Below are positions 1 to 64,000 of a stretch of 64,000 bases of DNA, piece by piece. Each line of letters begins with the position of its first letter. Within the stretch, counting starts at the first letter, position 1. The notes below the pieces were generated by a model that was not told the origin of the DNA, made no database searches, and saw only the letters and a program-made list of their open reading frames with translations. The position numbers and the translations under genes are program-made. The stretch spans positions 310,001-374,000 of the forward strand of contig NZ_QUHC01000005.1 in assembly GCF_003479425.1 (NCBI RefSeq), written 5' to 3'. This stretch comes from Odoribacter sp. AF15-53. Lineage in GTDB: Bacteria; Bacteroidota; Bacteroidia; Bacteroidales; Marinifilaceae.

Positions 1-570
1 TTCTGCAATTTCTTCCGGGCATCCATTGTTTCGGAAAAGAAATTTCATTTTTTCCAGATAAGTATCATGTAGTAGTTTATTGTTACTGGAAAAAATATCT
101 TTTAATTTGGTATAGTCGTTGTGGTTGAGAGGTCTTGCGAGGAATTGTGTGGAAATGGAAATCCCGTCTCTTGCAGCATCGAAAGTTTCTCCTTTTTTTA
201 AGGCTTGAATCATATAATAATAATCTGTCCATTGGCCGGGAGAGTTTTGTTGCATGAATGCGACTACTGTAGGGTCGTTTAACTCGATGGTAGGTATTTG
301 GCGAAGTAAAGGTTTTATATCTTCTTTTTCTCCATTATTTTGTGTGATGTATTCTCCACTTTTTAGAATCATGAAGCAATTATTTTGAATGGTTAATGGG
401 ATATTTTTTTTGTCCATTCGTTTTATATTATCATGATAGGTTGTTGTAATATCTTTGGCAGAGGAAAATTCTTTCGACCATTTTTGTTTGAGATATTGAT
501 AAATATTTCCCTCTTGTGCGAAAAGGGGAAAATAGAGAAGCTGTAGAAATATGAGAATTCTTATTTTCAT
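1..570 (-). CDS. Secreted protein of unknown function (3' end cut by window edge)
   Basis: The minus-strand reading frame opens with ATG at 570 and stays open for 190 codons to the window edge, so only the N-terminal part is seen. It starts with a typical signal peptide (MKIRILIFLQLLYFPLFAQ, cleavage likely after FA), so the protein is exported to the periplasm or surface. The rest is Asn/Lys-rich and I do not recognise a domain. It lies 82 nt downstream of the metallopeptidase-like lipoprotein and has the same orientation, so it is probably the last visible gene of the FecR/SusCD locus. Function is unknown. Confidence 0.7.
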   Translation of the reverse strand, partial: MKIRILIFLQLLYFPLFAQEGNIYQYLKQKWSKEFSSAKDITTTYHDNIKRMDKKNIPLTIQNNCFMILKSGEYITQNNGEKEDIKPLLRQIPTIELNDPTVVAFMQQNSPGQWTDYYYMIQALKKGETFDAARDGISISTQFLARPLNHNDYTKLKDIFSSNNKLLHDTYLEKMKFLFRNNGCPEEIAE

Positions 571-652
571 GTTTTAAGATATGAAAAATGTATAAGGGAA
601 TAAAGTGTCAAAAGTCTATAAAAAACTTTTGACACTGTTTTAGTTATAACGT

Positions 653-1681
653 TTATTCTTGAGGACCTTTGGCTATCCCTTCAAGATCAATACCATAGTT
701 ATTTTTCATATGATTTGTTACAATCTCATATCTTTGATTAATAAGCGGATAGGTTGTTGGAGAATACTTCGTTTGAAATTCTGTTTTCGTATAGAACATA
801 GCGGCTCTTACATAACTGAGGAAATCCCGATATGGATAAGCTTCTTGTTCCCAACTTGGATTTGTGTATTCGCTTGTACCAGAGGGAACTTTTTCCCCAT
901 TTTTAAAGCCTCGGTAGATAATCTTAATAAAACCTCTAGTCATATAGTAATTTGGATTATCTTTTTGATTATCTGCGTTAACAATTGGGGTTGTATAGTC
1001 GATTCCATTTTTAAAGTCGTTTGGTTCAGTGATAATTCCATTTTGTAAGGCAGCTTCGATCATTAGATAAAGGAATACTGCACGTCTGATTTTAAGCGAT
1101 TGTTGATTCGGATTAGTTATTTCACTATTTGTAAAACTGATAGCCCAGTAATCAAAACCGTCTGTTTTTAATTCCACAAAATTTGGATTCCCAGTTCCCG
1201 TGCCAGTACCCGTACCTGTTCCCGTGCCTGTTCCCGTACCAGTACCCGTGCCTGTTCCCGTACCACTATCATCTGGATCTTCTCCCGGCAATAATCCCCT
1301 TAAATTATCAAGCATATATATTTTTACAGGTAATACGGTTTTTGCAATTTCGGGAGACACGTAATTGAGAACATGGCTCTTGAGAAAATTGAGATAATAT
1401 GGTACTTGTTCATCCGTGAGGTCGTTGCCGTAATATAATTTACCTGTTCCTAATGAGGTCCATTTACGATTAAGATCTTGCGCACTAACATCTTTGTATA
1501 TTAAGTACACGCCATAAATGTTATGAATTTCTTCAATCTCTTTATCCCATGAATTATTTCCCTGTGGAAATTCAAATCGAAGAACAGAGTAGTTACCGGA
1601 AGGTGTCATGTCATTTTCATGATAACAGCCTGTTATCATGAAAATGCAACTTAATGCGATTATAAATAGTTTCTGTTTCAT
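653..1681 (-). CDS. Metallopeptidase-like (Peptidase_Mx1-type) lipoprotein with Gly-Thr repeat, probably catalytically dead
   Basis: A 342-aa lipoprotein; the lipobox ITGC places the lipidated Cys at residue 19. Its position directly after susD and its C-terminal pattern (a D-F-L-S-Y-V segment, then a YEIVTNHMKNNYGIDLEGI tail) resemble the putative zinc-binding metallopeptidases (PF15890) that often accompany SusC/SusD. I find no HExxH motif; the region where it would be expected reads RAVFLYLMIEAALQNG. An uninterrupted run of 12 Gly-Thr pairs sits in the middle and is probably a flexible linker. The family assignment is by recall of pattern and is moderate. The protein may bind a substrate for the SusCD pair rather than cut it. 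It starts 10 nt after the susD stop. Confidence 0.6.
   Translation of the reverse strand: MKQKLFIIALSCIFMITGCYHENDMTPSGNYSVLRFEFPQGNNSWDKEIEEIHNIYGVYLIYKDVSAQDLNRKWTSLGTGKLYYGNDLTDEQVPYYLNFLKSHVLNYVSPEIAKTVLPVKIYMLDNLRGLLPGEDPDDSGTGTGTGTGTGTGTGTGTGTGTGTGNPNFVELKTDGFDYWAISFTNSEITNPNQQSLKIRRAVFLYLMIEAALQNGIITEPNDFKNGIDYTTPIVNADNQKDNPNYYMTRGFIKIIYRGFKNGEKVPSGTSEYTNPSWEQEAYPYRDFLSYVRAAMFYTKTEFQTKYSPTTYPLINQRYEIVTNHMKNNYGIDLEGIAKGPQE
1191..1264 (-). repeat. Tandem repeat encoding 12 Gly-Thr pairs
   Basis: A hexamer-based tandem repeat (GGN ACN) inside the metallopeptidase-like gene. It has a higher-order period of 24 nt repeated three times with third-position differences. Both periods are multiples of three, so copy-number change would lengthen or shorten the linker without shifting the frame. 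Confidence 0.9.
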
Positions 1682-1691
1682 GGTAATTGTT

Positions 1692-3254
1692 TTAATTAGA
1701 GGTTAAACTACCGTTGCGAGGAGAGGGTGCCAGTGGGTTTTGTTCCACTAGGTTATTTAATTCCAATGCGTCTGGGGGTAAAGGTAGGGTGTACCCAGGA
1801 TCATTTTCTTGTAATGTGTAAACGATCGTGGATGTTGCATCCGGGAACCACGTGTGTTTCATCTCTTTCATTCCCCAACGGCGTAAATCAAACCACCGGT
1901 GATCTTCAAAACATAATTCTCGACGTCGTTCGTCATGTATAAACGTAATTAATTCATCTGGATCAGAAATGTTTTTTTCCTGATAATCTGAAGGGAATCG
2001 GTATGTTCGAAGTTCATTTAGTAAACGTAGAGCTTCTGTTCCTGCATTTGCATTCCCAGACTTGTTTAACATGGCATTTGCTTCACAGAAATTCAAATAA
2101 GCCTCTGACAAGCGAAAACTTCTACTGAAAATACCAGTCCCTGCCGTTGGTTGATAATATCTGGAAGAACTTACATTCACTTTTCCGAATGCAGAAGGCA
2201 TTGCTTCCACTTCATTGTTTGCGTTCGTGATTTCATACGAACTACGAATGATGTAACGATCTTTACGTAGGTCTCCTGCTGTTTCATCAAAACTTTTCAT
2301 CAGTTCCTCCGAGGCTCTGAAAAACGGACGTCCTTCTTTTCCCGCACTTATATTGTAGACATAATGAGTAACGTCGTTCATGCTCCCGTATACCCAGATC
2401 ACTTCGGTAGAGTTGGTGTAGGAGTGGTAGTTTATATAAGAGGGAGAGTCGGGATTGAAGTCAATTGTTTTTAGATCCAAAAGACGGAAATTCTCGTTCT
2501 GGATAACATTATTGGCATAAGTAGCAGCTTTTTCCCATTGTTCCATGTATAAGTAAACTCTGGAAAGGAGTAGTTGTACCATGGGAAGGCTTGTTCTCCA
2601 ATTTGCTTGCCATTGTTGGTCTGTGGGTAATGATTGATATAAGCGTTCTGCTTCCAGAAGGTCATCTAATATTTGTGAATAAACTTCTTCTACTGTATTT
2701 CTTTTTAATTCGGATTCTTCAATTCCACTGTTTAATTTTAGAGGAACTCCTAATGCCATTTTATTGCTATTATAGGGTGCTCCGAAAATATTGACCAAGT
2801 TGAAGTAAAAGTAGCCACGAAGAGCTAATGCTTGAGCCTTTACGGAATTAATCGTGTTTACATCATCATTTATATCAACAATGTAATCCAGAACGGCATT
2901 GGCTCCCAGTATTAAAGTGTAATAGCTTTTGTAAATATTAAATGTTGTTACCCCGGCAGTTTCCATGACCTCGTACATGTTCGATTGCCAAGAATAAGGA
3001 GCCCACCAAGCATTAGCGTCTGTACCGGTATTTAATTCTTGATAAGGAGCAGAAGTAACATCGTCATCTAATAGATAAAGGAAAATGTTTAATCCCGAGA
3101 TATCACTACGAGGGTAAGCTTCTCCCAGTAGAAGTTCATTCATTGAGTTAGCATCCTTGGGTACAAATTCACTCTTGGATTTGGGTTCCAGAAAATCTCC
3201 GCACCCTCCCAGAATCAAGCTGATAATAAAGATAAATATGATTTGTTGTTTCAT
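1692..3254 (-). CDS. susD-like: RagB/SusD family nutrient-binding outer-membrane lipoprotein
   Basis: A 520-aa surface lipoprotein (lipobox LGGC, Cys at 18) of the RagB/SusD family. It forms the lid that binds substrate over its SusC partner. Typical features are the early DFLEPKSKSEF segment, the TPR-like helices in the middle (ALALRGYFYFNLVNIFGAPY, the classic SusD signature), and the C-terminal block FIHDERRRELCFEDHRWFDLRRWG. It starts 11 nt after the susC stop, so the two are co-transcribed. The substrate cannot be read from the sequence. The adjacent sigma/FecR pair, peptidase-like and thioredoxin-like genes hint at a protein, peptide or metal-ligand source rather than a glycan; no glycosidase is present. 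Confidence 0.93.
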   Translation of the reverse strand: MKQQIIFIFIISLILGGCGDFLEPKSKSEFVPKDANSMNELLLGEAYPRSDISGLNIFLYLLDDDVTSAPYQELNTGTDANAWWAPYSWQSNMYEVMETAGVTTFNIYKSYYTLILGANAVLDYIVDINDDVNTINSVKAQALALRGYFYFNLVNIFGAPYNSNKMALGVPLKLNSGIEESELKRNTVEEVYSQILDDLLEAERLYQSLPTDQQWQANWRTSLPMVQLLLSRVYLYMEQWEKAATYANNVIQNENFRLLDLKTIDFNPDSPSYINYHSYTNSTEVIWVYGSMNDVTHYVYNISAGKEGRPFFRASEELMKSFDETAGDLRKDRYIIRSSYEITNANNEVEAMPSAFGKVNVSSSRYYQPTAGTGIFSRSFRLSEAYLNFCEANAMLNKSGNANAGTEALRLLNELRTYRFPSDYQEKNISDPDELITFIHDERRRELCFEDHRWFDLRRWGMKEMKHTWFPDATSTIVYTLQENDPGYTLPLPPDALELNNLVEQNPLAPSPRNGSLTSN

Positions 3255-3265
3255 AATGATTTTTT

Positions 3266-6200
3266 TTAAAATCCGACACTTAAACCGAACGAGAATATCT
3301 TGGGCATAACACTATCTCCCAATTCTGGGTCAAAACCATTAAAACGGCTACTACCTATAACAAACGGGTTATTCACGTTTGCGCTGATAGAACAATTGGT
3401 CGCCCCGAATTTGGAACATATCTGAGCGGGAATATTCCAGGATAGAGAGATTTGCGTGCAACGTAAAAAAGAAGCATTAACAACCATGGCATCAGAGTTT
3501 CCCCACATAGCATAGATGGAATTTGATGACGTTCCGTCCGGGAGTTTTATGTTGTATACATCTTCGACGGATGTGTATAAGGCCGGATAAATCGTGTGTT
3601 TCTCGTCTCCCGGTTTTTGCCACCGTTTTAATAGGTCCTTCGATAAATTGTAAAAAGGAGTGGGCAATTTCCCGTAATTGAAATTCTGATAAGGATTGGG
3701 GAGGCGTTTTTTGGCTCCGAGTAACACGGAAAAGTTTACTCCTAATGATAAACTTTTGTAACGGATACGTGTATTAATACCTCCGGTGAAATAAGGATCT
3801 TTTTGACCGGAATATACCAGAAATGTAGTGGGATCAATGTCCGGATCTGCTTCTTCGAAATCAATCAGATTGAATGTCGGGTAGCCTGTTTCCGGGTCTA
3901 GACCGGCAAAAGAATATGACCAAAATGCACTAAGCGGGTAACCTTTTTTTAAGAAACGATCACTGCTACCCGAGATGAAATCACTTTTGGTTATTTTATC
4001 AGCTTTGGTTCGAATGTCATCATTTTGAGTTTTATTCCAGTTTTTAGAGGCATTGAAACCGATCGTCCATGCGAAATCTTTTCTTTGGTAGGGAGTGATA
4101 TTCATGGAGTATTCTAACCCGTGATTATGGATACGTCCCCCGTTCAGTCTCATGGTGTTCATACCGTATTCTTGGGCTATGTCTTGGTTGATAATGGCAT
4201 TTGAACGTCTACCGTAATATTCCAGACTCATGGTTATGCCATTAAATAATTGTAGATCCAAGCCCAAGTTCCAAGTTTTTGTCCGTTCCCATTTTAATAG
4301 AGGGTTAGGTAGGCTCGATATGGTTAAATAGTATTCATTATAACCGGACAGAATTCCTTGGTATTGGGTGATAAGGTCCGGACTTACAGAGGTCACAACA
4401 TTTCCTTGAACCCCATACGTGGCGCGTATATTCAGTTGATTGAGCCAGGAAAGATGAGCTTTAACGAATTCTTCTTCTGCCATTCTCCAGGATACGCCCA
4501 AAGAATAAGTCGGGTCGAATTGTTTATTGGCATCTTGTCCGAATCGGTTTGATGCATCCGATCTAATATTAGCGTTGAACACGTAGCGATCTTTCAGGGA
4601 GTAGGCGAATGTGGCGAAAAATGATACGTAGTTGTTTGTAATCGTTGTGTTTTTCCAACCTCCTTGGTATAATTTATCTAATGCTCCCCAAGAAATGGGA
4701 ACGGTTCCGCCAACAGGTGTTACTTCTGTCGGACGCGTAGGGCTGACTAAGATCTCACCTCTTTCGGGTACATATCCCCAAACCGTGTTCGTGTTATTTT
4801 TATTGTCTTCGGAGCGTATCTCCATACCAGCCATTGCGTTAATTCGATGAATTTCGTTGATGGTTTTGGAGAAAACGACTTTGTGTTGCATATTGTAGGA
4901 AGTATTACTTGTTGCATTGGTTGCCAATTCTCCTCCGAATGGTAATAAAGCAGCCTTGAATTTGGCAGAACCGGAAGTTTCCGAGCCATAGGCGTAACCG
5001 CGATAGTTTTGCTCGATATAAGAAGTCTTTTCTCCCGCAAATGATTCTGAATTATTTATGCTGTATGCTATACTCCCAACGAATTGGTATTTTAGCCAAT
5101 CCGTGATACTCCAATCCGCGTTGACTGATACGTTAAAGTTCTTGGAGTTGTTTTTAGAGTAGCTGTTTTCCATTTCGTTCAGGATATTGTATCCGTATTC
5201 GAGTTGTCCGGTTCTGTTTAACTGATAATTGTAATATTGTTTATAAAATACATATTCCCCGTTTTCATCGTAAGCGGGAATAGCCCGGCTTGTCTGGGTT
5301 GCATAACTTTCAGGGGTAACTCCCGGCCCATATCCTTTCCTGTCATTGAAAGAACCGCTCAGGTTAAATGTAATTAGCAGAGATTTTGTGAATTGAGTGC
5401 TGACATTCAAACGAGAGGTGAATTGTGTCATGTCATCCCCTTTTTGAGTGCCATGGTTTGACGAGTAACCGAACGAAGCGTTGTATGTTACTTTTTGAGT
5501 ACCTCCGGAGATACTTAGGTTGTGATTATGGCTGAAAGAATTCCGGCACAAAATATCGAACCAATCCGTATTACATGTTTCCAGTCTTTCCATTTGTTTC
5601 ATGAAGTCATTTTCGTTGATTAGCCGGTTGTTGTACATGGCCATCAATCCTTCGTAAGTATATATTTGTGGAAGAGGATCCGATTGGTACCTGACTCCCG
5701 CATCATAAGCTTCTTTGCTGAATTGAATTCGTTCTTTAGAATTCATGTAATTGAACATTCCGTAATTCGGGCGGGTTCTAAATGAAAAATTGGTAGAATA
5801 ACGGATGCTTGTTCTCTCTGCACTTCCTTTCTTCGTTGTAATTACGATTACCCCGTTAGAAGCTTTTGATCCATAAATTGCAGTGGCAGAGGCATCTTTT
5901 AAGACCGTGATGGTTTCAATATCGGACGGGTTTAACCATGATATCTGATTCCCGATTAAATTTCTCATATCTTCCGTGACGGCAGAACTGGCATCTATCG
6001 GAAGCGGGTCTGGTTGGATAATACCGTCTACAACCCATAGCGGGTCCGTGTTTCCGAGAATTGTCGATGTCCCCCGGATGGTGATTTTGGGAGTACTCCC
6101 GATACGAGAAGAGGAGTTGATAACAACCATTCCCGGGATTTTTCCTTGTAGCATCTGGTCGATGGAGTTATACGCCGGCATCATAATGTCTTCTGCTTTC

Positions 6201-6856
6201 ACCGTGGTGTATGCCCCAACCATATCTTTACGGGGAAGACTGCTGTATCCGGTTGATACGACGGTTACTTCTTCCAGTTGGGAAGCATCTGTCTTCATGG
6301 TAATTTTTAGCGGTTTATCATCCGTGCATTTTATCACTTGGGTTTGCATTCCAACAAAAGAGAATATCAGGGAGTTTTCATTTTGACTGGGTAACGTGAT
6401 GCTGAAATTTCCCTTTGCATCCGTGGAAACACCCATGGAAGTTCCTCGAATAAGTACCGTTACTCCGGGAAGAGTTCCTCCATTCTCATCAAATACGGTT
6501 CCCTTGATGGTTCTTTTTGTCTGTGGTTCTTCCGGTTGCTCTTTGACCACGACAACTCCTTCAACCATGGAATAAGCTAAGTTGAAATGTTTCAATACAA
6601 TGTCGATAGCTTGTTTTGTAGGGATATTTTTGACAATGAGGTCTTTACACCTTTTGTCTTTCACCTTTTCCAGGTTGTACATGAATTTTACTCCGGTCTG
6701 TTTGCGGAACTCGTTAATGACCTCCACGAAAGAAGCATCTTTGTAGTTCAGGTTTACTGTACTATTTTGTGCATGTATTGTGCTATTGCACAATAATGAA
6801 ACGGATAAGAATAGAAAACTAACAAAAATGTGCGCTGTTCTTTTCTTTTTTTTCAT
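3266..6856 (-). CDS. susC-like: SusC/RagA TonB-dependent transporter with N-terminal STN signalling domain
   Basis: A 1196-aa outer-membrane transporter. After a signal peptide comes an STN (secretin/TonB short N-terminal) domain at about 30-105 (NYKDASFVEVINEFRKQTG), then a carboxypeptidase-D-regulatory-like domain at about 115-195 (GTVFDENGGTLPGVTVLIRG), a plug with the SusC signature (DPLWVVDGI; TVLKDASATAIYGSKASNGV), and a long beta-barrel ending in Phe. An STN domain is what lets a transporter signal to FecR, and a FecR and ECF sigma factor lie immediately upstream. I infer a trans-envelope signalling loop in which substrate binding induces the operon. It forms a unit with the susD gene 11 nt downstream. 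Confidence 0.96.
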   Translation of the reverse strand: MKKKKRTAHIFVSFLFLSVSLLCNSTIHAQNSTVNLNYKDASFVEVINEFRKQTGVKFMYNLEKVKDKRCKDLIVKNIPTKQAIDIVLKHFNLAYSMVEGVVVVKEQPEEPQTKRTIKGTVFDENGGTLPGVTVLIRGTSMGVSTDAKGNFSITLPSQNENSLIFSFVGMQTQVIKCTDDKPLKITMKTDASQLEEVTVVSTGYSSLPRKDMVGAYTTVKAEDIMMPAYNSIDQMLQGKIPGMVVINSSSRIGSTPKITIRGTSTILGNTDPLWVVDGIIQPDPLPIDASSAVTEDMRNLIGNQISWLNPSDIETITVLKDASATAIYGSKASNGVIVITTKKGSAERTSIRYSTNFSFRTRPNYGMFNYMNSKERIQFSKEAYDAGVRYQSDPLPQIYTYEGLMAMYNNRLINENDFMKQMERLETCNTDWFDILCRNSFSHNHNLSISGGTQKVTYNASFGYSSNHGTQKGDDMTQFTSRLNVSTQFTKSLLITFNLSGSFNDRKGYGPGVTPESYATQTSRAIPAYDENGEYVFYKQYYNYQLNRTGQLEYGYNILNEMENSYSKNNSKNFNVSVNADWSITDWLKYQFVGSIAYSINNSESFAGEKTSYIEQNYRGYAYGSETSGSAKFKAALLPFGGELATNATSNTSYNMQHKVVFSKTINEIHRINAMAGMEIRSEDNKNNTNTVWGYVPERGEILVSPTRPTEVTPVGGTVPISWGALDKLYQGGWKNTTITNNYVSFFATFAYSLKDRYVFNANIRSDASNRFGQDANKQFDPTYSLGVSWRMAEEEFVKAHLSWLNQLNIRATYGVQGNVVTSVSPDLITQYQGILSGYNEYYLTISSLPNPLLKWERTKTWNLGLDLQLFNGITMSLEYYGRRSNAIINQDIAQEYGMNTMRLNGGRIHNHGLEYSMNITPYQRKDFAWTIGFNASKNWNKTQNDDIRTKADKITKSDFISGSSDRFLKKGYPLSAFWSYSFAGLDPETGYPTFNLIDFEEADPDIDPTTFLVYSGQKDPYFTGGINTRIRYKSLSLGVNFSVLLGAKKRLPNPYQNFNYGKLPTPFYNLSKDLLKRWQKPGDEKHTIYPALYTSVEDVYNIKLPDGTSSNSIYAMWGNSDAMVVNASFLRCTQISLSWNIPAQICSKFGATNCSISANVNNPFVIGSSRFNGFDPELGDSVMPKIFSFGLSVGF

Positions 6857-6904
6857 AATGTTATTAATTGAGTTTGTATAATTGTTGAAACCATTTGTAG
6901 TTTC

Positions 6905-8035
6905 TTACATTCCAATAATTAAATTCTTCCCTTGAACTTCTATTTTCACATCCGAACTTTTCTCGAACATCTCGATGAACGTACCTATATTTTTGAAGCG
7001 ACTCAAATCACCGGAGAAGTGTAGATTTTTAGCTCTTTCATGCGTGTAGAAAACATGGATGTCATACCATCTTTCGAGTTGATACATAATGTCTTCCAGT
7101 CTCATTTCTTGGAATAAAAACATACCGTTTTTCCAAGAGGTGGCATATTGCGTGTCTACTGTCTTTATTTCTGTTTGTCCCTTAGTTTTTATGATAATCT
7201 GTTGGCTAGGGGTCAGGATAAGTTGTTGGCCATCAGGTAAGCAATAGGCAATTTTCCCGTTAATAAGCGTGGTCACGCTTTCCCGGCTTTCCGGGTAATT
7301 GTTCACGTTGAATTCTGTTCCAAGAACGCGAATATTACCTTTATTGGTTTTTACGATAAAAGGAGTATTCGTGTGGTTTACCTCAAAATATGCTTCTCCG
7401 GATATAGTAACTTCCCGGACCGAGTCTACGAAATTGACGGGATATTCTAGCCGGGAATCGGAATTTAGCCATACTTTTGTTCCGTCGGATAATGTCAGGA
7501 AAAATTCTCCGCCCCGTGGAACTACTAATGTGTTGTAGATGATTCCCGACGGGACTTGGGATGATGGGTTATAATGTAAACCTGTTGTGTCGATTTGAAT
7601 TATGGTCTCGTTTTGCCTTATAATTTGCCCGGAATCCCGGTTTAATTTTACTTTCCGTCCATCGTGCGTGATTAATAATGCTTGTTGTTTTCCGGGATGT
7701 ATATCGGCAAAATATGTTTCATTATAATATTGGGGGGTATGCTGTTTTTGCCAAATATACAAGAGGGTACCCGAGCCGATTACAAGCAAAAGAATGCAGG
7801 CAACCTTGAGATAGGAGGATATAATTGCTTTTTTCGGGGGAACAATATTTTTGTGGTATGCTTTTAGATAGTCAAACCGTTCTTGTTCCTCTATTTTTTT
7901 GTGAAGATACTGGCTGTCTGATAATTTTTGAGCAATATCTTTCAGGCGAGAATCCTCGTGTGGGACTTTTTCCTCCCTGTTTAGGATTTGTCGAAATAGC
8001 CATTCGGACTTATCAAATAAAGAGTTCCATTTCAT
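6905..8035 (-). CDS. fecR: FecR family anti-sigma factor
   Basis: A 376-aa single-pass inner-membrane protein. A cytoplasmic N-terminal region of about 75 residues is followed by a membrane helix (about 72-94, VACILLLVIGSGTLLYIW), then a periplasmic FecR domain with the signatures VPRGGEFFLTLSDGTKVWLN and EVTISGEAYFEV, and a C-terminal DUF4974-like region. It holds the ECF sigma factor encoded just upstream and receives the signal from the STN domain of the SusC encoded 48 nt downstream. Length and order are standard for Bacteroidetes. Confidence 0.95.
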   Translation of the reverse strand: MKWNSLFDKSEWLFRQILNREEKVPHEDSRLKDIAQKLSDSQYLHKKIEEQERFDYLKAYHKNIVPPKKAIISSYLKVACILLLVIGSGTLLYIWQKQHTPQYYNETYFADIHPGKQQALLITHDGRKVKLNRDSGQIIRQNETIIQIDTTGLHYNPSSQVPSGIIYNTLVVPRGGEFFLTLSDGTKVWLNSDSRLEYPVNFVDSVREVTISGEAYFEVNHTNTPFIVKTNKGNIRVLGTEFNVNNYPESRESVTTLINGKIAYCLPDGQQLILTPSQQIIIKTKGQTEIKTVDTQYATSWKNGMFLFQEMRLEDIMYQLERWYDIHVFYTHERAKNLHFSGDLSRFKNIGTFIEMFEKSSDVKIEVQGKNLIIGM

Positions 8036-8117
8036 GATATAATCTTTTGTTATCGATTATATCCCAAAAGTGATTTGGCGGGTGACAGTAAATATGAAAA
8101 TTATTTACTATTCCGGG

Positions 8118-8684
8118 TTATTTCAAGATTTCCAGTAACAATAGCAGGCTGAAATATTGTTTCAGGTTTTCTTTTAAAAACGAGTATGCTCTTTTTTTCT
8201 GGGTTTTGACCGTGTTGATACTTATTCCCAGTTGTAAGGCAATTTCTTGAACAGAGAATCCTTCGAGGCTTAATTGTAATATCGTTTTACGTTGATCGGG
8301 AAGAAGAGCTATTGCAGCCCGTAGTTTACGGATTACGTCTTCTTCTGCGGCCATGTAAAAGATGTCGTCCTCGGCCTCCGATTGTGTTGAACTCCATTCT
8401 GATTTTCGTTTGTCTTCAACTTTTTTATCCCGGATGTATTTTAATGTATTATTATAAACGGATTTGTATAGATAAGAAGATAATATTTTAATGTCCTGGA
8501 AATACAAATCCGATTTCCAGATCATAATCAAACATTCTTGAACAATGTCTTCAGCGACACTTGTTTCGTTTATGATCGAAGAAGAGTAATTGCATAATGC
8601 TCCATAATAAAAACGATATAATTCTTTCCATGCACGGGGATCTTTATTATTTATTCCTTGTATGAATTTATCGAGTTTTATCAT
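8118..8684 (-). CDS. ECF RNA polymerase sigma factor (sigma-70 family)
   Basis: A 188-aa ECF sigma factor starting at MIKLDKFIQGINNKDPRAW. A longer in-frame ORF begins at 8735, but its extra 17 residues run into a hairpin region and look non-coding. Region 2 is at about 10-80 (AEDIVQECLIMIWK) and region 4 at about 125-180 (LLPDQRKTILQLSLEGFSVQ, then an HTH with LGISINTVKTQKKRAYSFLK). It presumably transcribes the FecR-SusC-SusD locus when released by the FecR encoded 82 nt downstream. No strong Shine-Dalgarno is visible, as is common in Bacteroidetes. Confidence 0.93.
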   Translation of the reverse strand: MIKLDKFIQGINNKDPRAWKELYRFYYGALCNYSSSIINETSVAEDIVQECLIMIWKSDLYFQDIKILSSYLYKSVYNNTLKYIRDKKVEDKRKSEWSSTQSEAEDDIFYMAAEEDVIRKLRAAIALLPDQRKTILQLSLEGFSVQEIALQLGISINTVKTQKKRAYSFLKENLKQYFSLLLLLEILK

Positions 8685-8733
8685 GATGGTGGTGGCTTTT
8701 AATTGTAAAAAAGCAAAAAACAGTTGAAATAAC

Positions 8734-8763
8734 AAAGTACAATCACGTAAATGATTGTACTTT
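8734..8763 (-). terminator. Hairpin between thioredoxin-like gene and sigma factor gene
   Basis: A perfect 12-bp inverted repeat (8734-8745 and 8752-8763) with a 6-nt loop, 20 nt past the stop of the thioredoxin-like gene. On the minus strand the stem ends in TTT and is followed by GTTATTT, a moderate intrinsic terminator. It probably separates the lipoprotein transcript from the sigma/FecR transcript. Confidence 0.6.
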
Positions 8764-8782
8764 TATGATTTCTCCCTGTTTT

Positions 8783-10147
8783 TTAAAGTTGTTCTGTCAG
8801 ATACTTTTCCAGTTTTCCGGAAGATGCGTTAGGAAGATGTGACTCCACGATTTTTCCGTCTGGGGCAATTAATATAAATTGATGTATTGTTCCGGAGCTA
8901 TAATGATATTTTTTCAGGAATTCTTTTTCATTTTTTAGGAAAAGGTGTTTTCCTGTTTGGATATCTTGGTTTCTGATCGCTTTCTTCCATTCGTCTGGTT
9001 TCGGTTCAATGGATAAATTTATCAATTGAATATTTTTTTCTTTAAATAGTGGGTTTAGTTTTTTCAGATGAGAGAATTCAACAATACAGGGGTAGACGTT
9101 TTGCCAAAGATAGAGACAGACGTATTGGTGCTTGAAGTCCTTTAGCGAGAATGCTTTGCCCGTAGAATCTTGGGCATGAAAATCTATCGCCCTGTTACCC
9201 GGGGCAATTTTGACCCAACTGTCATAAATTTGTTCGTAACGGGATAAAAGTTTCTTGTCCGTAAGTTTTTCACGAGTGAATTTATTTAGTTCATTGATTT
9301 GTTTTATTCCGTTATTTTGCACGTATTCATTTGCCCAAAGGGAAATAAATCCTTGTTTCACATCTTCTTGTTTGAAATTTTGGTCAAGATAGTACATTTG
9401 TTCCAAAATATTCTCGTAGTATGTTGTCGAAATTTCTTTCTTTTGGAAGGCGAGAGTGGCGCAAGATCGGGAGACAAATGTCTTGTATTCGTTTAAATTC
9501 AAGTAATCTTTGTCTTCTTCAATCCAATTTTTGATTGTTGTGTAATAATCATCTCTGATTTTTTCTAGGTCTTCCTCGCCATGAACTTTAGGATAATTTA
9601 GAAGGGCCGGGGCAAATAAGTATTTTATACGGGCTCGTTCTAATTTTATGAATTTCTCACTTTCGTTTTTTAACGTGTTTTCGCAGCTATCCAATAGAAG
9701 ATAATTCTCTGTTATTTTTTCTTTTAATGCGGACTCGAATTCGGGGAATTGTAGGGAATAGATGTTACGATTGTAAGGTATTATTTTTTGACGGGACAGG
9801 TATTCGGTGATTCCTGGGTGATCTCCGGTAATTTCTAAAGATTCTTTCATACTTTTTCCGTCAAATGTAAGGTGGATATTGTCTCCCTGTTCTGCGTAAA
9901 TTTGTTTACGTTCACTAAATCCGTTATGTAGGGTTATATATGCGGCATCCATATTATTTATGACATATTCACCGTGTTTATTCGAGTCGAAATTAACGAG
10001 TTGAAGATTATAGTCCGTTGTCGATATTGCCAGACCGATCGACGGTAATTCCTGAACGTCAATGGAAATCTTTATACTGTCTTTCGAAGAAGGTGGGGTA
10101 GCACAGGAAACTAGTGCGAATAACAAAATCGTTAAGTAGCATTTCAT
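8783..10147 (-). CDS. TlpA-like thioredoxin-fold lipoprotein lacking the CxxC motif
   Basis: A 454-aa lipoprotein (lipobox LVSC, Cys 15). Residues of about 20-310 contain an N-terminal DUF4369-like part and a helical part; the last ~137 residues are a TlpA/AhpC-type thioredoxin fold (RAIDFHAQDSTGKAFSLKDF ... LINLSIEP ... FILIAPDGKI). The canonical WCxxC active site is replaced by WQNVYPC, so only the second Cys remains and dithiol redox chemistry is unlikely. Such proteins often sit beside SusCD/FecR loci in Bacteroidetes. It is separated from the sigma gene by a hairpin, so it may have its own promoter. The exact role is unknown. Confidence 0.8.
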   Translation of the reverse strand: MKCYLTILLFALVSCATPPSSKDSIKISIDVQELPSIGLAISTTDYNLQLVNFDSNKHGEYVINNMDAAYITLHNGFSERKQIYAEQGDNIHLTFDGKSMKESLEITGDHPGITEYLSRQKIIPYNRNIYSLQFPEFESALKEKITENYLLLDSCENTLKNESEKFIKLERARIKYLFAPALLNYPKVHGEEDLEKIRDDYYTTIKNWIEEDKDYLNLNEYKTFVSRSCATLAFQKKEISTTYYENILEQMYYLDQNFKQEDVKQGFISLWANEYVQNNGIKQINELNKFTREKLTDKKLLSRYEQIYDSWVKIAPGNRAIDFHAQDSTGKAFSLKDFKHQYVCLYLWQNVYPCIVEFSHLKKLNPLFKEKNIQLINLSIEPKPDEWKKAIRNQDIQTGKHLFLKNEKEFLKKYHYSSGTIHQFILIAPDGKIVESHLPNASSGKLEKYLTEQL

Positions 10148-10246
10148 ATTTTGGGTATTAATTAAAATGATTTATTCAATATACTAATCCCAAAAAATGG
10201 TCAAGGGTGACAGGGATGAGAAAATATTTTTTAATTGGGAATTTGC

Positions 10247-10285
10247 AATTGTTCGTCAGAGATATATTCTCTCTGGCGAACAATT
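10247..10285 (-). terminator. Large hairpin, terminator downstream of asd
   Basis: A 16-bp stem (10247-10262 with 10270-10285, one G-U pair) and a 7-nt loop, extended outwards by matching TTTTAATTG-type arms. It lies about 40 nt past the asd stop on the minus strand. On that strand the stem is followed by an A/T-rich tract with a T run, so it may act in both directions; the gene on the other side is transcribed away from it. Confidence 0.6.
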
Positions 10286-10324
10286 CTTCAATTAAAATAC
10301 CACAAGGGGTATCTTGTTTGCGGG

Positions 10325-11314
10325 TTATAATAATTGATGTTTGTATAGGTATTCGGCAATTTGCACGGCATTCGTGGCAGCTCCTTTGCGTAGGTTGTCG
10401 GAAACGACCCAGAAGTTCAGGCTGTTGGGTTGAGAGAAATCCCGGCGGATGCGTCCCACGAATACCTCGTCTTTCTCGTTGGCGGTGATTGCCATCGGGT
10501 AAAGGTTTTGAGAGGGATCGTCCTGCACGATGATACCTTCGGAGTGTGCCAACAAATCACGAAGTTCGTCCAGATCATAGTCCTGTTTGAATTCGAGGTT
10601 GACGCTCTCGGAGTGGCCTCCCATGACGGGAACCCGGACGGCTGTCGCGGTAACCTTGATCGTGTCGTCATTCAATATTTTGCACGTCTCGTTGACGAGT
10701 TTCATTTCTTCTTTGGTGTACCCGTTGTCGGTGAACGAGTCACAGTGAGGCAGGCAATTGCGGTCGATCTGGTGGGCGTATGCTTTCTTGACTTCTTTTC
10801 CTTCCCGTTCGCTTTCCAGTTGGTTGATTCCTTTCAGGCCGCTACCCGTCACGGATTGATAGGTGGACACGACTACCCGTTTGATGCCGTACTTCCTGTG
10901 AAGGGGGGCCATGACTACCAGCATTTGTATGGTGGAACAGTTCGGGTTGGCGATGATCTTGTCCTCCTTGGTTAATGTATGGGCGTTGATCTCGGGGATC
11001 ACGAGTTTCTTGGTCGGGTCCATTCTCCACGCGGAAGAGTTATCGACCACGGTCGTTCCGGCCGCGGCGAACTTGGGGGCCCATTCTAACGAGGTGTCTC
11101 CCCCGGCCGAGAAAATAGCAAGTTGCGGTTTCATGTTGATAGCGTCCTGCATGCCCATGACTTTATAGTTTTTCCCCTTGAAGGTAATTTCTTTACCTAC
11201 CGAACGCTCGCTGGCTACCGGTATTAACTCTGTTACCGGGAAGTTTCTTTCTTCCAGAATCTGCAACATTTTTCTTCCAACTAATCCTGTTGCTCCTACT
11301 ACTGCTACTTTCAT
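10325..11314 (-). CDS. asd: Aspartate-semialdehyde dehydrogenase
   Basis: A 329-aa cytoplasmic enzyme that reduces aspartyl phosphate to aspartate semialdehyde for lysine/diaminopimelate, threonine and methionine synthesis. The start MKVAVVGATGLVGRKML at 11314 gives a complete Rossmann GxxGxxG; the ORF extension to 11356 lacks similarity and is left out. The catalytic Cys lies in NPNCSTIQM, and the substrate-binding region is GGHSESVNLEF. It is a housekeeping gene with no obvious operon partner, bounded by a hairpin downstream and a dispersed repeat upstream. Confidence 0.97.
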   Translation of the reverse strand: MKVAVVGATGLVGRKMLQILEERNFPVTELIPVASERSVGKEITFKGKNYKVMGMQDAINMKPQLAIFSAGGDTSLEWAPKFAAAGTTVVDNSSAWRMDPTKKLVIPEINAHTLTKEDKIIANPNCSTIQMLVVMAPLHRKYGIKRVVVSTYQSVTGSGLKGINQLESEREGKEVKKAYAHQIDRNCLPHCDSFTDNGYTKEEMKLVNETCKILNDDTIKVTATAVRVPVMGGHSESVNLEFKQDYDLDELRDLLAHSEGIIVQDDPSQNLYPMAITANEKDEVFVGRIRRDFSQPNSLNFWVVSDNLRKGAATNAVQIAEYLYKHQLL

Positions 11315-11469
11315 TGTGTGTAATTTGATTTGATGATTTGATGCCTTGTCGGTCATCCTTAGTATAAGTTAGTTGCTATGATTAACGGCTCAAAAATAGT
11401 GAATAAGCCTTGTTTGAACAATAGGGTGGGGGGATTTTTTCAACAATCACGTGTAATGTTAAATATTAA

Positions 11470-11580
11470 ACAATTGAAGTCCATAAGGTCTATAAGGTCT
11501 ATAAAGTCTGTGGACTCCTGCGGGGCGCTTTGTTTACGGCTGCTATGCTGCCGTATCTCAGAATCTGAAATCGTAAAATC
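11470..11580 (+). repeat. Dispersed intergenic palindromic repeat, copy 1
   Basis: The stretch holds 9-nt units of the type AAGGTCTAT, then a G/C core reading GGACTCCTGCGGGGCGCTTT, then a small hairpin GGCTGC...GCTGCC, and an AT-rich tail (GAATCTGAAATC). The same core recurs near 15270, 19250, 26450 and (inverted) 47650. Confidence 0.8.
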
Positions 11581-13339
11581 ACTCTATTGCGTGGTCCATT
11601 CCCCGTCGTTCGATCATTTCTTTATCCAGTTTTTTCAACCCTACTTCATAGTAGTTTACCGGTTGGTCGTGGTCACCGAGGTACATGCGCGGGCGGCGCA
11701 CGAAGCCGGGGTTGACGAGCGAGTAGGTAGAGTCGAAATAAGGCGTGTTGATTTCGGCCATGTTCAGTAAGGTGTGGAATATGGAGGCGTTCGAGGAGAT
11801 CGGGGCGCTGCTGTTGTAGCGTGCGATCTCGTAGAGGGCGGGTTTTGCCTCGATATAGTTATCCGAGAACCACATGAGGAACGGGATATGTATCTGGTAG
11901 TAGGTCGGGATCGGGGAGGCATGCAGGAATCGTTTCCGGCTGTCGTCCAAGAGGTCTTCCCCGTGATCCGGCGAGTAAATCATGGTCGCGTCCGCCTCGG
12001 AATTCTTCAGGATACCGATGAGGTTATGTAGGAAGTAATCCGTGTAAAGGATGCTGTTGTCGTAAGCGTTTATAAGTTGATCTTTATTCTTGTATTCCAC
12101 TTCCGTGGCGTTGGCCGGTTGGTAGTGGGCGAATTCTTCGGGATAACGTTCCTTGTAGTTGAAGTGTGACCCGTAGGAGTGGAACACGATGAACAGGTTG
12201 TCGCTCAGTGAATCCACGTAGTGCTGCATTAGCGGGAGCATTTCCCCGTCGTATTTGTTTATCGTGACCAATCCCCCGTCTTCTTGCGGGCGCACGTTGA
12301 TATGAATGTCCGCTTCGGCGGCAAAGTAATCGGTGAACGAGCGATTGGGTGTCTGGTTAGACAGGAATATCGTCTTGAACCCGGCTTCCTTGAAAGCGGT
12401 CACGATGCTTTTGTGCGTGTACAGGTACTCGTAGTGACAGGCGTCGGCGGCTGACAGGATGAGGGGGACGCTTTTGTGCGTCGTGTTCGATTGGGTTAGG
12501 GCGTCTTTGTACAATACCAGGTTGGTTTCCGTTTTGAGTAACGGGTTTGTTTCCCGCTGGTATCCCCACAGGTTCCAGTTTCCGGCTCTTCCGGCTTCCC
12601 CGATGACTAGCACGTAGATCTCGCGACGCTGGTGAACGGAGTCACGGGTGGCGTGGAACACGAAGTCTTTGGACGTGACGGGGTAGTTCATGCTGCGATT
12701 CCATTTCACGCAGGCGTAGTAGAAGTTGTACATCACGTTTGCCGGGTAGATGTCTACTTTTACCTCGTAGGAGTTATCCCTGTGCTTCTCGTAGGCCACG
12801 AGTCCCGAACCGATGATGAAGAGGATGATACCCCACGTGATCATGTGTTTGCGGAATACCGGGGTGCGTTTCACTTTGTGATGCACGGCGATGGACGCTA
12901 GCACGATAACCGGTATGTAGAGAACGCACACGATGATGATGGAGGGCCATATATTTCCCAGCAGTTCACCGGCCTCGGAGGCGTTGGTGGTCGGGAGGTT
13001 GAGGAACATGTCGACAGCGATGACCGATTCCCCGAAAAGGTAGAATAGTACGAGTTGGAAAGCGTGGAGGATGAGTACCGGGATCAATATCAACTGCATG
13101 AGTCCCGCCCGTTTGAACAGCGAGAACACGATCATGTAGATGCTTAACGGGACGAGAATCAGGATGATTTTGCCCAGCCCGGAAAGCGGTTCCGTGAAGA
13201 TCAGGCAGAAGTTGGGGACCAGGTTCAACACGATAAAGAGCCAAAACAAGAGTCTTGGCCGTTTAACGAAGTTGACGATACCCCTAGAAAGCCTCGTTAA
13301 TACTGAAGTAGAATGCGCTGACGCCTTTGCCGAATCCAT
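11579..13339 (-). CDS. Phosphoethanolamine transferase (EptA-like, sulfatase superfamily)
   Basis: A 586-aa inner-membrane protein with about five N-terminal membrane helices (residues ~30-190) and a periplasmic sulfatase-fold domain (~235-540). Family motifs are VIGEAGRAGNWNLWGY, the likely nucleophilic Thr in QSNTTHKSVPLIL, the metal site YSPDHGEDLLDD, and a later His in RKRFLHASPIP. Relatives move phosphoethanolamine from phosphatidylethanolamine to lipid A, which changes surface charge and polymyxin response. The acceptor is not proven by sequence. The start at 13339 overlaps the end of the upstream barrel gene by 56 nt; a later start is possible, since the first ~15 residues (MDSAKASAHSTSV) look unconserved. 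Confidence 0.88.
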   Translation of the reverse strand: MDSAKASAHSTSVLTRLSRGIVNFVKRPRLLFWLFIVLNLVPNFCLIFTEPLSGLGKIILILVPLSIYMIVFSLFKRAGLMQLILIPVLILHAFQLVLFYLFGESVIAVDMFLNLPTTNASEAGELLGNIWPSIIIVCVLYIPVIVLASIAVHHKVKRTPVFRKHMITWGIILFIIGSGLVAYEKHRDNSYEVKVDIYPANVMYNFYYACVKWNRSMNYPVTSKDFVFHATRDSVHQRREIYVLVIGEAGRAGNWNLWGYQRETNPLLKTETNLVLYKDALTQSNTTHKSVPLILSAADACHYEYLYTHKSIVTAFKEAGFKTIFLSNQTPNRSFTDYFAAEADIHINVRPQEDGGLVTINKYDGEMLPLMQHYVDSLSDNLFIVFHSYGSHFNYKERYPEEFAHYQPANATEVEYKNKDQLINAYDNSILYTDYFLHNLIGILKNSEADATMIYSPDHGEDLLDDSRKRFLHASPIPTYYQIHIPFLMWFSDNYIEAKPALYEIARYNSSAPISSNASIFHTLLNMAEINTPYFDSTYSLVNPGFVRRPRMYLGDHDQPVNYYEVGLKKLDKEMIERRGMDHAIE

Positions 13340-14453
13340 AGTCTAATCTTACGTTTACTCTGTTTTTAAATTCCCAACGATAACCTATCCCGTACGTGGG
13401 TAAGGTTTGTTTCCACTTGAACTTATCCATGTCCGGGAACACGTTCCCGGCGCCACCCCACGCGGCGATCCCGTGGCGGTTATATATTTTCTGGCGATAC
13501 TCTACCTGGAATTGAATCAAGTCGTTATCCCTGAATCGTCCCTCGTAGTATCCCCGCATGCTGTTCGATCCTCCCATGAGGGCGACCATGCTCCACGGGG
13601 TATCCCCGTAATTGAATATACCTTGTATTTGCGAGGCGAGGATGGCTCCTTTCCATATTTTCCGGTAATACCGGAAGTCGATGCTCGTGCGTTTGAAGTC
13701 GTTGTCATTTCCCAGGAAACCAGGGAAGAATTGTTGCTCGAACTGGGCGAAGAATCCTTTCGACGGGTTCGGGATAAAGTCGCGGGAGTCGTACGAGATC
13801 ACGAGCCCGGGTCCGAACGAGGCGACGTTTTTCTTCTGGCCGTCGAGGAACGAAATGTCATCGAAGTCTTTCACCGAGACATTGCGGAACATGGCGTTTG
13901 CCCCGGCGTAGAGGTTCGGCGCGAGTCGCCACAGGAATTCCAGTTTTACCTGTTGTTCCAGGCGCTTGTAGTCGGTGTAGTGATCCTCGTCTTTCGCGTT
14001 CTCGTAGCCGATACCCCAGTACTGGCTGGGGAACGAGAAAAAGTACATGTTGAGGTTCAGCCGGAAGCGGTCTTGCGGGAAGATCGTGTTGCCCCGGATG
14101 CCTAGCAGGTAGAACCCCGTGGTGGTGATGTCCCCGTAAAGGGATATGTTTGACGGGGAGATGGATTTGTCCTCGCGGTCGATGCGGAACAAGCCGGATG
14201 CCACGATGCCCAGTCCCAGTTTCGTGTCACTCGAAAAGTGCGGTCCCCCGATGACGGAGAAGTCGAATTTCTTCTCTTCTTTTACCTTGTTCGATTGCTG
14301 GAAGTAGCGGTAAAAGCGGTGGAAGAATCCGTTTTTCAACGTGTCGGTTGTATTCAACGAGTCTCTTACCATGAGATTGCCTGCGGTGGTATCCTTGAAC
14401 GGGATCAATAATAGTAAGCATAACGACAAGGCACGTGTTATTCGCTGAATCAT
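13284..14453 (-). CDS. Omp85/D15-type outer-membrane beta-barrel protein
   Basis: A 389-aa protein with a signal peptide (MIQRITRALSLCLLLLIPF) and a C-terminal 'surface antigen D15' barrel. The diagnostic loop is GGSNSMRGYYEGRFRDND, matching the RGY/RGF motif of Omp85 proteins; strands such as LVISYDSRDFIPNPSKGFF and the terminal Phe (SINEAF) fit. There is no room for five POTRA domains, so it is not BamA but a short Omp85 relative of unknown cargo. It is followed, with a 56-nt overlap, by the phosphoethanolamine transferase gene, so the two are probably translated together. Confidence 0.85.
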   Translation of the reverse strand: MIQRITRALSLCLLLLIPFKDTTAGNLMVRDSLNTTDTLKNGFFHRFYRYFQQSNKVKEEKKFDFSVIGGPHFSSDTKLGLGIVASGLFRIDREDKSISPSNISLYGDITTTGFYLLGIRGNTIFPQDRFRLNLNMYFFSFPSQYWGIGYENAKDEDHYTDYKRLEQQVKLEFLWRLAPNLYAGANAMFRNVSVKDFDDISFLDGQKKNVASFGPGLVISYDSRDFIPNPSKGFFAQFEQQFFPGFLGNDNDFKRTSIDFRYYRKIWKGAILASQIQGIFNYGDTPWSMVALMGGSNSMRGYYEGRFRDNDLIQFQVEYRQKIYNRHGIAAWGGAGNVFPDMDKFKWKQTLPTYGIGYRWEFKNRVNVRLDYGFGKGVSAFYFSINEAF

Positions 14454-14515
14454 ATAATTAGTTTGTATAAATGTTTATAAATATTCAATCATTGCGAGAA
14501 TATTGTACGCAATAT

Positions 14516-15217
14516 CTATGCCAATTGTTTCCCCGGCCGGATAATCATTAGCGAGAAGTAGGGGTAATTCCTTTCAATAATCCCGTTGTAGGCGGTAAGG
14601 TGTAATTCTTCCGGGGTGCCGACATTCTCGTAATAGTGGTACTCGTGGCGCGGGTTGTCGCGCATGAAACGGTGAATCTCTCCCGTGCATTGCGATAGTT
14701 TCATGATGACAACGACGTGGTTGGTGGAGAGTAGTTCGTGTAGTTCCCCGTTCGTGGTGATGCCGGGCAAGACGACGAGTTTTTCTTCCTGTTTCACGAT
14801 GTGAAGGCCCGATAGGGCTCCCGCGGCGATAAAGGCCGGAACCCCGGCGATGGTGGTCACGGGAAGGTGCATGGCCGCGAGCTTGTCGAACATGTAGTTC
14901 ACGGAGGAATAAAACCCAGAGTCGCCTTCCGCCACGATGGCAACGGTGAGGTTGTTGTTCACGTGACGGTCGATTTCTTCGCAGATGTTGTCATACACCC
15001 GGTTGGCTTCGGTGCGGTCTTTTGACATGGGCACCTGGAACAGTTGTACCCGGTTGATGTCCAGCGGGAGTGCTTGTAGGATATCCCGTGCGCGGGATTT
15101 GGCCGGTGTGCCGGGACAATAGATGATATCTGCCTCTTGCAAGGCTTTCAGCGCCTTGATCGTGATTAATTCCGGGTCTCCCGGGCCTAGTGATACTCCG
15201 AATATTTTGCTTTTCAT
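14516..15217 (-). CDS. cobI: Precorrin-2 C20-methyltransferase
   Basis: A 233-aa SAM-dependent methylase of the tetrapyrrole (corrin/porphyrin) family that adds the C20 methyl group to precorrin-2 (CobI) or cobalt-factor II (CbiL). The N-terminal glycine-rich motif GVSLGPGDPELITIKALKAL and the second SAM motif VAIVAEGDSGFYSS are clear. With CbiK, CbiD and CbiG nearby, the pathway is the anaerobic early-cobalt one, so the CbiL reaction is more likely. It is separated from the other ring-methylation genes by the btuFCD importer and is transcribed away from it. Confidence 0.94.
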   Translation of the reverse strand: MKSKIFGVSLGPGDPELITIKALKALQEADIIYCPGTPAKSRARDILQALPLDINRVQLFQVPMSKDRTEANRVYDNICEEIDRHVNNNLTVAIVAEGDSGFYSSVNYMFDKLAAMHLPVTTIAGVPAFIAAGALSGLHIVKQEEKLVVLPGITTNGELHELLSTNHVVVIMKLSQCTGEIHRFMRDNPRHEYHYYENVGTPEELHLTAYNGIIERNYPYFSLMIIRPGKQLA

Positions 15218-15221
15218 GATA

Positions 15222-15376
15222 ATTAGTTTGTAAAGTTTGTAAGGTTTATAAGGTTTATAAAGTTGATGGACCCCTGCGGGGCGCTTTATTCACGGCAGCA
15301 TCTGCTGCCGATAAACCTTGTCCGGAGGACTCCCGTAACTTTATGGACTTTATAAACTTTATAAACCTTATGAACT
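15222..15376 (+). repeat. Dispersed intergenic palindromic repeat, copy 2 (full length)
   Basis: A left arm of 9-nt units (GTTTATAAG type), the core GGACCCCTGCGGGGCGCTTT, a GGCAGC...GCTGCC hairpin, and a right arm carrying the inverted 9-nt units (CTTTATAAA type). The whole element can fold on itself. It fills the gap between cobI and the cobalamin riboswitch. Confidence 0.85.
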
Positions 15377-15438
15377 TTCTTGGACTTTTTTCCACCGCAA
15401 AAGTCGTGAAAAAAGGAATAGGCTCAAAATAATATTTA

Positions 15439-15446
15439 TATATTTG
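15439..15446 (+). promoter_or_regulatory. Promoter -7 element of the btuFCD riboswitch leader
   Basis: TATATTTG matches the Bacteroidetes -7 consensus TAnnTTTG and lies just before the first riboswitch stem. I do not see a good TTTG at -33. Confidence 0.55.
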
Positions 15447-15449
15447 CAT

Positions 15450-15621
15450 GCGTCTTGGTGCTTCCACGTTGGAAGAAAAGGGAATCCGGTGAAATTCCGG
15501 GGCTGTCCCCGCAGCTGTAAAGTCGTTTCCTGCCCGTGAGGGTGGATCTTTTCGTTAAACCACTGGGTAATTCCGGGAAGGTGAAAAGATGACAAGCCAG
15601 AAAACCTGCCAGATGATGCGA
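15450..15621 (+). promoter_or_regulatory. Cobalamin riboswitch upstream of btuFCD
   Basis: Conserved B12-aptamer segments in order: GGGAATCCGGTGAAATTCCG, then GGCTGTCCCCGCAGCTGTAA, and the B12 box near 15595-15610 (AGCCAGAAAACCTGCC). The btuF Shine-Dalgarno follows within 30 nt, so translational control (repression when B12 is plentiful) is likely; I see no T-run terminator. Confidence 0.93.
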
Positions 15622-15648
15622 AAAATTAATACTTTCGGAGGAAAAGAA

Positions 15649-16803
15649 ATGAATGGATTAGTACGTGTTTTATGTCTTTCATGTGTTTGCGGTGTTCTCT
15701 TCTGTTGTAAATCGACGCCACGCAAGCAATCGTCCAGGGAGCAAGCCGTGAACGTGACGGGTGATTCTGTCGCCCAAGTTCGGATCAAGTACGCGAAGGG
15801 TTTCTGGTTGGAAAATCATGACGGGTATTCCGTCCTGAATATCAAGGACCCGCAGGAGAGTAGTCACACGCGTTATCAATACGCCTTGATCCCGCGGGGG
15901 GCGGGGGTGAAAACCCCGGAGGGAATGCCCGTGGTGCAGTTGCCCGTGAGGAGTGCCGTTTGCATGACTTCTTTGCAGTTATCTAATTTTATCAAGTTGG
16001 GGGCTACCGATCGGGTGGTGGGGATCACGAGTACCCGTTTCCTGTTTAACGAGACGATGCAACGACAGGTGGACGAGGGGAAAACCCGCAAGATCGGGAT
16101 CGAGGGGAATTTCGATAACGAGGTGATCATGAGTCTCAATCCCGACCTGATGTTTATCTCGCCGTTCAAGCGGGGGGGGTATGATGCTGTCAAGGATATC
16201 GGTATCCCGCTGGTGCCTCACCTGGGTTACAAGGAAATGACGCCGCTCGGGCAGGCGGAGTGGATCAAGTTCGTGGGGCTTTTGCTGGGCATGGAGGACG
16301 TGGCGAACCGGGAATTCGAGCGTATCGAGCAGCGTTACAATTCGTTAAAGTCGATGGTGGGCGAGGTGAAGCGTCGGCCCGTGGTTTTTAGCGGTGAGTT
16401 GAGGGGTGGCGTGTGGTATGCCGTGGGGGGCAAGAGTTTCTTGGCACAGCTTTTCCATGACGCGGGGGCGGATTATTTCCTGAAGGATGATCCTCGTTCC
16501 GGCGGGGTAACGCTGGATTTCGAGACGGTGTACAACCAGGCGGAAAGTGCCGATTACTGGCGTATTGCCAACAGTTTCGCGGGTGAGTATTGCTATGATG
16601 CCTTGAAGGCGCAGGACGAGCGTTACGCGGACTTCAAGGCTTTCCGGGAGAAGCACGTGATTTACTGTAACATGCGCGAGAAGCCGTTTTACGAGAGTAT
16701 GCCTGCCGAGCCGGAGACGGTGTTGGCGGATATGATACGGGTTTTCCACCCGGAGATTCTTCCCGATCACGAGCCGGTGTATTATGATATCTTAAAGAAA
16801 TAG
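15649..16803 (+). CDS. btuF: Cobalamin/iron-type ABC transporter substrate-binding lipoprotein
   Basis: A 384-aa periplasmic binding protein (Peripla_BP_2 fold), lipidated at Cys 19 or 20 (VLFCC). I place the start at 15649 because AGGAGG-like sequence (GGAGGAAAAG) ends about 3 nt before it; the longer ORF from 15589 would begin inside the riboswitch. It shows the family pattern KLGATDRVVGITSTRF ... NPDLMFISPFKRGGYD ... PVVFSGELRGGVWYAVGGKS. Position under a B12 riboswitch and directly before btuC and btuD argues for corrinoid import; siderophore import is the alternative from sequence alone. Confidence 0.88.
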   Translation: MNGLVRVLCLSCVCGVLFCCKSTPRKQSSREQAVNVTGDSVAQVRIKYAKGFWLENHDGYSVLNIKDPQESSHTRYQYALIPRGAGVKTPEGMPVVQLPVRSAVCMTSLQLSNFIKLGATDRVVGITSTRFLFNETMQRQVDEGKTRKIGIEGNFDNEVIMSLNPDLMFISPFKRGGYDAVKDIGIPLVPHLGYKEMTPLGQAEWIKFVGLLLGMEDVANREFERIEQRYNSLKSMVGEVKRRPVVFSGELRGGVWYAVGGKSFLAQLFHDAGADYFLKDDPRSGGVTLDFETVYNQAESADYWRIANSFAGEYCYDALKAQDERYADFKAFREKHVIYCNMREKPFYESMPAEPETVLADMIRVFHPEILPDHEPVYYDILKK

Positions 16804-16804
16804 G

Positions 16805-17857
16805 ATGATGAGAAGGGGGAAATACTCGTTGCTGGTTTTGTTGATCACGTGTTCGATTGTCGTGTTCCTGTTGTTGAATTTGTTGCTGGGGTCGGTGTCA
16901 ATCCCGTTCGCTTCCGTCTGGAACATCCTGACGGGGGGCGGGGACGATGATCCGGTGGCCTGGCAGAATATTATATTGAAGTCCCGTTTGCCGCAGGCCT
17001 TGACGGCGCTGGTGGCCGGGGCGGGGTTGTCGATCAGCGGTTTGCAGATGCAGACGATTTTCCGCAACCCGCTGGCGGGACCTTCCGTGCTGGGAATTAG
17101 CTCGGGGGCGAGTCTAGGGGTGGCGTTCGTGGTGCTGTTGTCCGGCAAGCTCGGTGGCGTGGCGTTGAGTCGTCTCGGTTTTATCGGGGAAGTGGCGTTG
17201 TCGGTGGCCGCTATCGTGGGGGCATTGTCGGTGATGGGGCTGATCGTGCTGGCTTCCCGGAAGGTCGCGGGGAGCGTGACATTGTTGATTATCGGGGTGA
17301 TGATCGGTTATATCGCTAACGCGGTGATCGGGGTGTTGAAGTTTTTCAGCGTGGAGGAGGATATCAAGGCTTACGTGATTTGGGGACTGGGGAGTTTCGC
17401 CAGGGTGTCGGGCAACCAGATGATGTTGTTCGTGACGATCATGGCGGTGATTATCCCGTTGTCATTCCTGTTGATCAAGTCGTTGAACCTGTTGATGCTG
17501 GGGGACGGTTACGCCCGTAATCTGGGATTGAATATCAATCGTGCCCGCGTGTGGGTGATTACCTGCGCCGGGGTGCTGACGGCTATCGTGACGGCGTATT
17601 GCGGCCCGATCATTTTCCTCGGGTTGGCGGTGCCACACCTGTGCCGGGCGATTTTCCAGACGTCCGATCACCGGGTATTGATGCCCACGTCCATGCTGGT
17701 GGGGGCGTCACTGGCGTTGCTCTGTAACCTGATAGCCCGTCTGCCGGGGTTCGAGGGGGCTTTACCCGTGAATTCGGTGACGGCCTTGGTGGGGGCGCCC
17801 GTGGTGGCTTCGGTATTGTTCCGCAAGCGGAAGAGGAGGGACGTGGAGGGCTTCTGA
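16805..17857 (+). CDS. btuC: Cobalamin ABC transporter permease (FecCD family)
   Basis: A 350-aa, roughly ten-helix inner-membrane permease. Hallmarks are GLSISGLQMQTIFRNPLAGP (the FecCD motif that docks the ATPase), PSVLGISSGASLGVAFVVLL, and GPIIFLGLAVPHLCR near the C-terminus. It begins one base after the btuF stop (ATGATG start), so the two are translationally coupled. The ATPase gene follows only after a 328-nt gap filled by a repeat element. Confidence 0.95.
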   Translation: MMRRGKYSLLVLLITCSIVVFLLLNLLLGSVSIPFASVWNILTGGGDDDPVAWQNIILKSRLPQALTALVAGAGLSISGLQMQTIFRNPLAGPSVLGISSGASLGVAFVVLLSGKLGGVALSRLGFIGEVALSVAAIVGALSVMGLIVLASRKVAGSVTLLIIGVMIGYIANAVIGVLKFFSVEEDIKAYVIWGLGSFARVSGNQMMLFVTIMAVIIPLSFLLIKSLNLLMLGDGYARNLGLNINRARVWVITCAGVLTAIVTAYCGPIIFLGLAVPHLCRAIFQTSDHRVLMPTSMLVGASLALLCNLIARLPGFEGALPVNSVTALVGAPVVASVLFRKRKRRDVEGF

Positions 17858-17944
17858 AACAATTGAAAATGAAAGAAACTCTTCTGGCCTTCGGCAACCT
17901 TCTCTATAAACGGGATCGCGGAAAAAGTTCTTTTCGATAGGAAT

Positions 17945-18073
17945 AACTACCCCCTCCGACTCCCCCTTACACAGGGGGAGAGTTAGTTAGAGAGTAAAGG
18001 TCTCTTATACAGGGGCGTGCTGGTTACCAAGCGGTTTCCCCGCCTGTGTAAGGAGGGGTTAGGGGTGGTAGTT
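17945..18073. mobile_element. MITE-like inverted-repeat element between btuC and btuD
   Basis: About 129 nt with imperfect terminal inverted repeats of ~31 nt: AACTACCCCCTCCGACTCCC... on the left and ...GGGGTTAGGGGTGGTAGTT on the right, each carrying CCTTACACAGG. Weaker inverted similarity extends outward (GCGGAAAAAGTTC at ~17918 against GGGACTTTTTCAGC at ~18081), so the full unit may span roughly 17880-18150. It has no coding capacity. It occupies most of the gap inside what should be a tight transport operon. Confidence 0.65.
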
Positions 18074-18185
18074 CAAATAATGGGACTTTTTCAGCGGCCT
18101 CGTGAACGAAGAAGGAGCTGGTGACGCTAGCCGAAGACGGAGAGTATTGAGAAAGATAGTGTTATTTGTTTTAAATTAGGATATT

Positions 18186-19208
18186 ATGATTTTGGATTCG
18201 GGAGAGGAACGGGCAACGATCCGGTTGAAGGATTTGTCTATCGGGTACAAGGGAAAGAACGACACGAAGGTGGTGGCGAGCGGGATTTGCACGGCGATTA
18301 ACGGGGGTGAGCTGACTTGCCTGTTAGGGGCAAACGGGGTCGGGAAGTCCACGCTGTTGCGAACCTTGTCGGCCTTCCAGCCGAAACTGGCGGGAAAGAT
18401 TGATATCTTGGGACGGGAGATCGGCACTTATTCCGACAAGGAGTTGTCGCGCACGATCGGCGTGGTGCTCACGGAGAAATGCGATGTCCGCAACATGACG
18501 GTCCGGGAGCTGATTGGTATGGGGCGTAGTCCTTACACGGGTTTCTGGGGGGCTTTGAACGGCGAGGACCGGGAGATTGTCGAGCGTTCGATCGGGATGG
18601 TGAAGATCGAGAATCTCGCTTCCCGCATGGTTCACACGCTGAGCGACGGGGAGCGGCAGAAGGTGATGATCGCCAAGGCACTGGCACAACAGACCCCGGT
18701 GATTTTTCTGGATGAGCCGACGGCATTCCTTGATTTCCCGAGCAAGGTGGAGATCATGCAGTTGCTCCACAAGTTGACACGAGAAACGGGGAAGACGATA
18801 TTCCTTTCCACGCATGACTTGGAATTGGCCTTGCAGATCGCCGATAAGATTTGGTTGATGGACCGCCAGCACGGGATCACAATCGGCACGCCGGAGGATT
18901 TGGCGCTGGAGGGGCACCTGAGTGGTTTCTTCGCCCGCAAGGGGATCGTTTTCGACATGGAAACGGGGTTGTTCCGCGTGGAGAATCAGTACACGTCACA
19001 GGTCCGTCTGGTGGGGCACGGTCAGAAGTATGCCATGGTACGCAAGGCCTTGCAGCGTAATGGCGTTTTGGCGAACCGGAACGTGGAGTCGGGGACTCGC
19101 GTGGAGACGGGTGATCTGACGACTTCCGGTTTCAAGATATGCCGGGAGGGGGAGGCCCCTGTCGAGGTGGGGAGTATCGAGGAGCTTTTGAGGAACTTGA
19201 ACAATTGA
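18186..19208 (+). CDS. btuD: Cobalamin ABC transporter ATP-binding protein with C-terminal extension
   Basis: A 340-aa cytoplasmic ATPase that powers BtuC. Walker A GANGVGKST lies at 48-56, the signature LSDGERQKV at ~150, Walker B VIFLDEPTAFLD just after, and the switch His in FLSTHDLEL. Family members are usually about 250-260 aa; here some 80 extra residues follow (RLVGHGQKYAMVRKALQRNG ... SIEELLRNL), of unknown role. It is separated from btuC by 328 nt; in some bacteria such a gap would break co-transcription, but no terminator is evident. Confidence 0.93.
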   Translation: MILDSGEERATIRLKDLSIGYKGKNDTKVVASGICTAINGGELTCLLGANGVGKSTLLRTLSAFQPKLAGKIDILGREIGTYSDKELSRTIGVVLTEKCDVRNMTVRELIGMGRSPYTGFWGALNGEDREIVERSIGMVKIENLASRMVHTLSDGERQKVMIAKALAQQTPVIFLDEPTAFLDFPSKVEIMQLLHKLTRETGKTIFLSTHDLELALQIADKIWLMDRQHGITIGTPEDLALEGHLSGFFARKGIVFDMETGLFRVENQYTSQVRLVGHGQKYAMVRKALQRNGVLANRNVESGTRVETGDLTTSGFKICREGEAPVEVGSIEELLRNLNN

Positions 19209-19318
19209 AAATAGTCCATAAAGTCCATAAGGTCTATAAGGTCCATGGACCCCTGCGGGGCGCTTTGTTTATGGCAGCATGATTACCGAATCGCTGAATC
19301 CGAAATCTTAAATCACTG
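19207..19318 (+). repeat. Dispersed intergenic repeat, copy 3 (left arm and core)
   Basis: Units of TCCATAAGG / TCTATAAGG lead to the core GGACCCCTGCGGGGCGCTTT, followed by a degenerate GGCAGC and an AT-rich tail (GAATCCGAAATC). It lacks the inverted right arm seen in copies 2 and 4. It sits between btuD and a convergent small gene. Confidence 0.8.
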
Positions 19319-19359
19319 AATAGAGTTGGCCTTGTGTGGGGAAAATAACTTGCAACCTG

Positions 19360-19572
19360 CTAACCTGCAACTTGCCATTCGCAGAAGGCGATAAAAAAAG
19401 GCAGATCCTTTTTCAGATCCGCCTTGTTTCTTTTGCGGTTATAAACTTTCTTGGACTTGTGTATCCGGTTGATGTTTACCGGTCGGAGGTGTTCCGCGAT
19501 CTCCTCCTCGCGCCGGGCTTTTCTTGCCGCCTTGAGGTAGTCGGCCCGGGTGATTTTGAACTTGTTTTTCAT
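19360..19572 (-). CDS. Small basic protein of unknown function
   Basis: A 70-aa, strongly basic protein (MKNKFKITRADYLKAARKAR ... KSKKVYNRKRNKADLKKDLP). Composition and codon use look genuine, and I recall similar short proteins as conserved hypotheticals in Bacteroidales, though no function is known to me. It is the last gene on the minus-strand cobalamin operon side, about 50 nt after the next small ORF. The Lys/Arg content suggests nucleic-acid or ribosome contact, which is inference only. Confidence 0.65.
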   Translation of the reverse strand: MKNKFKITRADYLKAARKARREEEIAEHLRPVNINRIHKSKKVYNRKRNKADLKKDLPFFIAFCEWQVAG

Positions 19573-19621
19573 GCTTCGTTTGTTTTAATTCCGGTACAAA
19601 GGTAGCAATAAAAAACGGAAT

Positions 19622-19780
19622 TTAATTTCCCCCGGCAAGCATGAAGTGTTTGTCTTTGGAGAAGGCCGTGCGGTCTTCCCGTGCGAAGAAGGGGTGGATG
19701 CAGATGGTACCGCGGGTATGGTTGGGGAGGTCGATGACGCAGCGTTTGTCGGATTGTGTCGCCCCGGTTTCTTTGTACAT
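19622..19780 (-). CDS. Possible small protein (52 aa), or relic of a longer gene
   Basis: A short frame from ATG at 19780 to TAA at 19622 reads MYKETGATQSDKRCVIDLPN, then HTRGTICIHPFFARED..., and ends FSKDKHFMLAGGN. It has a more protein-like composition than the longer His/Arg-rich 89-aa frame that overlaps it (19569-19838), which I reject. I do not recognise it. It could be a real small gene between cbiJD and the basic protein gene, or a 3' remnant. Confidence 0.4.
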   Translation of the reverse strand: MYKETGATQSDKRCVIDLPNHTRGTICIHPFFAREDRTAFSKDKHFMLAGGN

Positions 19781-19839
19781 GGAGATGCCGTTCCGTAATC
19801 TTCCTCTCCGGGAATGAAGGTAATGTATTAATTTGCAAT

Positions 19840-19996
19840 AAACAAGTATTTAATTACTTATTTACTGGATATGCAGTAGATAAGCAGTAGAAGAGCAGTA
19901 GATTAAAGAGGAGATGAAAGGGAGATGAGTGGGAGATTCCGGGGAGGAGAGGCTGTTGATCATGCGGGGGGGCGGGCGGGAGTGGTGTGACGGGGG
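19840..19996. other. Non-coding spacer with short repeats downstream of cbiJ-cbiD
   Basis: The unit GCAGTAGA occurs three times in close succession near 19873-19901, followed by GGAGATGA-like units. I see no gene or clear terminator. Confidence 0.5.
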
Positions 19997-21787
19997 TTAT
20001 TCCGGGGAGTTTTCGGGTACTAGGATGATGTCGAGCGTGGCGTGGGGATGCAGGGGGTGACAGACGTGCAGGCAGCGTTCGACGAGCAGGTTGAAGAATG
20101 CCGGGGTGTTGGCGAAGAGTTCCCAGAGTTCTCGGGCGAGGGTGAGGTTGGCGATGCGGGTGATGGCGGTTGGGGGGCAATTGCTTTTGCGGGCAAGAGC
20201 GGTGATGAAGTCCCGGTTCATGACGACGTTGCGGCTGTGGGTGTCGAGGTGGCCCTCGGCGAGCTTCACGGCCTTGCCGATCATGATGCCCATGGTGATG
20301 GCGGTGATTCCTTCCTCGTCAGCTGCGCGAAGGGTGTCGCCGATGTAGTTGCCATAGTGAACGAAGGCTTGCGGCGGGAGGTCGGGGAAGCGAGAGCGGA
20401 GGTAGTTCTCGCTCTTGGCACCGGAGTTGATGACGAGCCGGGTGCAGCCGAGGGCATGGGCTACTTGTATCTCTTTGCGTATGGAGTTGACAAAGGCCTC
20501 GGACGAGAAGGGACGGACGATGCCGGAGGTCCCGATGATGGAGATGCCGCCGGTGATGCCGAGCTTGGGGTTGAATGTTTTCAGGGCGAGTTCGCTACCT
20601 CCGGGCACGGAGATACGGACGGAGACGCCAGATGTGACGTGATGGGCGCGGAGGAGTTGCTCGATTTCGCGAGTGATCATGGCGCGGGGGGTGGGGTTGA
20701 TGGCGGGTTCTCCAATGGCGATGCCGAGGCCGGGGAGTGTGACCGTGCCGACTCCCTCGCCGGGAAGGAATCGCACGCCGGGTAGGGCGGAGAGGGTGAC
20801 CTCGGAGAGGATGGTGTAACCGTTCGTGACGTCGGGGTCGTCGCCTGCGTCTTTGGTGACACCGCAGGTGCAACTTGCGGGGGTGAACGTGCAGGAGGTG
20901 ACGGGCAGGGTTACGGTTTCGCCGTTGGGCAGGGTGATCGTGGCGGCGTGCTGGGGAACACGTGTGAGGAGGCCTTGCAGGGCGGCACGGGTGGCGGCCG
21001 TGGCGCATGACCCGGTGGTGAAGCCGCCGCGGAGGGGGAAGAATCCCGGCAGGAGGCGTTCGACACGGTAACGCAGGCCGTGTTCGCCGTTCACGATGTA
21101 GAACGTGTCGGGCAGTGCTGGGCGGCGGATGACGATAACGGGTATGTCGAGTTGCCGGGCGGCGGTGATTTTCTCGTCGTAGTGGCCGGATTCCCCGCTT
21201 TCCTTGGTGAGGATGGCTCCGGGACGCAGTTGCCGGAAAAGGGTTAGCTCGTCCTGTCCCTCGTGCCAGAAAAGGAGGTTTTCTGCGGGAAAGCCTGCAC
21301 GTTGGGCGATGTCGCGGGAGTCATCGCGGTCGAGTACCCGGAAGTGGCAGGGGTGGTGTTCCCAGTAGCGGCGCAGTTTGTCGATGGTTTGTACCCCGCT
21401 GAGGGCGAGTAGATCACGAATGTCGTGAGTTTCGAGGTAATCTATGGCCTCGTCGAAGGTGTCGCACCAGACGAGGGAATCGTCTCGTTCGGGGTAACGG
21501 CGTTCGAGGCGGATAACGGGTATGTCGAGTTGCCCGGATACCTCGCCAACCGTGGCGTGAAGGAGGGAGGCGAAGGGGTGGGCGGCGTCGATGATGAGGC
21601 GGATGTCGTGCGTGGTGCAGAAGGCGAGCATGGCGTCATGATCCATGCCTCCCGCTACGCGGGTTCCGTGCTTGCACTCGATTTGCTGGGCGTTGCCGCG
21701 GGTCGAGTAGTAGTAAGGGGTACCCGCCTGGTCAAGGACCCGGACCGCTATTCTTCCTTCTGTTGTTCCCCCGAAAATTAAGACCAT
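19997..21787 (-). CDS. cbiJD: Precorrin-6A reductase / cobalt-precorrin-5B C1-methyltransferase fusion (CbiJ-CbiD)
   Basis: A 596-aa two-domain enzyme. Residues 1 to about 245 are a CobK/CbiJ reductase (MVLIFGGTTEGRIAVRVLDQ; IIDAAHPFASLLHATVGE; ALSGVQTIDKLRRYWEHHPC; ILTKESGESG). From about 250 a CbiD methyltransferase starts (GGFTTGSCATAATRAAL; DAGDDPDVTNGY; ITGGISIIGTSGIVRPFSSE; GIMIGKAVKLAEGH). These catalyse consecutive steps (C1 methylation, then ring reduction), so fusion may channel the unstable intermediate. CbiD marks the anaerobic route. It starts 42 nt after the cbiG-cbiF stop. Confidence 0.93.
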   Translation of the reverse strand: MVLIFGGTTEGRIAVRVLDQAGTPYYYSTRGNAQQIECKHGTRVAGGMDHDAMLAFCTTHDIRLIIDAAHPFASLLHATVGEVSGQLDIPVIRLERRYPERDDSLVWCDTFDEAIDYLETHDIRDLLALSGVQTIDKLRRYWEHHPCHFRVLDRDDSRDIAQRAGFPAENLLFWHEGQDELTLFRQLRPGAILTKESGESGHYDEKITAARQLDIPVIVIRRPALPDTFYIVNGEHGLRYRVERLLPGFFPLRGGFTTGSCATAATRAALQGLLTRVPQHAATITLPNGETVTLPVTSCTFTPASCTCGVTKDAGDDPDVTNGYTILSEVTLSALPGVRFLPGEGVGTVTLPGLGIAIGEPAINPTPRAMITREIEQLLRAHHVTSGVSVRISVPGGSELALKTFNPKLGITGGISIIGTSGIVRPFSSEAFVNSIRKEIQVAHALGCTRLVINSGAKSENYLRSRFPDLPPQAFVHYGNYIGDTLRAADEEGITAITMGIMIGKAVKLAEGHLDTHSRNVVMNRDFITALARKSNCPPTAITRIANLTLARELWELFANTPAFFNLLVERCLHVCHPLHPHATLDIILVPENSPE

Positions 21788-21829
21788 GACAATTGATTTT
21801 AGATTGAATGATTTTAGATTAAGTGATTT

Positions 21830-23698
21830 TCAATTTCTAAAGAGGTGTTTGAACTGGTCGGAGTAGAGTTTTGATTGTCCCTCGCGGTTGTCGATGGCTT
21901 CACCCACGACGATCATGGTGGTGAGGGTGAGGTTGTTGCTTTTGACTATTTCCGCGAGGTGTTGGAGTTCGCCCCGGTATACGCGTTCGTCCGGCCAGGT
22001 GAGGTGGTAGCAGGCGGCGACGGGGGTGGTCGGCGGGTAGTGTTGCATCAGCTCGGATTGAACCTCGTCGACGATGGAGGCGCTGAGGAAGATGCACATG
22101 GTGCTTTGTGAACGGGCGAGCAGGTGCAGTTTTTCTTTCTCGGGCATGGGGGTGCGTCCCTCGCCGCGGGTGAGGATGATGGTTTGCACTTTTTCGGGTA
22201 TGGTGAATTGCGATTGCAAGGCTGCCGCTGCCGCCTGGAAGGAGGAGATGCCGGGGGTGATGTGGTATTTCATGCCGTACTCGTCGAAGAAGGCCATTTG
22301 TTCCTGTATGGCACCGTAGATGCACGGGTCGCCGGTGTGGAGACGCACGACGAAGAGGCCCTTGTCGTAGAATTCTTTCATGAGGGCGAATTGTTCTTCG
22401 AGGGTCATGGAGGCGGAACTGCGGACGGTGGCACCGGGTTTGGCGTAGCGCGTGAGTTCCACGGGGACGAGGCTTCCGGCGTAGAGGATGAGGTCGGCTT
22501 CTTCGAGGAAGCGTTTGCCCCTGACGGAGATTAGTTCGGGATCACCGGGGCCGGCACCGACGATCTCGATGAAGCCGGAACGTTCGGCCTGGCGGTTGAG
22601 CGCCACGGCATAGGTGTATTCGTTACCGGGTGTGTGTTGCCGCTTCTGTTTTTCGATGAGTAGGCGGGTGTTGCCAGAGCTTTTTAGGGCACAGGCTTCG
22701 GCAACGCCGTAAACGGAGGTGACCTCGAATACTTTGTCCGAGGGGTTGGGTACCTGTATGCCTTGGAGGTCGGCGGCGGTGTAGATCACGGGAATGCACT
22801 CGAAGATCTTTTCTTCCCTGCCCGGTCCGAGTTTCTGGATGGTGTGATCGAGTTCTTCTGCCAGTTCACGCACGAGTGGTTCGTCTTTTTTGAGGTCGAT
22901 AGTTGACACGTTCTTGATGGATAGCCATGATAAACGGGCTTGTTGGAGGTCGTTTTTGATGTTCCGGATCACGTCCGCGGGATCGCAGTCCTTGCGACAG
23001 CCGACGCCGAGGTGAAGCACGGCAGGACGGTAGTAGAGGGTGGGGATGCTCGTGTCGTAGATGTAGGGGGTGACGAGGATGAGTAGTTTGTAGCGGGACT
23101 GGTCGATGTCGGCGTGGTGGTAGTAGATGTCGACGTTCGAGGGTTTGGTGTGTTCGAGGTAGCGGGTGCCGCGATCCCGGATGTCGAGGAGGAGGGCGGT
23201 GGGTTTGCCCTCGATGAAGTCGGCGATCATGCGGTTGAGCGTGCCTTTTTCGTTGTCCTTGATCCAATCGAGTTCCCGGCCGAGGATGTCGAGCGGCCAC
23301 GTGTCGGTGTTGTCGCTCTGGGTGGTAATGATGTTTTCGGCGCCGATGATGTCGGCGATCATGCGGGTATACTCGTTGGCACCCCCGATGTGGCCGGAGA
23401 GAACGGATATGGCGAACCTTCCCGTGGAGTCGATGTTGATGACGGCGGGGTCGGTGGTCTTGGAGTGGAGGAGTGGAGCGATGGTTCGCACGCAGATGCC
23501 GAGGGCCCCGATGAAAATGAGGTATTTGTAGTTGTCAAATTCCTTGGCGGTGAACGAGTGGATGGGGTGTGCGGACTGGGTTTGAGGATGTGTGCCGAGC
23601 GTGTAGAGTTCCATGCCGGGAAGTTCTTGTTTTATCTTGAACGCCAGGCGGGCTGCCCGCTTGGAGGATATGATTATGGCTGCTTCTTTTTTTTTCAT
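21830..23698 (-). CDS. cbiGF: CbiG / precorrin-4 C11-methyltransferase fusion (CbiG-CbiF)
   Basis: A 622-aa two-domain enzyme. Residues 1 to ~345 are CbiG, the cobalt-precorrin-5A hydrolase that opens the lactone and releases acetaldehyde (IFIGALGICVRTIAPLL; SVLSGHIGGANEYTRMI; LGVGCRKDCDPADV). From ~365 to 610 lies the C11-methyltransferase CobM/CbiF (IEIVGAGPGDPELISVRGKR; RLHTGDPCIYGAIQEQM; ITPGISSFQAAAAAL). The two activities are adjacent in the pathway. The gene follows cobL by 4 nt and precedes cbiJD, within the riboswitch operon. Confidence 0.94.
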   Translation of the reverse strand: MKKKEAAIIISSKRAARLAFKIKQELPGMELYTLGTHPQTQSAHPIHSFTAKEFDNYKYLIFIGALGICVRTIAPLLHSKTTDPAVINIDSTGRFAISVLSGHIGGANEYTRMIADIIGAENIITTQSDNTDTWPLDILGRELDWIKDNEKGTLNRMIADFIEGKPTALLLDIRDRGTRYLEHTKPSNVDIYYHHADIDQSRYKLLILVTPYIYDTSIPTLYYRPAVLHLGVGCRKDCDPADVIRNIKNDLQQARLSWLSIKNVSTIDLKKDEPLVRELAEELDHTIQKLGPGREEKIFECIPVIYTAADLQGIQVPNPSDKVFEVTSVYGVAEACALKSSGNTRLLIEKQKRQHTPGNEYTYAVALNRQAERSGFIEIVGAGPGDPELISVRGKRFLEEADLILYAGSLVPVELTRYAKPGATVRSSASMTLEEQFALMKEFYDKGLFVVRLHTGDPCIYGAIQEQMAFFDEYGMKYHITPGISSFQAAAAALQSQFTIPEKVQTIILTRGEGRTPMPEKEKLHLLARSQSTMCIFLSASIVDEVQSELMQHYPPTTPVAACYHLTWPDERVYRGELQHLAEIVKSNNLTLTTMIVVGEAIDNREGQSKLYSDQFKHLFRN

Positions 23699-23702
23699 GG
23701 TT

Positions 23703-24887
23703 TTATTGTTTTTGTGCTTTCATTATTTCGATGGGGTTGTGGTTGTCGACGGTCAGGCGATGGCTGTCGGCGAGGGTGAGCCCGTGGCGCTCGATGCCGC
23801 GGGCGAATAGTTTCCGGCTTTCGGCGGAAACGGAGTTGAACACGATGATCCCGCCGGGAAGGAGATGTTCGTTGACGCGGCGGATGATCTCGTCCATTTT
23901 ACCACCGTGGCCGCCGATAAAGACGGCGTCGGGGGCGGGTAGGTCGGCGAGGTCGAGCCGGGTGAAGTCTCCGACGAGGGCGGTGATGCCGGGGGTGCCG
24001 AAGCGGGCGGCGTTGGTGCGGATGAGGTCGGCCCCTTCCGGGCGTTGCTCGAACGCCACGACGTGGAGGTGCGGGAACTGGAGTTTCGCCTCGATGGAGA
24101 CGGAACCGGTACAGAAGCCGATGTCCCAGAACGTGTGACGCTGGTGCAGGTCGAGCCGCGAGAGGGTGAGCAGGCGGACGGGCATTTTGGTGATCATGTT
24201 GACCCGCCCGTCGAGTAGCTCGAATTCGCTTTCGGGGATACCGAAAGGACGGGGCTTTATCTTGGTTCGTTGAAGGATAAGGCAGTTGGGAGAGCGGAAA
24301 GCGGTCGTTGTCGCCTCGCCGATCGGGAGGGTGCGGACGGTTTCGGTCTCTTCGTTGCCCAGTTCTTCGCCGACGTGCATTTCGTAGTTGTCGTACCCGT
24401 AATCGATCATGCGGGAAGCGATGGTGTCGGGCGTGTGTTGCCGATCGGTGAGAATGCCTATTTTCTCCCGCCCCTCGATGAGTGCCCGGTCGAACTCGTG
24501 CCACGGTCGTCCCGTGAGGGAAACGACGTGCATGTCGTGATACGGGAGCAGGAGGCGATGGGCGAGGGTTTGTAGCGAGTTGAACGCGGGGAATAACCGG
24601 ACGCGGGCATCGGGCAGGCGTTTGCGGATCGTGTTGGCGAAGCCGTAGAAGAGCGGGTCGCCGGAGGCGAAGACAACGATGTCCCGGTGTTGCTCGTATT
24701 GCCGGAAGACTTCATGGAGCGAGGCCGTGATGTCGATCCACTGGTGGTTTGCGGGTAGCCATTCGCGCACGATGTCATGGTGGCGTTTTCCCCCGGAGTA
24801 TATGGCGTGCGAGGCGAGGATTTCTCTTATTCGCGAGGGAAATTCCTGGTGCCTGTTGTCGTCGATGCCGATGATGGTGAAATGCAT
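23703..24887 (-). CDS. cobL: Precorrin-6Y C5,15-methyltransferase (decarboxylating), CbiE-CbiT
   Basis: A 394-aa enzyme joining CbiE (residues 1-~200; MHFTIIGIDDNRH; VVFASGDPLFYGFAN; HVVSLTGRPWHEF) and CbiT (~200-394; a class I SAM fold with FWDIGFCTGSVSIEAKLQFP and VFIGGHGGKMDEII). It methylates C5 and C15 and removes the C12 acetate carboxyl. The usual SAM motif DIGAGTGS reads DIGFCTGS here, a small change that keeps the glycines around the binding loop. It sits between cbiHC and cbiGF in the operon. Confidence 0.94.
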   Translation of the reverse strand: MHFTIIGIDDNRHQEFPSRIREILASHAIYSGGKRHHDIVREWLPANHQWIDITASLHEVFRQYEQHRDIVVFASGDPLFYGFANTIRKRLPDARVRLFPAFNSLQTLAHRLLLPYHDMHVVSLTGRPWHEFDRALIEGREKIGILTDRQHTPDTIASRMIDYGYDNYEMHVGEELGNEETETVRTLPIGEATTTAFRSPNCLILQRTKIKPRPFGIPESEFELLDGRVNMITKMPVRLLTLSRLDLHQRHTFWDIGFCTGSVSIEAKLQFPHLHVVAFEQRPEGADLIRTNAARFGTPGITALVGDFTRLDLADLPAPDAVFIGGHGGKMDEIIRRVNEHLLPGGIIVFNSVSAESRKLFARGIERHGLTLADSHRLTVDNHNPIEIMKAQKQ

Positions 24888-24889
24888 AG

Positions 24890-24963
24890 TAATGGAATTT
24901 AGAATTTAAAATGTAAAATTTAGAATGGAATGTGGCTCGTTCTAAATTCTACATTTTACATCG
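24890..24963. repeat. AT-rich inverted repeat between cobL and cbiH-cbiC
   Basis: Units of TTTAGAATT / AAATTTAGAA on the left are mirrored by TTCTAAATTCTACATTTTAC on the right around a short GTGGCTCG loop, so the 76-nt gap can form a hairpin. It belongs to the family of short A/T unit repeats seen at several sites here. Confidence 0.6.
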
Positions 24964-26370
24964 TTATAAGTCTCTCCCCGGTCGTAGTTGGGCGGCGTCG
25001 TCGAAGCAGAGGATGGCGTTGACGAGGGTGGCGGCGAGGTTGCTGCCTCCCTTGCGGCCCTCGATGACGAGCTTGGGCAGACGGGTGAAGGATTTTAGCA
25101 TGTGCTTGGATTCACGCACGTTGACGAAGCCGACGGGGGCGCCGATGACCCCGGCGGGGCGGGCTTTGCCCTGACGTGTGAGCTTGCAAAGTTCCATGAG
25201 TGCCGTGGGGGCGTTGCCGAAGACGTAAAGAGCCCCGGGGTGTTCTTCCACGGCAAGACGGATGCCCGCCTGGGTGCGGGTGATGTTGAGACGAGAGGCC
25301 ATTTCGGCCATGCGGGGATCGTCGAGGTAACATTTTACCTCGATGCCGAGGCGTTCGAGGGCCCCCTTGCGAATGCCGGATGCAGCCATGGTGACGTCGG
25401 TGACGATGGTGCGAACCTGACCGTCATGCAGGGCGGCGTGGAGGGTTTCTACCGCGTCGTTGTCGGTGTAGAGGATGTTTTCCATGTCGAAGTCGGCGGT
25501 GGTGTGGATGGCATGCAGGAGCGCCCACTTGCGTCCAAGGGGGATGTTTTTGTCCCGGAGTTCGGATTCGATGGTGCGGAAGCTGCGCATCATGATCTCT
25601 TGACCGATTCCCGTGGCACCGGCGGGTTGTTCCCGGTAGTAGCCGCGAGGGGTGACGATGAGGTTGTTCCACGTGTAGGACTGGGAGTTGCCGATGATGA
25701 CGATGGTGAACATGTCCACGTCGTCGGGATCGAAGTCAGCGAGGGTGGTGATTTTTATCACTTGTTCTTCACGCCCGGCCTGACGGATGTACCCGACGGG
25801 GGTGTCCGGTTGGCGGTGGTGAAGGAAGAGTTCTTTGAGGCGGTAGAGTTGCCAGTAGCGTCCCTCGCTCTTGGGGTTGTAGACGGCCGTTACGAAATCG
25901 GCGAAGGCGGCAGCCTCGACGCGGCGTTCGATTTTGTCCCACGGGGTCATGAGGTCGGAGAGGGAGATGATGCAGAAGTCGTGGCCGATGGGGGCTCCCA
26001 GCAGGGCGGCGGCTTTCTGGAAGGCACTGATGCCGGGGAGTATCTCGACCTCGATGTCGCTCGCTCTTTCCCGTTTCATTTCGAGGACGAGGGGGGCCAT
26101 GCCGTATATCCCGGCGTCCCCGGAGCTGACCACGCAGACGGTGATTCCCTTTTGGGCGTGGTCGAAGGCGAGAGCGGCCCGGTCTTTTTCTTTTTTCATC
26201 CCGGTGTCGATGCATTCCGTTCCGGGGCGGACGATGGATCGGATGAAGTTGAAGTAGTATTTGTAGCCGACGACGACATCCGATTGCATGATAGCCGCCC
26301 GGACGGCGGGGGTGATGTCTTCTTCGCTACCCGGCCCGATGCCGGCGACGTATATTTTCCCGTGAGTCAT
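24964..26370 (-). CDS. cbiHC: Precorrin-3B C17-methyltransferase / precorrin-8X methylmutase fusion (CbiH-CbiC)
   Basis: A 468-aa two-domain enzyme. Residues 1-~245 are CobJ/CbiH, the ring-contracting C17 methylase (IYVAGIGPGSEEDITPAVRA; VVSSGDAGIYGMAPLVLE; NPKSEGRYWQLYRLKEL). Residues ~260-468 are CobH/CbiC methylmutase (MMRSFRTIESELRDK; the catalytic His in AIHTTADFDMEN; TDVTMAASGI; APVGFVNVRESK). These steps are not adjacent in the pathway, unlike the other fusions in this operon. A repeat element fills the 183 nt between it and the PepSY gene. Confidence 0.94.
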   Translation of the reverse strand: MTHGKIYVAGIGPGSEEDITPAVRAAIMQSDVVVGYKYYFNFIRSIVRPGTECIDTGMKKEKDRAALAFDHAQKGITVCVVSSGDAGIYGMAPLVLEMKRERASDIEVEILPGISAFQKAAALLGAPIGHDFCIISLSDLMTPWDKIERRVEAAAFADFVTAVYNPKSEGRYWQLYRLKELFLHHRQPDTPVGYIRQAGREEQVIKITTLADFDPDDVDMFTIVIIGNSQSYTWNNLIVTPRGYYREQPAGATGIGQEIMMRSFRTIESELRDKNIPLGRKWALLHAIHTTADFDMENILYTDNDAVETLHAALHDGQVRTIVTDVTMAASGIRKGALERLGIEVKCYLDDPRMAEMASRLNITRTQAGIRLAVEEHPGALYVFGNAPTALMELCKLTRQGKARPAGVIGAPVGFVNVRESKHMLKSFTRLPKLVIEGRKGGSNLAATLVNAILCFDDAAQLRPGRDL

Positions 26371-26402
26371 AAGTGTATTTTTTAATGATGAGCAAAGTTA
26401 AT

Positions 26403-26558
26403 TTTTTTAGTTTATAAAGTTTATAAAGTTTGTAAAGTTTATAAAGTTCGTGGACCCCTGCGGGGCGCTTTGTCTACGGCAGCTTGTGCTGCCGTTAAAA
26501 ACTGTCCGAAGGACGCCCGTGACTTTATAAACCTTATAAACTTTATAAACTTTCTAAC
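26403..26558 (+). repeat. Dispersed intergenic palindromic repeat, copy 4 (full length)
   Basis: A left arm of 9-nt units (GTTTATAAA), the core GGACCCCTGCGGGGCGCTTT, the hairpin GGCAGC-TTGT-GCTGCC, the spacer GTCCGAAGGACGCCCGTGAC, and a right arm of inverted units (CTTTATAAAC). Same layout as copy 2. It lies inside the cobalamin operon, between PepSY and cbiHC, and its right arm runs into the PepSY stop region. Confidence 0.87.
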
Positions 26559-28026
26559 TCTTTTTCCGCAGGAGGCGGAAAATGTATTTTACCGAGAGGA
26601 CGATGCCCGTGAAGGAGACGGCGGCACCTCCGAGTAACAGGGTCCAGATGACGATGGTCCATAGTGCGGGGCGCTCGACTAGGAATTTGAAGTCGAGGGT
26701 GTGGAGTCCCCGGTAGAGCCAGCGTTTCCAGCGACTGTTGGTGTCGTAGTGGGTGGGGCGGAAGGATTCTAAGTTGTAGTAGTAACAATCTTTTGCCTCG
26801 TTGTCGAAGGTGACCTTGTACACGGGTAACGGTAGCGGACGACGGCGGGAAATGTAGTAGTTGTCGTACTCGTCCATTTTGGCGATGGTGTAGGTGAGGC
26901 TATCCCCGGCAAGACGCTTGACGGCGGCGAATATCAGCTCTTCGGAGACGTGGAAAGGGCGGATCGTGTCGGTGGAGGCGTCGAGGGTGATCTCCCGGTC
27001 GGGTGTCCGAAGGCGATAGAGGGGGATGCCCTGGTAGTGGGTCCACTCGATGGTTTTGACGGGACTGTCGGGGGTGGAGGTGAGGGCTATGGCTTTCCGG
27101 TAGTCGAGGGCGTAGTCCGCAGGGGACGGGGTTTGACGCTCTGCCGGGGATTGCCGGAAGGTGCGGGGGTGTTGCTTGCCGAAGAGCCATTCGGGGAGTG
27201 AGGCCATGGACATGTAACCGCTGAGTATCCACGTGAATATGAATATGCCGAAGAAGAAGCCGGTGACGTGGTGCCACTTGAACCACGGTTTTTTGTAGGG
27301 CGAGCGGAGGAATCCCTTGCGCCGGGTGAGCCAGTAGGAGCGAATGCCGAGGATGAAGCCGACGGCACACATGAGCATACCGAGGTAACATGCCCAGTAC
27401 ATGAATTGGGTCCACAGGTTCTGGTTTTCCCGCAGTATGGTGAAGTATACCCAGTGGGGGATAGCCCCGAACCAGGCCCAGAAGCGTCCGGTGGCGTCGG
27501 TAAATTGCAACACCTCGCCGCTACGGGAGGAGATGTACAGTTGATATTTCTCCGGGCCGTTGTAGTGGAATTTGTAAATGGGGAATTCCTTTTTGTAATG
27601 GGCGAGAGGTATCCACTGGTCGAGAGCGCGGAGGGTGTCTACCCGGGTGATCGTCCGGTCGGGACACCAACGGGCGGCCCGTCGGGCGCATAGCGAGTAG
27701 GTGATGGCGGGAGCCACGACGTTGGTGTCGGCGTATATTTGCAGGCTTTGCCGGCCGCTACCAAGATGAAAGAGGGGTTGGCCTTCGGGGTTGTCGAGGG
27801 TGATGTTGCTGACAGGTGTTTTACCGGGAAGGCGAAGCAGTATATCGCGGATGTCCGGCAAGTCGACGGTGTCAAGGGCTTCCGCGCGGGTGAAGCGGTC
27901 TTCCTGGCTTACGCGGGGGAAGGAGTGGTAGATCATCACGATTCCGGAGATGAACCATGAAAAGCACAGGATACAGAGGATGAGTCCCAGTATCCTGTGG
28001 ATGTGGATGAATAGTCGTGTTAACAT
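26554..28026 (-). CDS. PepSY-associated transmembrane protein
   Basis: A 490-aa inner-membrane protein of the PepSY_TM (PiuB-like) family. The first helix (FIHIHRILGLILCILCFSWF) carries His residues typical of haem or metal-linked members; further helices lie near 205-225, 255-280 and 455-480. The periplasmic loops carry PepSY-like segments (YFTILRENQN; VYKVTFDNEAKDCYYYN). Relatives sit beside siderophore or haem receptors and may reduce or handle the imported ligand. Here it is 7 nt from cbiK and in a B12 operon, so a role in corrinoid or cobalt handling at the membrane is plausible but unproven. Confidence 0.85.
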   Translation of the reverse strand: MLTRLFIHIHRILGLILCILCFSWFISGIVMIYHSFPRVSQEDRFTRAEALDTVDLPDIRDILLRLPGKTPVSNITLDNPEGQPLFHLGSGRQSLQIYADTNVVAPAITYSLCARRAARWCPDRTITRVDTLRALDQWIPLAHYKKEFPIYKFHYNGPEKYQLYISSRSGEVLQFTDATGRFWAWFGAIPHWVYFTILRENQNLWTQFMYWACYLGMLMCAVGFILGIRSYWLTRRKGFLRSPYKKPWFKWHHVTGFFFGIFIFTWILSGYMSMASLPEWLFGKQHPRTFRQSPAERQTPSPADYALDYRKAIALTSTPDSPVKTIEWTHYQGIPLYRLRTPDREITLDASTDTIRPFHVSEELIFAAVKRLAGDSLTYTIAKMDEYDNYYISRRRPLPLPVYKVTFDNEAKDCYYYNLESFRPTHYDTNSRWKRWLYRGLHTLDFKFLVERPALWTIVIWTLLLGGAAVSFTGIVLSVKYIFRLLRKKS

Positions 28027-28033
28027 AGTCGTG

Positions 28034-28957
28034 TTAGTCTATATCGTCCGTTTTTTCGTATTTCTTTTTCTTCACGATGATGTTTTCCCGTTGATGGGTG
28101 GAGGCGAATTTGGCGTGTTGGATGAAGAGGTCTTGAATGGCGGGGTTTTCACCGAGTCCTTTCAGGTAGACGTTTACTTTGTAGCCTCTCTTTTCCAGTT
28201 CTTCTTTCCATTCCCCGGCAATGTCGTTTTTGGCGTGGTCGCCGGCAACGAACATGAAGGGAACGAGGGTGACTTCCTTGGCCTTGGCGGCTTCAAGTTC
28301 CCGGATAATGTCATCGAATGCGGGATAGCCCTCGATCGTCCCGACGTGGTAGTTCTTGTGGCCGCGGGCTTTCATGACGTAGTCGAGCATGCCGTAGGTG
28401 GAGTTGGCCGGGTGGTAGGTGCCGTGGCAGACGAAGATGCAGTTGCCTTTGGCTTCTTTGAGGGAGGCAGCGATGGCTTTTACCGTGGACTGGTAGTCGT
28501 CGGGAGTGTACAGGAGGGCGTTGCCGAGACGTATGTCCTTGAATTTGGCGCGGTAGAGGTCGACTTCCTTGCGTAGGGCTTCCATTTCGATTCCCTCGAT
28601 GATGTTCGTGGGTTGGATGATGAGATGAGTGTAGCCGTCGGCGATGAGCTTATCCATGGCCTCGGTCGGGTTCAATTTGGTTATCCCTTTTTCCTTGAGG
28701 CGACGCATGATCATGCGGGAGGTGTAGGCTTCCCGGACTTCTATGCCAGGGAATGCTTGCGCGGCTTTCTTGTTGATTGTCTCGATGGTGAGTACGCGGG
28801 TGTCGTCGTGGGTGGTCCCAAAGTGAACCATGAGAAGGGCTACTTTGTCGTTTGGGCCGAGGTTTTTGAAGATGTCCGAATGTTTGAACCCGCCACCGCC
28901 GTGACCGAAGGCGGCGATGTTCGCGAGTAGGAATAAGGTGACAAGTATATTTTTCAT
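28034..28957 (-). CDS. cbiK: Exported sirohydrochlorin cobaltochelatase (CbiK type)
   Basis: A 307-aa class II chelatase that inserts Co2+ into sirohydrochlorin. The CbiK fold is clear: VALLMVHFGTTHDDTR, LIIQPTNIIEGIEME, then the metal-binding residues His178 (CIFVCHGTYHPANS), Glu209 (VGTIEG) and His241 (FMFVAGDHAKND); the two His are 63 residues apart, as in characterised CbiK. Unusually it starts with a signal peptide (MKNILVTLFLLANIAAFGHG), so it should act in the periplasm, like CbiK-P of Desulfovibrio. It lies 12 nt after the TonB receptor stop. A Lys-rich C-terminal tail (VKKKKYEK) is extra. Confidence 0.92.
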   Translation of the reverse strand: MKNILVTLFLLANIAAFGHGGGGFKHSDIFKNLGPNDKVALLMVHFGTTHDDTRVLTIETINKKAAQAFPGIEVREAYTSRMIMRRLKEKGITKLNPTEAMDKLIADGYTHLIIQPTNIIEGIEMEALRKEVDLYRAKFKDIRLGNALLYTPDDYQSTVKAIAASLKEAKGNCIFVCHGTYHPANSTYGMLDYVMKARGHKNYHVGTIEGYPAFDDIIRELEAAKAKEVTLVPFMFVAGDHAKNDIAGEWKEELEKRGYKVNVYLKGLGENPAIQDLFIQHAKFASTHQRENIIVKKKKYEKTDDID

Positions 28958-28969
28958 GAGATTATAGTT

Positions 28970-31210
28970 TTATTTGGTGAAACGAATAACGAGACTGGCG
29001 AAGAAGGTTCTCCCGGGGTTCAAGGTTGCGTAATTGACCCCGTTCGGACGGTCGTCGGTCCAGTCAAATATGTTATCTATCCCGGCGTTGACTTCGAATA
29101 GGAAGTTGCCCACGGGGGCGAAGGTGTGCGTGGTGGAAAGGTTCCAAAGTTGGTATTTGGGAGCGCTTTCGTCCGTGTAGGTTATCTCGCCGGTTTTCTT
29201 GTTTGTGACTTGTTTGTAGATGTATTTGGAACCTTGGATACGGCCGTTGATGTTAGCGTGGAGACGGTATTTGTTCCACTCGTGGGTCCACCCGCCCCGG
29301 AAGGTGGCGGCATGACGGACGGATTCACCCAGGCGACGTCCTTCGCCGTCGGCGGCGTAAACGCAATTGTAGGCTCCGGCTGCGGAGAACCCGGCGCCGA
29401 GGTAGCTGTTCACGGAAATGTCAAATCCTTCGATGCGAGCTTTGTCAAGATTGCGATAGAGGTTCCGGCTCGTGATGTTGTTGGCTTTGTCTTCGTCTGT
29501 CAGGTCTACCTTGTATTTGTCGATCACGTCTTTGATGTCGTTGATGTATCCGTTGAAAGAAACGTTAAGGTGTTTCCCGGTGTACTCGATGTTGATGTTG
29601 TAGTAGTTGGATTTCTCCGGTTCCAGGTCCGGGTTACCGACGGTTACGGCTCCCCGGTTCTCGTAGTCGTAGTATAGTTCTTGGAGGCTGGGGGTTTTGA
29701 AGCCGGAGGCGTAGGAAGTACGGAAGTTAAATGAACCCCAGGTGTACATTAATGCAATTTTGGGCGTAAAGCGGTTTTTGAACATTTCGTTGTACACGTA
29801 GCGGAATCCCGGTAGTATTTGCAGGTTTTTCCAGAGCCGGATTTCGTCCTGGGCGTAAAGGGCGAGCGTGTATATTTCTTTCGGTTCGTCAAGGCTTCCC
29901 GGGTTTTTCATATAATCGTCAACGTATTCGGTTCCGACGGTGAATTTGTTGTAATCACCGACACGGAAAACTCCTTTGAGGTTCCCGTTGTAGTATTTCT
30001 GGCGTTTGGTGAGTTCTTCGTCACCTATCCGGAACGTCGTGTCTTTTCCGTCGACTTGGGCGACCGTGTAGAGTTTGTTGTATTCGTAGTTGTCCATGTA
30101 GAGGTCGAGAGAGAGGTAGGCTCCCTTGTCGAGGAAGTATTTACCACCTAAACCGATATTGTAATCCATGTAAGTGAGGTCGTACTGGTATCCCCCGTCA
30201 CTTTTCTTCGCTTCGACCGGGCGATTTACTTCCTTGTCGAAGTAGCTTCCTTGGAGGTACAAGTTCACGTTTTTCACGGGAGAGTAGGTGAAGTGTTGGT
30301 TGACAATATTGGAGGAGAAAGAGCTGGATGATTCGCTCCGAGTCGGGATAACGGTGTCTGCGCTGATCTTGTAGGGGCTTAATTGCCATCCGTCTGACTG
30401 GCGGCGTTGGTAAGACGTGGAAGAGGTAACTTTACCGAGGTTGAGGTCCAGACTGGCATTTTGCGTGAAGCTGGAATTCCCCCCGAAGCGGGTTTTAGAT
30501 TGCACGCTGATCGGGTCTTTCGGTTGTTCCATGATCACGTTTATTACCCCGGCGATGGCATCGGAACCGTAAAGGGCGGAAGCGGCTCCTTTCAGAATTT
30601 CGATCCGTTTAACTCTTCCCATGTCAATGCGGGAGAGATCCGTGTTGTTGGATACATCCCCGGCGAGTTTTTTCCCGTCGACAAGGATCAGAATGTATTT
30701 ATTACTCATCCCGTTTAGCGTGAAATAGGAGCCCATGGCCGTGGGACGGATGTTGAACGAGGGATTCAGTAGCAGGAGTGCATCCTCAAATGAAGTTACT
30801 CCGGCGTGCTTCAAGTCCGTACCGTTCAGGACTTCTACCGGGACGGGGGAATCCTTCAAGCGACGGTGGGTTCCCGTTCCCGTGACAACGACTTGATTGA
30901 GGTTGACGGGGGTAGCGGTCAGGCGGAAAAGGATGTCGCTTTTGCTGCTGTTGATTTTCATGGAACTGACTTCGTATCCGGAGTAACTGGCCCGGAGCGT
31001 GTAGGTCCCCTCCGGGACCCGGTTCAGGATGAATTCTCCCTTGTTGTTGGTGGCGATCCCGATGCTGGTGCCGATTAGGCGTACGTTTGCGCCGACGAGG
31101 GCTTTCCCGTTTTTAGCGTCCACGACTTTTCCCTTCAACGTGATTTGACACAACGAGGTGCTTACTAAAGCTAACATGAATAAAGTAGTTAGCACTACAA
31201 TTTTCTTCAT
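28970..31210 (-). CDS. btuB: TonB-dependent receptor, BtuB-like, riboswitch-controlled
   Basis: A 746-aa outer-membrane receptor. After the signal peptide comes a carboxypeptidase-regulatory-like domain (LKGKVVDAKNGKALVGANVR), a plug (NQVVVTGTGTHRRLKDSPVP; KRIEILKGAASALYGSDAIA), and a barrel ending in FASLVIRFTK. I start it at the Met at 31210 (MKKIVVLTTLFMLALVS), four codons inside the longest frame. The leader carries a cobalamin riboswitch, so corrinoid uptake is the likely job; it is the first gene of the ~12 kb operon with cbiK, PepSY and the ring-building genes. Confidence 0.92.
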   Translation of the reverse strand: MKKIVVLTTLFMLALVSTSLCQITLKGKVVDAKNGKALVGANVRLIGTSIGIATNNKGEFILNRVPEGTYTLRASYSGYEVSSMKINSSKSDILFRLTATPVNLNQVVVTGTGTHRRLKDSPVPVEVLNGTDLKHAGVTSFEDALLLLNPSFNIRPTAMGSYFTLNGMSNKYILILVDGKKLAGDVSNNTDLSRIDMGRVKRIEILKGAASALYGSDAIAGVINVIMEQPKDPISVQSKTRFGGNSSFTQNASLDLNLGKVTSSTSYQRRQSDGWQLSPYKISADTVIPTRSESSSSFSSNIVNQHFTYSPVKNVNLYLQGSYFDKEVNRPVEAKKSDGGYQYDLTYMDYNIGLGGKYFLDKGAYLSLDLYMDNYEYNKLYTVAQVDGKDTTFRIGDEELTKRQKYYNGNLKGVFRVGDYNKFTVGTEYVDDYMKNPGSLDEPKEIYTLALYAQDEIRLWKNLQILPGFRYVYNEMFKNRFTPKIALMYTWGSFNFRTSYASGFKTPSLQELYYDYENRGAVTVGNPDLEPEKSNYYNINIEYTGKHLNVSFNGYINDIKDVIDKYKVDLTDEDKANNITSRNLYRNLDKARIEGFDISVNSYLGAGFSAAGAYNCVYAADGEGRRLGESVRHAATFRGGWTHEWNKYRLHANINGRIQGSKYIYKQVTNKKTGEITYTDESAPKYQLWNLSTTHTFAPVGNFLFEVNAGIDNIFDWTDDRPNGVNYATLNPGRTFFASLVIRFTK

Positions 31211-31274
31211 TATAAGATTCAAGTTTTAAAAGTTTATAATGGCATTCCTGGCCCCGAGAATACGCTATTACCTA

Positions 31275-31462
31275 TGTTTGTCTCGGCAGGTCTCCTGACT
31301 ACGCCTAAGAAAGATACCTTCCCGTCCATGCGGACAGTGGTGTAAGAACCTTTCTTTGAATCTCCTGGGGGAGAAACGGGCATCACAGTAGCGGGCACTG
31401 TGCCGGATTCTAACCGGCTTCCCTCTTGTGTATTAATTGGACGTTAACACATCACCTAAGAC
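31275..31462 (-). promoter_or_regulatory. Cobalamin riboswitch upstream of the btuB-cbiK-cbi operon
   Basis: Read on the minus strand: GGGAAGCCGGTTAGAATCCG, then CACAGTGCCCGCTACTGTGA, and the consensus B12 box AGTCAGGAGACCTGCC at 31285-31300. It controls the minus-strand operon of the TonB receptor, cbiK and the ring-synthesis fusions. Confidence 0.95.
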
Positions 31463-31466
31463 GAGA

Positions 31467-31474
31467 CAAATGTA
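31467..31474 (-). promoter_or_regulatory. Likely -7 element for the minus-strand riboswitch transcript
   Basis: TACATTTG on the minus strand matches TAnnTTTG and lies just before the first conserved riboswitch segment. A -33 element is not clear. Confidence 0.45.
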
Positions 31475-31497
31475 TATACTTTTTTGTAAAAAGGTTA

Positions 31498-31526
31498 TTG
31501 CTTGTGAAGAAAAATAATTACTTTTG
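31498..31526 (+). promoter_or_regulatory. Likely promoter of the plus-strand riboswitch transcript
   Basis: TTG (31498-31500), an 18-nt spacer and TACTTTTG (31519-31526) fit the Bacteroidetes promoter pattern. It is back to back with the minus-strand promoter, 25-60 nt away. Confidence 0.5.
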
Positions 31527-31527
31527 C

Positions 31528-31712
31528 CTCGGTTTTGGTGCAACGCTTTCATTCATGGAGGTGATGCTTAATAGGGAACCCGGTGTGAATCCGGGACTGT
31601 ACCCGCAGCTGTAAGTTCCTTTACAAGGGATTTTGTACTTCAAATGTCACTGGTTTTAAACCGGGAAGGCAACAAAATCCGGAACGAGTCAGAAGACCTG
31701 CCGAACACGATA
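31528..31712 (+). promoter_or_regulatory. Cobalamin riboswitch upstream of the second TonB receptor
   Basis: Conserved segments: GGGAACCCGGTGTGAATCCG, GGACTGTACCCGCAGCTGTA, and the B12 box at ~31688-31703 (AGTCAGAAGACCTGCC). The receptor start codon is about 115 nt further on. Confidence 0.94.
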
Positions 31713-31826
31713 ACCATAGCTTTCGGGAAAAAAAGCGAGAGGGAAAAGATACGTTTTTACCTTGAAACTCATGTTGCCCTAAAGACTATGTTAATAATGC
31801 TTTATTCATTATTAATATATAGTTTT

Positions 31827-34184
31827 ATGAAAAAAGTTGTTGTATTAGCATTGTTGCTGTTTGTGTGTGCCGGTTCGCTTCTCGCCCAGGAAAAAGATAA
31901 GCGAACAAAAAAGAGTATCACGGATTCCTTGTTCCGAATAGAGCAGGTGGAGGTGATGGAGAAAAAGAAAAAAATAGATTTGTTAGGTTTAGATGTACCC
32001 TTGCGTTTCGTGCCGATCACGGTGAGTAAGTTGTCGAGCCAGATGTTGGACAGGAAGGGAATTGTTGATTTGAAGGATGCCGTTCGTTTTTTGCCGGGTA
32101 TCGTTGCCAAAGATAAGCAATACGGGCAATTCGAGCAGTTTTCCATTCGCGGGCAGGGGAGTGCCGTTATCATGATTGACGGGATTCGTGACGAGAGGAC
32201 GTTGAATAATAATGTTCCTTACGGGGATTTGTCGGCGGTGGAGTCTATCGAGTTGTTGAAGGGACCGGCGTCTATTCTAGCGGGACACTCGGCCATGGGT
32301 GGGGTTTTGAATATCGTTCGCAAGAAGGTAACCCCGGATTTTACCGCTAATGCCCGTATTAGTTACGGGAGTTGGGATGAAAGGCGGGCCACGCTGGGAT
32401 TCGGTGGGAAACTGGTGGGACCTCTTGAATATCGTGCCAATATTAATTATTCAACGGGTGATGGCTGGCGCCAGGTGAATGCGAATCGCTTTTCTATGTA
32501 CGGTGCCTTGGGTGCCGATATGGGGAAATGGGGACGAATTGATGTTACCGGCAGTTATGCGGATGATGATTACACAACGGAGATCGGTGCCGCTCCCGTT
32601 ATGCCCGGTGATATGTTCTACGTGGCGGATGATAAACCGTACGCGTTAAAGAGTGAACGCCATCCGGAGGCAGATTATCGTGAGGTTTATAACGACTTTG
32701 CCAATAATTACATGAATCGTAAGGTTTGGGATGTGTCCGTGCAATATGTTTACCAGATCACGGATTGGATGAAGTTGAAAGAGCGTTTCACGTATTTTCA
32801 TAGTGATTTGGATTATCATTGTATCGAGGGGCTTTCTTATCGTACTTCCAAGGACCCGATATACAAGTGGTATTATATTAATACGAAAGATGAGAAAGTG
32901 TATGTTGACCTGGATACGGTTCAACGGGGAAATGCGGCTCGTCAAAATCCGTTGAATTTTAACCCGGATCACAAGAACGTGAATAATACGATCGAGTTGT
33001 CCGGTAAGTTCGAGACGGGTTCTGTTTTGCATAACTATACATTCGGGTGGACGTATAATTGTTTTGATTTTGCCCAATATAATGGTTATGGCGATGATGA
33101 TTTGTGGGGTCCCGGTTTGGATGTGCTTTTGCCTGTACGGAATCCTCATATTGTGCAGGGGTGGTGGGATACAAAAGTTTCTGCCGTTTCTCTTCGCACG
33201 GAAAGGACGCATGGGGTCTATTTACATGACGTGGTTGAATTTAATGATAAATGGAAGATGATGGCTTCCGGACGTGTGGATTTGTATAACCGGAAAACGT
33301 CGAGTGCCACGATTGATGATGCTAAACAGAAGTACGAGACGAAGAACAGGAAAGAATGGAAAGAGATAAAAACATCGGCATTCACGTATCGTTTGGGACT
33401 CGTGTATTTCCCGATGCCTGAATTGTCTTTTTACGGTTCGATGTCTTCTTATTTCAATCCGATTACGACAACGTATAGTCCGACGGTTATGTATCTGGAT
33501 CGTAAAGGTAACGAGTTCAATCCCGATGAAGATGGCGGCGAGGTGTTTAAGCCGGAGAAAGGTTACTCGGCCGAGTTGGGTTTCCGTTACACGGTAAATG
33601 AAATGGTGGATATTAATGCAAGCGTGTTTTATACCCGTAAGTCTAATATCGTGAAAAGTCTGGGCGACACGACCGTGTTAGTTGATGGTGTTGCCACGGA
33701 AAAGAGTATTCGAGGACAAGTCGGAAGAGCTGACTCGCGGGGTTTTGACGTGGAGATCGTCGTGCGTCCGTTGCCGACATTGCAGATAACGGGGGGACTT
33801 GGTTGGTCGGATTATCGTTTGCGTGAGATCGCGGAGAGCGGACGTTTTTCTAAATATAAGGAGCAAAATAAGAATGTTCGTGCCACGGGTGTACCTCGTA
33901 CGACATTCTATGCTTATGCCGATTACACGATTCCTCGCGGGGTGTTGAAGGATCTTTCATTCCAGTTAAGCGGGAATTTTAAAGATAAGGTGTTCAGGAA
34001 TATAGATAATCGAGTTTATGATCCGGCCTTGTGGCTTATGGATGCCGGAGTGTTCTACACGATCAAGAATCATGTGACATTGGCGTTGAATGTTAATAAT
34101 TTGTTTGATAAAGAGTATTTCGAGAAAACGACCGTTTTGGGTAAACCCCGGAATTACCAGGCTTCGGTTTCTTACACGTTCTAA
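31827..34184 (+). CDS. TonB-dependent receptor (siderophore-receptor type), riboswitch-controlled
   Basis: A 785-aa outer-membrane receptor. I place the start at MKKVVVLALLLFVCAGSLLA (31827); the longer frame from 31644 would translate through the riboswitch. It has no carboxypeptidase-like domain, unlike the divergent receptor. The plug holds FEQFSIRGQGSAVIMIDGIR and ESIELLKGPASILAGHSAMG; the barrel ends with a TonB-receptor box (NVNNLFDKEYFEKT ... ASVSYTF). By fold it resembles FhuA/FpvA-type siderophore receptors, but the B12 riboswitch suggests a corrinoid or a cobalt complex as ligand. A strong terminator follows at once. Confidence 0.9.
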   Translation: MKKVVVLALLLFVCAGSLLAQEKDKRTKKSITDSLFRIEQVEVMEKKKKIDLLGLDVPLRFVPITVSKLSSQMLDRKGIVDLKDAVRFLPGIVAKDKQYGQFEQFSIRGQGSAVIMIDGIRDERTLNNNVPYGDLSAVESIELLKGPASILAGHSAMGGVLNIVRKKVTPDFTANARISYGSWDERRATLGFGGKLVGPLEYRANINYSTGDGWRQVNANRFSMYGALGADMGKWGRIDVTGSYADDDYTTEIGAAPVMPGDMFYVADDKPYALKSERHPEADYREVYNDFANNYMNRKVWDVSVQYVYQITDWMKLKERFTYFHSDLDYHCIEGLSYRTSKDPIYKWYYINTKDEKVYVDLDTVQRGNAARQNPLNFNPDHKNVNNTIELSGKFETGSVLHNYTFGWTYNCFDFAQYNGYGDDDLWGPGLDVLLPVRNPHIVQGWWDTKVSAVSLRTERTHGVYLHDVVEFNDKWKMMASGRVDLYNRKTSSATIDDAKQKYETKNRKEWKEIKTSAFTYRLGLVYFPMPELSFYGSMSSYFNPITTTYSPTVMYLDRKGNEFNPDEDGGEVFKPEKGYSAELGFRYTVNEMVDINASVFYTRKSNIVKSLGDTTVLVDGVATEKSIRGQVGRADSRGFDVEIVVRPLPTLQITGGLGWSDYRLREIAESGRFSKYKEQNKNVRATGVPRTTFYAYADYTIPRGVLKDLSFQLSGNFKDKVFRNIDNRVYDPALWLMDAGVFYTIKNHVTLALNVNNLFDKEYFEKTTVLGKPRNYQASVSYTF

Positions 34185-34189
34185 ATAGA

Positions 34190-34216
34190 AACAGGGGCTT
34201 TCCGAAAGCCCCTGTT
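34190..34216. terminator. Bidirectional intrinsic terminator
   Basis: A perfect 13-bp stem (AACAGGGGCTTTC / GAAAGCCCCTGTT) with a one-base-centred tight loop, flanked by A-rich sequence on the left and TTTTATTAT on the right. It serves the TonB receptor (plus strand) and the convergent LruC gene (minus strand). Confidence 0.9.
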
Positions 34217-34222
34217 TTATTA

Positions 34223-36214
34223 TCAGTTATTTTCTTCCGGGTATAAATACCAGTCTTTGTCTTGGTCTCCTTTGCTATCTGCCCATGATTTGAACTTTGG
34301 GTAGGATTTGTCAATGGATCGTCCCTCTATGGATATTTTGTAATCAATGGTCGGGAGATTGATGGCAAATGGATAAGCAATTTCGGTCATGTAGCAATTA
34401 ACGTACTTCCCTGATTTATCAATGTAGGTGTAGTCATCGTAACTGCCGAAATATAGTTTATTTACTAAAGAGGTCGGCTCGTGTTTCGGAAGGTGAACTT
34501 CTTTTCTCGGGTACCCCGGGATGAATGTTCCGACACAGATGAACGGGTTGTACGGGGGGAACAGGATAGTTTCTTCTGTCTCCGTGCCGTAGAATTCGGT
34601 GGTAACCGTGATATTTCTTCCTAAGGTAACATTGTGGATGTCATCGAAGAGCATGATGGTTGCTTTCTCTTGGTCGAGTTCCATGTTATTGGTTACTTTT
34701 GCCGTGGATGAACCGCCCTGGATGCTGATATTTTTTACTTGTGTGGCAGGAATTCCCAGTTGGTAACCGAAAGCGGCGGGGAAAGTTCCTCCTATGTTTA
34801 GAGGCGTGAAAACGTCTTCAATTTTAGTAACCTGATTGTTTTTGTTTTTTGTAATCGTGGAGTTGTACCGGATTACAACATCATTCATGTCATAGTCTCC
34901 CCGGCGTGGCCATAAGTCTTCGAATGCCAGGGTTCCTTTCTTGATGGTTGTTGTCGGGTCGTATTCTTCCGGTTTGGTCGGGGGTTTACTTGGATCGAAA
35001 ATAGCTTCATCAGGAGTGGCTTCGATATAAAAAAGGAGATCGTTATAATTTTTATTCCCTCCATCTTCGAATCCGACAACAACTTTGGAACTTTTTTCGT
35101 CATAAAGACTCACGCACGAAGATATTTCATTTTCGTTAAATTCTTGGTTTGAGAAAACAACTTTACCCCAGTTGCCATGTCCTTTGGGATTGATTTTCGG
35201 GGCTTTGTCTGCAGTACCCGCTTCAAATCCAGCCGGGAGAAGGAACCAGCCAATGGTGATTCCGGCCGGGAAGTTTTCACTAGCTTCGCTATTATATTCT
35301 GCTCCATAGTATTTCATTTTGATCTGATTTCCCGGTTGTAGGGGAGAATTCGTTTCATCACCTCCCAGGCAGCCTAGGATGGAACAGTTTGGCAGGGCTA
35401 TATATTTCGGCAGGGCCTCGAATTCTTCTTTCGTGAAGGTTTTGCCTGTCGGGTAATAATAATAACCCAGGGAGTTTTTCCAACTGGCCCATTCTCTCAC
35501 GAATATCAATGATATTTTTGCATTTTCAAGAACCTTGATATTCGAGACTTCTGTGGATATTGCGTAGGAGCTGTTATCTACGTTACCAGAAGGTAATGTT
35601 TTTTGTATCCTGTTAATCAGTCCATCGGGAATGATAGCGTCGTATTCGAGGTAGTTGGGTTTTCCCGTTTTGTCCCAGCTACCGATAGACCTTATGTTGT
35701 ATGGGTTATTCTTGTCAAAGGGTTCATTGAAAGTATACGAGTTATCTGCTCGGGAAAGACTTTTTTGTGTGAGTTGTCGTGAGGCGTATTCTTTCAGGTT
35801 GAAGTTGATGCCTGATGAAGTAACTTCTGCTTCTAAGCATCGGGGTAACCCGAATGCTTCCGAATAAATGTATACTTTCGAGGAAGCCGTCGGTAGGTTG
35901 ATGATGCCGGAGAATTGGCAATCATTGTCCGTGTACGCTTTAAATATGGCTTCTACACCCTCTTTCTTTACGATGTTATCTTCGGTGACGGTGACGGGAT
36001 CTTCCGTGTATATCTCGAACATCGCTTTGTAACCTTTTATTCCATAATCCACTTTTAGCGTGGTGTTGGTTGTCGTTGCGAAATCAAAAAGATCGGTCGC
36101 GCTTCCCTTGCCACTCATGGGATCGTAAACATCTTTTTTCGTGCAATCAGTGAATAATAGTATGCATGCAATAAAACGTAAAACATGCACGCCTTGCCTC
36201 CAGGAATTTTTCAT
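34223..36214 (-). CDS. LruC domain-containing lipoprotein
   Basis: A 663-aa surface or periplasmic lipoprotein; the start at 36214 gives the lipobox LFTDC (Cys 24), while the longer frame adds seven unlikely residues. About residues 335-395 resemble DUF4114 (VVGFEDGGNKNYNDLLFYIE). The LruC hallmark, TLAFEDLWPRRGDYDMNDVV, lies near 430, followed by a DUF4842-type region to the end (GGTFPAAFGYQLGIP; LPKHEPTSLVNKLYFGSYDD). The Asp-rich motifs suggest Ca2+ binding. The family's function is unknown. It stands alone, with a terminator downstream. Confidence 0.85.
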   Translation of the reverse strand: MKNSWRQGVHVLRFIACILLFTDCTKKDVYDPMSGKGSATDLFDFATTTNTTLKVDYGIKGYKAMFEIYTEDPVTVTEDNIVKKEGVEAIFKAYTDNDCQFSGIINLPTASSKVYIYSEAFGLPRCLEAEVTSSGINFNLKEYASRQLTQKSLSRADNSYTFNEPFDKNNPYNIRSIGSWDKTGKPNYLEYDAIIPDGLINRIQKTLPSGNVDNSSYAISTEVSNIKVLENAKISLIFVREWASWKNSLGYYYYPTGKTFTKEEFEALPKYIALPNCSILGCLGGDETNSPLQPGNQIKMKYYGAEYNSEASENFPAGITIGWFLLPAGFEAGTADKAPKINPKGHGNWGKVVFSNQEFNENEISSCVSLYDEKSSKVVVGFEDGGNKNYNDLLFYIEATPDEAIFDPSKPPTKPEEYDPTTTIKKGTLAFEDLWPRRGDYDMNDVVIRYNSTITKNKNNQVTKIEDVFTPLNIGGTFPAAFGYQLGIPATQVKNISIQGGSSTAKVTNNMELDQEKATIMLFDDIHNVTLGRNITVTTEFYGTETEETILFPPYNPFICVGTFIPGYPRKEVHLPKHEPTSLVNKLYFGSYDDYTYIDKSGKYVNCYMTEIAYPFAINLPTIDYKISIEGRSIDKSYPKFKSWADSKGDQDKDWYLYPEENN

Positions 36215-36369
36215 ATCATTTAGTATTAAATACACGGGATAAAGATATGAATAATTATTTGCATATTGACCTATATAGCATTATTTTGGTTAAATATATT
36301 TTTGTCAAAAGAAAAGAGATTATAAAGCAAATATAATAGATCGGGAGAATAGTTTTACGCTTCTTTTTA

Positions 36370-36377
36370 TACTTTTG
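36370..36377 (+). promoter_or_regulatory. Possible -7 element for the C1 peptidase gene
   Basis: TACTTTTG, a TAnnTTTG match, 36 nt before the start codon. No clear -33 partner. Confidence 0.4.
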
Positions 36378-36412
36378 TGAAGGACATAAAAATCATTAAC
36401 AATACGAGAGAT

Positions 36413-37612
36413 ATGAAAAAAGTAGTATTTATTTTATTTGCTTTTATTTTGACAGGTACGATGGTGTCGCGGGCGCAGGATACGATAAAGCCTGTCGGAT
36501 ATAAATTTACGGATATCAAGAGGTTACCGGCAACTTCGATAAAGGATCAGTATCGTTCGGGAACTTGCTGGTCGTGGTCGACATCGTCTTTTCTGGAATC
36601 GGAGATGATGAGATTGGGGAAGGATTCGGTGAATCTTGCCGCCATGTATTTCGTGAAACATGCTTATTCCGACAAGGCCGAGAAATACGTTCGTTTGCAT
36701 GGCGTGTTGAATTTCGCCGTGGGGGGAGGTTCCTCGGACGTGACGAACATGGCCGCGAAATATGGGATCGTGCCTCTTGATGTGTTTCGTGGTTTGAATT
36801 ACGGGGAGCCGAATCACGTTTTCGGGGAGATTGATGCTGTTTTGAAAGCATACGTGCAGGCGGTGGTCGAGAATAATAACAAGCGACTGAGTACGGCCTG
36901 GAAGAAAGGGTTTGATGCTATTCTGGATGTTTATCTTGGCGAGGAGCCAGAGAAGTTTGAATACAAGGGGAAAGAATATACTCCTAAAACGTTTGCCGAC
37001 GAGGTGGTCGGCTTGAACATGGATGATTACGTGAACCTGACGTCATTCACGCATCATCCTTTCTATACGCAGTTCGCGTTGGAGGTCGAGGATAATTGGA
37101 CTTGGGACAAGGCTTATAATCTCCCGCTGGAAGAGTTGATGCGTGTGATGGATAACGCTATTGATAACGGGTATACTTTCGTGTGGGGAGCCGACGTGAG
37201 CGAGAAGGGATTTGCCACGAAGGATGCGGGTGTTGCCGTGATCCCTACAACGGATACAAAGGAGATGAACGGGGCGGAGATTGCTAAATGGGAGAAATTA
37301 CCCAAGGAACAGCAAACAACGGATGCCTTTAAACAAGGTCCGGCACCGGAGAAAACGATAACTCAGGAGATGAGACAAGAGGAGTTCGATCGCTACCAAA
37401 CGACGGACGATCACGGGATGCATGTCATCGGTAAGGCTGTTGACCAAAATGGTACTCCTTATTTTATCGTGAAGAATTCCTGGAATAAGTATAACAAGTT
37501 CGGGGGGTATTTTTACGTGTCTTATCCATACGTGGCCTTGAAGACAATGGATATCATGGTGCATAAAAATGCGATACCGAAGGATATACGGAAGAAGTTA
37601 GGGATTAAATGA
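36413..37612 (+). CDS. Exported C1 family peptidase (aminopeptidase C / bleomycin hydrolase-like)
   Basis: A 399-aa papain-fold cysteine peptidase. The start at 36413 yields a signal peptide (MKKVVFILFAFILTGTMVSR-A), so the enzyme works outside the cytoplasm, unlike classic PepC. The catalytic Cys is in QYRSGTCWSWSTSSFLESE, the His in TDDHGMHVIGKAVDQNG, and the Asn in FIVKNSWNKYNKFGGYFYVS. It may process peptides in the periplasm. Its neighbours (LruC lipoprotein, dlt-like operon) give no functional hint. Confidence 0.92.
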   Translation: MKKVVFILFAFILTGTMVSRAQDTIKPVGYKFTDIKRLPATSIKDQYRSGTCWSWSTSSFLESEMMRLGKDSVNLAAMYFVKHAYSDKAEKYVRLHGVLNFAVGGGSSDVTNMAAKYGIVPLDVFRGLNYGEPNHVFGEIDAVLKAYVQAVVENNNKRLSTAWKKGFDAILDVYLGEEPEKFEYKGKEYTPKTFADEVVGLNMDDYVNLTSFTHHPFYTQFALEVEDNWTWDKAYNLPLEELMRVMDNAIDNGYTFVWGADVSEKGFATKDAGVAVIPTTDTKEMNGAEIAKWEKLPKEQQTTDAFKQGPAPEKTITQEMRQEEFDRYQTTDDHGMHVIGKAVDQNGTPYFIVKNSWNKYNKFGGYFYVSYPYVALKTMDIMVHKNAIPKDIRKKLGIK

Positions 37613-37656
37613 TTTTAGATTTTAGATTCCGGCCGCACGAGGCCGATCTTATTTAG

Positions 37657-37718
37657 TGATTTCGGATGGAGTGATTGCAAGAGAAGTTTTGGGTTTGGAA
37701 TCACTCCATCCGAAATCA
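37657..37718. terminator. 20-bp perfect inverted repeat between convergent genes
   Basis: TGATTTCGGATGGAGTGATT (37657-37676) and its exact complement (37699-37718) enclose a 22-nt loop. The right arm overlaps the stop codon of the DltD-like gene. No long T run, so termination is possible but not certain; the arms also resemble the GAATCCGAAATC tails of the dispersed repeats. Confidence 0.55.
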
Positions 37719-38735
37719 TTGAATCACTGAATTTTCATTTTTCTTGCCATAAACAATTTCCAGCAGGCGACGGCCCAGACAGGGGCGGTAGTGAGAGCCT
37801 TCGTAATAGTTCCGGATATCGTTCGTGTATTCGTTAATGCCTGAGAAGTCAAACACGTTTTCCTCTCCGAATATTTTCTTTAGTTCGGTAACATCGGAAG
37901 GGTTTATGCGTATTTGTTTGTATTCGGGACTGATGATGATTTTACAATTCGTGTGATGAGCCTGGAATACCTCGGCCATTTCCGATAATAGTTTTATTTG
38001 CGGTTTCATCAGTACTGGGGGGTATTCCTGATTTTTCCCGCGTCTGGGACGGAAGTTTCGTTTATTCTTTTCCCAGTATTTGTCCCCTAGTTGTTTGATC
38101 TCGTGTTCCCGCGGGCTCAAGACATCATTCGTGATTTTATTACGGGTATGTTTATCCGGGTTGACAATCCCTTTCATGTACGGGCGGTAATGTCGGCATA
38201 ACCGGTAATCCATGTAGGGAAGCATGAATTTTGGGTTGAAGAATCCCTGAACAAATTGGGACTGGAATTTGAATTTGCTCATCCCGCTCACTTCCGGGGG
38301 AAGCAGGTGCGTGTAGCCGGGAGATAGTTGATATTCCCGCAGCAGGGAAGGATCGACCACGAGCAGCACGTTGGCGATCGGGTTATTTTCTTTGTCAAGG
38401 GCCATGACTTTCCGGTGTACGGCTGCCAGACGTTGGGCGGTTCCGTATAGCCGGATGGCCTTACCCCCGTTGAGGTGTTTTTCCCAATCCCAGGTGTGGA
38501 ATGCCATGGTACAGGAGTTTCCAAGGATAAAAGAGTCAAAGTGCAGGGAATCCCTGAAGTGCTTGTAGGTTTTCCAGCCGATGTAATCTTCGTTCAGGAA
38601 GATCGGGTCGTTGTCATATTCTTTATATTCCCGTATTACTTTGAAAGGATCATCATAGAAATAGATTCCCGCCAGGATGAGGAAGGGAACGAGAAAGATG
38701 ACGCATTTTAATATAAATCCTTTAAAACTTCTCAT
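37716..38735 (-). CDS. DltD-like SGNH-type membrane-anchored protein
   Basis: A 339-aa protein with one N-terminal membrane helix (GFILKCVIFLVPFLILAGIYF) and an extracytoplasmic SGNH-like domain: the nucleophile region FILGNSCTMAFHTWDW and the C-terminal YYEGSHYRPCLGRRLLE, which supplies the likely catalytic His. I start it at MRSFKGF (38735), 2 nt after the MBOAT stop; the longer frame would run into that gene. In Gram-positives DltD helps move D-alanine from the DltB channel to teichoic acid. Here the acceptor in the Gram-negative envelope is unknown. Confidence 0.75.
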   Translation of the reverse strand: MRSFKGFILKCVIFLVPFLILAGIYFYDDPFKVIREYKEYDNDPIFLNEDYIGWKTYKHFRDSLHFDSFILGNSCTMAFHTWDWEKHLNGGKAIRLYGTAQRLAAVHRKVMALDKENNPIANVLLVVDPSLLREYQLSPGYTHLLPPEVSGMSKFKFQSQFVQGFFNPKFMLPYMDYRLCRHYRPYMKGIVNPDKHTRNKITNDVLSPREHEIKQLGDKYWEKNKRNFRPRRGKNQEYPPVLMKPQIKLLSEMAEVFQAHHTNCKIIISPEYKQIRINPSDVTELKKIFGEENVFDFSGINEYTNDIRNYYEGSHYRPCLGRRLLEIVYGKKNENSVIQ

Positions 38736-38737
38736 GG

Positions 38738-40177
38738 CTAAAACTGTAAATAGATAAAGTCTTCCGAACCGAATTGACCGAACAAGAATACGAGGATAAC
38801 AAATAGGTAGTAGATGCTCCAACGCACGACTTTACGGCATTGTCCCAATTCTTTTATCAGGTCTTTTTTCGACATGAAGTATTCGTACACGAAAAGCATC
38901 ACGACGGCAATTCCGGCAACGATACATTCGTGATCGGACATGCCCAGTCGTAATTCCTTGAAGGAGGAATTGACATGAAAGGATAGATTCCGGATCATGT
39001 ATCCCACTTCGGGAAGCGAGGAAATGCGGAAAAAGAGCAGGGAAAAGGCGAACAATAAATAAGTCCTGAGAATGGAGTAAACCCCGAACACGGACTTGCC
39101 GACCCTGTTTTCAACTTTATTCCGGTAGGCAACCGTCAGCATTTCGTAGCTGATGACGAGACCTTGGATTAAACCGTAGATGACGTAATTCCAACCGGCC
39201 CCGTGCCATATCCCTAGGATGATAAATGTGACCACGAGAGCGTAAATGATTCCCCACTGTCCCCAGTAACGCTTGCTGGCAGCGATGGGCTGATAGAGGT
39301 AGTCCCGAACCCAAAAAGAGAGGGACATGTGCCAGCGCCGCCAGAAGTCGGTAATCGTTTTGGCCACGAACGGGCGGTTGAAGTTGGGCGATAACTTGTA
39401 TCCGAACATCATGGCGCCACCGATGGCCATATCCGTGTAACCGGAGAAATCGGCGTAAAGCTCGATCGGGTACAGTAGTCCCGCGATTAACAGTTGTGCT
39501 CCTGAGGCATCATGCACGGAAGCGAAGATAGTATCGAGATGGGGGCCCAGACGGTCGGCGATGATAACTTTTTTCATCAGACCGATCAGTACGAGTTTTA
39601 ACCCATAGGTCACGGTGTCATAATCAAAGCGTTTTTCCAGTTTCAACTGGGGTAGCATGTCGAAGGCCCGTTCTATCGGTCCGGAGAGGAATTTCATGAA
39701 AAATAGCATGTAAAGCATGAAATCCGGCAAGCTGCGTTCCGGCTCCTCTTCTTCCCAGTACACGTCGATCAGATAGCCTAGGGCTTGAAAGGTGTAGAAT
39801 GAGATTCCGAGCGGGAAGAATACGGAGGTTATGGCTCCTTTCCAGTCGATGCCGAACCAACCGAGTAAGACGGCGATGTTTTCCCCGATGAAGTTGATGT
39901 ATTTGAATGATACGAGGAACAGGACAAGAAAGAGGATACCCCCGACGAAAACTCTTTTACGTTTGTTTTCTCCCTTTTGTGCCCCGATCCAACGTCCCCA
40001 GTAAAAGGTAATTGCGGAAATCAACGCGGCAATAATCAAGTACGCGATATTGAAGTATCCGACGAACACGCAACTCCCCAGCAGCAATACTATTTTCTGA
40101 TAGTTGCTTTTTACCGAGTAGAAGAGAATCAGACAACAGGTAAAGAGAACGACAAACGGTAAAGAGAGAAATGTCAT
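38738..40177 (-). CDS. dltB-like: MBOAT family O-acyltransferase (DltB/AlgI-like)
   Basis: A 479-aa multi-pass inner-membrane acyltransferase. Family signatures are FFPLGISFYTFQALGYLIDV, FWRRWHMSLSFWVRDYLYQP and LGIWHGAGWNYVIYG; the His of WHGAGWN is the expected catalytic residue. It is preceded by the carrier protein gene (3-nt gap) and followed 2 nt later by the DltD-like gene. AlgI-type O-acetylation of a polysaccharide is the alternative, but the carrier protein and ligase favour DltB-type transfer. Confidence 0.92.
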   Translation of the reverse strand: MTFLSLPFVVLFTCCLILFYSVKSNYQKIVLLLGSCVFVGYFNIAYLIIAALISAITFYWGRWIGAQKGENKRKRVFVGGILFLVLFLVSFKYINFIGENIAVLLGWFGIDWKGAITSVFFPLGISFYTFQALGYLIDVYWEEEEPERSLPDFMLYMLFFMKFLSGPIERAFDMLPQLKLEKRFDYDTVTYGLKLVLIGLMKKVIIADRLGPHLDTIFASVHDASGAQLLIAGLLYPIELYADFSGYTDMAIGGAMMFGYKLSPNFNRPFVAKTITDFWRRWHMSLSFWVRDYLYQPIAASKRYWGQWGIIYALVVTFIILGIWHGAGWNYVIYGLIQGLVISYEMLTVAYRNKVENRVGKSVFGVYSILRTYLLFAFSLLFFRISSLPEVGYMIRNLSFHVNSSFKELRLGMSDHECIVAGIAVVMLFVYEYFMSKKDLIKELGQCRKVVRWSIYYLFVILVFLFGQFGSEDFIYLQF

Positions 40178-40180
40178 AGG

Positions 40181-40423
40181 CTACTTCTTTTTAGCTTGGA
40201 TCGACGCGCACAGGTCTCCTACGTTTTTGAATTTCAGTATCTCACGTAAACCGAATCGAATGTCATAGTATTTTTCAATAGCAGTGATCAGTCTCATGTT
40301 CGTTAGGGAATCCCAACCGTCGACGTCCTTGGCGGTCGTTTCCCTGCCTAGGGTTATCGTGTCGTTTTTCAGTATTTCACGAAAGATCGTGTCCAGTTCT
40401 TTTAAAATGTCATCAATTTCCAT
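40181..40423 (-). CDS. dltC-like: Acyl/aminoacyl carrier protein (DltC-like)
   Basis: An 80-aa carrier protein. The phosphopantetheine attachment Ser lies in VDGWDSLTNMRLITAIEKYY. Short size and location between the adenylating ligase and the MBOAT gene identify it as the carrier that takes the activated group to the membrane transferase. Confidence 0.93.
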   Translation of the reverse strand: MEIDDILKELDTIFREILKNDTITLGRETTAKDVDGWDSLTNMRLITAIEKYYDIRFGLREILKFKNVGDLCASIQAKKK

Positions 40424-40434
40424 GGCTATCCTTT

Positions 40435-41922
40435 TTATATAAATGTCATTAATGCTTTCCGGTCTATCTTCCCGCTCGTGTTTAGCGGGAATTCTTCCAG
40501 AAGATGAATTTCTGTCGGTATCATGTAAGTCGGCAGGTGTTGTTTCAAGTGTTGTAACAGTTCATTCCGGTCACAGGCGGTTGAGCCGATAAACAGGTGA
40601 AGCTGGCAGCCCCCGTCTTCTGCTTTCTTGGGAACGACAACGGCGTTCGTCTCGTTTGGGAAGAATTTCTTGGCCCTGTATTCAATCTCGCTTAGTTCCA
40701 CCCGGAAACCTTGCACTTTTACTTGGTAATCTTTTCTACCGCGATAGATGATATCTCCGTCCGAGTCCACGTGACAGAGGTCCCCCGTTTTATAATATAT
40801 TTCTCCGTCTACACGGGCGAATACTTGTTCCGTCTTCTCCCGGTCTTTCCAGTATCCCGCCATGATCTGATCACCGCTTACCCATAGTTCACCTTGTTCT
40901 CCCGGGATGACAGGGTGGCCTTTTTCGTCCATAATGAGCGTTTCGATTCCCTCAAAGGGTTTCCCGATGGCAATCATGCCATTGTGGTGCTTGCAGTTTT
41001 CCCGGGGAATCAGGTAGACCGTGCAGTAAATCGTGGCTTCCGTGGGGCCGTAGAAATTCACGAATTCGGCGTTCGGGGCACATGGTCTGAAACGTTCGAG
41101 TAAATCGGCATTGGCGGCCTCGGCTGTCACGACGAGGAATTTCAATTTTGGAACATGAATCTCGTCGAAATAGGGTGATAAGAATTGTAACACGGAGGGA
41201 GGTATGGTCACGTGGGTTAATTCCTCGTCTTCCATTAACTCGTACACTCTCATGTATTTCAGTTTATCCGATCCTACCGTGTAGATGCAAGCCCCGAGCG
41301 TCAACGGGTAAAGGGTTGATACCACGGAAACATCGAAGGTCAATTCGAACATTTGCAGCATCCGGTCCGTCGGGCCCAGTCTCCAGTCCAGATGTCTGTA
41401 GGTCTCGTAGAAGGCATTCAGGTTCTTCCGGGTGATTTGTACGCCTTTGGGTACTCCGGTACTACCTGAAGTGAAAATGATATAGGCGTTGGTGTCTTCA
41501 TCGTGTTTGATATCAAGAAGATTTTTCCCCGGGGTGTCGTCCCGCAGTTCTAATGTTGAAATACATTTCATCCCGTCGGGGAGACTTTCCACGATCTCCG
41601 ACGGCGTACTGTGCAACACGATGTTCATTCCGGTGATTTCAGCGATCGTCCTGTTCCGGCTAGCCGGGTAGCTGGGGTGTAAAATAACGTAGGTCTTCCC
41701 CGATAACAATACGGCCAATATAGAGGCGTACGTTTCAATACGATCTTCCGCGACGATTCCGATGATGTCTCCCTGAGTCCCTTGCACCGAGGGCATGATC
41801 CCTTGTACACGGGCAAATACCTCTTTATAAGTATACGAGGTGCCGTCTATCACAAAAGCCGCATTATTCGGGTACTTTTTGTAGGCCCGAACGATGTCTT
41901 TAAGTATGTCCTTTCTATCCAT
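40435..41922 (-). CDS. dltA-like: AMP-forming ligase that loads the carrier protein (DltA-like)
   Basis: A 495-aa adenylation enzyme of the ANL superfamily. Core motifs: YIIFTSGSTGVPKGVQITRK (P-loop), VNFYGPTEATIYCTVY (A5), YKTGDLCHVDSDGDIIYRGR (A7/A8), VQGFRVELSEIE, and the C-terminal Lys in NTSGKIDRKAL. It activates a carboxylate, by analogy D-alanine, and transfers it to the DltC-like carrier 11 nt downstream. The amino-acid preference cannot be read from the sequence. First gene of a four-gene dlt-like operon. Confidence 0.9.
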   Translation of the reverse strand: MDRKDILKDIVRAYKKYPNNAAFVIDGTSYTYKEVFARVQGIMPSVQGTQGDIIGIVAEDRIETYASILAVLLSGKTYVILHPSYPASRNRTIAEITGMNIVLHSTPSEIVESLPDGMKCISTLELRDDTPGKNLLDIKHDEDTNAYIIFTSGSTGVPKGVQITRKNLNAFYETYRHLDWRLGPTDRMLQMFELTFDVSVVSTLYPLTLGACIYTVGSDKLKYMRVYELMEDEELTHVTIPPSVLQFLSPYFDEIHVPKLKFLVVTAEAANADLLERFRPCAPNAEFVNFYGPTEATIYCTVYLIPRENCKHHNGMIAIGKPFEGIETLIMDEKGHPVIPGEQGELWVSGDQIMAGYWKDREKTEQVFARVDGEIYYKTGDLCHVDSDGDIIYRGRKDYQVKVQGFRVELSEIEYRAKKFFPNETNAVVVPKKAEDGGCQLHLFIGSTACDRNELLQHLKQHLPTYMIPTEIHLLEEFPLNTSGKIDRKALMTFI

Positions 41923-42085
41923 AAATCATTCCGTTCTATATTCAATAGCCTATTTCACTGATAATCCCCTGTAGTGTGATTAAAATTTTCCTATTTTGTA
42001 GCCTTCTTGAATACAGTAACGGCACAAAATTAATTTTTTATCGCAAACATCCAATGTTATTATCTCTTTATATTTTAGGAAGTTT

Positions 42086-42093
42086 TATATTTG
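42086..42093 (+). promoter_or_regulatory. -7 element upstream of cbiA
   Basis: TATATTTG, 20 nt before the ATG at 42114. The implied short leader supports that start codon over the longer frame from 41976. Confidence 0.55.
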
Positions 42094-42113
42094 CGAATAA
42101 AAACAGGAAGAAA

Positions 42114-43421
42114 ATGCGAAAACCTATAATCATGATCGGGGCGGCAACTTCCGGGAGCGGGAAGACGACGTTCACGCTGGGGCTGTTGCGTTTGTTGAAA
42201 AATCGGGGGATGAAGGTGCAACCTTTCAAGTGCGGTCCCGATTATATCGACACGAAACATCACGCTATGGCCGCGGGGGAGGAGTCTGTGAATCTGGATA
42301 CATTTATGGCTTCCGGGAAGCACGTGAAGCAACTGTTTTCACGTTATGGGAATACGAGTGATATTTGTGTGGCAGAAGGTGTGATGGGATTGTTTGACGG
42401 GTACGATGGGATGAAAGGAAGTAGTGCGGAGATTGCCGGGTTGATCGGAATTCCGGTCGTGTTGGTGTTGAATGCGAAGTCCACGGCTTATTCCGTGGCT
42501 CCGGTGTTGTACGGGTTCAAGCATTTTTACCCGGGAATCCGGATCGTTGGGGTCGTGTTTAATTTCGTGGCCTCGGAAGCGCATTATGCTTATTTGCAGC
42601 AAGCCTGCGGGGATGCAGGAGTCGAGGCTTTGGGGTATCTCCCTAAAGATGATCGTATTGTTATCCCGTCCCGTCATTTGGGTTTGTCTATTGATGAATC
42701 GTTTTGTTTTGATGCTTTCGCCGACCGGGTGGCCGGGGTGGTGGATAAAACCGTGAATGTCGATCGGTTGCTGGAGTTGTGTACGGTTGATTTTCCTGTT
42801 TATGAAGAGAAGATGACAGATGTTTCTGAAAAGACGAGAATAGCCATAGCCCGGGATGAAGCTTTTAATTTTATGTACCGGGAGAACATCGAGGCGTTGA
42901 GACGGGAGGGGAAGGTCGTGTTTTTTAGTCCTTTGCGGGATGAAGTGTTGCCGGAAGCAGATTTCTTATATTTGCCGGGAGGATATCCCGAACTGTATTT
43001 GTCGGAATTGTCGGCAAACGGGAAGATGCGGTCTGCGATCCGGGAATATTGTGAGGCTGGGGGACACGTTTTAGCGGAATGTGGCGGGATGATGTATTTA
43101 TGTGACAGTATTACGGGGAATGACAGTAAAGAGTACCCTATGGTCGGCGTGTTGAAACAGCGGGCAACGATGGAACAAATGAAGCTGAAACTAGGGTATC
43201 GGGAAGTTCGTTTTGAAGATCAAGTCGTACGGGGCCACGAGTTCCATTATTCGCGGGTGTTGCCGGGAGATCATCCTTTATCGACGATAGGTAAGGTGTA
43301 TAACGCCAAGGGTATTGAGGTAGATACGTTGATATTCACGTATAAGAATGTGTTGGCAAGTTATATCCATTTTTATTGGGGGGAGATCGGGATCGGTTAT
43401 TTCCGGGAGAAGGTAAAATGA
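42114..43421 (+). CDS. cbiA: Cobyrinic acid a,c-diamide synthase
   Basis: A 435-aa enzyme that amidates side chains a and c of cobyrinic acid using glutamine and ATP. The N-terminal dethiobiotin-synthetase-like ATPase has the P-loop GAATSGSGKTTFTLGLL and CAVE-type motif (VAEGVMGLFDGYDG). The C-terminal class I glutaminase domain has the Cys in LAECGGMMYLCDS and LPGGYPELYLSEL. I start it at MRKPIIMIG behind an AGGAAG site and a nearby -7 box. It stands apart from the other B12 genes, next to the dlt-like operon and a ferritin. Confidence 0.94.
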   Translation: MRKPIIMIGAATSGSGKTTFTLGLLRLLKNRGMKVQPFKCGPDYIDTKHHAMAAGEESVNLDTFMASGKHVKQLFSRYGNTSDICVAEGVMGLFDGYDGMKGSSAEIAGLIGIPVVLVLNAKSTAYSVAPVLYGFKHFYPGIRIVGVVFNFVASEAHYAYLQQACGDAGVEALGYLPKDDRIVIPSRHLGLSIDESFCFDAFADRVAGVVDKTVNVDRLLELCTVDFPVYEEKMTDVSEKTRIAIARDEAFNFMYRENIEALRREGKVVFFSPLRDEVLPEADFLYLPGGYPELYLSELSANGKMRSAIREYCEAGGHVLAECGGMMYLCDSITGNDSKEYPMVGVLKQRATMEQMKLKLGYREVRFEDQVVRGHEFHYSRVLPGDHPLSTIGKVYNAKGIEVDTLIFTYKNVLASYIHFYWGEIGIGYFREKVK

Positions 43422-43531
43422 CAGTTTGTCTTGTGGCAAGTTAAAAATGACAGTATATTAAAATGGCATGTAAATTGTTTTTTACTGTATAAAAAGAAAG
43501 ACAAATAATAATGATTTAATAATCAATAATT

Positions 43532-44014
43532 ATGATGACTGAGAATTTAGTAAAAGCATTTAATGCTCAGGTTAATGCGGAGATGTGGTCTTCAAATTTG
43601 TATTTATCCATGTCTGTGTATTTTGCACAGAACGGTTATGCCGGAATGGCCAAGTGGATGAGAGCACAATCTAAAGAAGAGTTGGAACATGCTTACGAAA
43701 TGATTGATTTCGTGATTAAACGCGGGGGAAATGTGGAGATAGGGCAGGTTAGCGTGGTTCCCACGGCGTGGGGTTCCGTGCTGGAAGTTTTCGAGCATGT
43801 TTATCAACATGAATGTCATGTTTCCAAGCTGATTGATGATTTGTTGGATGTTGCCATAAAAGAAAATGACAAGGCCGCGCAGAATTTTATTAACGGTTTT
43901 GTTAACGAACAAGTTGAAGAAGAAGATTCTGCACAGGCTATTGTTGACAGAATTAAGATGATGAATGGGCACAACCTGATTTATTTGGATGATAAGTTAG
44001 GAGAACGAAAATAA
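43532..44014 (+). CDS. ftnA: Non-haem ferritin
   Basis: A 160-aa (159 if the second ATG is used) ferritin. The four-helix iron site residues are visible: Glu in NAQVNAEMWSSNLYL, the ferroxidase EELEHA motif (AQSKEELEHAYEMIDFV), then VFEHVYQHE and the later Glu-rich helix QVEEEDSAQAIVDR. It assembles into a 24-mer that oxidises and stores iron. It sits between cbiA and cbiB but is a self-contained unit with its own strong terminator; a link with B12 is not evident. Confidence 0.95.
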   Translation: MMTENLVKAFNAQVNAEMWSSNLYLSMSVYFAQNGYAGMAKWMRAQSKEELEHAYEMIDFVIKRGGNVEIGQVSVVPTAWGSVLEVFEHVYQHECHVSKLIDDLLDVAIKENDKAAQNFINGFVNEQVEEEDSAQAIVDRIKMMNGHNLIYLDDKLGERK

Positions 44015-44028
44015 GGAAGTGTTCGAGA

Positions 44029-44068
44029 AATAAGAAAAGACTACTGGTTAAAGTAGTCTTTTCTTATT
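44029..44068. terminator. Bidirectional intrinsic terminator between ferritin and cbiB
   Basis: A 17-bp perfect stem (AATAAGAAAAGACTACT and its complement) with a 6-nt loop, with A-rich and T-rich flanks on both strands. It serves the ferritin gene (plus) and the convergent cbiB (minus), whose stop lies 6 nt away. Confidence 0.93.
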
Positions 44069-44073
44069 TTAAT

Positions 44074-45033
44074 CTATCCAAGTAAGTAATAAATGAAGCA
44101 AATCATGACAACCGTGATTCTGCATACCGTTAGATTGATGCGGGCGGTTCGCTTGTAATCTTCAATGGATAATTCCCGGTCGTTTGTCCCGATATAAGGT
44201 TTCTCGACGAGTACGCCATGATAAATATTGGGTCCCCCGAAGCGGCAATCCAAAATGCCTGCCATGGCGGATTCCGGGTAGCCGGAATTCGGACTGGCGT
44301 GTTGTCGGGCGTATTTCCGAATGAAGGCGAATATCCCTTTTCGATAACCGGACAGCGCGATGAATAGTGCGGTTAGGCGGGCCGGAATATAGTTCAGGAT
44401 ATCATCCAGGTGAGCGGAACAACACCCGAAATCTTTGTACCGGGCATCTTTATAGCCGATCATGGAATCCAACGTGTTGACCATTTTATAAGCCATCATG
44501 GCGGGGAATCCGCCGAGAGCGTAAAAGAACAAGGGAGCGACAACCCCGTCACTGAGATTTTCGGCCATGGTTTCCAACACGGCGGTATATATTTTTTTAG
44601 GAGACAGTTGGCTGGTATCTCTCCCCACGATCCATGAAAGGCGCTTGCGTCCGGCTTCTAATCCTTGGTTTTCCAGAGTCTGTATGACTTCACCGCCTTC
44701 TTGTATCAGGCTGTGGTTGGCCAAGCCGTAGAACACGAAAACAGAGGCAATGATATAATACGCGATCGGGTGCAACTGCCAACTTCCCCATGCGATCAAT
44801 CCTCCTAATGCCAGCGTGCCTAGCGGGAGTAAGACGGCAACGATACATCCGTTCCGTTTTTTATGATTCCCTTTATTCAGACGGTGTTCACACCACCCGA
44901 TGATATTCCCGAATGCCACGATGGGATGGGGTAACTTCCGGGGATCTCCAAAAATGCGATCTAGGAGGTACCCGATAATCAGCGGAATGATTACAATTGA
45001 GAATTGAGAATTGAGAATTGAAAGTGAAGACAT
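44074..45033 (-). CDS. cbiB: Adenosylcobinamide-phosphate synthase
   Basis: A 319-aa inner-membrane enzyme that attaches aminopropanol (or its phosphate) to adenosylcobyric acid. Family signs are GYLLDRIFGDPRKLPHPIVA, NLSDGVVAPLFFYALGG, MVNTLDSMIGYKDARYKDFG and PNSGYPESAMAGIL. The first dozen residues (MSSLSILNSQFS) are encoded by the heptamer repeat TCAATTC and are not part of the family; no other in-frame start codon is visible closer to the conserved part, so the repeat seems to have been taken into the gene. It follows cobD (threonine-phosphate decarboxylase) by 11 nt, its natural partner. Confidence 0.92.
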   Translation of the reverse strand: MSSLSILNSQFSIVIIPLIIGYLLDRIFGDPRKLPHPIVAFGNIIGWCEHRLNKGNHKKRNGCIVAVLLPLGTLALGGLIAWGSWQLHPIAYYIIASVFVFYGLANHSLIQEGGEVIQTLENQGLEAGRKRLSWIVGRDTSQLSPKKIYTAVLETMAENLSDGVVAPLFFYALGGFPAMMAYKMVNTLDSMIGYKDARYKDFGCCSAHLDDILNYIPARLTALFIALSGYRKGIFAFIRKYARQHASPNSGYPESAMAGILDCRFGGPNIYHGVLVEKPYIGTNDRELSIEDYKRTARINLTVCRITVVMICFIYYLLG

Positions 45034-45044
45034 GGCGGTAGTAA

Positions 45045-46061
45045 TTATAGATCGGGAATAGGCATGGATTTTAAGGCATTGATTAACATGTTGTTTTTCT
45101 CTTCCGACAAGGTGTTTACCCGGAAGTAATGTTCGTTTAAACCTCTGAAATTCGATGCATCCCGGATTAAAATTCCGAAATTTTTCAAAAGTTGCTGTTT
45201 TAATACACGAGTGTCGTGTAGTGTGTGAACGAGGAAGAATGAAGTTCCCGATTCAAGAGAGGTGAAACCGGGAATTTCATCGAGTGCCTGGACGAAATGG
45301 GCTTTTCGTTTTAATAGTCTTTCGGTGTCAGGCAAAAGGTATTTCCCGTTTCGTAATAGGAATTTGCCGAGTTCAATGGCCAGCGCGTTCACGCTCCAGG
45401 GATGGGTAAAACGTCTGATACGTTCGATCAGAGTCGCGTGTCCTAGTAAGTATCCCAGACGTAGGCCGGGGATCGCGTAATTTTTTGTCATAGAATGAAC
45501 GATCAGTAAATTAGGATAATCCGCCAGTAACGGTTCACAAGGCTGTGCCGTGGGGGCAAAATCAATGAAAGATTCGTCCACGACAAGTGTCATTTCGGGA
45601 TATTGCTGCAAGATATGTTCTATTTCTTCCCTGTCCCAGATGTGCCCGTTCGGGTTGTTGGGATTGCAGATAAACATCAGGTCGCCGCTTTGTGATTCGA
45701 AGTCCTTGAGGGGGACGAACACTTGTTGATGATGATAAAGCGTGCAAGCGTCTTCGTATTCGGCAAATGACGGGGTGGGTAGAATCGTTTTGCAGCCCTC
45801 GAAAGCGTGGGCAATCAGGTAGAATAGTTCCGTGGCCCCGTTGCCTGCAAGTACGTTTTGAGGCTGTAAATTGTGGATACGTGCCACTTCATGAACAAAT
45901 GATTCGGCAGCAGGTTCCGGGTAATGGAATATTTTGTCGAGTTGATTTGTAAGGACTGACCGAAGAATATCCGTTTCGGCATCGTACCATACGTTTGTTG
46001 AGAAATTTGCTTTAACATTTATGTTCGATTTGTATATATCGTCACCGTGTCCGTTCAGCAT
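45045..46061 (-). CDS. cobD: L-threonine-O-3-phosphate decarboxylase (PLP, HisC-like)
   Basis: A 338-aa PLP enzyme of aminotransferase fold class I that makes aminopropanol phosphate for the nucleotide loop. Motifs: NVLAGNGATELFYLIAH, FICNPNNPNGHIWDREE, VVDESFIDF, and the PLP Lys in HSMTKNYAIPGLRLGYL. The start at 46061 (MLNGHGDDIYKS) lies one base after the cobQ stop; the frame extending to 46103 overlaps cobQ. Histidinol-phosphate aminotransferase is the alternative by fold, but the location between cobQ and cbiB decides for CobD. Confidence 0.92.
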   Translation of the reverse strand: MLNGHGDDIYKSNINVKANFSTNVWYDAETDILRSVLTNQLDKIFHYPEPAAESFVHEVARIHNLQPQNVLAGNGATELFYLIAHAFEGCKTILPTPSFAEYEDACTLYHHQQVFVPLKDFESQSGDLMFICNPNNPNGHIWDREEIEHILQQYPEMTLVVDESFIDFAPTAQPCEPLLADYPNLLIVHSMTKNYAIPGLRLGYLLGHATLIERIRRFTHPWSVNALAIELGKFLLRNGKYLLPDTERLLKRKAHFVQALDEIPGFTSLESGTSFFLVHTLHDTRVLKQQLLKNFGILIRDASNFRGLNEHYFRVNTLSEEKNNMLINALKSMPIPDL

Positions 46062-46062
46062 A

Positions 46063-47538
46063 TTATTTTGTTTTAAGGGTAGAGTAAATGTATTGTAGGT
46101 CAACGCATGCGCGCACGTGTTCTGCCAGTTTATCGTATTGTTGATTCTTGAAATCCGTGTAATTGAATGTTGTGGGTGTCGCTTGTGTCAGACCTTCGGC
46201 CAGTTCATTGAGAACGACGTCATTATCTAGTATTCCATGAAGGTAACTTCCCCAGCATTTGTCATTCAGCAGATACCCGTCCTCCCGACCGTCCTCTAGC
46301 CGGTTTAATGATGATGCCGTGCTTCCGTCCAATAGCGTGGTTTTACCCATGTGTATCTCGTATCCCCGGCAGGTGTCCGGGTGATTCCGAAATTGGAATC
46401 GGCTCTGGCGGGTTACTTTCTCGGGCTCCATAACGGTGATCAGGGGCAGGATTCCTAATCCCGGAATGGAGGTCGTTTCTCCTTCTATTCGGTCGGGATC
46501 TTCAATACGAGCTCCTAGCATTTGGTAGCCCCCGCAGATTCCGATCACTTTTTTGCCGTCTTTATGTGCTCGGATGATCGCGTCTGCGATCCCATTCGCT
46601 TTGATATTTTGCAAATCGGCTATCGTGTTTTTGGTTCCCGGTAGTATGATAATGTCGGCTTTACCGATCTCTTCCACGTTATTCGTGTAGTAAGTATGAA
46701 AACGTTCGTCCCGTTCCAGCACACTGAAATCCGTGAAGTTGGAGAGGCGTTTTAGTAGCACGATGGCCACGTTGATCTTGTCGCTTCCCGCTCTCGTGTT
46801 CTTGGATTCCAGTGACACGGAGTCTTCCTCCTCGATGTAAATGTCCCGGAAATAAGGGATCACCCCGACCACGGGAACGCCCGTGAGTTCATGAAGGATT
46901 TTCCGGCCCTCGTCGAAAAGAGAGATATCTCCCCTGAATTTGTTGATGATGATACCCTTGATTAATTTCTTCTCTTCTTCGGGAAGTAGCGCGATAGAAC
47001 CGTACACGGAGGCAAATACCCCACCTCGGTCAATGTCGGCAACCAAATAGGTGGCGGCTCCCGTGCGCAACGCCATGCGCATGTTCGTGATGTCCCGTTT
47101 TCGGAGATTGATTTCCGATATACTCCCGGCTCCTTCCAGTACGATCGGAGAATAGCGGGCATGCAGGCGTTCGTAAGCGGCATAAGCTTGGTTGAATAGC
47201 TCTGCTTTGTTGTTTGCCATGAAATACTCCTTGGCGGACATGTTGCCAACGGGTTTTCCGTTTAGCACGACCTGCGAACTCTGTTCGTTCGTGGGTTTCA
47301 GCAACACGGGGTTCATGTCGCTTTCCGGCGGGATACCGCATGCTTCAGCTTGCACCGCCTGTGCTCGTCCGATTTCCAGCCCGTCGGGCGTGGAATACGA
47401 ATTCAACGACATGTTTTGTGCTTTAAAAGGAGCCGGATGAAACCCGTCTTGTTTAAAAATGCGACAAAATGCCGTGTTGATAATACTTTTTCCTGCATCA
47501 GAGCAGGTACCGACAAACATGATAGGACGAAACGACAT
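46063..47538 (-). CDS. cobQ: Cobyric acid synthase
   Basis: A 491-aa glutamine-dependent amidotransferase (CobQ/CbiP) that amidates side chains b, d, e and g. The N-terminal ATPase has FVGTCSDAGKSIINTAF and KAQNMSLNSYSTPDGLEIGR; the glutaminase part has the Cys in VIGICGGYQMLGARIEDP and the His in GSYLHGILDND. First gene of the cobQ-cobD-cbiB set, transcribed towards the ferritin. A dispersed repeat lies upstream. Confidence 0.95.
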   Translation of the reverse strand: MSFRPIMFVGTCSDAGKSIINTAFCRIFKQDGFHPAPFKAQNMSLNSYSTPDGLEIGRAQAVQAEACGIPPESDMNPVLLKPTNEQSSQVVLNGKPVGNMSAKEYFMANNKAELFNQAYAAYERLHARYSPIVLEGAGSISEINLRKRDITNMRMALRTGAATYLVADIDRGGVFASVYGSIALLPEEEKKLIKGIIINKFRGDISLFDEGRKILHELTGVPVVGVIPYFRDIYIEEEDSVSLESKNTRAGSDKINVAIVLLKRLSNFTDFSVLERDERFHTYYTNNVEEIGKADIIILPGTKNTIADLQNIKANGIADAIIRAHKDGKKVIGICGGYQMLGARIEDPDRIEGETTSIPGLGILPLITVMEPEKVTRQSRFQFRNHPDTCRGYEIHMGKTTLLDGSTASSLNRLEDGREDGYLLNDKCWGSYLHGILDNDVVLNELAEGLTQATPTTFNYTDFKNQQYDKLAEHVRACVDLQYIYSTLKTK

Positions 47539-47542
47539 GCTA

Positions 47543-47699
47543 ATTTTAGATTTTAGATTTTAAATTTTAGATTCCGATCGCACAAAGCCATTCCCATTTC
47601 TTGATTTATGATTTTAAATTCCGTGATTCGGCGGCTATGCTGCCGTAGACAAAGCGCCCCGCGAGGGTTCATAGACCTTATGGACTTTATGGACTTTTT
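47543..47699 (-). repeat. Dispersed intergenic repeat, copy 5 (inverted orientation)
   Basis: On the plus strand: TTTTAGA units, then GGCGGC-TAT-GCTGCC, then the core AAGCGCCCCGCGAGGG, then inverted 9-nt units (ACCTTATGG, ACTTTATGG). This is the reverse complement of the layout at 11470, 15222, 19207 and 26403. The last units overlap the 3' end of the adenosyltransferase gene, supplying its terminal Lys-rich residues. Confidence 0.78.
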
Positions 47700-48259
47700 T
47701 TCTTGTACAAAAATGCTTTCCACCTTTCCTCCATGGCTCCCTGTTTATCCATTTCCCAGCGGGCCATGGTAAACAACAAGTCCGAGAGTCGATTTACAAA
47801 ACGAAGGATGAGCGGGGGGACTTCGTCTGTTCTGTTCAATGTCCATAACCGCCTTTCTGCCCGGCGGGCTATCGTACGGGCCACGTGGCATTGAGCAGAA
47901 ATGAGGGTTCCTCCCGGTAGAATAAAATGAGTTGACGGGTGTTGCATCTCGGCATTCATCCGGTCAATTTGTTGTTCACAATACAGATCAATGTCTTCCG
48001 GAACCTTGTTCTGGTTCTGCTCCCGAACATCCGAGGGAGTAGCTACCTGCGACATGACAACCATTAACGCGCGTTGTATGCAGGCAAGTAACTCCTGACG
48101 TTCATCCTTCTCGTCCAGCATGGCCCGGATTACTCCTAGCGTGGCATTCAGTTCATCTAACGTGCCGTTCGCTTCGATTCGGATATCGTCTTTGTCTACC
48201 CGCTTCCCGCCGAATATCCCGGTTTTGCCTTTATCTCCGCCTTTCGTGTAAATTCTCAT
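47687..48259 (-). CDS. pduO: Cob(I)alamin adenosyltransferase, PduO type
   Basis: A 190-aa enzyme that transfers the adenosyl group of ATP to the corrinoid cobalt. The ATP-binding N-terminus MRIYTKGGDKGKTGIFGGKR, the middle EANGTLDELNATLG, and the C-terminal signature ARTIARRAERRLW followed by RFVNRLSDLLFTMAR identify the PduO/MMAB family rather than CobA/BtuR. It lies in the second B12 block between cobQ and cobC. Confidence 0.95.
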   Translation of the reverse strand: MRIYTKGGDKGKTGIFGGKRVDKDDIRIEANGTLDELNATLGVIRAMLDEKDERQELLACIQRALMVVMSQVATPSDVREQNQNKVPEDIDLYCEQQIDRMNAEMQHPSTHFILPGGTLISAQCHVARTIARRAERRLWTLNRTDEVPPLILRFVNRLSDLLFTMARWEMDKQGAMEERWKAFLYKKKSP

Positions 48260-48261
48260 AA

Positions 48262-48336
48262 GAATTGAAAATTGAAAATTGAAAATTGAGAATTGAAAAT
48301 TGAAAATTGAGAATTGAAAATTGAAAATTGAAAATG
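48262..48336. repeat. Heptamer tandem repeat (ATTGAAA/ATTGAGA)
   Basis: About ten direct copies of ATTGAAA, some reading ATTGAGA, fill the space between the adenosyltransferase start and the cobC stop. Shorter runs of the same heptamer occur near 44998-45023 and 50122-50172. Confidence 0.85.
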
Positions 48337-48359
48337 GGGGATTTCGATTTCCAATTGGA

Positions 48360-48899
48360 TTATACTATTTGTTTTTTTTCATTTATGGTAAATCGTATAC
48401 AACTGGTGTTTTCCATGATGGGCAAGTCGATCATATCGGTGGCTTTCTTCCCTTCGAGGTAAGCGATAATGGCACGATTGAAGGCTCCGTGACCGATTGC
48501 CAAAACACGTTGTCCCGGGAAATTCTTTTTCAGGTAGTCGATAAAATCAATGGCTCGTTGAAAAAGAGTATCCAGAGATTCCACGCTGGGAGGCAGATTT
48601 AGCCAATCGACATCGTCCAGTTGTTTACCGGTATAGATACCCCAATCCATTTCCCGTAGTAAGGGGGTCGGGTGTGGCGTCAAACCGTGAGGTTTGGCGG
48701 CGGCCATAGCCGTGTCGTAGCTTCGAGCCAGATCGCTGGATACGACGCTGTCAATAATTTCGTCTTGCAGGGCTTCCGCCAGTTTTTTCGCCTGGGCGAT
48801 ACCCAAGGGTGATAACGTTCCGGGAAGTTGTCCCTGAAGTATATGTTGCTGATTCTCTAAAGTTTCCCCGTGTCGGGATAATATAAGTTCTATCATCAC
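48360..48899 (-). CDS. cobC: Alpha-ribazole phosphatase-like histidine phosphatase
   Basis: A 179-aa histidine phosphatase family protein. The phosphohistidine motif SRHGETLENQQHILQG, the second basic patch SSDLARSYDTAMAAA, and the later His in VLAIGHGAFNRAIIAYLEG are complete. In a cobalamin block it most likely removes the phosphate from alpha-ribazole phosphate or adenosylcobalamin phosphate; a general phosphoglycerate-mutase-like phosphatase is the fallback. Confidence 0.85.
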   Translation of the reverse strand: MMIELILSRHGETLENQQHILQGQLPGTLSPLGIAQAKKLAEALQDEIIDSVVSSDLARSYDTAMAAAKPHGLTPHPTPLLREMDWGIYTGKQLDDVDWLNLPPSVESLDTLFQRAIDFIDYLKKNFPGQRVLAIGHGAFNRAIIAYLEGKKATDMIDLPIMENTSCIRFTINEKKQIV

Positions 48900-49078
48900 T
48901 ACTTTTTAAAACATCCAATAGACAAAAGTAGTAAACAATTAGATTTTTCAACATAGTAGTTGAAAATATCCATAACTTCTTTCTGGTGTTTGTTTTCGCA
49001 TTTTTCGAATACGATATTCATAAAACGTTGTGTTATTTGTATCTACAAAACAAATGGAAATTTTAGTATCTTTTGTTT

Positions 49079-49109
49079 TTTGATGAAGAATTGATTCTTT
49101 GTAGATTTG
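49079..49109 (+). promoter_or_regulatory. Promoter of the DUF2809 gene
   Basis: TTTG (49079-49082), a 19-nt spacer, and TAGATTTG (49102-49109) match the Bacteroidetes consensus well. An AAAGGAG Shine-Dalgarno follows before the ATG at 49135. Confidence 0.65.
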
Positions 49110-49134
49110 TTTCCCGAAAGGAGTGGGTAAAAAA

Positions 49135-49530
49135 ATGAACATGATGAAAAGTAAACGACGGAATTATTTGTTATTGACTCTTTTAGTAATTATTTTGGGA
49201 TTACTTTCCCGGAAAATGAGTGCTTGTACGCTTGATTTCGTGAAGATGTACTTGGGTGACGTGCTTTGGGGGATGATGGTGTATTTCGGGTGTCGTTTCC
49301 TGTTCGTGAACTTGAAAAAACGGGCTTCTTTCGGTATTGCTTTAGCGTTTTCTTATTTGATCGAGGTCAGTCAGTTGTATCACGCTCCTTGGATTGACGC
49401 CATCCGGGCGACAACATTGGGAGCTTTGGTACTCGGGTTTGGATTCTTGTGGAGTGATATAGCGTGTTACACGGTGGGAATAATTCTTGGCATTGTCGTG
49501 GACTCGTTACTGGGGTGGAGCCAAAAATAA
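49135..49530 (+). CDS. DUF2809 family small membrane protein
   Basis: A 131-aa protein with four predicted membrane helices (YLLLTLLVIILGLLS; VLWGMMVYFGCRFLFV; FGIALAFSYLIEVSQLYHA; TVGIILGIVVDSLLGW). The pattern DVLWGMMVY and SYLIEVSQLYHAPWIDAIRA matches DUF2809, whose function is unknown. I prefer the ATG at 49135 to the GTG at 49123, since an AAAGGAG site and promoter lie upstream. It is followed 62 nt later by cobU, so it may lead the cobU-cobT-cobS transcript. Confidence 0.8.
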   Translation: MNMMKSKRRNYLLLTLLVIILGLLSRKMSACTLDFVKMYLGDVLWGMMVYFGCRFLFVNLKKRASFGIALAFSYLIEVSQLYHAPWIDAIRATTLGALVLGFGFLWSDIACYTVGIILGIVVDSLLGWSQK

Positions 49531-49592
49531 ATGTTTTATATTTTCCGGGATAAAACTTTGTATTTCTTGAAAAAACAGAGAAATTTGTTGCC

Positions 49593-50114
49593 ATGATGAA
49601 AAGAAAAATAATATTGGTTACAGGCGGACAGCGTTCTGGGAAAAGTAGGTACGCCCAAGAGTTGGCGTTACGCCTGGCTGAAGATCCGGTTTACTTGGCT
49701 ACTTCCCGAGTGTGGGATGACGAGTTTCGGGAGCGGGTGCGACGTCATCAACTGGATCGCGGGCCGCAATGGACTAATCTGGAAGAGGAGAAATGGATCG
49801 GCAAATGCGATGTACGGGGGAGAGTAGTGGTCATTGATTGCGTGACATTGTGGAGTACGAATTTCTTTTTTGATAATGATTCCAACGTGGACAAGTCTTT
49901 GCAGGAGATAAAGTCCGAGTTTGACCGCTTCGTAGAACAGGAGGCCACGTTTATCTTCGTCACGAACGAGATTGGGATGGGAGGAATTGCCGTGGACCCC
50001 GTCCAGCGTCGCTTTACGGATTTACAAGGATGGGTGAACCAGTATATCGGCAGCAAAGCTAACGAGGTCATCTTGATGGTCTCCGGGATAGCATTGAGTG
50101 TAAAAAATGAATAG
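49593..50114 (+). CDS. cobU: Adenosylcobinamide kinase / adenosylcobinamide-phosphate guanylyltransferase
   Basis: A 173-aa bifunctional enzyme that phosphorylates adenosylcobinamide and then adds GMP. The P-loop is VTGGQRSGKSRYAQELAL; further family signs are YLATSRVWDDEFRERVRRH, VVIDCVTLWSTNFFF and the C-terminal VTNEIGMGGIAVDPVQRRF. Start is an ATGATG pair. First of the three nucleotide-loop assembly genes in tandem. Confidence 0.95.
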   Translation: MMKRKIILVTGGQRSGKSRYAQELALRLAEDPVYLATSRVWDDEFRERVRRHQLDRGPQWTNLEEEKWIGKCDVRGRVVVIDCVTLWSTNFFFDNDSNVDKSLQEIKSEFDRFVEQEATFIFVTNEIGMGGIAVDPVQRRFTDLQGWVNQYIGSKANEVILMVSGIALSVKNE

Positions 50115-50177
50115 TATAAATAAATTGAAAATTGAATGTTTAGCATTTTCAATTTTCAATTTTCAATTTTCAGTTGT

Positions 50178-51218
50178 ATGAAGAATTTCGAAATAAGTGA
50201 AACCGACAAGGCAATATTGCCTGATTTGATAGATAAGATTAATAATTTGACCAAGCCGAAAGGTTCTTTGGGATTACTTGAAAGAACGGCAACCCGGATC
50301 GGGCTGATTCAACAGACGCTTTCTCCGGAATTGAGAAAACCGCAGAATATAATTTTTGCCGCGGATCATGGGATCGTGAAGGAAGGGGTTAGTTTTTCGG
50401 CTCCCGAGGTAACGGCCCAGATGATTTTTAATTTTATCAAAGGGGGAGCCGGGGTGAATATGTTTGCCCGGCAGCATCACTTTGGGATTAAACTGGTGGA
50501 TTGTGGGGTAAATGCGGATTTCGAACCCATGGAAGGATTGATTGATCGCAAGATTCGCAAGAGTACATCAAATTACCTGTATGAAGCTGCCATGTCGGAA
50601 ACCGAGTTTGACCGGGCTATCGAGATCGGGGCGGAAATTGTTGATATGGTGCATGGTGAGGGGACTAACGTGGTTAGTTTTGGGGAAATGGGAATTGCCA
50701 ACACTTCTTCTTCTTCCATGTGGATGACTTATCTCACGGGTATTCCGTTGAGTGATTGCGTGGGAGCCGGGAGTGGTTTGTCCAAGGATGGTGTGGAGCA
50801 TAAATACAACGTGTTGAAGCAATGTATGGAGAATTACAAGGGAGACGGGACGCCCAAAGATATCATCCGTTATTTCGGTGGGTTTGAAATGGTGGCTGCC
50901 GTTGGAGGTATGTTACGTGCCGCCGAATTGGGGATGATTATCATCGTGGACGGCTTCATCATGACGAACTGCGTGTTGGCAGGTCGGGCTTTGTATCCTG
51001 CTTTGACGGATTATTGCATTTACGGGCATCAAGGAGACGAGTGCGGTCACAAACTTGTACTGGATTACCTGGGAGCCGAACCCTTGTTGAATCTTGGTTT
51101 GCGTTTGGGCGAGGGTACGGGTGCTATCTGTGCTTATCCTCTGTTGGAGTCTGCCGTGAACATGATCAACGAAATGGCTTCTTTCAAAGAGGCTGCGGTG
51201 ACGAAATACTTTAAATAA
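50178..51218 (+). CDS. cobT: Nicotinate-nucleotide--dimethylbenzimidazole phosphoribosyltransferase
   Basis: A 346-aa enzyme that activates the lower ligand to alpha-ribazole phosphate. Signatures: [50 protein letters not shown], and [15 protein letters not shown]; the catalytic Glu lies in the C-terminal [10 protein letters not shown]. The start at 50178 avoids a 14-residue extension encoded by the TTCAATT heptamer repeat between cobU and cobT. No bluB or bza gene is in the window, so the source of the lower base is unknown. Confidence 0.95.
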
Positions 51219-51387
51219 TTGAAAATGAAAAAACAGAATGATTACGTGATTGCCGATTCAATGATTTACGTGATTATTAAAAACGTTAGTCTCGTGCGAA
51301 TGAAATCACCTAATCCGAAATCTCAGAATCACAGAATAGCATCAGCTTTGTGCGGCTGGAATCTAAAATCTAAAATTTGAAATTAAT

Positions 51388-52149
51388 ATGCGTTCTTTTT
51401 TGGCGGCAATAATGATGTTTACCCGGTTACCCTTGTGGCGGGTGATTAACGTGGACAAGCGTTATTTCACGGATGTGATCAAATTTTGGCCCTTGGTGGG
51501 ATTTTTGACGGGAACGGTCACGGGAGGAGTGTTGTGGTTGACCGCGCAGATATTACCGTTGGAGGTGGCTTGCATATTGGCTATTATAGCCCGGTTATTA
51601 TTGACGGGAGCATTGCACGAAGACGGGTTGGCTGATTTCTTTGATGGCTTTGGCGGGGGAACTTCTAAGGAGAAGATTTTGGCAATTATGAAAGATTCGC
51701 ATATCGGGTGTTACGGGACAATCGGGTTGGTTCTCTATTTTATTTTATATTATTCGTTATTATCCAGTTTCGATCCGGCCATGATCTTCCCGATCGTGAT
51801 CGCGGCGGATAGTTTTTCCAAACTGTGTACGGCCGTGATGATCAACACGCTTCCCTATGTTCGGAAAGAGGAAGAAAGCAAAACGAAGTTGATTTATAGT
51901 AAAGTACGCACGCTTATTTTCGTGATCGTGGGATTGATCACGCTGATCCCGTTCTATTTCTTGAAGGATGCGAGTTTTTGTTTCGCCATGATTCCCACTA
52001 TTTTGACGGCGATAGCCTTACGTTTCTTCTTGAAAATCAAGATCGGGGGCTACACGGGAGACTGTTGCGGGGCCTCCGTGTTAATCATCGAGCAAGTTTT
52101 CTATCTGAGTGTTTTAGTTATTTGGTGCCGTCATCAGTTTTTGTTTTAG
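51388..52149 (+). CDS. cobS: Adenosylcobinamide-GDP ribazoletransferase (cobalamin synthase)
   Basis: A 253-aa inner-membrane enzyme that joins adenosylcobinamide-GDP and alpha-ribazole. The metal-binding family motif TGALHEDGLADFFDGFGGG is complete; helices and GGYTGDCCGASVLIIEQVFYL at the C-terminus fit CobS. It follows cobT after a 169-nt gap that holds only repeat-like sequence (GAATCCGAAATC, TCTAAAATC units). Last B12 gene in the window. Confidence 0.94.
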   Translation: MRSFLAAIMMFTRLPLWRVINVDKRYFTDVIKFWPLVGFLTGTVTGGVLWLTAQILPLEVACILAIIARLLLTGALHEDGLADFFDGFGGGTSKEKILAIMKDSHIGCYGTIGLVLYFILYYSLLSSFDPAMIFPIVIAADSFSKLCTAVMINTLPYVRKEEESKTKLIYSKVRTLIFVIVGLITLIPFYFLKDASFCFAMIPTILTAIALRFFLKIKIGGYTGDCCGASVLIIEQVFYLSVLVIWCRHQFLF

Positions 52150-52180
52150 ACAGGAGATCATTTCTATCCGGATATTTCTT

Positions 52181-52207
52181 CCCCTTTGGCCTTTTTTAGC
52201 CAAGGGG
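52181..52207. terminator. Hairpin downstream of cobS (weak terminator candidate)
   Basis: CCCCTTTGGC pairs with GCCAAGGGG with one bulged T; the loop is T-rich. No T run follows on either strand, so I rate termination as uncertain. Confidence 0.35.
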
Positions 52208-52220
52208 ATTAAAAAACGTT

Positions 52221-52295
52221 CTACATGTTCTCATACCAATAGAGTTTTCCCACTTCACTGCCCCACAAGAGGACACCAACAATGTTATTTCCCAT
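52221..52295 (-). pseudogene. HipA N-terminal fragment
   Basis: A 24-codon frame (MGNNIVGVLLWGSEVGKLYW then YENM and stop) resembles the first strand pair of HipA-type toxins (VxLWGxxVGxLYW). Nothing HipA-like follows; the frame ends and cobS lies beyond. It overlaps the small frame upstream by 11 nt, as toxin-antitoxin genes often do. Best explained as a decayed hipBA locus; a very short coincidence match cannot be excluded. Confidence 0.35.
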
Positions 52296-52377
52296 ATCTT
52301 ACTCTTTTTGTTTTTTTATTCATGATCTCTTCCATAACATAGACGGAAACAGGAATTTCCGGTAGTAATTTATGCAT
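52285..52377 (-). pseudogene. Small frame overlapping the HipA fragment
   Basis: Thirty codons (MHKLLPEIPVSVYVMEEIMN then KKTKRVRYGK) that stop inside the start of the HipA fragment. It may be a remnant of the antitoxin-side gene. I do not recognise it and it may be non-coding. Confidence 0.25.
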
Positions 52378-52558
52378 TTTATCTTTTTAATAGGCTGATT
52401 GTCAAGTTCACTCCTTCAACATACTGATCTTTTCAATCACTTCTAGTTTTTACGAACTCAGACAGGTGTTAGCAGAATATCCTAAAAGTAGGGACAAATT
52501 TGTTATTTCCATACGATATCGCAAAAAAAAGTACTTTTGTAAATCAATAACATACAGC
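52378..52558. other. Non-coding spacer before the broken regulator gene
   Basis: AT-rich. A -7 like TACTTTTG lies at about 52532-52539, some 20 nt before the ATG at 52559, a plausible promoter for the regulator. Otherwise only decayed sequence around the hipA relic. Confidence 0.45.
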
Positions 52559-54017
52559 ATGAAAATAGATGATCTTGAGGATATAAAGAACCTGATAATC
52601 CAGAATGAAAACGAACAAATAGAATTTAAAGAAACCACCGGACAGTTGGAGCGCGGTATGGAAACGCTTTGTGCTTTTCTCAACGGGGCAGGTGGAACCG
52701 TGTTGTTCGGCGTAACGGACAAAGAAGATAATCGGACAGGATCTGAGCGACAAGACAAAACGGGATATTATAGAAGCAATCAGGCGGATAGAGCCATTGA
52801 CTGCGATCGAAATTTTCTACACTGCCATTCCCGACACAAACAAGTATGTGATTGCCCTTTGTGTTGATCCTCAATTGAGTGCCCGCCCTTTCGCTTATAA
52901 GGGAAGAGCCTACCACCGCATGGAAAGTGTGACGTCCGCCATGCCGCAGGAAAAATATAATTTATTACTGTTGCAACGGGGTGGTAAATATGGATGGGAG
53001 GCTATTATCAATGAGGATTTAAGAATCGAAAATCTTAACGAGAACCTTATCCGTGGTGCTGTCCGTATGGGAGTTGAGAGTGGACGCTTGCCGGAGACGA
53101 CCACGATAGAAGAAATTCCGCTTATCCTTGAAAAATTCGACCTCTCATCGGGTGATGGTAAACTGAAAAATGCGGCAGCAGTATTGTTCGGCAAAAACTT
53201 GTCAGATTATCCACAATGCCTGTTGCGTATGGCACGTTTCAAAGGAACGAATAAAGACGAGTTTATAGACAACCAGCGCGTACATGGCAATATCTTTGAA
53301 CTGCTGGATGTAGCTATGGCTTTTTTCTTCAAACATCTGTTACTTTCCGGGAAGGTTGAAAAGCTATACCGGGATGAGGAACTGACTATTCCCTATAAAG
53401 CTCTGCGCGAGAGTTGTATAAACAGCTTTTCACACCGTCTGTACCACAAACCGGGCAGTTCCGTCAGCATAGCCATCTATGATGATCGCGTGGAAATCAC
53501 GAATAGTGGCACGTTCCCGGAGGATATGACCTTGGAGAGGTTGCTAGGACCGCATGATTCTGAGCCACAAAATCCTATTATAGCTAATGTCCTTTATAAA
53601 AGCAAGGTGTTGGAAAGTTGGGGACGGGGCATTGGATTGATGATTAGTGAATGCCGCCGTGTGGGACTTCCTGACCCAGAGTTTCATTCGGACGGTGCTT
53701 TTGTACAGGTCGTGTTTCGTTATGTACGGGATACTGTCGGGCAAAATTTCACAGTTACCCCACAGTTACCCCACAGTTGCCCCACAGTTTCCCCACAGGT
53801 TAAAAAAGTTTTGGTAGCAATTGACGGTAATACGTGTTCGGCCAAAGAAATTATGGAGTCAATGGGCCTGAAAGATAAAAGCAACTTTTTGGAAAACTAC
53901 CTTTATCCGGCTATAGGGTTAAAATTGGTAGAGCCGCTTTATCCCGAACAACCCAAACATCCCAAACAGAAATATAATCTGACGGAAAAAGGAAAGACTT
54001 TATTAAAGAGAGAGTAG
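52559..54017 (+). pseudogene. AlbA_2 / HATPase / winged-helix regulator, frameshifted
   Basis: Two overlapping frames together make one protein of the AlbA_2 (Schlafen-like) regulator family. The N-terminal part reads NEQIEFKETTGQLERGMETL and GAGGTVLFGVTDK; then the frame must change near 52721-52730, after which GQDLSDKTKRDIIEAIRRIE restores the family pattern. The second part runs to 54017 with a HATPase-like region (RVEITNSGTFPEDMTLERLL; ESWGRGIGLMISECRRVGLP) and a C-terminal winged helix (KEIMESMGLKDKSNFLENYL). The change equals two missing bases or one extra. It may be a true mutation or a sequencing error. Without correction the product stops at 52867 or restarts from 52797. Confidence 0.8.
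53750..53797 (+). repeat. 11-bp tandem repeat inside the regulator gene
   Basis: Four copies of CACAGTTACCC with small changes. It encodes the Pro-rich linker (TPQLPHSCPTVSPQ) between the HATPase part and the winged helix. Eleven is not a multiple of three, so gain or loss of one copy would shift the frame of the DNA-binding end. Confidence 0.85.
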
Positions 54018-54140
54018 CGAATGGCTAAAGGAAACAATAGTAAAAGCATTGCTGTGGAGTAAGTGATGTATATAAAGTTAAATCTCTTTAGATTTAACAA
54101 TCTAGTATGATTTTGGTTAATTCTTAAATCAGAAAAAATA

Positions 54141-54170
54141 TTGAAAAATGAAAAAGTATTTATATATTTG
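54141..54170 (+). promoter_or_regulatory. Promoter of the structured RNA
   Basis: TTG (54141-54143), a 19-nt spacer, and TATATTTG (54163-54170), an exact TAnnTTTG. The expected transcription start is near 54176, which begins just before the first hairpin. Confidence 0.7.
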
Positions 54171-54175
54171 CAGGT

Positions 54176-54373
54176 ATGATACGAAATAGGTAGGAGAGCC
54201 TGCCTTAAAAATATTGTGAGTTTGTGCTAATCTTAAACTGAAAATCGCCAATTTAAGGAAGTAAGGTTAGACGGTGAGTTCACGCTGGTTAGGCGTGGAT
54301 CGTTGTCTATTTACTTCCGGGCGTTTGGCGATGCCTCAGTTTAGATAGAGTGTTGACGATCCTCGCTTTTTTT
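54176..54373 (+). ncRNA. Highly structured RNA, small RNA or attenuator (novel candidate)
   Basis: No open frame covers this stretch. After a consensus promoter come a 7-bp hairpin (AGGTAGG-AGAG-CCTGCCT, 54188-54205) and a rod of nested stems: 54230-54241 with 54336-54346 (11 bp, one bulge), 54244-54251 with 54325-54332 (8 bp), 54257-54264 with 54311-54318 (8 bp), 54268-54272 with 54305-54309 (5 bp), and 54278-54285 with 54293-54300 (8 bp, two G-U, 7-nt loop TGGTTAG). A competing stem, 54293-54303 with 54356-54366 (10 bp, one mismatch), ends exactly at a run of seven T (54367-54373), as an intrinsic terminator would. The transcript would be about 195 nt. A 6S-like RNA is one alternative. It lies 245 nt before a susC start. 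Confidence 0.65.
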
Positions 54374-54533
54374 ATTGTATCATTTTTTGTATGGGGATCG
54401 GCAATATAGAAGAAATTTTCAATCAATAAAGGATTTTAGGGTTGCAACCAGACTAAAATAAACGGAATGAATAAAGACTCAAAATTTACAAGCCATGAAG
54501 AATTAAAAAGATTTTCCTATTAGAAAAATGAAA

Positions 54534-54579
54534 AAGGAGGGTGAATCCTAAACTTTTGCACGTTGAATATCACCCCCTT
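54534..54579 (+). promoter_or_regulatory. Leader hairpin before susC
   Basis: AAGGAGGGTGA (54534-54544) pairs with TCACCCCCTT (54570-54579) with one bulged A; the loop is 25 nt. It lies 40 nt before the susC start codon at 54619 and contains a Shine-Dalgarno-like AGGAGG that would be masked in the stem. Its role is unknown. Confidence 0.45.
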
Positions 54580-54618
54580 GCATCAATTAGTTTTATAAAC
54601 CAATTAATTATCAAAGTT

Positions 54619-57600
54619 ATGAAAAAAACTTATGACAGGAAATTTTTTCGGCAAAAATTACTATCGGAAAGAAAGACAGTCACTACGGTTTCCCGCTTGC
54701 TTATTGTTTTATTGCTTGGATTCCCCTTCTTTACACGGGCCGGGACGAGCGATGTTCCTCGTGTAGGGGGCTTTTTCCCCGGGATCCTAGTCAGACAGGA
54801 TACCGTGACTCGGGGAGAAAAGCCGGGAAATCAAAAACAGGAAGTTTACATGGGTGAAGTGATGGACACGGAGGGGAACCCGTTGCCCGGCGTGACCGTC
54901 TTGTTGAAAGGGACCCGGATGGGGACTTCCACGGATATGAACGGGGAATTTCGTTTTCAGGCAGCGAAAGAAGGAAAAGCGGTACTGGTTTTTTCATTTA
55001 TCGGGATGAAGCCGGTGGAAAAGGAAATGACTCCGGGTAAGAAAGTCTTGGTTCGGATGGAAGAAGAGGTGAAGGGGATCGAGGAAGTGGTGGTAAACGG
55101 GATCTACTCCCGGGATAAGAATAGTTACACGGGATCGGCTACGACTTACTCGGCGAAAGAACTGAAGATGATTGGGGCGCAGAATCTTATCCAAAGCCTG
55201 AAAACGCTGGATCCGTCCATGCTGGTCGTGGAAAGCAAGCAGTGGGGATCGGACCCGAATCGTATGCCCAAGATTGAAATCCGGGGGAAAACAAGTGTCG
55301 TGGGATTGAAAACGGAATTTGAAAATGATCCCAATCAACCCTTGTTTATTCTGGACGGGGTGGAAAGCACGCTGGAAACTATTATAAATCTGAACATGGA
55401 TCGGGTGGCCAACGTGACGATTTTGAAAGATGCCGCCTCCACGGCCATTTACGGGTCAAAGGCTGCCAATGGCGTGATTGTCGTGGAAACGAAATCCCCG
55501 GAATCGGGACAATTGCGCTTGTCGTACAGCGGTAATTACGGGGTGTCATTTGCCGATTTGTCGGATTATAATTTGATGAACGCCTCCGAGAAGTTGGAAT
55601 TCGAGTTGTTAGCCGGGCGTTATTCACCGATAGAAGGGTATGAAGGGTTTGTCGATAAACTCCAGAAGATGCAGGATTATTACATCCGTTTAAAAGAGGT
55701 GTTGAGAGGTGTCGACACCTATTGGCTGGGGGAACCTTTGAGGACTGTTTTCAATCATTCCCACAACTTGTATATTGATGGGGGAGACAAGGCGATGCGC
55801 TATGGTTTGGGTATCAGTTATAATAACCGGGACGGCGTGATGAAAAAGTCGGATCGTGACGGTCTGGGGGTGAACATTGATCTGATCTATCGCAAAAAAG
55901 GACTCCTGTTCTCGAATAAAGCGAGTCTGGATGTCACTAATTCGAAACGGGAACCTGTAGCTTTTTCTGAGTTTTCAAGGGCAAACCCGTATTACCGGAA
56001 AAAGCAGGAAAACGGAACTATCCCCATGTATTTGGAGAGAAGGACAGGGCTTTACGGGGAGGATATGTTGAACCCGTTATACGTGTGGAATATCGAAAAC
56101 ACGAATGAAACCAAGGACCTCGCGTTAAGGGATAATTTCACGATGGAGTGGACAACCCTCGATGCGTTGCGATTACGGGCTCGTTTGGGAATATCCAAGA
56201 GCATCTCGAAAACAGAAGCTTTCAAGTCTCCGAATCACACGGATTTCCTGGAGACTGAAAAATTGAAGAAAGGTTCTTTCTCCTCCAGTCAGAACGAGAG
56301 TTTCTCGTATAATGGAGATTTGAACGTTATTTTTGGTAAAATATTTAATAATATTCATCAGGTTAATTTCGTCGGGGGATGGTCGTTCAGTGAATCCCGA
56401 TCGGAAACGTCCGGTTATAGTGTTGTGGGTTTTAATGATGATTTTCACAAGAATCCGGCTTATTCCACGGGATTCCGGGAAAATCAGAAGCCAACTTACT
56501 CGAAAGACCGCAAGCGTTCTACCAGTTTTTTCATGAACCTGAACTATTCCTATAATAATCGTTACCTGATGGATTTTAACCTGCGGGCTGACGGGACTTC
56601 CGTTTTCGGTAGCAACAAACTTTTCTCCACGACGTGGGCGATCGGTTTAGCCTGGAATATTCATAATGAAGGATTCATACAAAAATTGGGATGGGTGAAT
56701 AATCTGAAAATCCGGGGATCGATCGGTAATCCCGGGAACGAGAATTTTGATGCTTACATCTCCCAGAAGACGTACGTGTACAACGTGGAATTGCAAAATA
56801 TGTTTGGGGCAAGTGCGTTGATTGAGAAATACGGGAATAAAGATTTGGAATGGCAACGGACTGTGGATAAAAATATCGGTGTTGACTTGTCGATCATAGA
56901 CAACAGGATACGCGTGTCTTTTGATTATTATTTCAAGGATACAGATCCCTTGCTCGTCTCCATCAGCATGCCCCCTTCTGCCGCGGCAACGAGTTTATAC
57001 ACGAATTTGGGAAGACAAATCTCGCGGGGATGGACGGCAACGCTGAATTATGTCTTTCTTCGGAAACAGGATTTGTCTTGTAGTGTAAACATGAATGCCC
57101 GGGCGAATCACTCGGAATATCGCGATATCGGGGATAAACTGGATTATTTGAACGAGGTGGGGAGTTCCACCGTTCTGAACCGCTATTACGAGGGCGGCAG
57201 TCCCGATGATTTGTGGGCTGTTCCTTCTCTGGGGATTGATCCGGCAACGGGACGTGAGGTTTTCTTGAAAAAAGATGGCACGCAGACCTTTTTGTATTCC
57301 GCGTCCGATGAGGTGATCGTGGGATCGTCAGTGCCAGATGTCGAGGGAATAGTCGGGATGTCGTTTTACTACAAAAAGTTATCTGCATCTTTCAATTTCC
57401 GCTATCGTTTAGGCGGGGAAACCAAGGCCTCGGCGTTGTATGAAAAAGTGGAGAATATCAGTCAGGACAATATAGCCCGGAATCAGGACAAGCGAGCTTT
57501 GCACGATCGTTGGAAGAAGCCGGGAGAGAAGTCGAAGTTTAAGGCGATCGACGATTATTCTTCCACACCCCTGTCTTCGCGTTTCGTGGTGACGGAGAAT

Positions 57601-57792
57601 ACTTTTTCCGGGGAGTCTATCTCGATCGGTTATGATATGGATGCGCTCTGGTTACAGGGAGCGGGAATTGAAGGAATGAATTTCCGTGTTTACATGAACG
57701 ATATTTTCAGAATCTCTTCTTTCAAAGAAGAACGGGGACTGGATTATCCTTTTGCTCGTTCTGTTAGTTTTTCTTTAGGTGTAAGATTTTAA
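54619..57792 (+). CDS. susC-like: SusC/RagA TonB-dependent transporter
   Basis: A 1057-aa outer-membrane transporter. The start MKKTYDRKFFRQK at 54619 precedes a longer-than-usual signal region. There is no STN domain, so FecR signalling is not expected, unlike the locus at 3266. The carboxypeptidase-like domain is at about 75-155 (GEVMDTEGNPLPGVTVLLKG), the plug holds QPLFILDGVESTLETI and ILKDAASTAIYGSKAANGV, and the barrel ends in VSFSLGVRF. It is the first of four co-directional genes with susD-like, DUF4843 and PKD-like lipoproteins; short gaps of 8-20 nt indicate one transcript. Substrate unknown. Confidence 0.95.
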   Translation: MKKTYDRKFFRQKLLSERKTVTTVSRLLIVLLLGFPFFTRAGTSDVPRVGGFFPGILVRQDTVTRGEKPGNQKQEVYMGEVMDTEGNPLPGVTVLLKGTRMGTSTDMNGEFRFQAAKEGKAVLVFSFIGMKPVEKEMTPGKKVLVRMEEEVKGIEEVVVNGIYSRDKNSYTGSATTYSAKELKMIGAQNLIQSLKTLDPSMLVVESKQWGSDPNRMPKIEIRGKTSVVGLKTEFENDPNQPLFILDGVESTLETIINLNMDRVANVTILKDAASTAIYGSKAANGVIVVETKSPESGQLRLSYSGNYGVSFADLSDYNLMNASEKLEFELLAGRYSPIEGYEGFVDKLQKMQDYYIRLKEVLRGVDTYWLGEPLRTVFNHSHNLYIDGGDKAMRYGLGISYNNRDGVMKKSDRDGLGVNIDLIYRKKGLLFSNKASLDVTNSKREPVAFSEFSRANPYYRKKQENGTIPMYLERRTGLYGEDMLNPLYVWNIENTNETKDLALRDNFTMEWTTLDALRLRARLGISKSISKTEAFKSPNHTDFLETEKLKKGSFSSSQNESFSYNGDLNVIFGKIFNNIHQVNFVGGWSFSESRSETSGYSVVGFNDDFHKNPAYSTGFRENQKPTYSKDRKRSTSFFMNLNYSYNNRYLMDFNLRADGTSVFGSNKLFSTTWAIGLAWNIHNEGFIQKLGWVNNLKIRGSIGNPGNENFDAYISQKTYVYNVELQNMFGASALIEKYGNKDLEWQRTVDKNIGVDLSIIDNRIRVSFDYYFKDTDPLLVSISMPPSAAATSLYTNLGRQISRGWTATLNYVFLRKQDLSCSVNMNARANHSEYRDIGDKLDYLNEVGSSTVLNRYYEGGSPDDLWAVPSLGIDPATGREVFLKKDGTQTFLYSASDEVIVGSSVPDVEGIVGMSFYYKKLSASFNFRYRLGGETKASALYEKVENISQDNIARNQDKRALHDRWKKPGEKSKFKAIDDYSSTPLSSRFVVTENTFSGESISIGYDMDALWLQGAGIEGMNFRVYMNDIFRISSFKEERGLDYPFARSVSFSLGVRF

Positions 57793-57805
57793 AACAAGTG
57801 TGGAT

Positions 57806-59293
57806 ATGATACGAAAATTGAAATTATTGCTGTGCGTGGTGCTTGGCACCCTCACCTTGTCTTGTTCCGATTGGCTGAAAGTCAGTTCGGAGGATCGGAT
57901 CATGGAGAATGACCTTTTCCGCACTTCCCGGGGATTCATGACCGCGTTGAACGGTGTTTATATAGACTTGTTGAATAGTAGTTTGTACGGGAGAACACTG
58001 ACGTGGGGAATGACCGATATTTTGGCCCAGTATTATACCTGTCGGGAAAAAGATCATGCGTATAAGTCTTTGGCTGAGTTTGATAACGTGACAAAAAACA
58101 GTACGGTGAGTGGCTGCTGGAGCAGGGCGTACGCTTTATTGAATAACGTCAATACGATACTGGAACATTGTGAATCGGATCGTGACGTGTTGGATGATTC
58201 TTATTATCATGTGATAAAAGGCGAGGCTTTAGCTTTACGTGCCCTGTTGCATTTTGAATTGTTCCGGATATTCGGTCCGAGTTATAGCAAGGACAAGGAA
58301 AGCGTGTGTATACCTTATGCGATGACTTCCGAGACGAAAGTGAATCCTTTACTCCCGGCGAAAGAGGTTGCCCGGCTGATCATGGAAGACTTGAAAGGTG
58401 CCGAGGATTTATTGCTCGGGTATGATCCCGTGATTGAAACCGGTGGTGCGTGGGGCGATGAACCGGATGGGGGTGCGAACGATATGCGTTATCGTTCCAT
58501 GCGGCTAAATTATTATGCCGTGCAGGCTTTAATGGCACGGGTGGCACTTTATTGCGGGGAAAAGGACGTGGCCTGGGAGTATGCGGATAAGGTAATTCGC
58601 GGTATACACGAGGGACATGAATGGTTCCCTTTCGTGACCCGGGAAGAGGTGGTTACCGCGGATAAGGAAGATCGTGTTTATCAAAGCGAGATAATATTTG
58701 GTCTCTATAACCTGAAAAGGAAAGAAGGTGTGTACGAGATCGGTTTCGGGGCCAATTTAAAACAGGGGAGCGTGTTGCGTATAGATAAAGAGGTTATGCA
58801 AGATCTATACGAGGGTGATGATAACGATTACAGACTTTCCTACTGGTTTGGGGAAATGGTTGATCCGGATAATAATTCATACCCTCACGTGATTAAATAC
58901 ATGGAGGTGGATGATAAGGACCCGAAAACGGAAGTAAGTAAAGGATATCGTTACATCATGCCCGTGATCCGGGTATCCGAGGTGTATCTCATCGCGGCAG
59001 AATGTTGTCCGGACCCGAAAGAGGGTCGCGACTACCTGAATGCCGTGAGAGCGGCTCGTAACGTGAAAAACATCCCAGCTGAAGTGGACTTGATAACAAG
59101 CATCGAGCGGGAATACAAGCGGGAGTTTGTGGGGGAAGGACAATTGTTCTGGCTCTATAAACGGAAAGGAAAAACGGAGATTGCCTCCGGGGTAAAACAG
59201 GGAGAGGCTGTTGCCATGGAAGAACGCTTTTATCTGTTTGATTTGCCGCAATCGGAGCGGGATTATAGAAAAGAAAACGATCTTAAGAATTAA
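57806..59293 (+). CDS. susD-like: RagB/SusD family nutrient-binding lipoprotein
   Basis: A 495-aa lipoprotein (lipobox TLSC, Cys 20) that pairs with the SusC encoded 13 nt upstream. Start at the ATG at 57806 rather than the GTG at 57800. Typical SusD segments: LKVSSEDRIMENDLFRTSRG, IKGEALALRALLHFELFRIF, and the C-terminal SIEREYKREFVGEGQLFWLY. Substrate not deducible. Confidence 0.93.
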   Translation: MIRKLKLLLCVVLGTLTLSCSDWLKVSSEDRIMENDLFRTSRGFMTALNGVYIDLLNSSLYGRTLTWGMTDILAQYYTCREKDHAYKSLAEFDNVTKNSTVSGCWSRAYALLNNVNTILEHCESDRDVLDDSYYHVIKGEALALRALLHFELFRIFGPSYSKDKESVCIPYAMTSETKVNPLLPAKEVARLIMEDLKGAEDLLLGYDPVIETGGAWGDEPDGGANDMRYRSMRLNYYAVQALMARVALYCGEKDVAWEYADKVIRGIHEGHEWFPFVTREEVVTADKEDRVYQSEIIFGLYNLKRKEGVYEIGFGANLKQGSVLRIDKEVMQDLYEGDDNDYRLSYWFGEMVDPDNNSYPHVIKYMEVDDKDPKTEVSKGYRYIMPVIRVSEVYLIAAECCPDPKEGRDYLNAVRAARNVKNIPAEVDLITSIEREYKREFVGEGQLFWLYKRKGKTEIASGVKQGEAVAMEERFYLFDLPQSERDYRKENDLKN

Positions 59294-59308
59294 TTTAAAT
59301 TTCTTCGT

Positions 59309-60106
59309 ATGAAAAAATATATATTTTTATTGTCAGTCGTTCTGTTATTTCTTGCATGTGAGAAAGAGATGATGGATTACGAGGGAAAAGACGGGGTATA
59401 TTTTTCAGTCCAGGAAGTGCCGCCCAGTTTGTACGGGAATCCGGAAATCTGGGCACATGTCGACACGACCTTGATCCCCTTTTCCTTGCTATTGGAGAAC
59501 GATAGTACGGTGAGATTGAAAGTGCGGGTGATGGGACAAGTTGTGAATTATGATCGTTATTTTACGGTGACGGTTGTCGATTCATTAACTACCGCCTTGG
59601 TGGGAGAGGATTACGCGCCTCTAGAAGAACGGTACGTGATTGCTGCCGGGGAACGTGACGGTTACGTGGAATTTACCGGACATCGTCAGGCAAAGATGTT
59701 GGATTCTACTTATTACGTGACGTTACGATTAATCGAGAACGAGTATTTCTCGTTGCCCATGAATATTTGGCGGCCCTTGGAAAACAAGGATTACACGAAA
59801 GAGGAACAGGATGTGATTCGTCACGTGGTAGGACTTTCGGATGAGGTCTTCATGCCGAAGGCGTGGACCAAGAATTATTTTGGGCCTTATTCCAAGAAGA
59901 AGATCAAGTTATTGTGCGAGATGTTCGGGTTGCAGATGTCCGATTTTGACAACGTGATCACCATGGATATGGAGAGACAGCGGACTTATGCCCAAGGGTT
60001 GGATAAATACCTGAAAGAGATGGAGGCGAAGGGAGAAACCGTTTACGAGGATGAGAAGGACAAGGAGGGGAATCCGGTGAAAATGGCGGTAGGACCTTTA
60101 GTTTAA
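59309..60106 (+). CDS. DUF4843 domain lipoprotein
   Basis: A 265-aa lipoprotein (LFLAC, Cys 17). The pattern YEGKDGVYFSVQE, a beta-rich middle with VNYDRYFTVTVVD and DYAPLEERYVIAAGERDGYV, and a more helical C-terminus match DUF4843, a family that follows susD in SusCD operons; it probably sits at the surface and helps bind the ligand. The last ~25 residues are Glu/Lys-rich. Confidence 0.82.
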   Translation: MKKYIFLLSVVLLFLACEKEMMDYEGKDGVYFSVQEVPPSLYGNPEIWAHVDTTLIPFSLLLENDSTVRLKVRVMGQVVNYDRYFTVTVVDSLTTALVGEDYAPLEERYVIAAGERDGYVEFTGHRQAKMLDSTYYVTLRLIENEYFSLPMNIWRPLENKDYTKEEQDVIRHVVGLSDEVFMPKAWTKNYFGPYSKKKIKLLCEMFGLQMSDFDNVITMDMERQRTYAQGLDKYLKEMEAKGETVYEDEKDKEGNPVKMAVGPLV

Positions 60107-60127
60107 TAATGTTGAACAATGAAAGTT

Positions 60128-61648
60128 ATGAAAAAGGAAATAGGTTTACTCGCGCTATTGGCGATATGCTTATGCACGGGATGTTATGATGATAAAGGGA
60201 ATTACGATTACCATGAATTTAACGAGATAACGATCGAGGATAGCGGTTTTGACACCGCCTATATCCTCACGTCGTTCGTGGACACGCTTAAGATTTCACC
60301 AAAACTGAATTTCAAGCTGGGAGAAAGCAAGAACCTGACATTCGAGTGGGTTGCTCGCTCGAATGGTATTAATTTCCCCGAGTATCCTATTGGGAATGAA
60401 CGTGATTTGGTGTATCCTGTAACTCTGCCGACGGAAACATACACGTTGTTTTTCAAAGTAAAAGATACATTAAACACGATGGAATACTCGAATGCTACGG
60501 TGATGCAGGTGCAGGATTTGTTAACCAGTGGTTGGGTCGTGCTCGGAGAGAACAGCAACGGGGAGGCTCAGATGGATATGATTACTTTTTCCGTGGACAC
60601 GATGGTGTTGAAGGATATTCTGCATGATAGCGGACTACCCGTTTTGAGGAACCCGGAGAAAGTTTGGGTTGTTGATAATTACACGAACAACATGATCCAT
60701 GTGTCAACGGGAGACGGCACCTATCGGTTAACCCGGGATGATTTTAAAGGAGGTGATCACACGCATTTGAAATATAATTTTTTTGATCCCGGACTTTTGG
60801 AACATTACGTTCTTCAGGATGTGGCTCAAGTAAGTGGGTATAACAGGGCTGCGATTATTGATAACACCTTGTTCCATAATGGTTTTTTGATCTCTAGTGC
60901 CGTTTTTCAGAATCCGGCAAATCACTACCAGGGGAGTTATGATCTTTTTACTATCGGAAATAAGATCGCTTATAATCCTAAGGGCATGGTGTTTATGTAT
61001 GTTGTTTATAATAACGACGAAAAACGTTTTGTTTATACAGGAGGAAGGGCTTACGCATCTCCTGCGGGATATTGTGATACATTGAAAGATACACGGGATG
61101 ATATCGGGATTTTTTCTTGGAAGACGGGATTGGATTATGTTACCAACATAAGCAGTCGTTTCTTGGATGGTTATTCGTATACCATATTAACCGATGGGGC
61201 AGGGGATTATTATTTGTATTCTTATTTGCTTAAATATGAGTGGGGTATGGATAAGATGGTTAAGAATAAAAGGTATCTTCTGGATAAAGCCACGGATATT
61301 GATAAAGCGAAGTTCTTCGGGGCTAGCGCCCAGCGATCCTATCTGATTTATGCCACGGGTTCAAAGTTATACACGTATGATTATATTGCAGAAAAGGTGA
61401 AGTTGATTGAAGATTTCGGGGATCAGGAAATAACCTTGCTGCACTATGACATTTTAATCGATACGCGGGCTGGTGATGATTTCTTTTACGTGGGGACCTA
61501 TGACCCGTCAAAACCGAAAGAAACGGGAGGAACATTGACACGGTACAAGGTGGTTAACGATCCTAACAATATTATCATAGAAGAGGTTCCGGGATTCAGT
61601 TGGTCCGGATTGTGCAAGATCAAGAGTATTGATTTTAAAAGATACTAA
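60128..61648 (+). CDS. PKD-like family surface lipoprotein
   Basis: A 506-aa lipoprotein (lipobox CTGC, Cys 19). The start CYDDKGNYDYHEFNEITIED is the usual opening of the PKD-like lipoproteins found at the end of SusC/SusD/DUF4843 operons; the middle and C-terminus are beta-rich, perhaps propeller-like (GWVVLGENSNGEAQMDMITF; KNKRYLLDKATDIDKAKFFG). I start it at 60128 (MKKEIGLL) rather than at the upstream in-frame ATG at 60119. A clear terminator follows 22 nt later. Confidence 0.8.
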   Translation: MKKEIGLLALLAICLCTGCYDDKGNYDYHEFNEITIEDSGFDTAYILTSFVDTLKISPKLNFKLGESKNLTFEWVARSNGINFPEYPIGNERDLVYPVTLPTETYTLFFKVKDTLNTMEYSNATVMQVQDLLTSGWVVLGENSNGEAQMDMITFSVDTMVLKDILHDSGLPVLRNPEKVWVVDNYTNNMIHVSTGDGTYRLTRDDFKGGDHTHLKYNFFDPGLLEHYVLQDVAQVSGYNRAAIIDNTLFHNGFLISSAVFQNPANHYQGSYDLFTIGNKIAYNPKGMVFMYVVYNNDEKRFVYTGGRAYASPAGYCDTLKDTRDDIGIFSWKTGLDYVTNISSRFLDGYSYTILTDGAGDYYLYSYLLKYEWGMDKMVKNKRYLLDKATDIDKAKFFGASAQRSYLIYATGSKLYTYDYIAEKVKLIEDFGDQEITLLHYDILIDTRAGDDFFYVGTYDPSKPKETGGTLTRYKVVNDPNNIIIEEVPGFSWSGLCKIKSIDFKRY

Positions 61649-61670
61649 TGTAGTTGTTTGATATATCGGG

Positions 61671-61715
61671 AAAGCACCATTTGAACGTGGTTTACACGGG
61701 AGAATGGTGCTTTTT
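61671..61715 (+). terminator. Intrinsic terminator of the second SusC/SusD operon
   Basis: AAAGCACCATT (61671-61681) pairs with AATGGTGCTTT (61703-61713), with an inner CGTG/CACG pair, followed by TTATTTTTGC. Confidence 0.9.
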
Positions 61716-62260
61716 ATTTTTGCTTCAATACACGGTAATTGATAGAGTGATAGTTGTTTGTTAATGTAGAGTTCAATAATGACTACTTGGTTATTAATTG
61801 ATGACTACTTGAATAGTACCTTCATGAAGCTTATAGATACTTTATAGAAACCTTATATGAAGCTTATATTAAATAAGCTTTATAAAGTGTATTTATAAAT
61901 TATTGAAAATATAGTTATAGGTAGTGATACAGTAGTCAGTAGGTATTAAGGACAAATCCAGTATTGAACTCTTCATAAATTGGCAATGATATCTGTACGA
62001 AAATTTGTATTGGTCGATGAAAGGCAACGTGTTTACAGATATTTTTGATATATTTGATGTAGTCTGAAGGTATTTAATTGACTACAAATAGATTAAAAGA
62101 AACTCGCATGAGAATGGGCAACGGATAAGAAATTGGTAAAGTGCTTTGATACACTATATTTCTCATGCTGTCAAACAACTCTTATTTGTTTGCAAATATA
62201 ATATTATTGCAGGTAATAATCAAAAATAACGAGGTTTATTTTCATTTTTACCTGCTGATA
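61716..62260. other. AT-rich non-coding stretch with nested repeats
   Basis: No convincing gene in any frame. It contains an 11-bp inverted repeat (61768-61778 and 61962-61972, AGAGTTCAATA), ATGACTACT twice (61779, 61801) with its inverse AGTAGTCA at 61931, a 12-bp direct repeat ATGAAGCTTATA (61824 and 61857), and a 9-bp inverted repeat GCATGAGAA/TTCTCATGC (62106 and 62160). The stretch lies at the boundary between the SusCD operon and a mobile-element gene pair. Confidence 0.6.
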
Positions 62261-62292
62261 TTTGTTCCGGATTATCAGATGCGATATATTTG
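62261..62292 (+). promoter_or_regulatory. Promoter of the AraC-type gene
   Basis: TTTG (62261-62264), a 20-nt spacer and TATATTTG (62285-62292) match the Bacteroidetes consensus closely. The start codon is about 97 nt downstream, leaving a leader with a CGGAG...CTCCG hairpin (62341-62372). Confidence 0.7.
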
Positions 62293-62389
62293 TAATTAGG
62301 ATTCGTACCGTGTTCCAAGCGGTTCATAAGTAACGACTTGCGGAGTTTTGGCAACAAGGGGATGCGGCTCCGTTTTATAGAAATGACTT

Positions 62390-63247
62390 ATGCAAACCGA
62401 CTTATCCATTTACAACAGTCTTCGCCCTTCCTTTATAGAAGGCGTTCACGCCGTGAAGTTCAATGCTTTGTCGGCGGTCATATCGCGTTACCGGGATTAT
62501 GCCCGCAGTTCCGAACAAATAAAAGCGTACTCGGGAGATTCTCTGCTGATGCGGGACATCGCCTCCTTGCTTGACGAAGCACCCCGTCCCATAACGAGGG
62601 AATACCAGGATTTCACCCCGTTCCTGCTTCTTCTGATGCTTTCGGAGGAATTTCATGTCGTCCATTACGTCGAGCGTCTTGTAACGTGGTATTTCGGCTA
62701 CTGTTGTGTCGATGAACTGCGGACGGTTTGCACCATTCTGTCCGAGTGTTCCTACCCGCATCACGACACGCTGCGGCTGCGGTTCAAGAATTACCTGCGT
62801 GAAGCCCGTAAGACATTGGGTATGCCCGTTGAATGTAACGCTGCTGTCATGCTGAAAATGCTCGACGCCTCTTATGAACATCTCACTCCCGCCGATGTCG
62901 GGGAGTTCGAGGAGCTGTTGCACCTGGGGGACGATTACGAGTTCATCTCCCGTGTCAAATCGAATTATCTTGCCTCGGATAACGTCACGGAACTCGCCGG
63001 GGTTTGCGGGTATTCCAGCACGATTACCTTCCGCCGGCGTTTCCAGCGGGTTTTCGGCTGCTCGGCCTCCTCGTGGTTACGTCAGCGCCGTATCGAACGT
63101 ATCGGGGAGTTGTTGCGGACGACACACTACACGTTGCAGGAAATAGCCTACATGTGCGGTTTCTCCGCCCAATCCCACTTTACGGACTTTTGCAAGCGGA
63201 ATATGGGGAGCAATCCCACTTCCATCCGCCAGGAAGGTCGGATCTGA
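62390..63247 (+). CDS. AraC family transcriptional regulator
   Basis: A 285-aa protein. The C-terminal ~95 residues carry the two AraC helix-turn-helix motifs (SDNVTELAGVCGYSSTITFR ... YTLQEIAYMCGFSAQSHFTD, then RNMGSNPTSIR). The N-terminal part has no recognised ligand domain. It is followed 105 nt later by rteC, as expected for the control region of a Bacteroides conjugative transposon. Codon use is richer in G/C than the SusCD genes before it. Confidence 0.88.
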   Translation: MQTDLSIYNSLRPSFIEGVHAVKFNALSAVISRYRDYARSSEQIKAYSGDSLLMRDIASLLDEAPRPITREYQDFTPFLLLLMLSEEFHVVHYVERLVTWYFGYCCVDELRTVCTILSECSYPHHDTLRLRFKNYLREARKTLGMPVECNAAVMLKMLDASYEHLTPADVGEFEELLHLGDDYEFISRVKSNYLASDNVTELAGVCGYSSTITFRRRFQRVFGCSASSWLRQRRIERIGELLRTTHYTLQEIAYMCGFSAQSHFTDFCKRNMGSNPTSIRQEGRI

Positions 63248-63352
63248 CATTAAAATCGGCTCCGTGATAAAAAAACGAAGAGAAAGATAAAAATCGTAAT
63301 CCGCCGGTTTTTCGATTCGCTAACTTTATACGCGAAAGTAACAAGACGGATT

Positions 63353-64000
63353 ATGATTGCATTTATAGAAAAATTAAACAGCGAAGTCCTGCGGAGTATC
63401 GAACGTATCGAATCGCGGGATACCGACGTGTTGAAAAAGTCGCTTGAAGCGTCACGTGTCCTGGGAGAAGCGTTCGACCGTTTGAAACAATATATCATCG
63501 GCTACCGTTTTCAAAACGATGACGAGGAAATAAAGTTCTTCAAAGAAATCAAACCTCGTCTTTTTTGCCGTCTGATCTATTACCGCAAGCTCTACAATAT
63601 CGAGATGAACCGTCCGGTAGGAAGTATCGAGGCACAACGGGAGTACCTGGACGCCCATGTTCGGGCCATCAACGCGTACACGCAGAAACGCCTCGACTTT
63701 ATCCGCTATTTCCGCAGCGGCGCTACACACCTGGACAGCCTCTATTTCCTGCGCGGGCAGACCGACACGGAGCAATACCTGGAAACCTTCTACTATGAAC
63801 TCGACCCGCAGTTTTCGACAAACGCGGATTTCAAGGTGGCGAAAATCCTGGCCAACGATATGTTGTCGGTTTATCTTATGGGCGAATTGGAATCACTGGA
63901 GAGCACGAACCTCCGGAACATGGTTCTGCCATTGTCTGACGTGCGTCCGACATGGCAGGACTCGAAGACGGATCTGACGGAACTTATTTACCTGCTCGAC
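63353..64000 (+). CDS. rteC: RteC domain protein (cut by window edge)
   Basis: An open frame from ATG at 63353 continues 216 codons to the window end. It reads MIAFIEKLNSEVLRSIERIE, and the segment IKFFKEIKPRLFCRLIYYRK is a hallmark of RteC, the regulator that in CTnDOT activates the excision genes in response to tetracycline signalling. Here the gene follows an AraC-type gene rather than rteA/rteB, so the trigger may differ. It indicates that a conjugative transposon continues to the right. Confidence 0.85.
   Translation, partial: MIAFIEKLNSEVLRSIERIESRDTDVLKKSLEASRVLGEAFDRLKQYIIGYRFQNDDEEIKFFKEIKPRLFCRLIYYRKLYNIEMNRPVGSIEAQREYLDAHVRAINAYTQKRLDFIRYFRSGATHLDSLYFLRGQTDTEQYLETFYYELDPQFSTNADFKVAKILANDMLSVYLMGELESLESTNLRNMVLPLSDVRPTWQDSKTDLTELIYLLD

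Follow-up and report, generated by a model that had tools for sequence, protein, structure and literature searches.

Introduction

Bacteroidales are a dominant gut group, and to our knowledge few regulatory leader RNAs have been described in them. In attenuators and terminator-type riboswitches, a promoter is followed by a leader that forms either an antiterminator or an exclusive terminator, then by a U-run and a downstream ORF. 6S RNA, a decoy that binds RNA polymerase, is usually present in one or two copies per genome and is not tied to a downstream ORF. The multi-copy Bacteroides RNAs closest to the present subject, FopS and GibS, are tied to SusC genes, and FopS is described as repressing SusC translation (PMC11697453). 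Bacteroidales-1 (RF01693) and the other Bacteroidetes motifs of PMC2864571 are also structured RNAs of Bacteroidales; Bacteroides-2 and GUCCY-hairpin stand there as table entries without an Rfam number. Term counts over PMC11109978 and PMC8632094 returned none of the words Parabacteroides, Porphyromonas, Prevotella or those beginning with Bacteroid.

Here we describe an element at positions 54176-54373 of the window, by which we mean the whole 64,000-nt stretch of DNA that was analysed. It has the layout common to attenuators and terminator-type riboswitches and differs from them in a rod that spans nearly the whole leader, an extra helix past the U-run, very varied downstream genes, the lack of an Rfam match at gathering score and the lack of a known ligand. 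It is like FopS and GibS in its copy number and its link to SusC genes; FopS differs in being described as a single-stranded 5' stretch and a lone terminator hairpin (PMC11697453). With 6S RNA (RF00013) and 6S-Flavo (RF01685) it shares a rod-like shape of ~190 nt, and it departs from them in being multi-copy, in lying mostly 5' of protein genes and in having an alternative terminator-like fold. Judged from its anatomy, the element is probably a cis-acting two-state leader RNA, either a transcription attenuator or an orphan riboswitch-like element.

Results

Predicted folds of the element in the window

The 198-nt element was folded, as an earlier note on this DNA had proposed, and reached -74.1 kcal/mol, compared with -48.1 +/- 3.7 kcal/mol in 200 shuffled sequences (z -6.94), no shuffle being as low. 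The features to which the text refers are as follows.

54141..54170, + strand, promoter-like sequence of the Bacteroidota type: TTG at 54141-54143 and TATATTTG at 54163-54170
54188..54205, + strand, 5' hairpin in the predicted fold; relatives carry a hairpin of varying sequence at the same place
54216..54366, + strand, predicted rod of fold 1: 54234-54241 with 54336-54343, and 54244-54251 with 54325-54332
Inner helices of the predicted rod, + strand: 54257-54262 with 54313-54318, 54268-54272 with 54305-54309, and apical 54281-54285 with 54293-54297
54216..54283, + strand, predicted first hairpin of fold 2: P2 (54227-54234 with 54263-54270), extended by P0 (54216-54223 with 54276-54283)
54293..54373, + strand, terminator-like domain of fold 2: PT (54293-54303 with 54356-54366) and P3 (54306-54310 with 54345-54349)
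Rest of the terminator-like domain, + strand: P4 (54320-54324 with 54331-54335) and the U-run, seven T at 54367-54373 that close the element
54357..54400, + strand, predicted helix PD, 3' of the U-run: 54357-54362 (the PT 3' arm) with 54395-54400; fits fold 1 only
54467..54523, + strand, putative 18-codon small ORF between the RNA and susC; similar ones in L001, L116, L117 and L124
54619..57792, + strand, putative regulated gene, for a SusC-like TonB-dependent receptor with CarbopepD_reg_2 and Plug

Folds 1 and 2 are mutually exclusive because each takes strands of the other. The earlier note had read the rod as five nested stems of 11, 8, 8, 5 and 8 bp; a nested rod is indeed present in the predicted fold, with helix lengths somewhat unlike these. 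The competing pairing that it had proposed, which is PT, contains a single U-U mismatch and is otherwise perfect, with the seven T directly 3' of it, and the promoter that it had seen corresponds to the promoter-like sequence listed above. In the window, fold 1 has an energy of -74.0 and fold 2 of -56.9 kcal/mol, and forcing P2 alone gives the complete fold 2. The terminator-like domain by itself folds at -30.9 kcal/mol and is followed by U7; by sequence and energy, fold 2 thus contains a hairpin and U-run that resemble an intrinsic terminator.

Distribution of the family and comparison with known RNAs

The orthologue of the element at L001 is 92% identical, with substitutions on both sides of stems, and blastn found copies in 8 of the 56 genomes of the family to which Butyricimonas synergistica belongs, several copies in some of them. 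A covariance model, R1, was built on 21 copies, the window copy included; within the window it matches a single place, this element, by construction since the copy is in the training set. At E <=0.01, R1 had matches in 30 of those 56 genomes, one of which, of 2.6 Mb, had 34, and at E <=1e-3 it matched 23 of 35 genomes drawn from 80 loci. Matches numbered 2 in Bacteroides fragilis Q1F2, 7 in Phocaeicola massiliensis, 9 in Parabacteroides gordonii and 11 in Butyricimonas synergistica. Across the order, which from the named loci we deduce to be Bacteroidales, 118 of 393 genomes matched at E <=1e-3, with 8 candidates scored in each, so that copy numbers from this search are lower bounds. A phylum-wide draw gave 14 positives in 395 genomes at E <=1e-4, without placement inside the phylum. 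The search across Bacteroidales and the covariance model that had been suggested in the earlier note thus yielded a multi-copy family.

From 127 aligned rows, removal of 4 rows and of identical cores left 121 distinct members, weak and tandem members being retained. TANNTTTG lies 5' of 103 of these, compared with 9.5% in simple shuffles. A T run of at least 5 is found in 90 of the 121 (24% when shuffled) and one of at least 4 in 107, leaving 14 without a detected T run. Tandem arrangements of the leader, or decayed forms of them, were seen at G855:C2 (108499-108644 and 108795-108980), L133:3879-4009 and L120:3842-3946.

The whole window and 20 relatives were searched against Rfam 15 at gathering score, a further check proposed earlier, and nothing matched over the element; the only matches were cobalamin riboswitches and tRNAs elsewhere. 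At E up to 5, positions 53800-54700 gave five sub-threshold matches, two of them in or just before the element. One is GibS (RF04182), which at 54115-54228 scored 22.2 bits where 115 are required, placing the element outside that family, and the other is U7 (15.4 against 34 bits). In two relatives, sub-threshold matches overlap the microRNA models MIR2599 (33.3 against 120 bits) and mir-5984 (30.7 against 95 bits), and are taken as chance matches to a rod. RF01693 was absent both from the gathering-level matches of the window and those 20 relatives and from the sub-threshold ones obtained with 7 relatives and with 901 nt of the window. Overall, the family appears to be undescribed in Rfam 15 and in the literature searched, a search outside which lay most subscription papers and preprints. 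The window itself contains three cobalamin riboswitches (RF00174; 15439-15627, 31268-31474 and 31519-31719), of which two are divergent neighbours.

The rod shape and the length recall 6S RNA, and the earlier note had regarded the element as possibly 6S-like. Neither RF00013 nor RF01685 was among the Rfam matches to the element, whether at gathering score or sub-threshold, in the window and relatives. RF00013 was silent in all 6 carrier genomes and positive in 5 of 14 controls, a comparison that is weak alone since the model may miss a 6S RNA of Bacteroidales. Against a polymerase-binding decoy stand also the 34 matches in one genome (E <=0.01) and the position of most members 5' of protein genes. 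We therefore rejected this reading, to which we give practically no credence.

Covariation in both folds

In order to assess pairing in a way that leans less on alignment, an arm-swap test was used in which each member's own helix arms were compared with arms exchanged between members. From the 104 members having a T run and enough flank, 69 non-redundant members were taken, a set in which kinship is thinned and residual kinship remains. For fold 1, z was 30.3 for P1a, 16.2 for the core and 23.6 for P1b; for R0, it was 6.2; for fold 2, it was 11.6 for P2, 6.0 for P0, 8.4 for P3, 10.3 for P4 and 10.6 for PT; and for PD it was 9.2. None of 2000 permutations was as high for any of these helices. 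Among 18 control pairs of arms for which no pairing is proposed, z ranged between -1.5 and 2.5, and 15 of 2000 permutations were as high as the top one. On the unthinned set the ten helices had z from 6.8 to 40.6. The tests of PT, PD and R0 are not independent of one another because one arm is common to all three.

The alignments were also scored for pairing and for double changes. In the 21-copy alignment, fold 1 reached 87.1% pairing and 89 double-change cells and fold 2 reached 90.5% and 30, slid versions of fold 2 showing at most 54.6% pairing. Two counts for fold 2 in this alignment did not exceed shuffles: that of pairs showing a double change, for which 207 of 500 shuffles were as high, and that of further pair types, for which 466 of 500 were. 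The larger alignment, A4, was fitted to fold 1 and has 106 rows, among them 3 opposite-strand rows and a decayed tandem row, which were dropped later. It contained 789 double-change cells for fold 1, compared with 100-137 when slid, and for fold 2, to which it was not fitted, 196 compared with 24-67; all five measures for fold 2 were above all 500 shuffles.

All ten helices of the two folds thus co-vary (z 6 to 30); a lack of covariation was among the outcomes that the earlier note had named as refuting its reading. Since compensatory changes occur in both of two exclusive folds, structure by chance is excluded on this comparative evidence, which argues that the two mutually exclusive folds are both under selection.

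Energetics and the helix past the U-run

When sequences up to the U-run were folded, 99 of the 107 members had the rod in their minimum-energy structure and 8 had PT. As the rod is the favoured fold in so many members, the terminator state, if used, would have to arise kinetically or be maintained by a factor. When growing prefixes of the window copy were folded, the best structure contained P2 at lengths 96-120, lacked both P2 and the rod core at lengths 126-150, and contained the core from 156 and the rod from 168, with PT at no length. Prefix folding thus does not reproduce a simple kinetic path, because PT is absent at all lengths and P2 is confined to 96-120.

PD was predicted in 37 of the 107 members, always together with the rod, and a tendency to pair is also seen in the sequences flanking its 3' arm (z 6.0 on the unthinned set of 104). 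Because this co-varying helix past the U-run is compatible with fold 1 only, the read-through RNA seems to matter, as selection 3' of the U-run suggests. The position of PD between the U-run and the start codon would also suit a switch in translation or RNA stability, in which transcription would pass through the leader every time and the folds would control decay, or the access of ribosomes, at the start codon close by. A small subclass (L178, L180, L191) in which the start codon lies almost directly 3' of the U-run fits such a switch as well. It would, however, make needless the PT hairpin and U-run, which resemble an intrinsic terminator, and we regard it as quite unlikely.

Genes downstream and upstream of the element

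In 84 of the 121 members, a same-strand ORF of at least 50 aa (at least 20 at contig ends) begins within 140 nt, so that the element lies 5' of, and in the sense of, a putative regulated gene. The other 37, some of them at contig ends, lack such an ORF within that distance, and the window belongs to these, its susC beginning 265 nt past the core. The ORF start falls 60-79 nt past the core in 52 of the 84, and in 36 of 68 after removal of 16 paralogous genes (plain counts). By a crude test, 50 of the 84 downstream ORFs have signal-like N-termini.

These numbers bear on the possibility that the element is a free trans-acting sRNA of ~195 nt, made in many copies with constitutive termination at the U-run and with incidental neighbour genes. 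The promoter-like element and terminator-like hairpin would serve such an RNA, and the 265-nt gap in the window and the 37 copies without a close ORF suit it. Multi-copy trans-acting sRNA families are, moreover, known in Bacteroides, FopS being one (PMC11697453). The recurrent spacing of the start codon in 52 of 84 speaks against it, as does the covariation of PD (n=69) with the pairing of its flanks, which would be superfluous for a terminated RNA. We consider a free sRNA unlikely and the cis-acting two-state leader the preferred reading.

Pfam was run on 30 hand-picked first genes out of the 84: 19 had a match above cut-off, 3 had one below it only and 8 had none. Matches above cut-off include LRR/BspA, BACON, FGE-sulfatase with a glycine-rich domain, YidD, TerB, DUF4595, CARDB and RNase_T; in the first gene of L129, HATPase_c_2 lies slightly below cut-off. 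The gene downstream of the B. fragilis copy (L259) encodes a polysaccharide-export protein. Since the downstream genes are so varied, they indicate no ligand or specific pathway. Anti-phage defence was tried as a common theme and rejected: PADLOC matched 3 of 10 hand-picked proteins, namely the second gene after the RNA in L264 (GmrSD-like), L247 (a viperin-like radical SAM protein) and L172 (an exonuclease), and no enrichment can be claimed.

A similar SusC lies 3' of the RNA in the window, L001, L116, L117 and L124, and the immediate upstream gene differs in L117 and L124. Control of nutrient uptake, which the earlier note suggested, is too narrow a reading: in Butyricimonas there is a link to SusC, but SusC is just one of many putative targets. 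Some Butyricimonas-like and Sanguibacteroides copies have five- or six-codon ORFs (MNEPPH, MDEPPH, MDEPH, MNKSPG, MDEPPD) at +62 to +69. In a subclass (L178, L180, L190, L191, L158), a small ORF that we take to resemble an HTH protein lies at the U-run or close to it; in the sole ORF of this subclass that was scanned, that of L178, Pfam had no match. Five copies (L118, L122, L131, L151, L152) recurrently have a small antisense gene just 3' of the RNA, presumably Xre-like. An inverted repeat, GGGTGA...TCACCC, lies 5' of susC at 54536-54577 of the window and also in L001, a possible operator or second promoter.

Upstream, a split AlbA_2/HATPase_c_4 regulator gene sits between cobS and the RNA. 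It occupies 52466-54017 in two overlapping frames, one with SLFN_AlbA_2 and the other with HATPase_c_4 and Fic-like_C, for which "broken regulator", the term used in the earlier note, is fair. The cobS-RNA interval gave nothing at E <=1e-3 in blastn against L001-L080. The CobS encoded in the window shares 90% identity with its counterpart in Candidatus B. faecavium, by which the DNA is probably that of a Butyricimonas.

Copies near mobile DNA

One copy (L127:9542-9679, on G001:C34) has its 3' half ~5.15 kb away, and TTGGCGAT flanks the insertion at both junctions; the RNA gene can therefore be a target of insertion or integration. Phage-type integrases (Pfam) lie near two copies, at L123:5417-6661 and L128:2991-4217. 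Seven viral contigs (L262-L268) match one exact pattern of the element, and some of these copies precede apparent cargo genes: in L266 the RNA is followed by an HSDR_N protein, and in L264 a 193-aa protein comes first and a GmrSD_N protein second. A search for similarity to plasmids or phages at the DNA level gave no match.

The split copy, the two integrases and the viral contigs would suit an element that acts as DNA, for instance as the attachment site of an integrase or as a mobile hairpin repeat. The promoter-like element, the U-run, the spacing of start codons and covariation in two folds point instead to a function as RNA, and we hold the DNA-level reading to be very improbable.

Discussion

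The two co-varying exclusive folds, the terminator-like hairpin with its U-run and the many starts at a similar distance agree with the attenuator or riboswitch-like architecture that the earlier note had put forward. Transcription, termination and switching of the leader, as inferred from this anatomy, could proceed as follows. The first hairpin, P0/P2, would form early in transcription. If it persists, the second half would fold locally as PT-P3-P4 and RNA polymerase would stop at the U-run. If instead UUGGCG and CGCCAA, and then the flanking helices, invade the first hairpin, a stable rod would form, the terminator would be blocked and transcription would continue. On read-through, PD would capture the PT 3' arm and the downstream ORF would be made, here the small ORF and then SusC. 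The balance between rod and terminator would be tipped by some signal, for which internal loops of conserved sequence around the central helix are the likely binding site.

We lean towards the view that the element represents a new and widespread class of Bacteroidales leaders, with up to dozens of copies per genome, which would place diverse surface and accessory genes, and apparently some phage cargo, under one shared signal by strand exchange between rod and terminator across the whole leader, with read-through locked by a helix past the terminator. If this is true, one common RNA switch would set part of the cell-surface repertoire of these bacteria, including LRR/BspA and BACON proteins, SusC, one capsule-export-type gene and accessory genes.
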